DNA from: Bacillota bacterium
GTDB taxonomy: Bacteria > Bacillota > Sulfobacillia > JAJYWN01 > JAJZPE01
Direction: 5' to 3'
DNA: 44,686 nt
NCBI GenBank assembly: GCA_021811325.1
Contig: JAJZPE010000007.1
Location: 1 to 44,686, forward strand
The first letter of the stretch is position 1; every line of letters begins with the position of its first letter. The position numbers were made by a program, and so were the translations under genes. Of this stretch, positions 1 through 44,686 are shown in pieces. A model generated the notes under the pieces. That model did no database searches and had not been told where the DNA came from. It was given only the letters and a program-made list of their open reading frames with translations.

Positions 1-59
1 GGGCTGGGAAGGCCAGGGCTTCTCTCTCGCAGCGGCGTTCGCGCGCCTTCAGTCCGGTG

Positions 60-596
60 TCACTTCCCGGGCGGGGTCTGGTTGACCGGAGCCTGGTTCC
101 ACGGGCACTGGCCGTTGAAGCCGTTCCCGGGACCGCGGCCCCGGGCGTTGCCGTGCGGGCCGAGGTTCAGCCCGCACTGCCCGGCGTTGTCTGGACGGCC
201 GACGGCCGTCCGGCTGAGATTGGCGGTGACGTTGTCCTTCATGACCTCGATCGCCTTGTCCGCCTGGGCCTGGGTGATTCGGCCGGCCTTGACCAGCGAG
301 TCGAGCTGGGCCTGGCGGTCGGCGATCACCGTGTTGACCAGGGTGGCCAGGTCGACGCCCCTGGCGGCGGCGATGTCGACCATCGACTCACCCGCCTGAC
401 GCTGGGCGGCGATGTCGCTCGTGGTCATCCCGAGCAGCTTGGCAACGGAGTTGATGGCCGGGCCGCCGAAGCCGGCGAAGCCACGGCCCGCGCCCTGGGC
501 TTTCCAGGGGCTGGCCAGCGCGGGGACGGCGGCCATGGTCAGACCGAGGACGACCGCGCCGGCGATGGCCGCGGCGAGCCACTTGTGCTTGCGCAT
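60..596 (-). CDS. Small secreted protein, DUF2680/YckD-like
   Basis: Predicted exported protein of 178 residues. Residues 1-29 form a signal peptide: basic MRKHKW, a hydrophobic core, and a likely cut after ALA. The middle region (about 50-130) is helical and contains VKAGRITQAQADKAIE, which resembles the 'G-I-T-Q-E-Q-A-D' helices of DUF2680/YckD-type secreted proteins. The last 45 residues are rich in Gly, Asn and Pro with two cysteines. The ATG follows an AGGAGGTG ribosome binding site at good spacing. It lies downstream of pfkA on the same strand, 139 bases away. Function is not known; the family match is from pattern only. Confidence 0.6.
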   Translation of the reverse strand: MRKHKWLAAAIAGAVVLGLTMAAVPALASPWKAQGAGRGFAGFGGPAINSVAKLLGMTTSDIAAQRQAGESMVDIAAARGVDLATLVNTVIADRQAQLDSLVKAGRITQAQADKAIEVMKDNVTANLSRTAVGRPDNAGQCGLNLGPHGNARGRGPGNGFNGQCPWNQAPVNQTPPGK

Positions 597-735
597 CTGC
601 TTGCACCTCCTGTCGTTTGATTGCGGGAGCGCTTGAACGCTACCGACACTCTTAATCTAACAGGAGGTCGTCAAGGAACGCCGAACGACTTGTTAAGAAT
701 TCGTCAAGACGCGGAAAGGCGGCGCGGAAGACGGC
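597..735. other. Intergenic region between pfkA and the secreted protein
   Basis: AT-richer stretch (about 640-710) that probably holds the promoter of the secreted protein. On the minus strand TTGACG occurs twice and TTAACA and TTAAG motifs lie nearby, but no well-spaced -35/-10 pair is convincing. No terminator hairpin is seen after pfkA. Confidence 0.35.
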
Positions 736-1848
736 TCATTCCCCGTCGCCGAAGCTGACGCCGACGGCCCTGGCCGCGGCGATGAGGTCGCTGTCGATGG
801 GCACGCGGCGCAGCGTGCCGACGGCCTCGTCCAACGGCACGGAGACGATGCTCTGACCCCTCAGGGCGACCATCTCACCGAACCGCTCCTCCTGGACGAG
901 CCGGACGGCGGCCGTGCCGTAGCGGGTGGCGAGGATGCGGTCGAAGGGCGTCGGCGAGCCGCCGCGCTGCAGGTGCCCGAGGACGATGACCCGCGTCTCC
1001 ATCTTGGTCATCTCTTCGAGCTCCCGGCCGACCTGCGCGCCGATGCCGCCGAGGCGGATCGGGTCCGGGCTGAGCGGGTCGACCTTGTGCACGACCATCT
1101 GGCCGCCGACCGGGGCCGCCCCCTCGGCCACCACGACGATGCTGAACCTCTTGCCGTAGGCCCGCCGCTCCTTGATCTTGTCGACGACCTTCCAGATCTT
1201 GAAGGGGACCTCGGGGATGAGGATGACGTCGGCCCCGCCGGCCAGGCCGGCCTCGAGGGCGATCCAGCCCGCATACCGCCCCATCAGCTCGAGGACCATG
1301 ATCCGGTGGTGCGACTCGGCCGTGCTGTGCAGCCGGTCGAGGGCCTCAGTCGCGGTTACCAGGGCGGTATCGAAACCGAAGGTGACGTCGGTAGCCGAGA
1401 GGTCGTTGTCGATGGTCTTGGGGACCCCGACGATGTTGACTCCCTTGCGGGAAAGGTCGCGGGCGATGGACAGAGTGCCGTCACCGCCGATGACGATCAT
1501 GGCATTGATGCCGTGGTCGGCCAGGTTGGCGATGGCCCCGTTGGAGACGTCGCGAAAGACCGTCTCCCCGGCCACCTCCACGGGATAGCGGAAGGGGTTG
1601 TCGCGGTTGGACGTCCCGAGGATGGTCCCACCTCGGGGCAACAGCCCGGAGACGTCCTTGAGGGCCAGGTGCCGCAGGCGGTTCTCAATCAGCCCCTTGA
1701 AACCGTCCTCGATGCCGACGACGTCCATGCCGGCTGATCCGGCGGACTTGACAACGGCGCGGATGACGGCGTTCAGCCCGGGGCAGTCGCCGCCGCCGGT
1801 GAGGACACCGATGATGCGTTTCTTCTCCGTACCTTGCGGGGTGGCCAT
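736..1848 (-). CDS. pfkA: 6-phosphofructokinase, group III (mixed-substrate) type
   Basis: Cytoplasmic glycolytic kinase converting fructose 6-phosphate to fructose 1,6-bisphosphate. The 370-residue protein has the phosphoryl-donor loop GGGDCPG (18-24), the GGDGT loop (121-125), the catalytic PKTIDND motif (143-149) and MGRYAGW. Classical bacterial ATP enzymes have Gly before TIDND; here it is Lys144, as in pyrophosphate and 'mixed-substrate' enzymes. The GGDGT glycine (Gly124), rather than the Asp of PPi enzymes, favours ATP. This Gly/Lys combination is known from actinobacterial ATP-PFKs. A GGAGGT site precedes the ATG at 7 bases. It is third in the serS operon, 28 bases after the PHP gene. 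Confidence 0.93.
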   Translation of the reverse strand: MATPQGTEKKRIIGVLTGGGDCPGLNAVIRAVVKSAGSAGMDVVGIEDGFKGLIENRLRHLALKDVSGLLPRGGTILGTSNRDNPFRYPVEVAGETVFRDVSNGAIANLADHGINAMIVIGGDGTLSIARDLSRKGVNIVGVPKTIDNDLSATDVTFGFDTALVTATEALDRLHSTAESHHRIMVLELMGRYAGWIALEAGLAGGADVILIPEVPFKIWKVVDKIKERRAYGKRFSIVVVAEGAAPVGGQMVVHKVDPLSPDPIRLGGIGAQVGRELEEMTKMETRVIVLGHLQRGGSPTPFDRILATRYGTAAVRLVQEERFGEMVALRGQSIVSVPLDEAVGTLRRVPIDSDLIAAARAVGVSFGDGE

Positions 1849-1876
1849 GCTGTGACCTCCGATGTCGACCTTGGAC

Positions 1877-2710
1877 TCAGCGCCGGCGCTTGCCCTTCGG
1901 GACGTACATCCGGCCGGCCGGGAGGCCGAGCTTCTCGGCCATCTCCCGGCAGTAGTCGATCTCGCCGACGGTGCCGCGGGTGTGCCCGTCGCTGCCGAAC
2001 GAGAAAGTCGCCCCGAGTTCGAGGGCCCGCTGCAGGAAGTCTTCCCGAGGCACCCGCCACAGGCCGCTGATCTCGATCGCCACGCCCCGGTCGACGGCGA
2101 GCTTGATGAAGGCCTCGGCCCAGTCGGGCGGGACCTCCCGCTCGACCACGGGGAGAAGGGTGCAGTGGCCGAGGATGGCGATGGGCCAGTCGTCGAGGCC
2201 TTTCTTGAAGGCGGCCAGGGCGGCGTCGAGGAAGCGGACGCGGTCGGCGAAAGCCGCCGGCGGCTCGTACCTGTCCTGCAGGCCCAGCCGGTGGTTGAAG
2301 TACTCGATGAACGGGTGGTACCGGCCGTCCAGCTCCAGCCCGTGAAGGCTGCCGATGAGGTAGTCGGCCTGCTCGAGGACGCGGAGGGGCCAGGTCAGGG
2401 GCACCCCCAGGTCGATCTCGAGCCCGCGGAACAACCCGTTGCGGTCGGCGGCCGCGTAGTAGATGGCGAAATCGGCGGCCGACCGGAGCTGTCCGTGGAG
2501 CAGGGCGTGGTCGGCCAGTCCGACCGCGAGGCCCTTGGCCTTGCCGACGGCGGCCACGCCGTCCGGGGCCAACTGGCCGTCGGAGAAGGTCGAGTGGTTG
2601 TGCAGGTCGTAGGCGAACGGGGATGGCTCCGGGGGCTTCTCCTTGGGCGGCGCCCCGCCCTCGGCCCTGGTCTCGCCCGCGCCTGCGGCCGCGGCTGCGG
2701 CCGCGGTCAT
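1877..2710 (-). CDS. PHP-domain phosphoesterase (histidinol-phosphatase-like)
   Basis: Probable metal-dependent hydrolase of the PHP superfamily, 277 residues, cytoplasmic. The first metal motif DLHNHSTFSDG sits at 35-45 (His37, His39, Asp44). Later candidate ligands are in GLADHA, SLHG, ILGHC and, near the C-terminus, FGSDGHT. The first 30 residues are low-complexity (Ala run, then Pro/Glu/Lys). The substrate cannot be read: relatives include histidinol phosphatase HisK and 3',5'-nucleoside-bisphosphate phosphatases. The ATG overlaps the serS stop codon (ATGA) and its AGGAGG lies inside the serS end, so it is translationally coupled to serS. A longer in-frame extension back to 2980 would lie within serS and is rejected. 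Confidence 0.85.
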   Translation of the reverse strand: MTAAAAAAAGAGETRAEGGAPPKEKPPEPSPFAYDLHNHSTFSDGQLAPDGVAAVGKAKGLAVGLADHALLHGQLRSAADFAIYYAAADRNGLFRGLEIDLGVPLTWPLRVLEQADYLIGSLHGLELDGRYHPFIEYFNHRLGLQDRYEPPAAFADRVRFLDAALAAFKKGLDDWPIAILGHCTLLPVVEREVPPDWAEAFIKLAVDRGVAIEISGLWRVPREDFLQRALELGATFSFGSDGHTRGTVGEIDYCREMAEKLGLPAGRMYVPKGKRRR

Positions 2711-3987
2711 GACCTGGCCTCCTTGGGCCGGATGACTTCGAGCCCGCCCATGTACGGCCGGAGAGCCTCGGGAATGACCACGCTGCCATCGGCCTGCTGG
2801 TAGTTCTCGAGGATCGGGATGAGGATGCGCGGGCTGGCCAGGGCCGTGTTGTTCAGGGTATGGCCGTAGCGGACCTTGCCTTCCTTGTCGCGATAACGGA
2901 TCATCGACCGCCGCGCCTGGAACTCGTGGATGGTCGAGCAGGAATGGGTCTCGCCGTAGCCGTCGCGGCCCGGCATCCACGTCTCGATGTCGTGCTTGCG
3001 CACCTGGGGCCGTCCGAGGTCGCCGCCGCAGACGTAGACGACGCGGTACGGCAGGCCCAGGGCCTGGACCAGTTCCTCCGAGTTGCTCAGCAGGAAGTCG
3101 TGTTGGCGCCGGGACTCCTCGACGTCGTTGCGGCAGATGATGACCTGCTCGATCTTGTAGAACTGGTGGACGCGGTAGAGGCCGCGGGTGTCCTTGCCGG
3201 CGGCCCCCGCCTCCCGGCGGAAGCAGGCCGAGAACCCGGCGTAGTGCTTGGGCAGCTCAGCCTGGTCGAGGATCTCCCCGGCGTGGTAGGCGACCAGCGA
3301 GACCTCGGCCGTGCCGATCAGGTCCTGCCCGGTGTCGACGGTATAGACGCTGTCCTCGCCGCCCGGGAGGAAGCCGCCGCCGACCATCGCTTCCGGTTTC
3401 ACCAGCATCGGCACGTTCATCGGGACGAAGCCCTTCTTCACCAGGTGGTCCATGGCCCAGCGCAAGAGGGCCGTCTCGAGGAGCGCCCCTTCGTTCTTCA
3501 GGAAGTAACTGCGGCTGCCCCCGACCCTGGAGCCGCGGGCGAAGTCGATTATGTCGAGCTTCTCGCCAAGGGCGACGTGGTCGAGCGGTTCGAAGTCGAA
3601 CTTCCGGGGCTCACCCCAGCGCTTGACCTCGAGGTTGTCCTTGTCGTCGACCCCGTCGGGGACATCGTCCGCCGGCACGTTCGGGACCTGTAGCATCAGG
3701 GCCTCGAACTCCTTCTCCAGCCGCGCCAGCTCGGGCTCCATCTCCTTGAGCTCCTTGTCGACCTGGCGCATGGCGGCCACGGCGGCCTGCCGTTCCTCGG
3801 CGGCGAGGCCGGGAATCTCCTTGGACCGCCGGTTCTTCTCGGCCCGCAGGTCTTCCACCCGGCGCTGCGTCTCGCGCCGCTGCCGGTCGACCTCGAGAAG
3901 CCCATCGATGTCGGCCTGGAATCGCTTCTTGGCCGCTCCCCGCTTGACCTCCTCCGGATGCTCCCGAATGTAGGCGATGTCCAGCAC
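2707..3987 (-). CDS. serS: Serine--tRNA ligase
   Basis: Charges tRNA-Ser with serine; class II synthetase, 426 residues. The N-terminal MLDIAYIREHPEEV is the usual SerRS start, followed by a long Glu/Arg/Lys-rich antiparallel coiled coil (about 25-105). Motif 2 is seen in GFSACFRREAGA, a further active-site segment in THSCSTIHEFQARR, and motif 3 in the NNTALASPRILIPILENYQ region. I place the start at the GTG at 3987 because GGAGGGG ends about six bases upstream. The in-frame GTG at 3993 directly abuts that site. It follows a serine T-box leader and is the first gene of a serS-PHP-pfkA operon. Confidence 0.96.
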   Translation of the reverse strand: MLDIAYIREHPEEVKRGAAKKRFQADIDGLLEVDRQRRETQRRVEDLRAEKNRRSKEIPGLAAEERQAAVAAMRQVDKELKEMEPELARLEKEFEALMLQVPNVPADDVPDGVDDKDNLEVKRWGEPRKFDFEPLDHVALGEKLDIIDFARGSRVGGSRSYFLKNEGALLETALLRWAMDHLVKKGFVPMNVPMLVKPEAMVGGGFLPGGEDSVYTVDTGQDLIGTAEVSLVAYHAGEILDQAELPKHYAGFSACFRREAGAAGKDTRGLYRVHQFYKIEQVIICRNDVEESRRQHDFLLSNSEELVQALGLPYRVVYVCGGDLGRPQVRKHDIETWMPGRDGYGETHSCSTIHEFQARRSMIRYRDKEGKVRYGHTLNNTALASPRILIPILENYQQADGSVVIPEALRPYMGGLEVIRPKEARS

Positions 3988-4265
3988 GTCCACCCCTCCA
4001 AAACAAATTCCCGCCCCACGGCCACATGGCCGCTAGGGGCGGGGCTGTTTCCCGCGGTGCCACCCTGTTTCAGCCGGTCGCCGGCCCGCGCGTGGTGGGA
4101 CGGGGCTGACCGGCCCTCGCTCCGGCGCTAACGGGCCGGGCCCGTGCGGCTTTCGCCGCTTCCTCCAGGGTGGATTCGGCCTGATGCGCCGGCTCGCACC
4201 AACCGCCGGCTCTCTGCGGGTCCAGGCTTACTTGGCCCTTTCCTTGGAAGACCAATCACAATGCG
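3988..4265 (-). promoter_or_regulatory. T-box leader of serS (tRNA-Ser sensing)
   Basis: Minus-strand leader with all T-box hallmarks. The stem I distal part contains GAGAGCCGGCGGTTGGTG. The specifier loop holds TCC (Ser codon, 4172-4174) followed by A. The T-box core GGGTGGCACCGCGGG is at 4051-4065. It ends in a terminator: CCCGCCCC (4036-4043) pairs with GGGGCGGG (4010-4017), followed by AATTTGTTTT. Uncharged tRNA-Ser should stabilise the antiterminator and allow reading into serS, the PHP gene and pfkA. Confidence 0.95.
4003..4043 (-). terminator. Conditional terminator of the serS T-box
   Basis: GC-rich stem CCCGCCCC / GGGGCGGG enclosing a GCGGCC/GGCCGT inner helix, followed on the minus strand by a T-rich run ending near 4000. 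It overlaps the antiterminator side of the T-box core, as expected for the alternative fold. Confidence 0.9.
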
Positions 4266-4270
4266 GCAAT

Positions 4271-4299
4271 ATCATACCACGCCGTCTCGGGCTTGGCAA
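4271..4299 (-). promoter_or_regulatory. Sigma-A promoter of the serS operon
   Basis: On the minus strand TTGCCA (4294-4299), 17-base spacer, TATGAT (4271-4276), with TGG just before the -10 (extended -10). Transcription should begin near 4264, just ahead of T-box stem I. Confidence 0.85.
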
Positions 4300-4337
4300 G
4301 CCGAGGCGCGCCCCGCCACGGCCGGTCCGCTCGGACC

Positions 4338-5513
4338 TTACAGGCAGAGCATTTCGGCCACTCTGGTAAAGATCTTCTCGGTGGCCATGATGTCGTCGAC
4401 TGAAGCCCATTCGTCGGCCGTGTGGGCCTGCCGGATGGAGCCGCTGCCGAAGACGAAGGCGTCCTTGTTCCCCGTGCGGTAGGAGACGATGGAGGCGTCG
4501 GTATAGCCCCGGAGGCCGCGGGGTTCGGGCCGCCCGCCCAGAACCTCCTGGTAGGCGTCGGTCAAGGCCTTGTAGAGCGGCGAGTCCCGGTCGCTCTCGA
4601 CCGGCGGCCGGTCGATGTTTATCTGCCGGACCTCGGCCGTCAGGCCGGGGAGGATGCTGGGGGCCGTGGCGGCCACACCCCGCAGCAGGTCGGTGACACT
4701 CTTGACGGTCATCGGCGGGACCGCCCGGACGTCGATCTCCACCCGGCAGCGGTCCGGGACCACGTTGGTCTTGACCCCACCCTCGATGACGCTGAAGGTC
4801 ACCGTGGGCCCGCCGGTCAGGGGATGCGAATACGGCAGTTCGGCGAAGCGCCGCTTGATCTCCCCGATCAGTTCGGCCGCGCCGTAGACGGCGTCGACGC
4901 CCACCTCCGGCGAACCGGCGTGGGACATCTTGCCCCTGGTGGCCAGCTCGAACCACATGACCCCCTTGTGGGCGACGATGACCTCCATCCCGGTCCCGTC
5001 CGGGGCGATGATCAGGGTGTCCTGGCCCACCGTCCCGTCGGCCAGGAGGCCGATGGCCCCAAGCATGTGCGTGCCTTCCTCGTCGGCGGTGGCGCAGACG
5101 AGGAGGTCCCGCTTGAGCGGTCGCCCGCTCCGGGCGATGTTCCGGGCGGCCACCATCGAGGCGGCCAGGCCGCTCTTCATGTCGGCCGAGCCGCGCCCAT
5201 AGAGGCGGCCGTCCTTGATCACCCCGGCGAAGGGGTCGACGGTCCACCCGCTCCCGACCGGGACGGTGTCCATGTGCCCCAGGAAGGCCAGGGCCGGAAC
5301 GGCCGGGCCGCCGCTCCGCGGGATGCGGGCGATGACGTTGGGACGGCCCGGCGCGGCCGCGATCACTTTCACGTCGGAAATCCCGTTCTCCTTGAACCAC
5401 TGGGCGACGAAGGCCGCCACTTCGGCCTCCGTATGCCCGGGGTTCTCGCTGTTGATGGCGATGAGCCGCCTGGTGAGGGCGACGACTTCCGAGTCGGCAC
5501 CGGTATGAGCCAT
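4338..5513 (-). CDS. M20 metallopeptidase, ArgE/DapE family (island copy 4)
   Basis: Predicted cytoplasmic dinuclear zinc amidohydrolase, 391 residues, which would cleave an N-acyl or peptide bond. Metal and catalytic residues: His80-Met-Asp82 in GHMDTVP, Asp111 in GRGSADMK, the acid pair Glu145-Glu146 in ADEEG, Asp172 in APDGTG, and His364 in QAHTADE. Position 172 is Asp where the paralogue at 11638-12786 has Glu; both occur in M20 enzymes. The lid domain (about 180-300) ends in QINIDRPPVE, shared with that paralogue. It is the last gene of the island, 37 bases after livF. The family includes acetylornithine deacetylase and desuccinylases; with no arg or dap neighbours I do not assign those roles. 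Confidence 0.88.
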   Translation of the reverse strand: MAHTGADSEVVALTRRLIAINSENPGHTEAEVAAFVAQWFKENGISDVKVIAAAPGRPNVIARIPRSGGPAVPALAFLGHMDTVPVGSGWTVDPFAGVIKDGRLYGRGSADMKSGLAASMVAARNIARSGRPLKRDLLVCATADEEGTHMLGAIGLLADGTVGQDTLIIAPDGTGMEVIVAHKGVMWFELATRGKMSHAGSPEVGVDAVYGAAELIGEIKRRFAELPYSHPLTGGPTVTFSVIEGGVKTNVVPDRCRVEIDVRAVPPMTVKSVTDLLRGVAATAPSILPGLTAEVRQINIDRPPVESDRDSPLYKALTDAYQEVLGGRPEPRGLRGYTDASIVSYRTGNKDAFVFGSGSIRQAHTADEWASVDDIMATEKIFTRVAEMLCL

Positions 5514-5550
5514 GGCTTGGACGATAGCCTCCCTTGTTGGGACTCCGGCC

Positions 5551-6261
5551 TCAGGCGCCCAGGTAGGCGTTCTTGACCTTTTCGTTCTGCAGGAGTTCTT
5601 TCGGCGAGCCCTCGAGGGCGATCTTGCCGGTCTCCAAGACGTAGGCCCGGGTGGCCACGTTGAGGGCCATCCGCGCGTTCTGCTCGACCAGGAGGATGCT
5701 CGTCCCGGTCTTCTGGATCTCGCTGATGGTCTTGAAGACCTGGCTCACCAGGAGCGGGGCCAGACCGATGGACGGCTCGTCGAGCATGAGCAACTTGGGC
5801 CGGCTCATGATGCCGCGGGCGGTGGCCAGCATCTGCTGCTCGCCGCCGCTGAGCGACCAGGCCAGCTGGTTCTGCCGTTCCTTCAGGCGCGGGAAGAGGG
5901 CGAACACCTTGTCCAGGTCGGCGTCGATCTTCATCCCCCGCCGCCGCCAGCTGACCGTGCCCATCTGCAGGTTCTCGAAGACGGTCAGGCCCGGGAAGAC
6001 GCCGCGGTCCTCGGGGACGAGGGCCAGCCCCATGGGGACGATGCGGTCGGTCGGCAAGGCCTCGATGCGCTGGCCGTTGAACTCGATGGTCCCCGCGAAC
6101 GGGTGGTACATCCCGACGACCGTCTTGAGGATGGACGACTTGCCCGCGCCGTTGGCCCCGAGGAGGGTGACGACCTCGCCTTCCTCGACCTTGAGGGAGA
6201 CGTCGAAGAGGGCCTGGGCCGCGCCGTAGGCGAGGGAGACACCGTTAACCGATAGCAGCAT
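5551..6261 (-). CDS. livF: HAAT-type ABC transporter ATP-binding protein LivF
   Basis: One of two ATPases energising a branched-chain amino acid/amide-type uptake system at the inner face of the membrane. The 236-residue protein has Walker A GANGAGKSS (35-43), signature LSGGEQQ, Walker B LLMLDEPSIGLAP and the family-typical C-terminus ending in AYLGA. The ATG has GGAGGG six bases upstream, inside the end of livG, and the two genes overlap by 17 bases. The real substrate of the transporter may be an amide or acyl compound rather than Leu/Ile/Val, given the neighbouring hydrolases. Confidence 0.95.
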   Translation of the reverse strand: MLLSVNGVSLAYGAAQALFDVSLKVEEGEVVTLLGANGAGKSSILKTVVGMYHPFAGTIEFNGQRIEALPTDRIVPMGLALVPEDRGVFPGLTVFENLQMGTVSWRRRGMKIDADLDKVFALFPRLKERQNQLAWSLSGGEQQMLATARGIMSRPKLLMLDEPSIGLAPLLVSQVFKTISEIQKTGTSILLVEQNARMALNVATRAYVLETGKIALEGSPKELLQNEKVKNAYLGA

Positions 6262-7024
6262 TGTCTTCCCTCCTCCCCAGGTAGGCCTCGATGACGGCGT
6301 CGTTGTTCCGGATCTCTTCAGGGACGCCGTCGGCGATCTTGAGACCGAAGTTCATGACGGCGATCCGCTTGGCCAGCGCCATGACCACCGGCATGTGGTG
6401 TTCGATGAGCAGGATGCTGACGCCGGACTGGTTGATCCGCCTGATCACGTCGACCAGCCATTCCTTCTCGGACGGGTTCATGCCGGCCGCCGGCTCGTCC
6501 AGGATCAGCAGCTTCGGCTCGGTGGCCAGGGCCCGGGCCATCTCCAGGACCCGTTGCCGGCCCAGGGTCAGGCTCTTCCCCGGCTGATCCTTGAACGGCT
6601 TCAGTTCGACCAGTTCCAGGAGCTCCTCGGCCCGCTTGCGGAGTCCGGCTTCCTCCCTGGCGAGCCTCGGCGAGTTCAGGATGACATCGGTGAGGTTGGT
6701 CTTGCTCCGCGAATAAAAGCCCACCATCACGTTCTCGAGCACCGACAGGGTCCCGAAGAGACGGATGGTCTGGAAAGTCCGGCTGACGTGGAGATGGGAG
6801 ATGGTGTGCGCCGGCAGGTTGGTGATGTTCCGGCCTTCCAGCTTGATCTCACCCCCATCGGTGCGGTAGACGCCGCTGACCAGGTTGACCAGGGTGCTCT
6901 TGCCGGAGCCGTTCGGCCCGATGAGGCCGCGGATCTCGCCCGGTTCGATGGTCACGTCGACCTCGTTGACGGCCACGAGGCCGCCGAAGCGCTTGCTGAC
7001 CCGGGTCACTTCAAGCAGTGCCAA
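6245..7024 (-). CDS. livG: HAAT-type ABC transporter ATP-binding protein LivG
   Basis: Second ATPase of the importer, 259 residues. Walker A GPNGSGKST lies near residue 37. The signature region reads LTLGRQRVLEMARAL, the variant usual for LivG. Walker B is LLILDEPAAGMNPSE, and the C-terminus matches the longer LivG class (about 255-260 residues). The start is TTG at 7024, chosen because AGAGGTGA lies about seven bases upstream within the end of livM. It is translated between livM and livF in one operon. Confidence 0.95.
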   Translation of the reverse strand: MALLEVTRVSKRFGGLVAVNEVDVTIEPGEIRGLIGPNGSGKSTLVNLVSGVYRTDGGEIKLEGRNITNLPAHTISHLHVSRTFQTIRLFGTLSVLENVMVGFYSRSKTNLTDVILNSPRLAREEAGLRKRAEELLELVELKPFKDQPGKSLTLGRQRVLEMARALATEPKLLILDEPAAGMNPSEKEWLVDVIRRINQSGVSILLIEHHMPVVMALAKRIAVMNFGLKIADGVPEEIRNNDAVIEAYLGRREDNAAIG

Positions 7025-7030
7025 GCTCGA

Positions 7031-8032
7031 TCACCTCTTTCCCGCGGACGTCTGGGCCGCCGGCGCGCGCCGCCCGGCGGCGAAACGCGAGCGGACCTTG
7101 TCCCACAAGCTGATCACACCGCCCGGGAGGAACAGGACGATGAGCAGGATGCCAAGACCATACATGGCCATGTAGTAATCCTTCAGGAAGCGCAGCCACT
7201 CCGGCAGGAAGGTGAGCAAGAAGGCCCCGATGATGACGCCGGGGATCGAGCCGCGTCCGCCGACCATGACCATGGTCAGGACGCGGGCCGACTCCTCGAA
7301 GGTGAAGGTGCCGGGGTCGACGTAGCGCATCAGGAAGGCGTAGAGCGTGCCGGCCACGCCGCCGAAGGCCGCCCCGAGGACGAAGGCCAGCACCTTATGG
7401 TAGTAGGTGTTGATGCCGAGGGCCCGGGCGGCGACCTCGCTACCGCGGACGGCTTCGAAGGCCCGTCCCAGTTTCGAGACGCGGATGCGGTTGGCGACGT
7501 AGACCATGATGACGAGCAGGGTCAGGGACAGGTGGTAGTAGGACCAGTGGGTCTTCAAGACCAGGGGCCCGATGCTGGCGTACTTGATGCCGGAGAGCCC
7601 GAGGGCGCCGCCGGTCACCGGGGTCCAGTTCTGGAAGATGAGCCGCATGATCTCGCCGAAGGCGATGGTCATGAAGGCCAGGTAATGTCCGCCGATGCGG
7701 ATCGTGGGGAGGCCGACCATCAGCCCGAAGAGCATGGCCACGACCACCGCCCCGATGAGGGCCAGCGGGAAGGGGAGCCCGAGCTTGACTGCCAGGATGC
7801 CGCTGGTGTAGGCCCCGATGCCGGAGAAGGCCAGCGACGCCAGATTGAGCATGCCGGTCATCCCGAAGACGACGTTCAGGCCGAGGGCCAGGATGACGAA
7901 GATGATCGCCATGTTCAGGAGGAACATGATGTACGGCGAAGAGACCACCTGGGGGAGGACCAGCAGCGCCACCAGGCCGATGAGGTACCAGAGATACGAG
8001 CGCATGAACCGCAAGGTCATTCCCCCTCTCAC
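7031..8032 (-). CDS. livM: HAAT-type ABC transporter permease LivM
   Basis: Integral membrane permease with about nine hydrophobic segments, 333 residues from the GTG at 8032. It carries the family EAA-like region around GRAFEAVRGSEVAARALGI and the conserved ALGLNVVFGMTGMLNLA segment near the N-terminus. It overlaps livH by four bases (GTGA). The start is uncertain: GTG 8032 fits coupling to livH, while TTG 8014 lies seven bases after AGGGGG and would give a slightly shorter protein. The C-terminus (AGRRAPAAQTSAGKR) is a polar tail. It pairs with LivH to form the channel. Confidence 0.92.
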   Translation of the reverse strand: MRGGMTLRFMRSYLWYLIGLVALLVLPQVVSSPYIMFLLNMAIIFVILALGLNVVFGMTGMLNLASLAFSGIGAYTSGILAVKLGLPFPLALIGAVVVAMLFGLMVGLPTIRIGGHYLAFMTIAFGEIMRLIFQNWTPVTGGALGLSGIKYASIGPLVLKTHWSYYHLSLTLLVIMVYVANRIRVSKLGRAFEAVRGSEVAARALGINTYYHKVLAFVLGAAFGGVAGTLYAFLMRYVDPGTFTFEESARVLTMVMVGGRGSIPGVIIGAFLLTFLPEWLRFLKDYYMAMYGLGILLIVLFLPGGVISLWDKVRSRFAAGRRAPAAQTSAGKR

Positions 8033-8898
8033 ACTTTCTCGGCGATCCGTTCGCCGAAGATCCCGCGCGGCAGGAAGACAAGGATGGCCAGGAGCGTGAC
8101 GAAGGTGTAGGCGTCCTTGTAGACCGGCGAGATGAAGGCCGTCGCAAAGGCCTCCACCAGGCCCAGGAGGAGCCCGCCGACGATGGCCCCGGGGATGCTG
8201 CCGAACCCGCCGACGATGGTCGCCGCGAAGCCCTTGGTCATCGTGGCCATGCCCATGTCGATGGTCAGGAAGAAGATCGGGGCGACGAGGATGCCGGCGA
8301 CCGACCCAAGCAGAGCGGCGAAGAAGTAGGTCAGGGCGACCATCCGGGAGACCTTGACCCCCATCAGCGTCGCGGCCTGCTTGTTCTGGGCGGTGGCCCG
8401 CATCATCGCGCCGACCGTCGTCTTCATCATGAACAGGTAGAACAGGAGGATCAGGCCGCCCGTCATCGCGAGGATGAGGACGTGCTGCTTGACGATGCTG
8501 ACCCCGGCGACCCGCCAGACGCCCCCGAAGTACTCAGGGTAAGGGCGGGCGATGGCTCCCCAGACGATCTTGGCCATGTTCCGGAGGAACAGGCTGACCC
8601 CGAGGGTGCTGACGATGACGAACTCGAAGGTCGAATTGCGCAGCGGCCAGTAGGCCACGCGCTGGAAGACGGTCGCCCCGAAGAGGGCGATGACCGCTAC
8701 GGCCACCAGCATGGCCAGGTACCAGGGCATGATGCCCATCAGGCTGGCGCTGACGTAGGCAGCCAGGAGGACGAACTCTCCCTGGGCGAAGTTGAACGTC
8801 TCAGTGGTGTTGTAGATAACCACGATGGCCAGGGCCATCAGGGCGTAGATGCTTCCCTGCGCCAAACCGTTGACGGCGATCTGGACCAGGCTGCCCAT
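8029..8898 (-). CDS. livH: HAAT-type ABC transporter permease LivH
   Basis: Second membrane permease, 289 residues with about eight hydrophobic helices. It starts with the family-typical QIAVNGLAQGSIYALMAL and IVVIYNTTETFNFAQGEF. I use the ATG at 8898, which has GGAGG seven bases upstream; the ATG two codons earlier is only one base from that site. A GC-rich hairpin lies between livK and this gene, so the binding-protein message may be made in excess over the channel. Confidence 0.94.
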   Translation of the reverse strand: MGSLVQIAVNGLAQGSIYALMALAIVVIYNTTETFNFAQGEFVLLAAYVSASLMGIMPWYLAMLVAVAVIALFGATVFQRVAYWPLRNSTFEFVIVSTLGVSLFLRNMAKIVWGAIARPYPEYFGGVWRVAGVSIVKQHVLILAMTGGLILLFYLFMMKTTVGAMMRATAQNKQAATLMGVKVSRMVALTYFFAALLGSVAGILVAPIFFLTIDMGMATMTKGFAATIVGGFGSIPGAIVGGLLLGLVEAFATAFISPVYKDAYTFVTLLAILVFLPRGIFGERIAEKV

Positions 8899-8928
8899 TG
8901 GCATGCCTCCAATCAGTCTCGGTGGGTC

Positions 8929-8957
8929 CCGGGCGGAGGGACGCGCCCACCGCCCGG
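8929..8957 (-). terminator. Hairpin between livK and livH (attenuator or mRNA-stabilising)
   Basis: CCGGGCGG (8929-8936) pairs with CCGCCCGG (8950-8957). It lies 31 bases after the livK stop and has no T-run, so it more likely protects the livK transcript or partly terminates than ends the operon. Confidence 0.5.
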
Positions 8958-8988
8958 TCCACCGGGGTGTTAAACCGAATCCGCCAGC

Positions 8989-10179
8989 TTACTTCCAGGC
9001 GATGTTGTCGATGTACTTGAGGCCGCCGACGCCCGTCGGATCGATCTTGACGATGACGCCGGCCCACACGCCGAGGTTCTTGTCGTCGAAGGAGTAGTTG
9101 GTCATGACGCCCTTCCAGTTCTTGAGGGCCGCCAGGCCGTCGCGGACGTTCTGAGCGGTGAGCGGCTTCTTGTCGGCGTCGAGCTTCTTAATGACGTCGA
9201 CGAGCATGTAGATGCGGTCATAGTTGTGCATGGCCGTCCGGTCCGGGATCTTGTTGTACTTGGCCTGGTAGGCCTTGGCGAAGTCCTGGACCCTCTGGTC
9301 GGGGTTGCCTGGGCTGTTGTCGGTGACGCTGAGGACCTCGATCTTGGTGGCGTACTTGCCGGCCAGTTCGACCACCTGCGGATGGGCGTAGTAGCTGCCC
9401 ATGACCGTCTTGATCTGGCTGGTCAGACCGAGCTCGCCGATCGCCTTGACGATGAGGCCGGCCTCGGTCGGGTGCGACCAGCCGAGGAGGGTGTCGGCGC
9501 CGGACTTCTTGATCGCCATGAGCTGGCCGGTGAAGTCCTTGTCGCCGATGGTGTAGGCCTGGACCGTCAGGGGCTGGAGGTTGTATGTGGCGAGCGCGGC
9601 CTTGAGGGATTCCATACCGCCCTGACCGAAGTCGTCGGTGTCGTAGATGATGGCGAACTTGCTACGATGCTCTTTCTCGACGAGGTACTTGACGGTAAGA
9701 GAGGCGTTGACGCTGTCGTCAGCGACAGTATGGAAGTAGAAGTTGTTCCAGTCCGGGACCTTGTTGAGCTTGGCGCTGGTGGCCCCGCTGAGGTAGGCCA
9801 CCTTGAGCTGGCCGATGTAGGGCATGATGGGGATGGAGATGGAGCTGAGTTCAGAACCGGCCACGGCGACGATTTTCGGGTGCTCGGACATCATCTTCTG
9901 GAAGGAGCTGATGGCCGTGGCCGCCTTGCTGGCGGTGTCTTCGTAGACGAGTTCGATCTTCTTGCCGTCGATGCCGCCCTTGGCGTTGATCTCTTCGACG
10001 GCGAGCTTGGTGGCGTTGACGGCGTACTCTTCGCCGGGGGCGAAGGAGCCGGTCGTCGCCTGGAGTTGCCCGATCTGGATGGTCTTGCTGGAAGATGCCC
10101 CGCTGCAACCGGAGACGACGGTGCCGACGGCGAACATCGCCAGCACCACCAGGACCATAAGCCTGGACTTCAAGCTCAT
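8989..10179 (-). CDS. livK: ABC transporter substrate-binding lipoprotein (LivJ/LivK class)
   Basis: Extracytoplasmic receptor of the importer, 396 residues. The N-terminus is a lipoprotein signal (MSLKSRL, hydrophobic stretch, VVSGC) with lipidation at Cys25. The mature part is a type I periplasmic binding fold of the Peripla_BP_6 class: TIQIGQLQATTGSF, AVNATKLAVEEINAKGGIDGKKIELVYEDT (first helix-strand unit, read in parts), and FAIIYDTDDFGQGG. GGGAGGT is eight bases before the ATG. It is first in the livKHMGF operon, downstream of two M20 genes. The ligand is not known; the family binds amino acids, amides, urea or aromatic acids. Confidence 0.93.
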   Translation of the reverse strand: MSLKSRLMVLVVLAMFAVGTVVSGCSGASSSKTIQIGQLQATTGSFAPGEEYAVNATKLAVEEINAKGGIDGKKIELVYEDTASKAATAISSFQKMMSEHPKIVAVAGSELSSISIPIMPYIGQLKVAYLSGATSAKLNKVPDWNNFYFHTVADDSVNASLTVKYLVEKEHRSKFAIIYDTDDFGQGGMESLKAALATYNLQPLTVQAYTIGDKDFTGQLMAIKKSGADTLLGWSHPTEAGLIVKAIGELGLTSQIKTVMGSYYAHPQVVELAGKYATKIEVLSVTDNSPGNPDQRVQDFAKAYQAKYNKIPDRTAMHNYDRIYMLVDVIKKLDADKKPLTAQNVRDGLAALKNWKGVMTNYSFDDKNLGVWAGVIVKIDPTGVGGLKYIDNIAWK

Positions 10180-10357
10180 TCCTCGTTACCTCCCTTGGAG
10201 TCTAGGTAAAGCCCGACGACACTGCTATCAGGGTCGCTCTCCAGGAGACTGCTTGACCCGGGGGCCCTCGTCCCCCGGCCCTGCGCTGGTGCTCCGATCC
10301 ACCGCCCCCCTTTCCCGGTGCGATTCAGCGGCCTGTGGAGTGGAGACAGAGAGAAAG
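10180..10357. promoter_or_regulatory. Spacer before livK with GC-rich hairpin
   Basis: A 178-base gap on the minus strand between an M20 gene and livK. It holds a stem CCGGGGG (10258-10264) / CCCCCGG (10272-10278). No clear -35/-10 pair is seen. It could be an internal attenuator, processing site or weak terminator before a separate liv promoter. Confidence 0.4.
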
Positions 10358-11617
10358 CTAAGCGGCGCCGCTCCACCGCAACAGGAACAGGGCGACGCTC
10401 TTGGTGAAGTCCAAGAGGTCTCGCAGCTCGAGGTACTCGTCGACGCAGTGGATGTGGGAGACGTCCCCGGGGCCGTAGACGACGACCGGGATGCCCCGCT
10501 CGGCGAACCAGCCGCCGTCGACGATGGCGCCGCGGCCGGTGATCCGGGCCGGCTCGCCGCGCACGGTCTCGATGGCCGCAGCCAGGGCCAGCACCCCGGG
10601 GTCGGCCGGGTCCGTCCGGCACGGGCGGAACTCGGCCGGGTCGGCCGCCGGCAGCCACTCAATCTCCGGCGGGTACTTGCGTAGCCAGGGGTCGGCCTTG
10701 GCGGCCGCCAGGACGTGCTCCTCGAACTCCCGCCGGACGTCCTCGACCGTCTCGTTGGGCAGGCTGAAGACGGTCGCCAGGAGTTCGCACGAGCTGGGGA
10801 TGACGGCCATGTTGCCGCCGCCGTGGATGGCGAAGGTGTTGATCATCGCCTGCCCGGGCGGGAGGTGCGGGTGGGTCTTGAAGGCGGCCCAGTGCCGCTC
10901 CAGAGCCAGGAGGGCGGGGACGATGACCGTGGCCGTCTTCTCGAGGCAGTTGGCCCCTTCGCGACCGTAGCCGGCGTTGTTGAACTCGCGCCGGGCCACC
11001 AGGTGCTGGCTGTACGGGGCCTTGACCCGGACGGCCACGTTCATCACCCCGATCGAGGTGACGAAGACGTCGCGGCCCCGTGCGCACTCCCCGACGATGG
11101 CGAAGTCGCCGCCGTAACCGCGCTCGAGACAGGCCTTGGTGCCGGGCTCGCCGCGCTCCTCGCCCATGACGCTCTGGACGGTGACGTCGCCCTTGAGCTT
11201 GTAGCCCAGGGCCTTCAGGGCCTGCAGGGCGAAGATGAAGCCGGCCAGCCCGCTCTTCATGTCACTGGTGCCCCGGCCGTACATCCGGTCTCCGTCGATC
11301 TCGCCGCCAAAGGGCGGGTGGCGCCAGGACCCGGGCAGGAGAACCTCGGCCACGTCGAGGTGCCCGTTGAGGACCACCGACCTCCCGCCGCCCCGGCCCT
11401 CGAGAACGCCGACGGCGTTGGGCCGGCCCGGCAGGGCGTCGAAGACATCGACCTTCATCCCCAGGTCCTTCAGGCGGCCGGCGACCCATCCCTGGGCCGC
11501 TTTCTCGTTGCCCCCCGGCGGGTTCTGGGTGTCGAACGAGACGAGTTTCTGTAACAGGGAAAACAGCTCATTCCGGTGCGCGTCCACGTAATCGAGAACA
11601 TCGCGGTGGTCGGCCAT
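10358..11617 (-). CDS. M20 metallopeptidase, ArgE/DapE family (island copy 3)
   Basis: Predicted zinc-dependent amidohydrolase of 419 residues, more distant from the two similar copies at 4338-5513 and 11638-12786. Ligands: His86 in NGHLDV, Asp119 in GRGTSDMK, Glu143-Glu144 in MGEERGEPG, Glu167 in VGECARG, and a C-terminal His in DVSHIHCVDEY. The layout resembles deformylase/deacetylase members that use a compact lid domain. The ATG at 11617 has only a weak AGCAGG upstream; a strong AAGGAGG overlaps the stop of the previous gene 15 bases away. It sits 20 bases after copy 2 and ahead of livK. Confidence 0.87.
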   Translation of the reverse strand: MADHRDVLDYVDAHRNELFSLLQKLVSFDTQNPPGGNEKAAQGWVAGRLKDLGMKVDVFDALPGRPNAVGVLEGRGGGRSVVLNGHLDVAEVLLPGSWRHPPFGGEIDGDRMYGRGTSDMKSGLAGFIFALQALKALGYKLKGDVTVQSVMGEERGEPGTKACLERGYGGDFAIVGECARGRDVFVTSIGVMNVAVRVKAPYSQHLVARREFNNAGYGREGANCLEKTATVIVPALLALERHWAAFKTHPHLPPGQAMINTFAIHGGGNMAVIPSSCELLATVFSLPNETVEDVRREFEEHVLAAAKADPWLRKYPPEIEWLPAADPAEFRPCRTDPADPGVLALAAAIETVRGEPARITGRGAIVDGGWFAERGIPVVVYGPGDVSHIHCVDEYLELRDLLDFTKSVALFLLRWSGAA

Positions 11618-11637
11618 CGCCTGCTCGTCACGCCTCC

Positions 11638-12786
11638 TTAGAAGATCAATCTCCGCGCGGCTTCGGTGAGGACGGCCGCGGCCGTCTCCAGTTCCGCCGG
11701 CGAGACGAACTCATCGATGGTGTGGGCCTGCTCCAGGCGACCCGGCCCGAAAAGGGCGCAGTGCGGGTTGCCGGTGATGGCCGAGATGATGGCCGCGTCG
11801 GTGTAGGCCGGGAAACCGGCGACCTTCATCTTGGTCCCGGTGACGGCGGCGAAGGCCGACTTGCAGCCGTCGATGACCGGCGACGCCGGGTCGGTCTCGA
11901 CCGGGGGACGGTCGATGTTGATCTGCCTGAACTCGGCCCGAAGCCCCGGGAAGCCCGCGGTGACCTCGCTCGTGACCTGACGCAGCAGGTCGGCCGAGGA
12001 CGGGATGGTCATCGGCGGGACGAGGCGCATGTCGACCTCGACCCGGCAGCGGTCAGACACGACGTTGGTCTTCTCCCCGCCCTCGATCTTCCCGTAGGTG
12101 ACGGACGGCCGGCCGAGGATGGGGTGGTCGTAAGGCAAGGCGGCCACGCGGTCCTTCAGGGCCGCCAGGACTTTGGCCATCCCGTGGATGGCGTCGACGC
12201 CGTGCTGTGGGTTACCGGCGTGGGCGTTCTTGCCCCGGGTGACTATCTCGTACCAGATGACGCCTTTGTGGGCCGTGAGAAGCTCGAGACCGGTGGGCTC
12301 GGTGGCCACGACCATCGTCTCCCGGCCCACGTAGCCCTGCTTGACGAGGTCGACCGCGCCGAGCATGTCCGTGCCTTCCTCATCCATGGTCGCGCAGACG
12401 AGGAAGTCCTTGCGGGGACGGCGCCCCGAGGCGGCCGCGTTCTTGAGGGCCACGAGGATGGCGGCCAGGCCGCCCTTCATGTCCGTCGAGCCGCGGCCGT
12501 ACAGCTTGCCGCCATCAATGGTCCCGTCGAACGGGCCGTGCACCCAACCCTCGCCGCGCGGGACGGTGTCCATGTGGCCGAGGTAAGCCAGTCCGGGCTC
12601 CCGCGTCTCACCCCGCAGGACGCCGATGACGTTGGGCCGGCCGGGCCGGACCTCGTACGTGATGACCTCGACCCCGGGGACGCTCTTGAGCCAGCCGGCG
12701 ACGAACTCGCCGATCTTCTCCTCGCTCCCGGTCGGGTTCTCGCTGGGGATGCGGACGAGGGCTTGGGTCAGTTCAGTGACCGACAT
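11638..12786 (-). CDS. M20 metallopeptidase, ArgE/DapE family (island copy 2)
   Basis: Predicted zinc amidohydrolase of 382 residues and an evident paralogue of the enzyme at 4338-5513. The two share GHMDTVP, the DEEG context, THEN-like hydrophobic core patterns, TNVV-DRCRVE and QINIDRPPVE. Ligands here are His71, Asp73, Asp102, catalytic Glu136, Glu137, Glu163 (in TEPTG) and the His of QAHTIDEF. AAGGAGA lies nine bases before the ATG. It lies between larA and copy 3 on the same strand, 53 bases after larA. The substrate is not known; a carboxylate-bearing N-acyl compound is usual for this family. Confidence 0.88.
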   Translation of the reverse strand: MSVTELTQALVRIPSENPTGSEEKIGEFVAGWLKSVPGVEVITYEVRPGRPNVIGVLRGETREPGLAYLGHMDTVPRGEGWVHGPFDGTIDGGKLYGRGSTDMKGGLAAILVALKNAAASGRRPRKDFLVCATMDEEGTDMLGAVDLVKQGYVGRETMVVATEPTGLELLTAHKGVIWYEIVTRGKNAHAGNPQHGVDAIHGMAKVLAALKDRVAALPYDHPILGRPSVTYGKIEGGEKTNVVSDRCRVEVDMRLVPPMTIPSSADLLRQVTSEVTAGFPGLRAEFRQINIDRPPVETDPASPVIDGCKSAFAAVTGTKMKVAGFPAYTDAAIISAITGNPHCALFGPGRLEQAHTIDEFVSPAELETAAAVLTEAARRLIF

Positions 12787-12810
12787 CAGGACGGGTCTCC
12801 TTCCCTGGGT

Positions 12811-12850
12811 CAGGCTGGGTCGGGTCAGGACGGGTCGGGTCAGGACGGGT
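12811..12850. repeat. 15-base tandem repeat at the end of larA
   Basis: About 2.7 units of a 15-mer: CAGGCTGGGTCGGGT (12811-12825), CAGGACGGGTCGGGT (12826-12840), then CAGGACGGGT (12841-12850). The last unit encodes the final larA codons. The rest fills the spacer before the M20 gene, so copy changes would alter spacing there. Confidence 0.8.
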
Positions 12851-14138
12851 TGAGCGTGGGCAGTGTCCTTTGGGGCTGCGGGAAGAACAGGACGCGGCCG
12901 AGCCGGCCGCCCTTCCGGGCGTGGGTGATGGCCCTCTCCAGGGCCTCTTGGGGCGAACCCGCGGCGTCCACGAACATCTTCCCGAAGGTAGCCGCCGGGA
13001 CGCCGGGCGAGGTGGCGAAGAGCTTGATGCCCCTCTTCTGGACCCGGGAGAGCAGGAGGGCGTGGTCCATCTGGATCCTGTAGGCCTGCGCGAGGCGCCT
13101 TATCACGCCGTCCGGGGTGGTCTCCCCAGCGTACGGCTTGAGCAGGTCGTCCGACCCGACCCCCTCAGGGCAGGAGGTGTACAGGACGATGGCCCCACCC
13201 CTGGCGAGGACCGGCTCGATGGCGAAGACGGGCTTCAGGGATTGATAGAGGTTGATGTTCAAGGGCCCGCCCGGCGTGGTGACGACGACATCGGGCTGTT
13301 CTTGAAGGGCCACCTCGCTGAAAGACCGCAGGAAGTCGACGGCCGCCAGGTGGGCCGCCCTGAGGTCGCCGGCGAAGACGCCGATGGGCTCCCCCGCCTT
13401 GTCGACCACGGTGTTGACCACGAAGTGCAGGCCGAGGAGGGCCGCGGCTTCCTCCATGTCCTCGCTGACCGGGTTGCCCTCGAGGACGCCGATGGACGCG
13501 CGCGGGCTGAGAATCATCTCCGGCCGGTGATTGGCGACGATCGACTCCTCACCGGCCACGCCCGGCAGGACGAGCTTGCGGCCGCCGGAGAAGCCGGCGA
13601 ACTCGTGTGGCTCGACCTTGGCCAGGCCGACACGGAGGTCGCACTCGTAGACCGTCCGGTTGACCTCGACCGGGGTGCCCCGCGACGTCCGACCCAGGCT
13701 GACGAGGGCCTCGGGGGTGTACGGGTCGTGGTTGACGATGCGCACCCGGCCGCGGAACTCGGGGCCGATTATCTCGTCCATCTCCTGGGGCGTAGCCGGC
13801 CGGTGGACGCCGATGGCCACGATGATCACGATATCCTCGAGCCGCATCCCGCCGCGGCGCAGCTCACCCAGGATGAGCGGCACGAACCGGCCGGAGGGGG
13901 CGTTGCGGGTCGAATCGGGGACGATCACGCAGGCCCGCCGGGCCCGTCCGGCGAGTTCGGCCAGGGGTCGGACGCCGATGGGGCGCCGCAGGGCTTCCTC
14001 GTAGGCCGCCGAGTCGATGGCCGGCGGTTCTTCCATCCTCGCCAGCCCGGCGGACAGCTCGGCGCCGACGTTCATGGTCACGCCCTCGAGCTCGTCCCGA
14101 TATACAACCCGCGGACCATCGCGTCTGACGGAGTACAC
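12840..14138 (-). CDS. larA: LarA-family nickel-dependent 2-hydroxy-acid racemase
   Basis: Likely interconverts the D and L forms of a 2-hydroxy acid such as lactate, using the nickel-pincer nucleotide cofactor. The 432-residue protein keeps the known LarA catalytic set at almost the same spacing: Asp75 and Arg78 (VPDSTR), His112 (GVHRPAT), His178 (VEPHEF), the cofactor-binding Lys188 (GFSGGRK) and His204 (NHRPEM). These match D72, R75, H108, H174, K184 and H200 of Lactiplantibacillus LarA. GTG start with AAAGGAG seven bases upstream. Cofactor genes larB, larC and larE are not in the window. LarA relatives also act on malate, phenyllactate, 2-hydroxyglutarate or gluconate, so lactate is likely but not certain. 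Confidence 0.87.
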   Translation of the reverse strand: MYSVRRDGPRVVYRDELEGVTMNVGAELSAGLARMEEPPAIDSAAYEEALRRPIGVRPLAELAGRARRACVIVPDSTRNAPSGRFVPLILGELRRGGMRLEDIVIIVAIGVHRPATPQEMDEIIGPEFRGRVRIVNHDPYTPEALVSLGRTSRGTPVEVNRTVYECDLRVGLAKVEPHEFAGFSGGRKLVLPGVAGEESIVANHRPEMILSPRASIGVLEGNPVSEDMEEAAALLGLHFVVNTVVDKAGEPIGVFAGDLRAAHLAAVDFLRSFSEVALQEQPDVVVTTPGGPLNINLYQSLKPVFAIEPVLARGGAIVLYTSCPEGVGSDDLLKPYAGETTPDGVIRRLAQAYRIQMDHALLLSRVQKRGIKLFATSPGVPAATFGKMFVDAAGSPQEALERAITHARKGGRLGRVLFFPQPQRTLPTLNPS

Positions 14139-14340
14139 GGCTTTGCTCCTTTCCCGACCGGCGGTATCTTCCTCGCGCTTCCGCCGGTCTCACGGCCACC
14201 CGATCGGCCACGCCCAAGATTTGCCAACTGTTAACAGTCTGTCCGCAGGAGGCGGCGGCCGCCCTTGGTTCCGATGGGGGGGTGACGATTCCACAAGCCT
14301 GGTCTATTGGCTTTTTTGAAAGCGACGCCTTTCGAAACCG
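14139..14340. promoter_or_regulatory. Spacer before larA with a 12-base perfect palindrome
   Basis: A 202-base gap inside the island. ACTGTTAACAGT (14227-14238) is a perfect palindrome and a candidate operator. It shares TGTT/AACA half-site character with the palindrome near 20711. No confident -35/-10 is seen, but a separate larA promoter here is plausible. Confidence 0.4.
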
Positions 14341-15573
14341 TCAGGCCCCCGCGCCGGTCACGGCCATGGAGATGGCCATGTTGCCGTGGACCGACTTTCT
14401 TAACCGGTCGAGGCTGACCCGGTCGGTGGGCTGGTGGGCGTACTGCTCTTCGCCGGCCGAGTAGCCGATGGTCGGCAGGCCCAGCTCGACCGCGGTCAGG
14501 GCGCCGTCGGTGCCGAAGTCCCAGCGGCCGAAGCCGGGGTTCTGGCCCAGTCCGGTGAGGGCCCCGCGGACCCGCTCGACGTGCGGCTCGCGCCGGTCGG
14601 TCAGGAAGGCCGGCTTGTACAGCTCGATGGTCTCCTCGAGGCCCGTGTAACTGCGATGGGCCAGTTGCCGGAAGGCCACGGTGGCCCGGCCTTCGGGGAC
14701 TCGCCGGGCGAGGATTTCCTCGAATTGATCGATTGTTGACTGTCTGTCCTCTGAAGGAAGGAAGCGGCGGTCGACCCAGATCGTGCAGCGGTCGGGGATG
14801 ATGCTGCCCCAGCCGGGGGAGGCGAGGATGTTGGTCACGGCGGCGCTCGACTTCCCGAGGAAGGCGTCCTCCGGCAAGGCGTCGGCCATCTCCCGGACGG
14901 CCTCGACCACCGGGGCCATCAGGTAGACCGCGTTGACCCCGCGCCAAGGTGAACTGCTGTGGCCGATCTGGCCCAAGGTCGAGATCTCGAACTCGGCCCG
15001 GCCCCGGTGGCCGAGGTAGATGTCGAGGCTCGTCGCCTCGGCCAGGACCACCAGGCCGATCCGGCCCGGATAGCCGGTCAGGACCTCGCCGGCCAGGCGG
15101 CGCATCCCCCACATGTCGCCGGGCTCCTCGTCGACCACGCCGGTGACGATGATGTCGCCACCGTGGGTCAGGCCGGCCTTCTTGACCAGCGCCGCCGCGT
15201 AAACTTGGGCGGCGGTGGCCCCCTTGACGTCGCTGGCGCCGCGGCCGTGGAGGTACCCGTCGCGGACCAGGCCCTCGTAGGGCGGGTATGGCCAGGCCTC
15301 GGGGTTGCCGGGGGAGACGTGGTCCATGTGGAAGTTGTAGAGGACATGTTCGCCACGCCCGTCGCCGCGGATGACCCCGACGACGTTGCCGGTCGAGTCG
15401 GTGAAGACCTGGTCGTAGCCCAGCCGGGTCATCTCCGCCTGAATGAGGTCGGCGACGACCCGTTCCTGCCCGCTGATGCTCGGCGTACGGACCAGGCGCC
15501 GGGCGAAGTCCACCAGGTCGTCCCAGGCTGCGTCGACATAACGGTCCAATTCGCGGAGCCCCTCACCGGCCAC
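14341..15573 (-). CDS. M20 metallopeptidase, YgeY-like (island copy 1)
   Basis: Predicted zinc amidohydrolase of 410 residues from a different M20 branch, resembling YgeY-type deacetylases. Ligands: His82 in NFHMDHVSPG, Asp115 in GRGASDVK, the acid pair Glu149-Glu150 in VVDEEPGD, a Glu in LAEATSL, and a late His in EEQYAHQPTDR. I start at the GTG at 15573, which has GGAGGT eight bases upstream and overlaps the glcF stop by 11 bases. The longer frame to 15633 adds only an Arg-rich stretch inside glcF. It is coupled to glcDE-glcF, so its product probably feeds or uses the same hydroxy acid pathway. Confidence 0.87.
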   Translation of the reverse strand: MAGEGLRELDRYVDAAWDDLVDFARRLVRTPSISGQERVVADLIQAEMTRLGYDQVFTDSTGNVVGVIRGDGRGEHVLYNFHMDHVSPGNPEAWPYPPYEGLVRDGYLHGRGASDVKGATAAQVYAAALVKKAGLTHGGDIIVTGVVDEEPGDMWGMRRLAGEVLTGYPGRIGLVVLAEATSLDIYLGHRGRAEFEISTLGQIGHSSSPWRGVNAVYLMAPVVEAVREMADALPEDAFLGKSSAAVTNILASPGWGSIIPDRCTIWVDRRFLPSEDRQSTIDQFEEILARRVPEGRATVAFRQLAHRSYTGLEETIELYKPAFLTDRREPHVERVRGALTGLGQNPGFGRWDFGTDGALTAVELGLPTIGYSAGEEQYAHQPTDRVSLDRLRKSVHGNMAISMAVTGAGA

Positions 15574-16921
15574 TGCCGGCCACCTCCCGCTTTTCCGGCG
15601 CCTTGGTCGTGCGCGCGCCCGTGGTTCGCCCATCCTCGGCCTCGCCCGACGCGGGCCCGGTTCCCGCGCCCTCCTCGGCCCGATAGGCCTGGGCCAAGAG
15701 TTCGACGGCGTGGACCACCTTGGCCGGGACCCCGTGCTTCTTCAGGCCATAGCCCAAATTGAGCTGGCAGGCCGGGCAACCGGTGGCCAGGATTTCGGCC
15801 TTGGTCTCGGCCACGTGGGCCACCTTGCGCCCGAGGATCTCGTCCGAGAGCTGAACGTGGGTCAGCATGTAAGAACCGGCCGCGCCGCAGCAGGCGTCGG
15901 CTTCTTTCATCTCCCGGAAGTCGAGGCCCGGGATGCTCTTCAGGACGGCCCGCGGCTCGGCCGTGACCTTGAGATGACGGCAGAGGTGGCACGGGTCGTG
16001 GTAGGTGACCGAGGTCTTGACCTCGCCCCGCGGTTTGGCGAAGCCGATCTCCACCAGGTACTTGGAGATGTCCCGGACCTTCATCGACAAAGCCCGGGCC
16101 TTGGCCCGGTATTCCGGGTCGTCGGCCAGGAGTCCCGCGTACTCGGCCAGGGTCGAGGTGCAACTGCCGCAATCGCTGACGACGGCCTCGACGTCGAGAC
16201 CGGCGAAGCGGTCGAGGTTCCGGCGGGCCATCTCTTTGGCCGTCTCCTTGTCCCCGTAGGCCAGGGCCGGCAGGCCGCAGCAGACGGCCTCGGGCACTTC
16301 GACGCGGACCTTGTTCCGCTGGAGGACGTCGATGGTGGCGATTCCGGGGGCGTGGTTGAGACGGTTTGTCGCGCACCCGATGAAATAGGCGACTTTGTGG
16401 GCGGGGCTATCGACGGCCTTCAGGTACCGCGGCGCCTGCGACTGCAGGCTTCGCCGCTCGGTCCTATCGACCAGCCGGTTGGCCTTGGCGACGACACCAG
16501 CGACGCGCTCCAGCCGGGTGACGATGGTCACCGGCCGAAGCGTCTTGGCGTAGTAGCCGAGCAGGGTCACGACCGTGTTGAAGGGCCTGGGGTTGCGGAG
16601 GACCCTGACCACCGCCCGGGCGACCGCCGGCTTCCCCTGGGTCTTCATCAGTTCCTCACGGGCGGCCAGCATGATCTGGTCCGTCCGGACGCCCGAAGGG
16701 CAGGCGGCGACGCACTTCTGGCATAGGAGGCACTCATAGATGGGGGCCATGGTCTCGGGGTCGACCGGCAGACGGCCCTCGATCATCGCCCGGACAAGGG
16801 CGATGCGGCCGCGGGCGACCGACCACTCGACCCGCGTCTCGGCGTACGTCGGGCAGACGGCCTGGCAGCCGCCGCACCGGTTGCACTTGGCGACCTCTTC
16901 GTAGATGGCCTTCAGGCTCAT
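15563..16921 (-). CDS. glcF: Glycolate/D-lactate oxidase iron-sulfur subunit GlcF
   Basis: Electron-transfer subunit of a membrane-associated 2-hydroxy-acid dehydrogenase, 452 residues. Two 4Fe-4S motifs lie at the N-terminus: CNRCGGCQAVCP (Cys13, 16, 19, 23) and CLLCQKCVAACP (Cys64, 67, 70, 74). Two CCG (heterodisulfide-reductase-like) domains follow, with VCCGLPA, SDCGSC, YHDPCHLCRH, ACCGAAGSY and TGCPACQ. The ATG overlaps the stop of the fused flavoprotein gene (ATGA), a typical complex-partner arrangement. The last 45 residues are a charged low-complexity tail beyond the usual GlcF end. The substrate could be glycolate, D-lactate or another 2-hydroxy acid. Confidence 0.93.
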   Translation of the reverse strand: MSLKAIYEEVAKCNRCGGCQAVCPTYAETRVEWSVARGRIALVRAMIEGRLPVDPETMAPIYECLLCQKCVAACPSGVRTDQIMLAAREELMKTQGKPAVARAVVRVLRNPRPFNTVVTLLGYYAKTLRPVTIVTRLERVAGVVAKANRLVDRTERRSLQSQAPRYLKAVDSPAHKVAYFIGCATNRLNHAPGIATIDVLQRNKVRVEVPEAVCCGLPALAYGDKETAKEMARRNLDRFAGLDVEAVVSDCGSCTSTLAEYAGLLADDPEYRAKARALSMKVRDISKYLVEIGFAKPRGEVKTSVTYHDPCHLCRHLKVTAEPRAVLKSIPGLDFREMKEADACCGAAGSYMLTHVQLSDEILGRKVAHVAETKAEILATGCPACQLNLGYGLKKHGVPAKVVHAVELLAQAYRAEEGAGTGPASGEAEDGRTTGARTTKAPEKREVAGSGR

Positions 16922-19677
16922 ACGCGATACACCCCGAAGCTGTCGGCCGGGTCGAAGTACTCCTTGACCCTGGCCGCGAGGCCGGCGTCGTCCCGACGGC
17001 CATACAGAGGTTCGAAGGCGGAGGACGGCCAGGCCCGACCGCGGACCATGGGATAGATCGCCCCGCCCGACCGGCCCAGTCCTTCGGCCAGAGAGGCCAG
17101 GCCGCTCAGGGCGCCCTGCCCGTCCGGGATGATGAAGGCGTCGGCGACGCCGTTGATGACGTGAGCGTAGACCGCCAGCCCGGCCCGGGCGGACGCGGCC
17201 AACCTGGTGAGGCCGCCGTGGAGTTCGGTGAGCCCGGCGGGCGGGAAACCGATCTTGAGCCAGGCGGCCCGGCCGGAAGCGGTGAACCTGGCGGCGGACT
17301 CGGTCCGGGCCTCCCAGAAGGCCGCGGCCTCGTCCTTGGAGAGCCGCTCGAGGCGCGCCCCGGGGGCTTCGGCCATCGTCTCGAGCCTGGCGACCTGCGC
17401 CGCGACCGCGGACTGACTGCCCTCGAAGCGGACGATCAGCCGGACCGCGGGCTTGCCGTTGTTCGCCTGCGAGGGGGCGCCGGCGCGGGGGTCGAAGTCG
17501 GCGAAGTCGAAGGCGGCGGGGATGATGTCGTTCTGGGCCCGCAGGGACCCGGCGAACCGGCTCAAGACGTCGACCGAGGCGAAGGAGACAAGGACCGTCT
17601 CCGTCTCCGGGATGGGATAGACGCGGATGGTGGCGTCGAGGATGACGCCGAGGGTGCCCCAGGACCCGATGAGCAGCCGCTTGACGTCGAAGCCGGCGAC
17701 GTTCTTGACCGTGCGCCCGCCGAAGTGGAGGCTGCGCCCGTCAGCCACGGCCACGCTGAGGCCGAGGACGTTATCGCGGATTTCTCCGTAACGCGGCCGG
17801 TAGGAGCCGGCGTCCCCGGTGGCGAGGATGCCGCCGAGAGTGGCCTGCCCGGCCCAGTAAGGGTCGGCCGGGAAGAAGAAGCCTTCGGAGGCCAGCGCCG
17901 CCTGGAGCTCAGCCAGGCTGACGCCGGCGGAGACGCGGACGATGAGGTTCTCGCGGTCGAGGTCGAGGACCTTCGGGAGCCGCGTCAGGTCCAGCCGGAC
18001 GGCCCCCGCGGGGGTGTCCTGGCGGGGCCCGACGGCGAGCTTGGTCCCGGCGCCCGAGGGCACCAGGGTCAGGCCCTTGGCCCTGGCCTCGGCCAGGGCT
18101 TCGACGACCTCCCGGGGCGCGGGGTCCCTGGTCACGGCGCCCGGGGCCCTCTCGATGGCCTCAGGCGGGATGACCTTCCCCGGGTTGAGGAGTCCCGAGG
18201 GGTCGAAGACGCGCTTCAATCCGGCCATGAAGACCATCTCGTCGCGGCTGAACATGAGCGGCATGCCCGGCAGCTTCAAGCGGCCGACGCCGTGCTCACC
18301 GGTGATGGTCCCGCCCATCCGGGCCGCGGCCTTCATGATCTCGAGGTTGGCGGCATGCATCCGCGCGGTCTCGTCCGCATCGCGTTCATCGTAGAGGACG
18401 ACCGGGTGGAAGTTGCCGTCGCCGGCGTGGAAGACGTTGCCGATGACCAGGTCATGACGCTTGCCGATGTCCTTGATCGTCCGCAACATCTCCGGGAGCA
18501 GGCTCGGAGGCACGCCCACGTCTTCCTCGGCGTAGGACGGCCGCAACCGGGCCAGGGAACCCACGGCCTCCCGTCGGCCGCGCCACAGGAGTTCCCTCTC
18601 CTGTTCCGAGCCGGCCACCCGGACCTCACGGGCGCTGTGCTCGTGGCAGATCCGGTCGACCCGGGCGGCATCTTCGGCCACGGCCTCAGGCGTCCCGTCG
18701 ACCTCGATCAGCAGGACGGCCTCGGCGTCGAGGGGATAGCCGACCTTCACGTTCTGTTCGACGGCCTGGAGGACGACGTCGTCAATGATCTCGATGGTCG
18801 CCGGGGTCACGCCGGCGGCGATCATGAACGAGACCGTCCGCGCGGCATCGTCGAGATGATTGAAGATGGCCATCAGGGTGCGGGTCTCGACCGGCAGGTT
18901 CAACAACTTCAGCCGGGCCTTGGTGACCACGCCGAAGTTGCCCTCGGAGCCGATGAGGACGCCGGTCAGGTCATAGCCCGGCGTGTAATCGGAGACGCCG
19001 CCGGTGTGGACGACCTCGCCCGTGGATAGGGCCACCTCGAGGCCGACGACCCAGCGGTTGGTGACCCCGTACTTGACGCACTTCGGGCCGCCGGAATTCT
19101 CGGCGACGTTCCCGCCGAGCGTGGACACGGCCATGCTGGCCGGGTCGGGCGGGAAGAAGTGGCCCCGGGCGGCGACGGCGTCCTGCAGTTCCTGGTTGCG
19201 GAGGCCGGGCTCGACGAGGGCCCGGGCGTTCCCGTCGTCGACGGCCAGGAGCCGGTTCATCCGGCTCGTCTCGAGGATAGCCGCCTGGCCCTTGACGAAG
19301 GTGGTCGCCCCGCTCAGGTTGGTGCCGGCGCCACGGGTGATGACGGGGAAGCCGCTCTTCGTCAGGATGGCGAGGCAAGCAGCGACCTGTTCGGGCGTGC
19401 GGGGCAGGACCACGGCCAGGGGAAGCCGGCCGAGGCTCGTGCCGTCATACTGATAGACGGTCCGGTCGATGACGCGACTGAGGATGCCATCGCGGCCCAC
19501 GACGCGCGAGAGCTCCTTCGACACCTGCGGCGGAAGGGTCTGCGGGGTGGGTTCGTCATGGGGGTTGTTGTGGTGATTGGGTTCGTTGACCTCGGGCAGC
19601 GTGGGAATCCCTTCTCTCGTCTGGCGGCGACGGATTGGGCGCCGGCGGGCCGGCGGCTCCGCGGCGTCAGTCGTCAA
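16918..19677 (-). CDS. Fused GlcD-GlcE FAD-dependent 2-hydroxy-acid dehydrogenase
   Basis: Single 919-residue polypeptide carrying both flavoprotein subunits of a glycolate oxidase-type enzyme. Residues 50-505 are GlcD-like: FAD-binding RGAGTNLSGA (115-124), GGNVAENSGG (188-197), GSEGNFGV (243-250), FHAGDGNFHP (416-425), GEHGVGR (460-466). Residues 510-919 are GlcE-like: PSGAGTK (540-546), TLGGILATG (613-621), VKNVAGFDVKRLLIGSWG (657-674), and the ending FDPADSFGVYR. The junction near 503-515 has no linker repeat. Start TTG 19677 has GGGTGA six bases upstream, on the gntR stop; the first 50 residues (Arg- then Pro-rich) are unusual. GTG 19524 (beginning SKELSRVVG) is an alternative without a clear ribosome site. 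It probably oxidises a 2-hydroxy acid with GlcF passing electrons to quinone. Confidence 0.92.
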   Translation of the reverse strand: MTTDAAEPPARRRPIRRRQTREGIPTLPEVNEPNHHNNPHDEPTPQTLPPQVSKELSRVVGRDGILSRVIDRTVYQYDGTSLGRLPLAVVLPRTPEQVAACLAILTKSGFPVITRGAGTNLSGATTFVKGQAAILETSRMNRLLAVDDGNARALVEPGLRNQELQDAVAARGHFFPPDPASMAVSTLGGNVAENSGGPKCVKYGVTNRWVVGLEVALSTGEVVHTGGVSDYTPGYDLTGVLIGSEGNFGVVTKARLKLLNLPVETRTLMAIFNHLDDAARTVSFMIAAGVTPATIEIIDDVVLQAVEQNVKVGYPLDAEAVLLIEVDGTPEAVAEDAARVDRICHEHSAREVRVAGSEQERELLWRGRREAVGSLARLRPSYAEEDVGVPPSLLPEMLRTIKDIGKRHDLVIGNVFHAGDGNFHPVVLYDERDADETARMHAANLEIMKAAARMGGTITGEHGVGRLKLPGMPLMFSRDEMVFMAGLKRVFDPSGLLNPGKVIPPEAIERAPGAVTRDPAPREVVEALAEARAKGLTLVPSGAGTKLAVGPRQDTPAGAVRLDLTRLPKVLDLDRENLIVRVSAGVSLAELQAALASEGFFFPADPYWAGQATLGGILATGDAGSYRPRYGEIRDNVLGLSVAVADGRSLHFGGRTVKNVAGFDVKRLLIGSWGTLGVILDATIRVYPIPETETVLVSFASVDVLSRFAGSLRAQNDIIPAAFDFADFDPRAGAPSQANNGKPAVRLIVRFEGSQSAVAAQVARLETMAEAPGARLERLSKDEAAAFWEARTESAARFTASGRAAWLKIGFPPAGLTELHGGLTRLAASARAGLAVYAHVINGVADAFIIPDGQGALSGLASLAEGLGRSGGAIYPMVRGRAWPSSAFEPLYGRRDDAGLAARVKEYFDPADSFGVYRV

Positions 19678-19683
19678 GCTCGG

Positions 19684-20415
19684 TCACCCGGCGGCACCGT
19701 CCCGTCCGGACGCGCGGTGGCCGCGGGTGGTCCGGCGTTTTGGGGCCGCACCATCTTTCTCCCGGAGGGCCTGTTCCATCTGCTCGCCCACGTCGTAGAT
19801 GTGGCGGACCACGGTGGCTTCGGCGTAGGCTTGGTCGCGGCGTTTGACCGCTTCGATGATCGGGATGTGGGTCTCGGCCACGCTCTCCTGGCTGGTGTAC
19901 AGCAGGCTGCTGGCGCTGATGAACAACCTGATCTGGAAGTGCAGGCCGCGCAGGACGCCATACAGGCGGCGGTGGCGGGCCTTCTTGAAGATGAGTTCGT
20001 GGAAGTCGAGGTCTCGCTGGACGACGGTCTTCAGGTCGCCCTGGCGGCCGGCCCGGGCCATCTCCTTGACCAAGCGCTCCAACTCGGCCACGTCTTCGTC
20101 GGTCATGTTGGGCAGGGCCAGCCGGACGGCCAGGGCTTCGAGGACCGACCGCAGGGAGGTCAACTCGTGAATGTCCTCAGCGGAAAAGGTGGCGACGTAA
20201 GTTCCCCGATTGGGGATGGTCATCACCAGGCCCTCACTTTCGAGGTTCTGGATGGCCTCCCGCACGGGACCCCGGCTTACCCCCATCTGGCTGGCCACTT
20301 CGGTCTCCGCCAGATGGTCACCGGGCTGGAACTCACCGTTGATGATCGCCTGCCGCAGCTGGGCTACCACGTTGTCCCTCAGGTTATTGGCTTTCACCCG
20401 TTGAAACCTCGGCAA
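19684..20415 (-). CDS. GntR-family transcriptional regulator, FCD (FadR-like) subfamily
   Basis: DNA-binding regulator of 243 residues, first gene of the catabolic island. The winged helix (about 10-75) includes LRQAIINGEFQPGD, ETEVASQMGVSRGPVREAI and LESEGLV. The C-terminal FCD domain keeps the usual metal/ligand residues: Asp and His in DLDFHELI, His in ETHIPIIEA and His in VVRHIYDV. FCD regulators such as LldR and GlcC sense lactate or glycolate, which fits the glc and lar genes next to it. Start TTG 20415 has GGGGGAG six bases upstream; the open frame continues to 20748 but that part looks non-coding. The C-terminal tail is basic. Confidence 0.9.
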   Translation of the reverse strand: MPRFQRVKANNLRDNVVAQLRQAIINGEFQPGDHLAETEVASQMGVSRGPVREAIQNLESEGLVMTIPNRGTYVATFSAEDIHELTSLRSVLEALAVRLALPNMTDEDVAELERLVKEMARAGRQGDLKTVVQRDLDFHELIFKKARHRRLYGVLRGLHFQIRLFISASSLLYTSQESVAETHIPIIEAVKRRDQAYAEATVVRHIYDVGEQMEQALREKDGAAPKRRTTRGHRASGRDGAAG

Positions 20416-20474
20416 GGATTGCTCCCCCTCTTTCGGGACGTCTTTCGGACGGACCCCGGGACTTGGCGCCGGAC

Positions 20475-20519
20475 TTCCGACCTTCACGATTCTGACCCGC
20501 GAGCTTCTGACCCGCGCGA
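20475..20519. repeat. Three 15-base tandem units in the gntR leader
   Basis: Units begin at 20475, 20490 and 20505: TTCCGACCTTCACGA, TTCTGACCCGCGAGC, TTCTGACCCGCGCGA. Units two and three share 12 identical leading bases. The core CGGGTCAG (other strand) also occurs in the 15-base repeat at 12811-12850. Confidence 0.7.
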
Positions 20520-20528
20520 TAAGGCACC

Positions 20529-20546
20529 CGCGTGTGGGTACACGCG
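20529..20546. repeat. Perfect 7-bp hairpin flanked by direct repeats
   Basis: CGCGTGT (20529-20535), loop GGGT, ACACGCG (20540-20546). It is flanked by TAAGGCAC copies at 20520-20527 and 20551-20558. It would lie in the gntR leader RNA. Confidence 0.6.
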
Positions 20547-20710
20547 TGACTAAGGCACGCCAAAAGATGACGGGCAAAGAGAACAGGCAGACGGAGATTA
20601 CCGAATCCGGACGGGCCGGTTCGGGTGAGCAATATCCGTTCTGCCTGCGTGCGCCGACGAGAGTGGAACTGTTGGTGGCGGAGTGGGAATATCGAAGGTC
20701 GGTTGTAATG

Positions 20711-20755
20711 TGTTGATTGTCAACAATTCCTGCTGATTCAAATACCACAATTGTG
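20711..20755. promoter_or_regulatory. Candidate operator palindromes for the GntR regulator
   Basis: TGTTGA-TTG-TCAACA (20711-20725) is a perfect 6+6 inverted repeat that contains a TTGACA -35-like hexamer on the minus strand. CACAATTGTG (20746-20755) is a second perfect palindrome 20 bases on. FCD/GntR regulators usually bind short AT-rich inverted repeats near their own promoters, so self-regulation is likely. Which site is bound is inference. Confidence 0.5.
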
Positions 20756-20953
20756 ACCTGATTCCTGCTTGTTGGTCATGAAAAAAATAACGGCCAGAAA
20801 AATGGGCGGCTCCCCCTCGCCTGGCGAGTGCCGGCCACTTCACCGGGGCCGCCGTATGCCACCCGTCGCGGTCGGAGATAATTAGGAACGACCATCAACA
20901 CCCTGACGCGCGCCACTCGCTTCGCGCAGGCCGGGCACCAGGAGGAGATTGCC

Positions 20954-21418
20954 TTGATCCGCAAGCTCGCCAGAACGCTCGTGGTCTCCATGGTCATCGC
21001 CACGCTGGCCATGACGGCAGCGGGCTGCTCCCTGTCCCGGGGGGCCCAGAAGCCCACCCCGTCGCGGGAAGAGATCAGAGCCATAGTCAAGGAAGAGATC
21101 AGCGGGCCGGACGGCCGGGCGGCCATCCAGGAAGCGACCAGCCGCGCGGAGATTCAGCCCTTGATCAACCAGGCCCTGAGCTCCCCTGACATGCAAAAAG
21201 CCTTGCAGCAGGCGTTGACCAAGGTGATGACCGGCCCCGAAGCCCAGCGTCAGTTGAGCGACGTGCTCAAGAAGCTGATCGCCTCGCCCGACATCAAGAA
21301 GGCTATCAACGACGCCGTCTCCTCGTCTTTGATGGACATCATCAAGAAGGGTTCGCAGGGCGGCGGCAGCAGCGGTTCAGGCGGTGGGGGCGGTGGAGGC
21401 GGTGGAGGCGGCGGCTGA
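20954..21418 (+). CDS. Helical lipoprotein with poly-Gly tail, GerD-like
   Basis: Membrane-anchored lipoprotein of 154 residues. The signal is MIRKLART, a hydrophobic core and TAAGC (Cys25). Residues 38-130 are a run of short amphipathic helices with repeated 'SP(D/E)-x-x-(K/R/Q)' starts (GPDGRAAI, SSPDMQKAL, TGPEAQRQL, ASPDIKKAI). The last 25 residues are Gly/Ser with a terminal run of glycines. This matches the plan of GerD, the lipoprotein that clusters germinant receptors in the spore inner membrane, including the Gly-rich tail. The match is by pattern only. TTG start with AGGAGGAG about six bases upstream. It is transcribed divergently from the gntR island. Confidence 0.6.
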   Translation: MIRKLARTLVVSMVIATLAMTAAGCSLSRGAQKPTPSREEIRAIVKEEISGPDGRAAIQEATSRAEIQPLINQALSSPDMQKALQQALTKVMTGPEAQRQLSDVLKKLIASPDIKKAINDAVSSSLMDIIKKGSQGGGSSGSGGGGGGGGGGGG

Positions 21419-21493
21419 TTCCGGCCGGCCGGGCGCACCGGCCCGACGGACCGGGACGGGCTGACCAGCGGACGGGTCAAGAGGGCACGTTTT

Positions 21494-21524
21494 AAAGCGG
21501 AGAGGCCGTGCGCCTCTCCGCTTT
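21494..21524. terminator. Bidirectional terminator between the GerD-like and TPR genes
   Basis: Perfect 13-bp stem AAAGCGGAGAGGC / GCCTCTCCGCTTT with a 5-base loop. T-rich bases follow on the plus strand (CTTTGTT) and AAAA precedes it, so it can serve the two convergent genes. Confidence 0.8.
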
Positions 21525-21579
21525 GTTCAGGCGGGTCTATTTCGAGGTCGTATCCGCTTCCGCTGCCCGGAGGTCGTGT

Positions 21580-23103
21580 CTACTCCCCGGAGGTCCCGAT
21601 GACCTGAGCCGCCCGGACCACGCGGTCCAGGTTGGCGCGGGCTCTGACGTCGCTGGGGTCAAGGGACAGGGCCATGAGGTACTCGGCCCGGGCCGCCTCG
21701 CCCCGGCCGGTGAGTTCGTAGATCACGCCCAGCAGGCTGTGGGCCGACGGCAGCTCGGGCGCGCCGGAGGCGTACATCGTGATGGCCGCCTTGACCTCGG
21801 CCTCGGCCTCCTTGAACTGGCCGATGGCCCCGAGGGCCCAGCCCAGGCTGTGCCTGGTGCGGGGGTTACGCGGGTCGGTGGCCGCCGCCTCGCGATAGCT
21901 GGCGATGGCCTCCTCCAGCCGGTCCAGGTTCCAGTAGGCCTGCGCCAGGCTGAGGTCCAGTTCGGCGCGGTCGGACGGGGGAGCCAGGGCGATGGCCCTC
22001 TTGAGCCACTGGACGGCTCCCTGGTAGTCGCGGGAAGCGAGGAGGCTGCGGCCTTTGGTCTTGTAACCCTCGTAGATGAACTGGTAGGCTCGGTCCAGGA
22101 GTTGTTCGGCCTGCTCCGCAGCCGGGTCGCCGTTGGCCAGCAACTTGTCGCGGGCCACCCGGAGGTCGCCCATGGCCTCGTTGACACGGCCCTGGGCCAG
22201 CTTGATGGCCCCGACGTCGAGCCTGGCCAGGGCGTCATCGGGGTTCCGAGCCAGCGAGGTCTGGAGGGAAGCGAGGGCGTCGTCGACGCGACCCATCCGG
22301 GCCAGGGCTTCGCCGCGCAACCGGTAAGCCTGAGCGACGGTGGTCCGATCGACGCTGCCGGCCGCGGCGATGACTCGCTCATAGGCGTCCGCAGCCTCTT
22401 TCCAGAGGCCGTCCTTGGCAAAGATGCCGGCCAGCTCCCAGTGGATCAGGCCGTTCACCGGGTCGGCCAGGGCCGCCTGGGTCAGCCGGACCAGGGCGTC
22501 GTCATAGTAGCCAAACTGGGCGGCGGCTTTCCCGGCGACGAAGAGGGCCACGTTCTTGGCCCCGTCGGGACGGGTCCGGGCGATGGTGAAAATCGGCCGC
22601 TCATAGTCTTTGAGGGCCGCCGAGGCCAGTTCATAGGCCTTGTCCGTCTGACCCATGGCCAGGTGCAGAGCGGCCGCCGTGGCCTTGGCCTTGCCATAGC
22701 GCGGGTTGGCCCGCACCGCCCGGTCGAGGAGCCCCTCGGCCGCGTCCACCTGTCCGGCCGCCGCGGCCTTCTCGGCGGCTAGGACCAGCCCCTGGGAGCG
22801 TCCGGCGAGGGCCGCCGCGATGGAGTCGTCCGGGGCGGCCAGCGGCCACTGGACGACCAGCAAAGCCAGCATCACCGGCAGATAGGCCAGCTTGGGCTTG
22901 GCCTGAGCGAAGCCGATGGCCGCCGCGACGATGGTCAGGGTCAGAAGCTGGTCGGCCGCCCCCTCGGGGCCGTTGACCAGGGCCAGGAAGATGAACCCGG
23001 AGAGCAGCGCGCCTAGCGCGCTGACCAGGCCTTTGAGCCGCTTGGGGAACAAGTCCCCACCGCTTTTCCGGAAATGTCCGGCTACATAGAAGCCGGCACC
23101 CAT
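21580..23103 (-). CDS. Membrane-anchored TPR-repeat protein
   Basis: Protein of 507 residues with about three hydrophobic helices at the N-terminus (roughly 25-95). A long helical part follows with many tetratricopeptide units. Examples: GLIHWELAGIFAKDGLWKEA, AYRLRGEALARMGRVDDALA, AQAYWNLDRLEEAIASYREA, TRHSLGWALGAIGQFKEAEA and HSLLGVIYELTGRGEAARAE. TPR arrays bind protein partners, so this is probably an assembly or scaffold protein at the membrane; its partner is not visible. It lies between two terminators, so it is a single-gene unit. No strong ribosome site precedes the ATG at 23103. Confidence 0.8.
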   Translation of the reverse strand: MGAGFYVAGHFRKSGGDLFPKRLKGLVSALGALLSGFIFLALVNGPEGAADQLLTLTIVAAAIGFAQAKPKLAYLPVMLALLVVQWPLAAPDDSIAAALAGRSQGLVLAAEKAAAAGQVDAAEGLLDRAVRANPRYGKAKATAAALHLAMGQTDKAYELASAALKDYERPIFTIARTRPDGAKNVALFVAGKAAAQFGYYDDALVRLTQAALADPVNGLIHWELAGIFAKDGLWKEAADAYERVIAAAGSVDRTTVAQAYRLRGEALARMGRVDDALASLQTSLARNPDDALARLDVGAIKLAQGRVNEAMGDLRVARDKLLANGDPAAEQAEQLLDRAYQFIYEGYKTKGRSLLASRDYQGAVQWLKRAIALAPPSDRAELDLSLAQAYWNLDRLEEAIASYREAAATDPRNPRTRHSLGWALGAIGQFKEAEAEVKAAITMYASGAPELPSAHSLLGVIYELTGRGEAARAEYLMALSLDPSDVRARANLDRVVRAAQVIGTSGE

Positions 23104-23130
23104 TTTTTCGGATAAAGGCGGCGAAATCTT

Positions 23131-23156
23131 AAGGGCGGCCTTCTCAGGTCGCCCTT
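23131..23156. terminator. Terminator after the DUF3786 gene
   Basis: AAGGGCG (23131-23137) pairs with CGCCCTT (23150-23156), extended by an inner CC/GG pair. It lies just past the DUF3786 stop and just upstream of the TPR gene. Confidence 0.65.
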
Positions 23157-23186
23157 TTAACTGGTTCTATCGGTTGCTGCGGGCCG

Positions 23187-23867
23187 TCAAACCACCCCGT
23201 GGTCGGCCAACCCGGCCGGGTCAGCCCCCCGCTCCACGGCCACCAGGAGGTGGCTGGCGTAGGAGCCCACCGCGGCGGCGTCCTCCGTGTGGACGTAGTG
23301 CGGAGCGCTGGCGTCGAAGAGGATGTTGGCCGTACCCGGCAGCTCGTCGTCGGCCGCCGAGACCTGGACCACCAGGGGCAGCCGCGGAAAGAAGGGCAGC
23401 CGCACCGAGAAGTCGGCCCGGGTCTCCATGGGCTCGCCGCCCAGCGGCCGGGCGGCCTCGAGCAGCCGCGCGGCCCGCGTCCCGAAGTGGTCCGCCAACG
23501 GGGCGATGGCGTACCTGGCGAAAGCGCCCCAGAAGACCCCGCCGCCGGGCAGATCTCGATAGGGGATGAGCCGCCCCTCAACTGGCACTCCGTCGGCCCG
23601 GGCCAGATGGTTCAGGATGACGATGAGCAGCGAGACGTTCGGTTCGAGGGCCGTGCCGGCGAAGCGCACCTTGGCCCCGGGGTGCTCGACCTCGAAGACG
23701 TGCCCGAGGCACGGCACAGACAACCGCCCCGGACCGTCCAGGCAGCAGCCGGTGTGGTCGGCCATCCGGGCCGGGTCGGTGGCGGCGAAGGCCGCGCTCG
23801 CCTGAGCCAGAGCCCCGGCGTAGTTCCCGACGATGGTCCGCTGGTAGTGGTCGAGAAATAGGCGCAC
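23187..23867 (-). CDS. DUF3786 domain protein
   Basis: About 226 residues matching the DUF3786 pattern known from anaerobes: an ILNHLARADG segment, the RLIPYRDLPGGGVFWGAFARYAI block, RLPFFPRLPLVV, and near the end ELPGTANILFDASAPHY and HTEDAAAVG (longer stretches are described here in parts). A CxLDGPG-type segment (HTGCCLDGPG) near the start may bind metal. GTG 23867 has GGGAGAG six bases upstream. GTG 23885, overlapping the preceding stop (GTGA), is an alternative. It follows a small membrane protein and is probably co-translated with it. The biochemical function of the family is not established. Confidence 0.8.
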   Translation of the reverse strand: MRLFLDHYQRTIVGNYAGALAQASAAFAATDPARMADHTGCCLDGPGRLSVPCLGHVFEVEHPGAKVRFAGTALEPNVSLLIVILNHLARADGVPVEGRLIPYRDLPGGGVFWGAFARYAIAPLADHFGTRAARLLEAARPLGGEPMETRADFSVRLPFFPRLPLVVQVSAADDELPGTANILFDASAPHYVHTEDAAAVGSYASHLLVAVERGADPAGLADHGVV

Positions 23868-23881
23868 CGCCGGCTCTCCCG

Positions 23882-24262
23882 TCACCAGCGCCTGGGCCGG
23901 AAGAAAACCATTGTCGCCAGGGCTGGGAAGATCGGCCAGGGGTTGGGCCGCGTCCCCACCAGGTAGACGAGGAAGAAAGCCGCGCCGATGAGGATGAAGA
24001 AGAGCCCGCCGGACTCGAAGAGGCGCCCGAATGGCCGGGCCTGCAGCAAGACGAAGGTCCCGACGGCCGCGACCATACTCCCGGCGATGAGGAAGCCGAG
24101 CTGCCGGCGGTTGGCGTAGGCGGTGAAGAAGGCGGCGGCGACGATCCAGAGGACGGCCCCACCGGTCATCTCCTCCAGGTCCCAGAACCTCGCCCGCATG
24201 CTCAAGACGCCCACGGCGATGAGCGCCAGGCCAAGAATCAGGCTCCGGCTTCGATGGTCCAC
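23882..24262 (-). CDS. Small multi-pass membrane protein
   Basis: Protein of 126 residues with four hydrophobic segments (about 8-24, 34-50, 58-76, 84-102) and a short basic end. No family recognised. GTG 24262 is chosen because GGGGGAGG lies eight bases upstream. It is followed immediately by the DUF3786 gene, which suggests the two work together at the membrane. Confidence 0.7.
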   Translation of the reverse strand: MDHRSRSLILGLALIAVGVLSMRARFWDLEEMTGGAVLWIVAAAFFTAYANRRQLGFLIAGSMVAAVGTFVLLQARPFGRLFESGGLFFILIGAAFFLVYLVGTRPNPWPIFPALATMVFFRPRRW

Positions 24263-24357
24263 TGGACAAACCTCCCCCACTGTTACAACGCTGGAATAAC
24301 GGCTTTCGTTTCACCGGGGCTTCGTTCAGCCAGGCCCCGTCGCCCCGACCCGACCGG

Positions 24358-25392
24358 TCAGGGCTTGAGTCCGAGGCCGTTGATCCGGTCGAGCATCCGC
24401 CGGCTGATCGCCGGCACCATCTCCGACAGGGGCAGGCCATACGGGCAACGTTCCTCGCACGTCCGGCAGGCCTGGCAGTCGAGTCCCTTGTGGAACGTCT
24501 CGACGTGGGACTTCGTCAGGCGGCCCCAGCCCGACCGCTTGAAGAAGAGCTCGGACGAGGCGATGAAGTTCGTCTGGATGCCTTCCGGGCACGGGATGCA
24601 GTAGCCGCAGCGTCGGCAGAAGGTGGGCCCGATCTCCTGTCGGTCCCGCTCGAGGGCGGCCAGTTCGTCCGGGCCGGGGACGCCGGCCGCGGCCGCCTTG
24701 AGGTTGGCCTCGACCTCGTCGATGGAGGCCATGCCCGGGATGGCCACGTCGATGGCCTGCGACAAGACCCACCGGATGGCCGCGGCGGTGTTCCTCATGA
24801 CCCCGCCGGCCAGCGGCTTCATGGCGATGACGCCCAGGCCCAGGCGGTGGGCCAGCGGGTAGAGCTCCTTCGCCGCGGCGTCCTCGATGTAGTTGAAGGG
24901 GAACTGCACGGTGGCGAAACGCCCGGTGGACGCAGCCTTGACGACTGTCTCCAGACGGTGGCTGGTGAGGCCGATGTGGCGGATGCGCCCGCGCCGTTGT
25001 TCCATCTGCAGGTACTCGAGGGGGCCGCCGGGGGCCATCACCTTGGCCAGCGAGTCGTCGTCCATCACGTTGTGGAACTGGTAGAGGTCGACGTAGGTGG
25101 TACGCAGCTTGGACAGGGAGGTCTCGAAGTCGCGGGCCACCCCGTCGACGTCTCGGGACGGGGTCTTGGTGGCGATGATACACTGGTCGCGGTGCGCCTC
25201 CAGGGCCTCGCCGATGATCTCCTCGCTGACGGTGTAGCCGCGGGCCGTATCAAAGAAGTTGATGCCGCGGGCGACCGCGTGCCGTACCACGGCCACGGCC
25301 TCGTCGTGGCCGGCCACCGTCTGGATGGGGATTCCGCCGAAGCCGAGCCTGGTCACTCTGAGGTCGGTCTTGCCCAGAGGCGTCTTCTCCAA
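24358..25392 (-). CDS. Aldo/keto reductase with C-terminal 4Fe-4S domain (copy A)
   Basis: Protein of 344 residues. The N-terminal barrel keeps the aldo/keto reductase tetrad: Asp48, Tyr53, Lys76 and His107 (in FFDTARGYT, IIATKTPSR and YQFHNVM). The C-terminal 90 residues carry two ferredoxin-like clusters, CRRCGYCIPCP and CQACRTCEERCP, typical of the anaerobe-enriched ferredoxin-tailed AKR subgroup. It probably reduces a carbonyl or takes part in electron transfer with NADPH; the substrate is not known. It lies 95 bases upstream of the DUF3786/membrane pair on the same strand. Confidence 0.9.
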   Translation of the reverse strand: MEKTPLGKTDLRVTRLGFGGIPIQTVAGHDEAVAVVRHAVARGINFFDTARGYTVSEEIIGEALEAHRDQCIIATKTPSRDVDGVARDFETSLSKLRTTYVDLYQFHNVMDDDSLAKVMAPGGPLEYLQMEQRRGRIRHIGLTSHRLETVVKAASTGRFATVQFPFNYIEDAAAKELYPLAHRLGLGVIAMKPLAGGVMRNTAAAIRWVLSQAIDVAIPGMASIDEVEANLKAAAAGVPGPDELAALERDRQEIGPTFCRRCGYCIPCPEGIQTNFIASSELFFKRSGWGRLTKSHVETFHKGLDCQACRTCEERCPYGLPLSEMVPAISRRMLDRINGLGLKP

Positions 25393-25514
25393 GGTGCTTC
25401 CTCCTCCTGGTCGGTGAAAGGTCTCGGGCTGTCTTTTAGAACGCGCCGGGCCGGGCAGACTGATACGGATGTCCCGCGCGGGTCATGCTCCATCGATTCT
25501 TCGGAGGTGCCCTC

Positions 25515-25958
25515 TTGGCCAGGATCTGGTTGAGCGTCGTGGTGGCCGCCGTCAGCGGCGCGTTGATGACCATCCAGGGCTCGTTCAACGCGGCCCTGCT
25601 GCGGAAGATGGGCGTGGCCAACATGGCGGCCTTCGTCTCGGCGACCGGTTTCCTCGTCGCCGCCGTGGTCTTCCTGGCCTGGGGGCGCTGGAGCAAGCTG
25701 ACCCAGGTGACCGCCACGCCTTGGTACGCCTGGCTCGGCGGGGCCATCGGGGTGGCCATCATCGCCGGCGTGGCCCTGGCCATCCGGCAGGTCAGCACCG
25801 CCCTGGCCATCTCGTCAATCATCACCGCTCAGCTGGCCACGGCCCTCGTCGTCGACCACTTCGGGCTCTTCGGGTCGGAGCGGGTCGGGTTGAACTGGCT
25901 ACGCCTCGTGGGCTTCGTGCTGATGGTCATCGGCACGCGAATGATGGTCGACCGGTGA
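25515..25958 (+). CDS. YdcZ-type (DMT superfamily) small membrane protein
   Basis: Protein of 147 residues with about five hydrophobic helices. It begins ARIWLSVVVAAVSGALM, continues with the family pattern IQGSFNAALLRKMG, and ends with LVGFVLMVIGTRMMV. This is the half-size DMT family (YdcZ/DUF606) that may act as a dimeric transporter. TTG 25515 is preferred because GGAGGTG lies five bases upstream; the ATG at 25485 has no ribosome site. It stands alone between minus-strand genes. Confidence 0.85.
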   Translation: MARIWLSVVVAAVSGALMTIQGSFNAALLRKMGVANMAAFVSATGFLVAAVVFLAWGRWSKLTQVTATPWYAWLGGAIGVAIIAGVALAIRQVSTALAISSIITAQLATALVVDHFGLFGSERVGLNWLRLVGFVLMVIGTRMMVDR

Positions 25959-25963
25959 GGCCG

Positions 25964-26890
25964 TCAGGCCGGTCCGGCCAGGTCCCGCCGCAATCGGAGA
26001 AGGCCGCCCGCGACGCGCTCGGGGAGACCTTCCTCGATGCCGTAGAGCAGCTCGTGAAGGGGCACGAGCCGCCGATAGAACTCGATGCGTTCAGCGAAAC
26101 CCGCGTCCGACGGGCCTTTGTAGTTGTCGAGCGCGCCCGGTCCGAGGCCGGCCAGGCCGGTGAAATCGAAGGCCGGGTCGCCGACGGCCGCGTCCTCGAA
26201 GTCGATGACCCCCGTCAGTCCCAGGGTTTGCGGGTCGACGAGGAGGTGGTCCGCGCCGAGGTCACGGTGGAGTAACACCGGGGTGAAGGCGAAGTGGCCG
26301 TCGTCGGCCAGGAAGCCGGTCATCCGGCTATCCACGCGGTTCAGTTCCTCCGGCGCGAGGAACGGCCGGATGACGTCCCGCATGGTCCCGTGCCACTCAT
26401 CGTACGACCGGTGCCAGGCCTCGGGCGAGCCGCCCGGGACGCCGATTCCCGCAACCCTGGCGACCGGGAAACGGTGCAGGTCGGTGAGGAACCGGCCCAC
26501 GGCCGCGGCGAGGGCCGCATTCGCTGGCCCGGGCCCGGGGGGCAACTCGGCCAGGGGCACCCCGGGAATCAGTGGGTAACCACCGAACGGCCAGGCATAG
26601 TCGAGGGCCCCAGCGGGGGCGACATAGCGATAGTCGGGGACCGGCGTGGGCAACGCCGGTCCGATCATCTTCAGAAGGGCCATCTCCCGGCCGACGCCGG
26701 CGGCGGACGCCGCCCGCTTTGGGAAACGAAAGAGGAGGTCCGGCCGGCCTGTCCTGACCGCCCCGCCGGCACCGACGGGCCCGACCCGCCACAGCTCGTT
26801 GACCCAACCCTCGGCGAACCGGCTCACCGGGGCATCCGCCAGTTCCGGAAAGGCCGCCGCGATGAGCGACCGGACCCGCCCGGCGTCCAT
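25964..26890 (-). CDS. APH-family phosphotransferase
   Basis: Kinase-like enzyme of 308 residues from the aminoglycoside/choline kinase family. An N-lobe signature is present in ELLF-type strands (PDLLFRFPKR). The catalytic loop is VLLHRDLGADHLLVD and the metal motif is VIDFEDAAVGDPAFDF. The loop has His where most members have Asn (D-x-x-x-x-N), a variant I believe also occurs in some relatives. The substrate is not known; small-molecule kinases of this family are often mis-called resistance genes. The ATG is 12 bases after the aldo/keto reductase at 26903-28012 and has only a weak ribosome site, so it is probably read from the same transcript. Confidence 0.85.
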   Translation of the reverse strand: MDAGRVRSLIAAAFPELADAPVSRFAEGWVNELWRVGPVGAGGAVRTGRPDLLFRFPKRAASAAGVGREMALLKMIGPALPTPVPDYRYVAPAGALDYAWPFGGYPLIPGVPLAELPPGPGPANAALAAAVGRFLTDLHRFPVARVAGIGVPGGSPEAWHRSYDEWHGTMRDVIRPFLAPEELNRVDSRMTGFLADDGHFAFTPVLLHRDLGADHLLVDPQTLGLTGVIDFEDAAVGDPAFDFTGLAGLGPGALDNYKGPSDAGFAERIEFYRRLVPLHELLYGIEEGLPERVAGGLLRLRRDLAGPA

Positions 26891-26902
26891 CCGCAGCGCC
26901 GC

Positions 26903-28012
26903 CTAGCCCCTGAGGGCCGCGGCGGTCTCTTTGAGCTGAGCCACGATCGGCAGGTGCTGCGGGCACTTCAGCTCGCACTCGCCGCACTCGATGCACTCGT
27001 GGGCGGGGAGGCCCTTGACCCACGGGTTCTTGTCGGTGCCCAGGGCGGCGTATTGCTTCTTGGCGTAGTCGGTCAGGCCCCAGACCCGGTGGTAGTTCAT
27101 GTACTTGAAGTTCTCGGGGATGTTGATGTCGTTCGGGCACGGCTGGCAATAGCCGCAGCCGGTGCAGTAGAGGTCGGCCAGTTTGACGTTCTCGTCGTGC
27201 ATGGCCTCGATGTGGCGCCGCTCCTCGGCGTTGAGCGACTCGGGCCGCGAAGCCGTGGCCGCGTTCTCCTCGACCATCTGGATGCTGCCCATGCCGGAGA
27301 GGGCCGTGCCCACCCCGGGGTGCGACAGGACGAAGCGCAAAGCCAGTTCGGGTGTGCTCTTGACCCCACCGGCCACGGCGCCCATGATCTTCTCTGACGG
27401 GAAACCGAGCCGGCCGCCGCCGACCGAGCCCATGGTGGCCACGCCGAGGCCCTTTTCCTTGGCGTAGTATATCTCTTTCTCGTTGGCCCGATCGAGGACG
27501 TTGTACTGGACGGTCATCGATTCGAAATGGCCCGTGTCGATGAGCTTGTGGAGGGCCTCCGGGGTGTCGTGGAAGGAGAAGGAGATGTGCCGGATGAGGC
27601 CCTCGTCCTTGGCCTTGCGGGCGAACTCCAGCGGCCCACCCTTGACGTCGAGCTTCTCCGTGAAGACCTTCCAGTTTATCCCCCACATGTGGTAGAAGTC
27701 GATGTAGTCGAGCTGCATCCGCTCCAGCGACTGCTCGAACCACTTCCTGCAATCGTCGGCCGAAGCGTTCTCCGTCGGGTACTTGGTCGACAGATACAGC
27801 TTCTCGCGCGGATAGCCCTTGACCGCCCGGCCGAGGGTGGCCTCGCTCGTGGACTTCATGTACTTTGGGGCCGTGTCGAGGTAGTTGACGCCGAGGTCGA
27901 TGGCCCGGCGGATGACCTTCACGGCTTCGTCCTGGTCCTCGGGCAGGCGCATGGCCCCGAAGCCCAGGGCGGAGACCTTGATGCCGAGCTTGCCGAAGTC
28001 GCGGTATTGCAT
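26903..28012 (-). CDS. Aldo/keto reductase with C-terminal 4Fe-4S domain (copy B)
   Basis: Protein of 369 residues related to copy A. Tetrad residues are Asp46, Tyr51, Lys77 and His108 (YLDTAPKYM, LSTKYPT, FYHMWG). The C-terminus has CTGCGYCQPCP and CIECGECELKCP, two 4Fe-4S motifs. ATG 28012 follows AAGGAGGT at five bases; the frame extends to 28066 but without a better start. Its partner downstream is the APH-type kinase. A redox role with ferredoxin-linked electrons is likely, and the substrate is unknown. Confidence 0.9.
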   Translation of the reverse strand: MQYRDFGKLGIKVSALGFGAMRLPEDQDEAVKVIRRAIDLGVNYLDTAPKYMKSTSEATLGRAVKGYPREKLYLSTKYPTENASADDCRKWFEQSLERMQLDYIDFYHMWGINWKVFTEKLDVKGGPLEFARKAKDEGLIRHISFSFHDTPEALHKLIDTGHFESMTVQYNVLDRANEKEIYYAKEKGLGVATMGSVGGGRLGFPSEKIMGAVAGGVKSTPELALRFVLSHPGVGTALSGMGSIQMVEENAATASRPESLNAEERRHIEAMHDENVKLADLYCTGCGYCQPCPNDINIPENFKYMNYHRVWGLTDYAKKQYAALGTDKNPWVKGLPAHECIECGECELKCPQHLPIVAQLKETAAALRG

Positions 28013-28227
28013 GGGCAACCTCCTTGCGGATTGGATTGGCAGCGATTGGCTTGCCTCGCGGCTCATTCCTGGCTCACGTGGTCGCGATTCCTAACTTGTT
28101 CGTCAGGCAAACCAATCTTCCTGCCGCCAAGCGGGCCCATGGGAGCCAGGTGGCTTCGGACCCGTTGTCCCGCGGAATAAGCCCCGGAAATCCGGTGCAC
28201 CCTGGGAACGCAGAGGGGGTGGGCTTC
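28013..28227. other. Divergent intergenic region
   Basis: A 215-base gap between the minus-strand reductase and the plus-strand DUF255 gene. It should hold promoters in both directions. I see only weak -35-like TTGCCT/TTGGTT on the minus strand near 28105-28116, no clear -10, and no hairpin. Confidence 0.3.
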
Positions 28228-30189
28228 TTGTCTGATACGGTGCAGCCGTTCCGCTTCTCCCCGCGGCCCAACCGGGCCCACGAGATCCGCTGGCGCGAGT
28301 GGGGCCGCGAGGCCTTCGATGAAGCCAAGAAGGTCGACCGCCCGGTCCTCCTATCCATTTCTGGCGTCTGGTGTCACTGGTGTCACGTCATGGACGAGAC
28401 GACCTACTCCGACCCCGAGGTCATCCAGCTCATCAACGGGAACTTCGTCCCGGTGCGGGTCGACACCGACCAGCGCCCCGACGTCAACGAGCGCTACAAC
28501 CTCGGGGGCTGGCCGACGACGGCCCTCCTGAGCCCCGACGGTGAGCTGATGGGCGGCAGCACCTACATCCCGCCCGACCAGATGGTCCCGTGGCTGGAGG
28601 GGGTGGTCGAGGCCTGGCGAGCCGAGGGCGACGACATCGGCCGCCGCCTGGCCGAACGCCGGCGCTCGGTGGAGCGGACCCCGGTCACGGCCCAGCCGGG
28701 CCGGCTGGACGCGGACATCTACCGTCACGTCCTCCGGTCCCTGCGCGACTCCTTCGACGACCGCCACGCCGGCTTCGGGCGGGGCACCAAGTTCCCCCTG
28801 GTCGAGGCCATCGAGCTGGCCATGGACGGCTATGTGACGACCCGCGACGACGACCTCCGGAACATCTTCGCCCGGACCATCGAGGCGATGGTCGACGGGG
28901 GCCTGTACGACCACGTCGAGGGCGGCTTCTTCCGTTACTCGACGACCCGCGACTGGAGCGTCCCGCACTATGAGAAGATGCTTGAGGACAACGCCGCCCT
29001 CTTGGGGGTGCTCCTCCAGGCGGTCCGCGTCGTCGGCACCCCCAAGCTCTACGGGGCAGCCGAGGACGTCGTCCGCTTTCTGAGCGAGGTCCTCTATCAG
29101 CCGCCGTATGGTGTCTACGCTGGGACGCAGGACGCCGACGAGGAGTATTATCGACTCGACATAAAAGAGCGCCGCCAGCGCAAGGCCCCCGCCATCGACC
29201 GTAACGTCTACGTCAACTGGAATGCCGATCTGGTCCGGGTGCTGGTCGAGGCCTCGTGGGTCCTCGACGTCGTCGACCACCTTCAGAGGGCCATCGCGGT
29301 GATGGACTTTCTCCTCGACCATGCCTACGTCGAGGATCGCGGGATGGCCCATTACCTGCCCGCGCCGCCGACGGCCGTCGTCCGCAACGACGCGCCAAGT
29401 GAACAAGGGGCCTCCCTGCCGGTCGCGCCGAGCGGCCCGGGGATGTGGAAACCGCAACTGTGGGGCCTTCTGGCCGACCAGGTCTCGTCCGGGCGGGCCC
29501 TCGTCCGCCTGTACCACAGCACCGGTGACGACCGCTGGCTGAAGACGGCCGAGCGCTTGGCGGACTTCATCCTGAAGGACTTCCGGGCCCCGGACGGCGG
29601 CTTCCGCGACCTGCGACCCGACCGCGAGGCCCCCGGCGAACTGGCCCGCCCCAAGGTCGCTCTGGAGGGCAACGCGCGGGCCGCGCGCTTCCTCCTTGAG
29701 CTGGCGGCGACCGTCCTCGACGAAGAGCGGGCCGAACGGTACCGGCGTGAGGCCGTATCCGCCCTCGGCCGCTTCGCCGACACCTACCGCGACTATGGCG
29801 TGATGGCCTCGGGCTACGCCCTGGCCGTCGCCGACGCCCTCCGACCGTGGACGGTCGTGACCATCATCGGCGACCGCCGCGACGCCCGGACGGCCGAGCT
29901 GAAGGACGTGGCCTGGGCGGCCTACCGGCCGCAGACGGTCATCCGGCTCCTCGACCCGGTCGAGAAGGCCGAGGTCACGGAGGCCCTCGGCTTCGGCCGC
30001 GACCCCGACCCGCGGGCCTATGTCTGCGTGGGGACCAAGTGCCTGGCCCCGGTGAGCGAATCCAGCGTCCTCCGGGGCATCCTCGAGAAGGAGGCGGTCC
30101 GGGAAGTGGCCGAAGGTCCGGTGACCAGGCTCACCGGCGCGGCCGACGAAGGCGGCCGGGAAGAGGACTTCGTGCCGCCCGAGGCCTGA
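28228..30189 (+). CDS. DUF255 thioredoxin-domain protein (YyaL/SPATA20 family)
   Basis: Cytoplasmic protein of 653 residues. The N-terminal thioredoxin-like domain begins with RAHEIRWREWGREAFDEAKK and has a CxxC in SGVWCHWCHVMD (about 46-57), followed by NGNFVPVRVDTDQRPDVN and LGGWPTTALLSPDG. The rest is an alpha/alpha-barrel of the glycosidase-like fold found in YyaL proteins (GGFFRYSTTRDWSVPHYEKM, CxxC-free). Biochemical function is not settled in the family. TTG 28228 has GAGGGGGT seven bases upstream; the frame extends to 28024 but the added part lacks similarity. Stands alone on the plus strand. Confidence 0.9.
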   Translation: MSDTVQPFRFSPRPNRAHEIRWREWGREAFDEAKKVDRPVLLSISGVWCHWCHVMDETTYSDPEVIQLINGNFVPVRVDTDQRPDVNERYNLGGWPTTALLSPDGELMGGSTYIPPDQMVPWLEGVVEAWRAEGDDIGRRLAERRRSVERTPVTAQPGRLDADIYRHVLRSLRDSFDDRHAGFGRGTKFPLVEAIELAMDGYVTTRDDDLRNIFARTIEAMVDGGLYDHVEGGFFRYSTTRDWSVPHYEKMLEDNAALLGVLLQAVRVVGTPKLYGAAEDVVRFLSEVLYQPPYGVYAGTQDADEEYYRLDIKERRQRKAPAIDRNVYVNWNADLVRVLVEASWVLDVVDHLQRAIAVMDFLLDHAYVEDRGMAHYLPAPPTAVVRNDAPSEQGASLPVAPSGPGMWKPQLWGLLADQVSSGRALVRLYHSTGDDRWLKTAERLADFILKDFRAPDGGFRDLRPDREAPGELARPKVALEGNARAARFLLELAATVLDEERAERYRREAVSALGRFADTYRDYGVMASGYALAVADALRPWTVVTIIGDRRDARTAELKDVAWAAYRPQTVIRLLDPVEKAEVTEALGFGRDPDPRAYVCVGTKCLAPVSESSVLRGILEKEAVREVAEGPVTRLTGAADEGGREEDFVPPEA

Positions 30190-30206
30190 GGCAGGACTGA
30201 TGGCGC

Positions 30207-30238
30207 AAGAGCCCGGCCGTTGGCGTGGCCGGGCTCTT
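30207..30238. terminator. Terminator between the DUF255 gene and the hypothetical protein
   Basis: Perfect 12-bp stem AAGAGCCCGGCC / GGCCGGGCTCTT with an 8-base loop, between convergent genes. The following T-run is short. Confidence 0.7.
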
Positions 30239-30352
30239 CATCGTCATGGTGACGGGCAGTCGGCGGGTCTAAATCGGCGGCTTTCAGACCACCTCGGCCC
30301 CGACCAGGCCGGCGTAGGCCCGGACGGCCGCGCCCCAAGGCCCGTGTCGAGG

Positions 30353-30814
30353 TCACGCGCCGCCGAGGGCGCGGTCGAAGCGCTCGCGGGCGGCCACGCG
30401 GTGGATGGCCTGCTGGGCCAGGAGCAGCTCGCCGCCCCAGTGCTGCCAGTAAAGACTCTGCCAGGCCCACAGAGCGGCCTCACGGTCGCCGGGCGTGCCG
30501 CGGCGATAGAGCTCCAGCCCATCGACGAAGTCGCGGTAGGCCCCGGCCAGGGCGTCGGCCAACCGCGGGCTGGTTTGCCGCCACCGCTCGTACACCTGCC
30601 GGGAGGCCGCGTGATTGCCCTCGTCCGGCGGGGCGTGCCCGACCTCCTCGCCCTCCGGGAGGGCCAGGAAGGCCGAGTGGGCATCGCTCAGGGCGGCCTG
30701 CAGGTCGTCGAGGGCGCCGCCGCTTTCAGCCAGGGCCACGACCCGCTCGGCGGCCGCCGCGAACCGCTCCAGCGCTTGCTGTTTTGAGGCTCTTAGACCG
30801 TCGTCCATCCGCAC
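30353..30814 (-). CDS. Hypothetical helical protein
   Basis: Soluble, mostly helical protein of about 153 residues with no signal peptide. It is rich in Ala, Glu, Arg and Trp, with an aromatic motif AALWAWQSLYWQHWGGELL near the end. I do not recognise the family. GTG 30814 is preferred because GGAGGG is six bases upstream; the ATG two codons earlier abuts that site. After its TGA (30353-30355) the same frame stays open for 22 codons with coding-like GC-rich third positions, ending at 30284. It is divergent from dat. Confidence 0.6.
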   Translation of the reverse strand: MRMDDGLRASKQQALERFAAAAERVVALAESGGALDDLQAALSDAHSAFLALPEGEEVGHAPPDEGNHAASRQVYERWRQTSPRLADALAGAYRDFVDGLELYRRGTPGDREAALWAWQSLYWQHWGGELLLAQQAIHRVAARERFDRALGGA

Positions 30815-30984
30815 CGCCATCCCTCCGCGTCCGTCGGGCTCAGGGTTGGGCCGCGCCGCCGGTCGTCTGCTGTCGAAACGTCGGAATGGGCAGCAGGAAG
30901 CTTCTGACCTGCGGAGAACCCATATCGAGGCCGGCCGGCACGGTCAGCCGGGTTGCTTTCGACCCAGGGAAAGGAGCCATCATC

Positions 30985-31827
30985 GTGATCGTCTATCTCA
31001 ACGGCAGCTTCATCCCTCACGAACAGGCCGTGGTCCCGGTGGAGGACCGGGCCAACAACTTCGGCGACGGCATCTACGAAGTCGTCTCTTTCGCCGACGG
31101 GTGTCTCTTCGCCTTCGAGGAGCACATGGACCGGCTGCGTTACAGCGCCCGGGAGATTCAGCTCGACCTGCCCGAAGACCCCTCCCGCTACGCCGCCGTG
31201 GCCGAGCGGCTCATGACCGAGAACAGCCTCGCTGGATACGCCTCGCTGTACATGCAGATATCACGCGGCGTCGCCCCGCGCCTGCACGCCTTCCCGGCTC
31301 AGGCCAGGCCGACCGTCTACATCGCGGCCAAGCCGGGCAAGTATGTGCCCGATGAGGACCGCGAAAAGGGCCGCCCGGCGGTCACCCTGCCCGACCTCCG
31401 CTGGGGACGCTGCGATATCAAGAGCCTGAACCTGCTCCCCAACGTCCTCGCCAAGCAGGCGGCGGCCAAGGCCGGGGCGCAGGACGCCATCCTCATCCGC
31501 GACGGGATGGCCATCGAAGGCGCCGCCTCGAACCTCTTCGCCGTCTTCAACGGGACCCTCGTCACTCATCCGAAGGGCCCGCACATCCTTGGGGGCATCA
31601 CCCGCCAGCACATCCTGCGGCTGGCCGAATCGCTGGGCATCCCCTGCCTCGAGGAGCCCATCTCAGCCGAGGCCGTCTGGAAGGCCGACGAGCTGTTCTT
31701 TAGCGGGACGATGCTGGAGATAATGCCGATAACCAAGATCGACGGGAAGGTCGCCGGCGGCGGTCGGCGCGGCCCCGTTTCCGCCAGACTCCAGACGGGC
31801 CTGCACCGCGAGATGTGGGGGAAGTAG
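30985..31827 (+). CDS. dat: D-amino-acid aminotransferase
   Basis: PLP enzyme that makes D-glutamate or D-alanine from the matching keto acids for peptidoglycan, cytoplasmic, fold type IV, 280 residues. The catalytic Lys146 lies in RCDIKSLNLLPNVLAKQ. Tyr31 (GDGIYEVV) and the Arg99/His101 pair (RGVAPRLHAFP) match the carboxylate trap that separates D-amino-acid from branched-chain aminotransferases. GTG 30985 has AAAGGAG eight bases upstream. The frame runs back to 30784 but that part overlaps the divergent gene and is rejected. The end (VAGGGRRGPVSARLQTGLHREM) is normal. Confidence 0.93.
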   Translation: MIVYLNGSFIPHEQAVVPVEDRANNFGDGIYEVVSFADGCLFAFEEHMDRLRYSAREIQLDLPEDPSRYAAVAERLMTENSLAGYASLYMQISRGVAPRLHAFPAQARPTVYIAAKPGKYVPDEDREKGRPAVTLPDLRWGRCDIKSLNLLPNVLAKQAAAKAGAQDAILIRDGMAIEGAASNLFAVFNGTLVTHPKGPHILGGITRQHILRLAESLGIPCLEEPISAEAVWKADELFFSGTMLEIMPITKIDGKVAGGGRRGPVSARLQTGLHREMWGK

Positions 31828-31915
31828 CGCCCGCGGGGGCAGATCTCCCGCGCCGCGACCCAGCGAGCCACCGGCCCAGCTCCTGCGTCGCCACGCTCCT
31901 TCCCCGCCGGCCAGG

Positions 31916-32056
31916 TCAGAAGAAGGAGACGGTCAGGCCGCCCTTGCCGGCGTAGGTCCCGATGGTCGAGTCCATGTAGTTGACAATGACCCGCCGGGGC
32001 CGGAACCGCTCGTTGGGCAGGTCGGCTGCGCTGTCGGTGACGATCTTGACGGTCAT
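31916..32056 (-). pseudogene. Internally deleted degV gene (46 codons)
   Basis: A short frame encodes MTVKIVTDSAADLP, the usual N-terminus of DegV fatty-acid-binding proteins. Only a few residues later comes DSTIGTYAGKGGLTVSFF, the usual DegV C-terminus (the 'IGTHxGPGxxGxxF' end). The 230 or so residues that normally lie between are missing, yet the frame is kept and ends with TGA at 31916. A GGGGAAGAG site precedes the ATG. The codon use matches neighbours. I read it as an in-frame internal deletion remnant. Confidence 0.75.
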
Positions 32057-32102
32057 CTCTTCCCCGCCTTTGGCTTCAGACGTTGGTGGGATGAGTCTGG
32101 GA

Positions 32103-33524
32103 TCATTGCTGCGGCGCCGGCTCCAGCTTGGCCACGGCCTCGATGTGGCCGGTCATCGGGAACATGTCGACCGGCTGCACCTCCAGGGTCCGGTAGCCGA
32201 GTTCCCGTAGGCCGGCCAGGTCGCGAGCCAGGGTGGCCGGATTGCAGGAGACGTAGATTATCCGTTTCGGCCGCATCTCGGCCATGGCCCGGAGGACGCG
32301 CGGGTCGCAGCCTTTGCGCGGCGGATCGACGACGATGAGGTCCGGGGCCACGCCTCCCTGCCGCATCTGCGGCAGGACCTTTTCGGCCTCGCCCACCAGG
32401 AACTCGACGTTCTCTATCCGGTTGAGCCGGGCGTTCTTCTTGGCGTCGTTGACCGCCTCGGCCACGGCCTCGACGCCGTAGGCCTTCAGCGCCCGCTGGG
32501 CCAGGAAGAGGGTGATGGCCCCGATGCCCGAGTAGACGTCGATAGCCGTCTCCCGGTAGCTCAGTTCGGCGTACTTGAGCACCTCCCGGTAGAGGATGGC
32601 GGTCTGGTCCGGGTTGGTCTGGTAGAAAGACTGCGGGGATATCTTGAAGCGCAGGTCCTCATAGAGCCCCCCGACGTGGATGGTGTCCTCGATGCTCTCG
32701 AGGCCGGCCAGGAGCCTGGTCTCGGGGCCCATGATGACGTTGGTCCGGGCCGGGTTGATGTTCTGGAAGACCCCCACCACCTGGGGCAGCCGGGTCATGA
32801 GCTCGTCGGCGATCTTCCGGCCCGGCGGGAACTCCCGGGTGGCGGTGACGAAAACCACCATCGCCTGGCCGGTCTTGGCCGCGACGCGGCTGAGGACGTG
32901 ACGAAGGGTCCCGTCGCCGGACTCCTCGGCGTACGGCCGGACGTTGTACTTCTCGGCCAGGATCCGCGCCTCGCGCATGATCCGGTTGTTCGTCTGGTGC
33001 TGGATGAAGCACTCGTCAGCCGGGACGATATCGTGGGTGCCCTTGGCGTAGCAGCCCACGACCAGGCGGCCCTGGGCCGTGCCCACGGGGAACTGCACCT
33101 TGTTGCGGTAGTACCAGGGGTCACGGGCCCCCAAGCAGGGCTTGACCTCGACCCCCTGGAGCTTCCCGAGGCGGGTCACGGCGTCCTCGACAACCTTGGT
33201 CTTCAGCGCCAGCTGGGCTTGGTAGTCGACCTGCTGGAGCTGGCAGCCCCCGCACTGGTAGAAGAGCCTGCAGCGGGGCTGGACCCGGTGCGGCGAGGGC
33301 GAACGGACGAAGGCCAGCTCGCCGCGGGCATAGTTCTTGTGGACCTCTTCGATGCGGACGTCGGCGGTGTCGCCGGGGATGGCGTAGGGGACGAAGACGG
33401 TGAAGTTGCGGAACCGCCCGACCCCCTCGCCGTTGTGGGATAGGCCGGTGATGGGGATGCGGAAGGCCCTCCCTTTGCTCAGCGATATGGACTTGGCGGC
33501 CGCGGCTGTGTCTTTGTCGGTCAT
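32103..33524 (-). CDS. rlmD: 23S rRNA (uracil-C5)-methyltransferase, RlmD/RumA type
   Basis: RNA m5U methyltransferase of 473 residues. The TRAM domain is at 15-75 (ITGLSHNGEGVGR, VPYAIPGD). The 4Fe-4S cysteines are in CRLFYQCGGC (Cys85, 91, 94) and a later DECFIQH. The Rossmann methyltransferase domain shows AIDVYSGIGAITLFLA, the Asp-Pro-Pro motif VVDPPRKGC and the catalytic cysteine in YVSCNPATLARDL. Bacillota often carry RlmCD-type paralogues that modify U747 and/or U1939, so the exact site is open. ATG 33524 with GGGAGG ten bases upstream; the longer frame to 33950 runs antisense through the next gene and is rejected. Confidence 0.92.
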   Translation of the reverse strand: MTDKDTAAAAKSISLSKGRAFRIPITGLSHNGEGVGRFRNFTVFVPYAIPGDTADVRIEEVHKNYARGELAFVRSPSPHRVQPRCRLFYQCGGCQLQQVDYQAQLALKTKVVEDAVTRLGKLQGVEVKPCLGARDPWYYRNKVQFPVGTAQGRLVVGCYAKGTHDIVPADECFIQHQTNNRIMREARILAEKYNVRPYAEESGDGTLRHVLSRVAAKTGQAMVVFVTATREFPPGRKIADELMTRLPQVVGVFQNINPARTNVIMGPETRLLAGLESIEDTIHVGGLYEDLRFKISPQSFYQTNPDQTAILYREVLKYAELSYRETAIDVYSGIGAITLFLAQRALKAYGVEAVAEAVNDAKKNARLNRIENVEFLVGEAEKVLPQMRQGGVAPDLIVVDPPRKGCDPRVLRAMAEMRPKRIIYVSCNPATLARDLAGLRELGYRTLEVQPVDMFPMTGHIEAVAKLEPAPQQ

Positions 33525-33657
33525 GGGCGACGCGCCTCCCTCGATAGGAAGGATTCCCCAAGCGACGGGCTTTTCCTCCCCGGCGCGTTCCGCTCCGGTG
33601 GCTGGAGGAGTCGTCCCCCCCGGGGGCGAAAGCTTCATCAGGGCAGGTGCCTCAGCC

Positions 33658-34185
33658 ATGCGTGACGTCAGTCCGCCGCAAGAAAACACATCCCCATTGG
33701 ACCGGATCCTCCTCTCCTTCCTGGAACAGGTGGACCGCTCGGCCTCGTTCCTCGAGGTTGGCGTCGGCGAAGGCCGCCTGACCAGGCAGGCCGCCCGGCG
33801 TTTCCACCGCGTGGTCGCCGTCGACTGGGATCCGCGCAGCCTGATCACGACCCGACCCCGGGTCGGCGGCCAGGCCGTCTCCCTGTTGATGATGGACGCC
33901 CACCGGTTGGATTTCCCCGACCAGCTCTTCGACGTCGTCGCCGAATTCAACGCCCTCGGTCACTTCGCGGACCCCGGCCGGGTCGTCGCGGAGATGATCC
34001 GGGTGATGCGTCCCAACGGAGTTCTGCTCTTCCTGGCCTCCTGGAAGTCAGAGGTGCTCATCATGGAGGCCGGATGGCTGCAGTCGAGGTTGGCGGCCGC
34101 CGACCTCGACTACCGGCAGGCGCCCAGAGGTCGAGTCAGGGCGTTGGTCGCCAGCCGGCCGGTCGATGTCGGGGAGAGGCCATAG
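33658..34185 (+). CDS. Class I SAM-dependent methyltransferase (small)
   Basis: Protein of 175 residues. Motif I is FLEVGVGEGRLTRQAA (about 25-40), followed by VVAVDWDPRSL (motif II acid), MMDAHRLDFPDQLFDVV and IRVMRPNGVLLFLASW. The substrate cannot be told. ATG 33658 with AGGTG eight bases upstream. It is transcribed divergently from rlmD across a 133-base gap. Confidence 0.85.
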   Translation: MRDVSPPQENTSPLDRILLSFLEQVDRSASFLEVGVGEGRLTRQAARRFHRVVAVDWDPRSLITTRPRVGGQAVSLLMMDAHRLDFPDQLFDVVAEFNALGHFADPGRVVAEMIRVMRPNGVLLFLASWKSEVLIMEAGWLQSRLAAADLDYRQAPRGRVRALVASRPVDVGERP

Positions 34186-34205
34186 GTACTGGCGGATGAT
34201 CTCCC

Positions 34206-34257
34206 CAGTGAAGAACCAGAGCAAGGGCCAAGAGGCCCTTGCTCTGGTTCTTCACTG
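34206..34257. terminator. Very long perfect hairpin (24 bp), bidirectional terminator
   Basis: Left arm 34206-34229 and right arm 34234-34257 are exact reverse complements with loop AAGA. The core is AACCAGAGCAAGGGCC / GGCCCTTGCTCTGGTT, flanked by CAGTGAAG / CTTCACTG. It lies between two convergent genes. The stem is much longer than the other terminators in the window (6-14 bp). Confidence 0.85.
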
Positions 34258-34296
34258 TCCGGTGGCGGACATCGGGCTTCCCACATACGCCCATCT

Positions 34297-35010
34297 TTAC
34301 AGGACAGATGAGGGGGGGTCCCCGGAGATCTGGGGCGGGTACACCGTCGGGAACGGCTCGGCTTCAAAACCCTCGCAGAGGGTTCCGAGTTCTCGGCAGG
34401 TGGGCGGGACGGGGCAGTAACCGTAGGCGGGGATCAGCAGTTGCACCCAGGCCGCGCTCTTGACGATCGCCCGCAGACCGATGGTCACGCAGACTTGCGG
34501 GACCACGCCGGTGGTGATGAACCGGGCGCCCAGACAGGTGAAAGTCACGACTTCGATCTTCCCGAACATGGCGTCCGGGTCGGGCATATAGAGGAGAACG
34601 TCCTTGTGGAAGCAGAGATACGATGACGGGATGCTGATGGTGAACGTGTTGCTCAAGGAATCGGTGAAGACTACGCTGGCCGGCCCACAGATGTCGGCGA
34701 TGACCCGCTGGAGGAGCGGTTGCCCAGGCACGGGCAGTTCCGTGATCGGTCCGGAGACCGCGCCCGGCCCAGCCGTGCAGCTCACGAAGGTGAAGGGCGG
34801 GACGGGGGTCGGGAGGGTGGGGGTGATGACCACGCCGGTCGCGGTGAAGTTGACGCAGTACTCCGCACATTCCACGTTGGAGCAGGAGTCGAAGATCTTC
34901 TCCACCTGGATGCAGACGATCTCGACGGGCGGCGGAATAACGTTTCCGGCCGTGATCGGGCCCGCGGTGATCTGCTGGCCGCCGCTTACCGATTGCATCA
35001 GCTCTGCCAT
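34297..35010 (-). CDS. Cys-rich protein, possible spore coat component
   Basis: Protein of 237 residues with no signal peptide, about 12 cysteines and many beta-type Val/Thr/Pro stretches. The N-terminal part has CIQVEKIFDSCSNVEC, resembling 'V-(E/D)-K-(V/I)-(Y/F)-D-S-C' proteins I recall from spore-forming clostridia. Their role is mostly not established. An excellent AAGGAGGTG site lies seven bases before the ATG. A CATATTCT box (35091-35098 on the minus strand) fits the sporulation sigma -10 pattern CATAnnnT. It is a single-gene unit. The coat assignment is inference from composition and promoter. Confidence 0.6.
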   Translation of the reverse strand: MAELMQSVSGGQQITAGPITAGNVIPPPVEIVCIQVEKIFDSCSNVECAEYCVNFTATGVVITPTLPTPVPPFTFVSCTAGPGAVSGPITELPVPGQPLLQRVIADICGPASVVFTDSLSNTFTISIPSSYLCFHKDVLLYMPDPDAMFGKIEVVTFTCLGARFITTGVVPQVCVTIGLRAIVKSAAWVQLLIPAYGYCPVPPTCRELGTLCEGFEAEPFPTVYPPQISGDPPSSVL

Positions 35011-35090
35011 TGATTTGCACCTCCTTTCCTAAAGCGTCCATTAATGCTAGCCCCATGCGCAGACTGATAGGGTCTCCCAGTCCTGGTTAC

Positions 35091-35120
35091 AGAATATGAC
35101 GGACCGGGTTTCGTGGTGCA
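35091..35120 (-). promoter_or_regulatory. Possible SigK/SigE-type sporulation promoter
   Basis: Minus strand: CATATTCT (35091-35098) matches the CATAnnnT -10 of mother-cell sigma factors. ACC lies about 16 bases further upstream. The distance to the coding start (about 80 bases) is long. Confidence 0.35.
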
Positions 35121-35183
35121 ACGATTTGGCGAGGTCCGCCAATGGTTCCTGGAGTTGGTGGTCTTGTGGAATGGCTACATAAA

Positions 35184-35215
35184 GAGCCGGGCAAGACTTC
35201 AAGTCTCCCCGGCTC
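35184..35215 (-). terminator. Terminator of ileS
   Basis: Two-tier hairpin: GAGCCGGG (35184-35191) with CCCGGCTC (35208-35215), and inside it AGACTT / AAGTCT. On the minus strand it is followed by CTTTAT, 54 bases after the ileS stop. Confidence 0.8.
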
Positions 35216-35269
35216 GACCGCTGTCATCCTTCGGCCTGTGCCCGGCCGCGTTCTCAGCCCCCCGGCGGC

Positions 35270-38200
35270 TCAAGAACACCTCCTGAGCCACAGCACGAAG
35301 CGCTCCCCGTCGATGGTCCACTCCTGACTGACATAGCCCTCGCCGGGCTGACCGGGCTCCATCCTGGCCATCAGGGTCTCACCTTTGATGTAGTCGGCAT
35401 GCCGCTCGACCGCCCTGGCCACCTTACCATCGGCGTGGTAGGCCGCCTCGGCCAGGTTGGAGACGTCCAACCCCGCCTCCTTCCTCATCCGCTGGATGCG
35501 GTTGACCAGTTCCCGGGCGAGGCCCTCCAGGAATAGGTCGTCCGAGACCTCGGTCCGCAGGGCCACCGAGAGGCCCCCTCCGTTCTCGACCACGTAGCCG
35601 GGACGGTCCCCGGCCACCTCCGTCGGGTCGCCGGCCGGTCGGCAGTCCTTCAGGTTGAGTTCGCCCGTGAGCAGGTCCACCAGCGGGGACAGGTCGGCCC
35701 ACGCTTCGGGGCTAAGCCCACCCACGACCATCTGCTGAAGCGGTTGACGGACCTTGACCCCAGCCCGGTGGCGGGCCGCCCGGCCCAGGGCGACGAGGCG
35801 GCGCAGGGTCTCCATGCGGGCTTCGAGGCCGCGGTCGCGGAGTCCGGGTTCGGGCCGGGGATAGTCGCACAGGTGGACGCTGACCGGAGCAAAGGCGCCG
35901 GCGCCTTCGGCCGCGGCCCCCGCCAGGTTGCGGTAAATCTGCTCGGCCAGAAACGGGGTGAATGGAGCCAACAGCCGGACCGACTCCATCAAGACGAAGT
36001 AGAGGGTGGCGTAGGCATCGCTCTTATCCCGGTCCGAGCCGGGCTTCCAGAAGCGCCGTCGAGATCGGCGGATGTACCAGTTCGAGAGGTCCGACACAAG
36101 ATCGGCGACGGCCCGCGCGGCCGGCATCACTTCGTAAGCGTCGAGGGCGGCCCGGACCTCCTCCACCGTGCCTTCAAGGCGGGAAAGGATCCAGCGGTCG
36201 AGGGGCGCCGTCACCCGTGGGGGACGACCGCCCGGCGGGTCACCGGCCGCGAAGCTTTCCCCGGCCGCCTCCGGCCGCCAGCCGTCGAGCCCGGCATAAA
36301 GGACGAAGAAGCTGTGGACGTTCCACAGGGTGTCCAGGGTCGCCCCCTGGGCCTCGGCGATGGCCTCCAGCCCGAAGCGCTTGGAGCTCCAGGGTGGGCT
36401 GGTGACGTAGAGGAACCACCGTAGGGCGTCGGCCCCGTAGCGGTCGAGGACCACCCACGGGTCGAGGACGTTGCCCTTGTGCTTGGACATGGCCTGGCCG
36501 TTCTCGTCGAGGCCGTGGCCGGTGACCAGCACGTGGCGGTATGGGGCCTGCTTGAAGAGGAGCGTCGAGATGGCCAGGAGGCTGTAGAACCAGCCCCGCG
36601 TCTGGTCCACGGCCTCGCAGATATAGTCGCCCGGGAAGTGGTCGCGGAAGCTCCCCTCGTTCTCGAACGGGTAGTGCCACTGGGCGAAGGGCATCGACCC
36701 CGAGTCGAACCAGCAGTCGATGACCTCGGGCACGCGCCGCATCCTCCCGCCGCAGTCCGGGCAGCAAAGCTCGACCTCGTCAATGCCCGGCCGGTGCGGG
36801 TCGAACGCCTCGCCCTCAGGCACCCGCGCCACGGCCATTTGCCTCAGCTCGGCGAAGCTCCCCACACAGTGCTGACGGCCGCAGTCCGGGCAGACCCAGA
36901 CCGGCAGGGGGGTCCCCCAGTAGCGCTCGCGGCTGAGATTCCAATCGACCACGTTCTCCAGCCAGTCGCCGAAGCGCCCGTCCCTGATGTGCTCGGGGTG
37001 CCAGGTCACCTCGGCGTTTTCGGCCAGGAGCCGGTCGCGGACGGCGGTCATCTTGATAAACCACGAGCCGCGGGCGTAGTAGAGCAGCGGCGTGTCGCAC
37101 CGCCAGCACAAGGGGTAGGTATGGCGGTGCTTCTCCTGGCGAAAGAGCAGGCCCCGCCGCTCCAGGTCGGCGACGATGTCCGGGTCGGCCGCTTTGACGA
37201 AGGTCCCGGCCCAGGGCGGCACCTCGGCGGTGAAGCACCCGCGGGCGTCGACCGGCTGGAGGACGGCGAGGCCTTCGGCCTGCCCGACCCGCATGTCGTC
37301 CTCTCCGAAGGCCGGGGCCAGGTGGACCAGGCCGGTGCCGTCGTCGAGGGTGACGTAGTCGGCCCCGACGACCACGAAAGCCCGCCCAAGGGCCGGCGCC
37401 TCGGCGGCAAAGAAGTCGAAGGGCGGGTGGTACCTGAGGCCTAGGAGCCCCTCTCCGTCGAATTCCGCCAGGACACGGTAGGCGCCTTGCCCGAAGACCT
37501 CTTCGAGCCGCCCTTTGGCGAGGATGACCTTCTCGCCGTGGCCGGGTCCACCGCCCGCTGTTTCGACGACGACGTAACGGACCTCCGGCCGGACGGCAAT
37601 GGCGACGTTTGATGGAAGGGTCCATGGGGTCGTCGTCCAGACCAGGAGGGAAGATCCCTTTTGCCCTCCGACCTCGCCCTCGACGGGGAACCGGACGTAG
37701 ACCGAGGGGTCTTCGACTTCGGCGTACCCCTGGGCGACTTCGTGGTCGGAGAGGGCCGTCCCGCAGCGCGGGCAATACGGCACCACCTTATGGCCTTGGT
37801 AGAGGAGCCCCAGGTCCCAAATCTGCCGCAGGGCCCACCAGACGGACTCGATGTATCCGTTGCGGTAGGTGACGTAGGCATCGTCCAGGTCGACCCAGTA
37901 TCCGATGCGTTCGGTGAGGCGCTCCCATTCCCGCTCATACTGGAATACACTCTCCTTGCATCTCTTGGTGAAGGCCTCGACCCCGTATCGCTCGATGTCC
38001 TGTTTGCCGGAGATCCCGAGGCGCTTCTCGACCTCGAGTTCGACCGGCAGCCCGTGGGTGTCCCAGCCCGCTTTGCGGTCGACGAAGAACCCGTCCATCG
38101 CCTTGTACCGCGTGATGAGGTCTTTCATCGCCCGGGGTAGGACGTGGCCGATGTGCGGCCGCCCGTTGGCCGTCGGCGGGCCCTCATAGAAGACGAAGGC

Positions 38201-38314
38201 CGCCCGGCCGCGCCGGGCCTCCAGGCTCCGCCGGAAGACCCCGGCCGCCCGCCAGAACTCGAGGACCTCGACTTCCAGCGCCGGCCAGTCCGGTTTGCCG
38301 ACACGCTTGAACAT
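35270..38314 (-). CDS. ileS: Isoleucine--tRNA ligase, type 2 (eukaryote-like)
   Basis: Charges tRNA-Ile; class I synthetase, 1014 residues. HIGH is at 54-57 (PHIGHVLP). Editing-domain and zinc segments include YCPRCG, CPDCGRQHC and CCPDCGGRM. The second signature reads AMSKH (608-612) in GQAMSKHKGNVLDPW, with Ala in place of the first Lys of KMSKS. The size over 1000 residues, this signature and the lack of a C-terminal CxxC zinc finger fit the IleRS2 class, whose members are often insensitive to mupirocin. ATG 38314 with AAGGGGG nine bases upstream. It is controlled by an isoleucine T-box leader and stands as a single-gene unit. Confidence 0.95.
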   Translation of the reverse strand: MFKRVGKPDWPALEVEVLEFWRAAGVFRRSLEARRGRAAFVFYEGPPTANGRPHIGHVLPRAMKDLITRYKAMDGFFVDRKAGWDTHGLPVELEVEKRLGISGKQDIERYGVEAFTKRCKESVFQYEREWERLTERIGYWVDLDDAYVTYRNGYIESVWWALRQIWDLGLLYQGHKVVPYCPRCGTALSDHEVAQGYAEVEDPSVYVRFPVEGEVGGQKGSSLLVWTTTPWTLPSNVAIAVRPEVRYVVVETAGGGPGHGEKVILAKGRLEEVFGQGAYRVLAEFDGEGLLGLRYHPPFDFFAAEAPALGRAFVVVGADYVTLDDGTGLVHLAPAFGEDDMRVGQAEGLAVLQPVDARGCFTAEVPPWAGTFVKAADPDIVADLERRGLLFRQEKHRHTYPLCWRCDTPLLYYARGSWFIKMTAVRDRLLAENAEVTWHPEHIRDGRFGDWLENVVDWNLSRERYWGTPLPVWVCPDCGRQHCVGSFAELRQMAVARVPEGEAFDPHRPGIDEVELCCPDCGGRMRRVPEVIDCWFDSGSMPFAQWHYPFENEGSFRDHFPGDYICEAVDQTRGWFYSLLAISTLLFKQAPYRHVLVTGHGLDENGQAMSKHKGNVLDPWVVLDRYGADALRWFLYVTSPPWSSKRFGLEAIAEAQGATLDTLWNVHSFFVLYAGLDGWRPEAAGESFAAGDPPGGRPPRVTAPLDRWILSRLEGTVEEVRAALDAYEVMPAARAVADLVSDLSNWYIRRSRRRFWKPGSDRDKSDAYATLYFVLMESVRLLAPFTPFLAEQIYRNLAGAAAEGAGAFAPVSVHLCDYPRPEPGLRDRGLEARMETLRRLVALGRAARHRAGVKVRQPLQQMVVGGLSPEAWADLSPLVDLLTGELNLKDCRPAGDPTEVAGDRPGYVVENGGGLSVALRTEVSDDLFLEGLARELVNRIQRMRKEAGLDVSNLAEAAYHADGKVARAVERHADYIKGETLMARMEPGQPGEGYVSQEWTIDGERFVLWLRRCS

Positions 38315-38661
38315 CCCGCGCTTCCCCCTTTCGAGCCGCGTGGAACGCAAGAACCCCTCGCCCGATAAGGACGAGGGGTATGAACCTCCCGTGGTACCAC
38401 CTTGCTTGGCGACCGCCCCGCGCGACGGGACGGCGCCCTCTCCCGGGTACGGGACAGCCGCGGCCATGCGCCGCTTCGTCCGATACCCTGGCCTAGTAAC
38501 GGTGGCTGCCGGCCAAGCTTACTCCCGTGCGGTTTCGGTTGGCGACTCCCCGGTGATCTTCGGCCGTCCGGGCCGCCGGGCTCCCACCAGCCCCGGCTCG
38601 CTTGGCGCCGCGGCGCCGGCCTACTTTCCGGATTATCATCTTTGCGTTCCGGTGTGATTTG
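38315..38661 (-). promoter_or_regulatory. T-box leader of ileS (tRNA-Ile sensing)
   Basis: Minus-strand leader of about 345 bases. Stem I has GAGCCGGGGCTGGTGGGAGC, the specifier is ATC (Ile, 38555-38557) followed by A, and the T-box core is GGTGGTACCACGG (38389-38401). A terminator follows. Low isoleucine, seen as uncharged tRNA-Ile, should switch ileS on. Confidence 0.95.
38349..38379 (-). terminator. Conditional terminator of the ileS T-box
   Basis: ACCCCTCG (38372-38379) pairs with CGAGGGGT (38353-38360), followed by TCTTG on the minus strand. It lies just before the ileS ribosome site. Confidence 0.85.
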
Positions 38662-38667
38662 ACACAA

Positions 38668-38696
38668 ATCTTATCACGCCCAAGAAGGAACGTCAA
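38668..38696 (-). promoter_or_regulatory. Sigma-A promoter of ileS
   Basis: Minus strand TTGACG (38691-38696), exactly 17 bases, TAAGAT (38668-38673), with TGA just before the -10 (extended form). Confidence 0.9.
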
Positions 38697-38720
38697 GCGC
38701 AAGACGGCCTGAAGGACGAC

Positions 38721-38753
38721 CGTCGGTCCGGGGCGGACGGCCCCGGACCGACG
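38721..38753. repeat. Perfect 14-bp hairpin upstream of the MFS gene
   Basis: CGTCGGTCCGGGGC (38721-38734), loop GGACG, GCCCCGGACCGACG (38740-38753). A second hairpin CGGGCCG (38758-38764) / CGGCCCG (38772-38778) with A-rich loop ATAAAAA follows after four bases. They lie between the ileS promoter and the plus-strand MFS gene. They may act as a terminator barrier or as a leader structure. The rest of 38697-38881 shows no gene. Confidence 0.6.
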
Positions 38754-38881
38754 GGACCGGGCCGATAAAAACGGCCCGCCTTCGGAACATTAGAAGGAGG
38801 CCCGCCGCCAAGGTCAAATAAATGGGGGTATGTCCTGAGAGTCCGGTTCCCTAAGCCTCGTTGGGGAGGACGGAAAAGTCC

Positions 38882-40357
38882 ATGTCCGACGGAACCAGAA
38901 AGGCCGCGAGCCAACGCGACGTGGCCGCGAGAGCCCAGGCCGGCCCGTCTTTCAAGTACACCGTCCTGGCCATCACGGCGGTCGGCATCTTCATGTCGAC
39001 GCTGGACGGGTCAATCGTCAACGTCGCCCTGCCGACCATCTCGACGGCCTTCTCGGCCAACCTGACCCGGCTGGGCTGGGTCGTCAGCGCGTACCTCCTG
39101 GCCATCTCCAGCCTCCTGCCGACGATGGGGCGAGCCGCCGACCTTTACAGCCGCAAGAGAGTCTATGCCCTCGGGTTCGTCGTCTTCATCATCGGGTCGG
39201 CCCTCTGCGGTCTATCCTGGAGTGTCGGCACGCTCGTCGTCTTTCGCGTGGTCCAGGCCATCGGCGCCGCCATGCTGATGGCCAACGGCATGGCCATCGT
39301 CACCGCGGTCTTCCCGCCCCGTGAACGCGGCCGCGCCCTGGGCATCAGCGGGACGGTCGTGGCCGCCGGCAGCCTCACCGGCCCGGCCCTCGGTGGGATC
39401 ATCGTCGGCGCCCTGAACTGGCGGTATATCTTCTTCATCAACCTGCCCATCGGGATCATCGGGGCCCTCCTGGCCTTCGCCTTCCTGCCAGAACAACCGC
39501 GCTCGCCGGGAAGCCGTTTCGACTTCCTGGGCAGCGGCCTCTTCGTCATCGGCCTCGTGCCGCTCCTCCTCGCCCTGTCCGAAGGGCAGGACATCGGCTG
39601 GGGCTCGCCGATCATCTATGTCCTTCTGGCCATCGCCGTGGGCGGCCTGGCCGCCTTCTACGCCGTCGAGCGCCGCACGGCGCAGCCGATGATCGACCTC
39701 TCCCTCTTCCGCCAGCCCATCTTCACCATCGGCAACGCCGCCGGGATGCTGTCCTACACGGTCAACTTCTTCTCGGCCTTCCTCATCCCGTTCTACCTGA
39801 CCGAGGTCCGGGGCCTGTCGCCGGAAGCCGTCGGGCTGATGATGACCCCGGTGCCGGCGGTCATGTTCTTCGTCGCCCCGCTGGCCGGCTGGCTGTCCGA
39901 CCGCATCGGCTACGTCTTCCTGACCTCGGCCGGGATGACCGTCCTGACCCTGGCGATGGTCGCCCTCTCCGGGCTCAAGGAGACGACCGGCTTCGTCGGC
40001 GTGGCCCTGCGGCTGGCCCTGGTGGGCATCGGCATGGGCCTCTTCACCTCGCCCAACAACAGCTCGATCATGGGCGCGGTCCACCCCTCGAAACTCGGCT
40101 TGACCAGCGGACTCATCGCCACCGTCCGCAACGTCGGGATGATGCTGGGCGTGGCCATCTCGGCCTCGCTCTTCCAGAACCGGCTGGCCCACGCCGAGTC
40201 CTTCCTTCAGTCGCACTATGGCCAGCTCACGCCGGCCCTCGAGGCCCAGGCCTTCGTCACCTCGCTGCACACCACGCTGCTCATCGCGGCGGGCATCGGC
40301 GTCTTCGGCATCGTCATCTCGTCCATCCGGGCGACCGACGCCGCCAAGAAGGCTTGA
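38882..40357 (+). CDS. MFS multidrug-type exporter, DHA2 (14-helix) family
   Basis: Proton-coupled efflux protein of 491 residues with about 14 membrane helices. The first helix carries the DHA2 motif LDGSIVNVALPTI. The loop 2-3 motif A-like segment is GRAADLYSRKRVY. The helix 5 antiporter motif C region is SGTVVAAGSLTGPALGG, followed by NWRYIFFINLPIGI, a strong DHA2 signature. ATG 38882 is 12 bases after GGGGAGG. TTG 38861 begins inside that site and is less likely. The drug or metabolite exported is unknown. Single-gene unit with its own terminator. Confidence 0.92.
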   Translation: MSDGTRKAASQRDVAARAQAGPSFKYTVLAITAVGIFMSTLDGSIVNVALPTISTAFSANLTRLGWVVSAYLLAISSLLPTMGRAADLYSRKRVYALGFVVFIIGSALCGLSWSVGTLVVFRVVQAIGAAMLMANGMAIVTAVFPPRERGRALGISGTVVAAGSLTGPALGGIIVGALNWRYIFFINLPIGIIGALLAFAFLPEQPRSPGSRFDFLGSGLFVIGLVPLLLALSEGQDIGWGSPIIYVLLAIAVGGLAAFYAVERRTAQPMIDLSLFRQPIFTIGNAAGMLSYTVNFFSAFLIPFYLTEVRGLSPEAVGLMMTPVPAVMFFVAPLAGWLSDRIGYVFLTSAGMTVLTLAMVALSGLKETTGFVGVALRLALVGIGMGLFTSPNNSSIMGAVHPSKLGLTSGLIATVRNVGMMLGVAISASLFQNRLAHAESFLQSHYGQLTPALEAQAFVTSLHTTLLIAAGIGVFGIVISSIRATDAAKKA

Positions 40358-40382
40358 TGGGTCGACTCCAGACGGCGAGACC

Positions 40383-40415
40383 AAAGGCGCCACCCAGACC
40401 GGGCGGCGCCCTTTT
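40383..40415. terminator. Terminator between the MFS and CPBP genes
   Basis: AAAGGCGCC...GGCGCCCTTTT: GGCGCC (40386-40391) pairs with GGCGCC (40405-40410), with CTTTT on the plus side and a matching AAA on the other side. It serves both convergent genes. Confidence 0.8.
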
Positions 40416-40439
40416 CATCCGGCGTCGCTCCCCCTGGCT

Positions 40440-41180
40440 TCAGTGCAGGTAGGTCAGGGCGGTGACGATGGTGTTCCAGAGGGCGTGGGCGATGATCGGA
40501 GGCCAGATGGACTCGGTCCGGTCGTACAGCCAGACCAGGGCCAGGCCGGCCAGGACCAGTGCCGGGAAGCCCCACGGGTCGAGGTGGATGAGGGCGAAGA
40601 ACAGCGACACCAGGACCATGGCCGCGGGCTTGCCGACGCGGTCCCGCAGGGCCGGGTAGGCGAAGCCGCGAAAGTAGCTCTCCTCGCTGATGGGGACGAG
40701 GAGCGAACCGAGCAGGAACGGGAAGAACAGCTCCCGCGGCGCCTGGGCGGCGGAGACCAGGTCAACCAGCGGGTGCGGTCCCTGTCGCGGGCCGGTCAGC
40801 CACAGGGTGATCGTGTCGGCCGCATAGACGAGGGCGAAGATGCCCAGGCCGGCCAGGATGCCGGTGGCCACCTGGCGCGGCCAGGCCCGGCTGGTGTAGC
40901 CGATCTCCCTGAGGCTCCCGCGGTGCCGGACGGCCACCACGTACCACAGGGCCACGAGGAGCAGCACGGCCTCGACGACGATGGAGGCGACGAAGAACAT
41001 CATCCCGGCGTTATCCGGCCAGCCCTCGCCGAACCGGTCAAAGAGGAAGTCGACGAACAGGCTGTAGGCCCCGCCAAGGGCATAAATGACCACGTAGACG
41101 AGGACGACTTCGAACAGGTTCCACCTGGCCGACGAGGCCGGCCGCAACGGCCGGTCCGCCGGCTTTACCGGCATAGACAC
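40440..41180 (-). CDS. CPBP-family intramembrane metalloprotease
   Basis: Integral membrane protein of 246 residues with about seven helices, related to type II CAAX prenyl proteases (Abi family). Active-site motifs: Glu166-Glu167 and Arg171 in SEESYFRGF, His199 in FALIHLD, and His232 and Asn236 in HALWN. Such proteins cleave or modify membrane peptides, often in bacteriocin immunity or protein quality control; the target is unknown. GTG 41180 has GGGAG eight bases upstream. It follows gatB on the same strand after 100 bases. Confidence 0.9.
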   Translation of the reverse strand: MSMPVKPADRPLRPASSARWNLFEVVLVYVVIYALGGAYSLFVDFLFDRFGEGWPDNAGMMFFVASIVVEAVLLLVALWYVVAVRHRGSLREIGYTSRAWPRQVATGILAGLGIFALVYAADTITLWLTGPRQGPHPLVDLVSAAQAPRELFFPFLLGSLLVPISEESYFRGFAYPALRDRVGKPAAMVLVSLFFALIHLDPWGFPALVLAGLALVWLYDRTESIWPPIIAHALWNTIVTALTYLH

Positions 41181-41280
41181 GCCCCAGACTCCCTTTCCGT
41201 CTCGAAAACTCTCGTGACTGATGGTCCGATGGCTGTTGCCGCAGGTGTTGCGTTGGCCCGGTGCTGCGTCCGGTCGCCGC

Positions 41281-42717
41281 CTACCGTTCCGCCAGCTTCT
41301 CGCGGACGAGGCGGTTGACCGTCTCCGGGTTGGCCCGGCCCTTGGTCGCCTTCATCACCTGGCCGACCAGGAAGCCCATGGCCCGCTCCTTGCCGCCCTT
41401 GATCTCGGCGACGACGCTGGGGTTGTCGGCGATGGCCTTGAGCACGGCCTCGACGATGGCCCCCTCGTCGTTGATGACCACCAGCCCCTTCTCTTTGACG
41501 ATCGATTCGGGGTCGCGGTTCGTCGCGCAGACCTCCGGGAAGACGGTCTTGGCGATGGTCCCGCTGATGACCCCGCGCTCGATCAGGCCGATGAGGGCGG
41601 CCAGATTCTCCGGGCTCACCGGGATCTGGTCGAAGCCCAGCCCGTGCGCGTTCAGATAGGCCAGAAGCTCGCCGAGGACCCAGTTGGCCACCTTCTTCGG
41701 GTCCTTGGCCGGGGCCGCGGCCCGCTCGAAGTAGGTGGCCAGGGCCGGCGAGGCGGTGATGACCCCGGCGTCGTACTCGGGCAACCCGTACCGGCGGGCG
41801 AAGCGCTCGCGCTTGGCGTCGGGCAGCTCGGGCAGGGTCCCGCGGACCTTCTCGACCCAAGCCTGGTCGATGACGAGCGGGACCAGGTCCGGCTCGGGGA
41901 AGTAGCGGTAGTCGTGAGACAGCTCCTTGCTGCGCATCGGCCTGGTCTGGTCGGCTTTCTCGTCCCAGAGCCGGGTCTCCCGGGCGACGCTGCCGCCGCC
42001 CTCGAGGAGCTTCACCTGGCGCTCGACCTCGTACTCCAGGGCCAGCTTGACCGCGCGGAAGGAGTTCAGGTTCTTCAGCTCGACCGGGGTGCCGAACTCG
42101 CTCCCGGCGTGGTGGACGGAGACGTTGCAGTCGCAGCGCAACGAGCCCTCCTCCATCTTCACGTCGGAGACCCCGGTGTACTCGATGAGCGTCTTCAGCT
42201 TGGTCAGGTAGGCCCGGGCCTCTTCCGGTGAGCGCAGGTCGGGCTCGGAGACGATCTCGATGAGCGGGACGCCGGTGCGGTTGAAGTCCACCAGGGTCGC
42301 CTCGCCGGCCGTCGTGTGCAGCGACTTGCCGGCGTCCTCCTCGAGGTGGACGCGGCGGACGCGGACGCGACGGGCCTTTCCGTCGAGGTCGAACTCGAGC
42401 CAGCCCTCGGTCGCCAGGGGCTGGTCGAACTGCGAGATCTGATAACCCTTGGGGAGGTCCGGGTAGAAGTAGTTCTTCCGGTCGAACTTGGTGTGCCCGG
42501 CCACCTTGCAGTTGAGGGCCAGGGCGGCCTTGACCGCCGCCTCGAGGGCGGCCTCGTTGAGGACCGGCAGGGTCCCGGGCATTCCCAAGCAGATCGGGCA
42601 GACCTGGCTGTTTGGCTCGGCCCCGAAGGCTGTCGGGCACTGGCAGAAGATCTTGGTCTGGGTCGACAGCTCGGCGTGGACCTCCACGCCGATGACCGTC
42701 TCGAAGTCGCCGCTCAT
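41281..42717 (-). CDS. gatB: Asp/Glu-tRNA amidotransferase subunit B
   Basis: Part of GatCAB, which converts Glu-tRNA-Gln to Gln-tRNA-Gln (and Asp-tRNA-Asn to Asn-tRNA-Asn where needed). GatB recognises the tRNA and activates it with ATP. The 478-residue protein begins [18 protein letters not shown], has the zinc-cysteine pattern FCQCP...CPIC, ENYFYPDL-type [16 protein letters not shown], and [16 protein letters not shown]. It ends in the YqeY-like helical tail ([17 protein letters not shown]). The ATG overlaps the gatA stop (ATGA). Confidence 0.96.
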
Positions 42718-44189
42718 GTCCGTTCCCCCTTCCCAGCCGGGGCGAGCTTCGGCTTGAAGCCGGTGGCCTGCTCGTGGGCGAAGGCCGCGCGGAAGAGGGT
42801 GGCCTCGTCGAGCGGTTTGCCGATCAGCTGCAGGCCGATGGGCAGCCCGCGGTCATCGCCGCAGGGAATGGACAGGCCGGGCAGGCCGGCCAGGTTGACC
42901 GGGATGGTGCAGACATCGGCGAGGTACATGGCCAACGGGTTCTCCGCCCGCTCGCCGAGCTTGAAGGCCACGGTCGGGGAGGTCGGCGCGGCCAGCACGT
43001 CGTACTTGGCGAAGGCCCGCTCGAAGTCCCGGCGGACGAGGGTCCGCACCTTCTGGGCCTTCAGGTAGTAGGCGTCATAGTAGCCCGAGCTGAGGGCGTA
43101 GGTGCCGAGCATGATCCGCCGCTTGACCTCGGCCCCGAAGCCCTGGGCGCGGGTCTTCGCGTACATGTCGGTGAGGTCCTCGGCCCCGGCGGCCCGCAGG
43201 CCGTAGCGCACGCCGTCGTAGCGGGCCAGGTTGGCCGAGGCCTCGGCCGGGGCGATGATGTAATAGGCCGAGAGGGCGTGGTCGGTGTTGGGCAGTGAAC
43301 ACTCCTCGGCCGTCGCCCCGAGGCCGGTCAGGATATCGATGGCCTTCCTGACGGCCGCTTCCACGGCCGGCTCGGTCCCGGCCCCGAAATACTCCCGCGG
43401 GACGCCGATCCGCAGGCCCTTGACCCCCCGGTCGATGCCGTCCAGGTAGTCGGGCGGGTCGTGGCGGGCCGACGTCGAGTCCAGCGGGTCGTGGCCGGCC
43501 ACCGCCTGGAGGGCCAGGGCGGCGTCGGTGACGTCGAGGGTCAGGGGCCCGATCTGGTCGAGGGACGAGGCGAAGGCCACCAGCCCGAAGCGGGAGATGA
43601 GCCCGTAGGTCGGCTTCAGGCCGACGACCCCGCAGAACGAGGCGGGCTGGCGAACGGAGCCCCCGGTGTCGGACCCGTAGGCGACGACCGTCTCGCCGGC
43701 GATGACCGCGGCGGCCGACCCGCCGCTGGAGCCGCCGGGCACCCGCTCGAGGTCCCAGGGGTTGTGGGCCGGGAAGAAGGCCGAGTTCTCGTTGGAGGAG
43801 CCCATCGCGAACTCGTCCATGTTGGTCTTCCCGACGATGACGGCCCCCGCCTCGGCCAGGCGGCGCACGGCCGTGCCCGAGTAGGGCGGAACGAAGTTCT
43901 CGAGGATGCGCGAGCCGCACGTCGTCCGGACGCCCTCGGTGCAGAAGTTGTCCTTGACCGCCACCGGCACCCCGGCCAGGGGGCCGAGCTTCTGGCCGCG
44001 GCGGCGGGCGGCGTCGATCGCCCGCGCCTGGGCCAGGGCGGCCTCCGGCGTCACCGTCAGGAAGGCCTTGACCCGGCCATCGACGGCCTCGATGCGGTCG
44101 AGGACGATCCGGGTGGCCTCCTCGGCCGAGACCTCCCCGCTGCCGATGCGCTCTCGCAGTTTGTGGGCGGTTATCGCTTCAGGCGCCAA
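42714..44189 (-). CDS. gatA: Asp/Glu-tRNA amidotransferase subunit A
   Basis: Glutaminase subunit of GatCAB that releases ammonia from glutamine, amidase-signature family, 491 residues. The Ser-cisSer-Lys triad is at Lys79 (VAVKDNF), Ser154 (in [11 protein letters not shown]) and Ser178 (SDTGGSVRQ), the same numbers as in Staphylococcus GatA. It follows gatC after three bases and is coupled to gatB. Confidence 0.97.
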
Positions 44190-44192
44190 GGC

Positions 44193-44495
44193 TCAACCCT
44201 CCTGGTCCTCGATGACCTTGGGGACCTTGAAGAACGGCCCTTCGCGGGCTGGGGCGATGGCCATGGCCGCCTCGCGGCTGAGGCCGCGGTGGACCACGTC
44301 TTCCCGGACGACGTTGCCCATCGATGGCAGCGTGTGCGAGGTGGGTTCGACGTCGTCCGTGGTCAGCCGGTTCATCTTGGCGATGTGTTCGAGGATCAGG
44401 CCGAGCTGCCCGGCCATCCGTTCGACGTCCGCCTCGCCCAGTTCCAGGCGGGCAAGGGCGGCGACGTGCCGGACTTCCTCCTTGCTGATCGGCAT
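44193..44495 (-). CDS. gatC: Asp/Glu-tRNA amidotransferase subunit C
   Basis: Small 100-residue subunit that wraps around and stabilises the GatA-GatB interface. It has the family pattern EVRHVAALARLEL at 7-19 and ends in PFFKVPKVIE. First gene of gatCAB; a GGGGG-rich ribosome site lies about 11 bases before the ATG. Confidence 0.95.
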   Translation of the reverse strand: MPISKEEVRHVAALARLELGEADVERMAGQLGLILEHIAKMNRLTTDDVEPTSHTLPSMGNVVREDVVHRGLSREAAMAIAPAREGPFFKVPKVIEDQEG

Positions 44496-44562
44496 GGATG
44501 AGTATCCCCCTGCTCGGGCGCGGGACCCCCGGGCCCCCGCCGTCCCTGAATGTACAAGCTTT

Positions 44563-44591
44563 AGTATACCATCTTTCCCAGGGCCTTGCCA
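44563..44591 (-). promoter_or_regulatory. Promoter of gatCAB
   Basis: Minus strand TATACT (44563-44568) preceded by TGG (extended -10). A weak -35 TGGCAA (44586-44591) lies 17 bases upstream. The distance to gatC is about 65 bases. The remaining bases to 44686 show no gene. Confidence 0.65.
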
Positions 44592-44686
44592 TCGACCCCG
44601 GCCCGGCGAGCCATTGCCGGCGAGCGGGTCTTCGTGGTCGCCCCAGCCGACCGCCAGCCGGGGGGGTTCTGGAAACGAGGAAGGGG

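Follow-up and report, generated by a model that had tools for sequence, protein, structure and literature searches.

A 46-codon remnant of degV, very probably left by an internal in-frame deletion, between a methyltransferase and an aminotransferase gene in a Bacillota genome

The window, which is the whole 44,686-nucleotide stretch of DNA analysed here, contains at positions 31916–32056 a minus-strand frame of 46 codons that runs from ATG to TGA (32056 down to 31916, with the stop at 31916–31918), and the plus-strand reading of the same positions gives an unrelated peptide. The frame lies between two intact genes. A class-IV aminotransferase gene (30988–31827, plus strand) is convergent with it, and just upstream on the same strand is a TRAM and uracil-5-methyltransferase gene (32103–33617, minus strand; the coordinates are those of the part used, with a provisional start codon), which we take to be of the RumA/RlmD type. 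No tRNA and no Rfam family were detected within the window, and no plasmid match to the spacer was obtained; on these grounds the site was judged to hold neither a mobile element nor an RNA feature. Further along, an intergenic inverted repeat at 34206–34257 has two perfectly matching arms of 24 nt around a loop of 4 nt and is probably a hairpin of the terminator or repeat type. The segment 34327–34935, within a 237-aa frame at 34297–35010, matches two adjacent segments of locus L080 in a genome of the same genus (2590–3204 and 1551–2171), indicating that this stretch is duplicated in the congener.

The 46-codon frame is the remnant of a gene of the DegV fatty-acid-binding type from which the middle has been deleted in frame. 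The Pfam DegV profile (PF02645) matches it in two stretches with an E value of 5.7e-4 and 19.7 bits, and NCBIfam TIGR00762 likewise in two stretches with an E value of 1.3e-4 and 21.3 bits, the best of which aligns frame residues 16–45 with positions 246–275 of the 276 in the profile. Only the two ends match and both scores are under the curated cut-offs (27 bits for Pfam DegV and 99.7 bits for TIGR00762), as expected for a fragment. A profile of our own, built from 11 DegV proteins of the window's order and 281 positions long, matches the remnant at positions 2–19 and 248–278, in the correct order and in one frame, with an E value of 1.2e-6 among 1027 frames. The similarity of both ends to DegV that an earlier note on this DNA had claimed is thus found with all three profiles, and by BLASTP to a full-length DegV of the same family, with the minus strand as the coding strand. 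Chance resemblance is ruled out by the two independent profile libraries, our own profile and a syntenic full-length gene.

That gene belongs to a genome (G002) of a sister genus in the same family and encodes a protein of 278 residues. The N-terminal arm of the remnant (codons 1–16, 32009–32056, minus strand) corresponds in BLASTP to residues 1–16 of this protein with 12 of 16 identical (75%), and the C-terminal arm (codons 16–45, 31922–32011, minus strand) to residues 249–278 with 20 of 30 identical (67%), followed by one extra F (Phe) codon before the stop. The deletion junction is located at 32009–32023 on the minus strand, after the Asp codon and before the Glu codon of D-L-P-N-E, the counterparts of which in G002 are DLPRE and DRLME. 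Asp and Glu are common to both arms and in register, and the loss relative to G002 is therefore 233 codons (699 bp) whatever the exact break. In blastn against G002 the arm pieces overlap at 32015–32024, where there is a jump of about 690 bp with colinear flanks. The missing middle is absent elsewhere in the window's genome (G000) when searched at E values up to 10, and no further degV piece was found there. Arms that are colinear with an intact gene, together with a middle that is gone from the genome, follow the pattern of an internal deletion.

A region upstream of the remnant (32062–32087, minus strand) is also common to the full-length gene of G002, with agreement at 23 of 26 positions and an alignment score reached by 0 of 1000 shuffles. 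The ATG is preceded by the G-rich stretch AAGGCGGGGAAGAG, and its core AAGGCGGGG is found upstream of the G002 gene as well. The ribosome site claimed in the earlier note amounts to no more than this G-rich stretch.

The closest relatives compared were one congener (G001) and one other family member (G002). In the latter an intact orthologue of 278 codons is present at the same site (C173:41193–42026), with a RumA/RlmD-type methyltransferase and a class-IV aminotransferase as neighbours in the same orientations as in the window. A full-length degV at this site, which the earlier note had proposed to look for in close relatives, is accordingly present in another genus of the family and not in the congener. 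Between degV and the methyltransferase gene G002 also has a frame of 296 codons with a lipoprotein-like start as judged by eye (L053:2596–3486), for which the corresponding intervals of the window and of G001 leave no space. In the congener the flanking genes are separated by 124 bp with a hairpin that by eye resembles a terminator, and no degV match was found at the site, so the window is not alone in lacking degV there. That the congener carries the same remnant was considered and rejected, as the similarity of its spacer to the spacer plus remnant of the window is no better than that of shuffles, 845 of 1000 of which reach the score. The G001 spacer does show some resemblance to the degV region of G002, flanks included, at a score that 2 of 300 shuffles attain; this may come from the terminator-like hairpin that both carry beside the aminotransferase gene.

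Two intact degV genes are located elsewhere in the window's genome, on contigs C114 and C54, and the C114 copy (L001:1–3828) sits in a fatty-acid synthesis cluster with FabH-, FabD- and FabG-like frames recognized by eye. A search with the 46-residue frame through 154 genomes of the class, the window's own included, returned two hits only, the window's own frame and the full-length gene of G002, and a mini-frame like the remnant is found in none of the 153 other genomes. When the full-length G002 DegV is the query, matches at E values up to 1e-48 occur in 24 of the 154 genomes, and those other than G002 itself show 35–43% identity, so that orthology of this particular degV is not established beyond the family. 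No DegV match lies within up to 4 kb of the related methyltransferase at 80 genome loci, the congener locus L080 included, and the three positive controls of this search (L053, L001 and L160) were all found. In a genome of the same order (G003) the methyltransferase and aminotransferase genes are on separate contigs. Among these loci and G003, the arrangement of degV with the methyltransferase gene is seen only in the window's family.

Over 45 codons (135 bases) the arms differ from G002 at 24 positions, 10, 5 and 9 of them in codon positions 1, 2 and 3 respectively, and the codon changes are 6 silent and 14 amino-acid-changing. Four gene pairs between G000 and G002 served as controls. The arms have 0.20 third-position differences per codon against 0.36–0.44 in the controls, indicating that for most of the period after the G000–G002 split they were probably still normal coding sequence. 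The third-position share of the differences is 9/24 in the arms and 0.49–0.62 in the controls, on few sites, and one-sided Fisher tests against the four controls give p values of 0.02, 0.14, 0.02 and 0.19, two of the four thus not being significant. Such a low share would fit a short period without constraint and leans towards relaxed selection, although the counts are small and prove little. In the C-terminal arm by itself, 10 of the 30 codons show amino-acid-changing differences and 2 show silent ones, and windows as extreme as this make up 4 of 1217 in the four control pairs, a small-count result that hints at relaxed selection.

Very probably, a real and fairly recent internal deletion of degV has left a non-functional remnant at this site, which would be an ordinary gene loss. 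The ancestor would have carried a third degV, located downstream of the gene for the RNA methyltransferase and probably cotranscribed with it. About 700 bp would then have been lost by an illegitimate deletion, with endpoints sharing at most a few bases, that took out codons from about 16 to about 248 and joined the two ends in frame. The loss may have been tolerable with two other intact DegV proteins in the genome. We infer that the deletion was a single event and recent relative to the G000–G002 split. The 46-residue product, if made, should be devoid of DegV function, since most of the protein is absent and neither fatty acid binding nor use by FakA is to be expected. The very recent deletion suggested earlier holds if recent is taken to mean late in the time since the two genera diverged, as judged by the low third-position divergence of the arms against the controls. 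The junction is seen in one assembly, a draft of 248 contigs, and is in neither G001 nor G002.

The organism might still have a full-length degV of which the assembler skipped the middle, or the deletion might be carried by a minority strain only, and the fragmented draft with 3.64% contamination (a tool figure) leaves some room for this; we regard it as unlikely. The flanks are colinear with G001 over 28211–34935, the degV site excepted, and none of the other contigs of G000 carries the skipped middle. The longest exact word common to the two breakpoint regions is 7 bp, too short for the usual assembly collapse, in a comparison that takes the G002 gene as a stand-in for the ancestral gene of the window. 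A chimeric contig is ruled out by blastn colinearity on both sides with G001 (L080/L052) and G002 (L053). With colinear flanks and no shared word above 7 bp there is no sign of a chimera or of a repeat collapse, and the assembly collapse raised by the earlier note finds no backing.

It is very unlikely that the fused ends form a small peptide that has a function and is maintained by selection. Start, stop, frame and upstream region do survive, and the third-position divergence of the arms from G002 is not above that of genes. However, an internal deletion always keeps the start and the stop and in one case of three keeps the frame, so nothing about selection follows from this neatness, which had been called unusual for random decay. 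In 45 codons there are 6 silent and 14 amino-acid-changing differences, which gives no excess of silent ones, and AlphaFold2 run on the single sequence of the 46-residue product predicts its structure with low confidence (mean pLDDT 54.3, pTM 0.24). No such frame is present in the congener or in the other class genomes, where the sole match is the full-length G002 gene, and the retained micro-protein once suggested thus gains no support. Even less probable is a short peptide that is made and retained because it acts, for instance, with or against the two remaining DegV proteins, as their partner or competitor.

A gene finder would miss the remnant left by the deletion or call it a small hypothetical protein. 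It records that one of three degV copies has recently been lost, and is a tidy case of an in-frame deletion mimicking a micro-protein, with little import beyond annotation. FakB, described as the fatty-acid-binding partner of fatty acid kinase, belongs to the DegV/FakB family (PMC9136124). Compared with this family (PF02645, TIGR00762), the ends of the remnant align in the expected order, each at its proper terminus, and an intact gene is present at the same site in G002, but 233 of the 278 codons are missing and both curated cut-offs are missed. The remnant is not a new kind of protein. It resembles bacterial pseudogenes and gene remnants (surveyed in PMC522871) in being a truncated copy of a known gene that stands intact at this place in a relative, and in that the genome still has the family elsewhere, and it differs from them in that its frame happens to be kept, so that it resembles a small gene.
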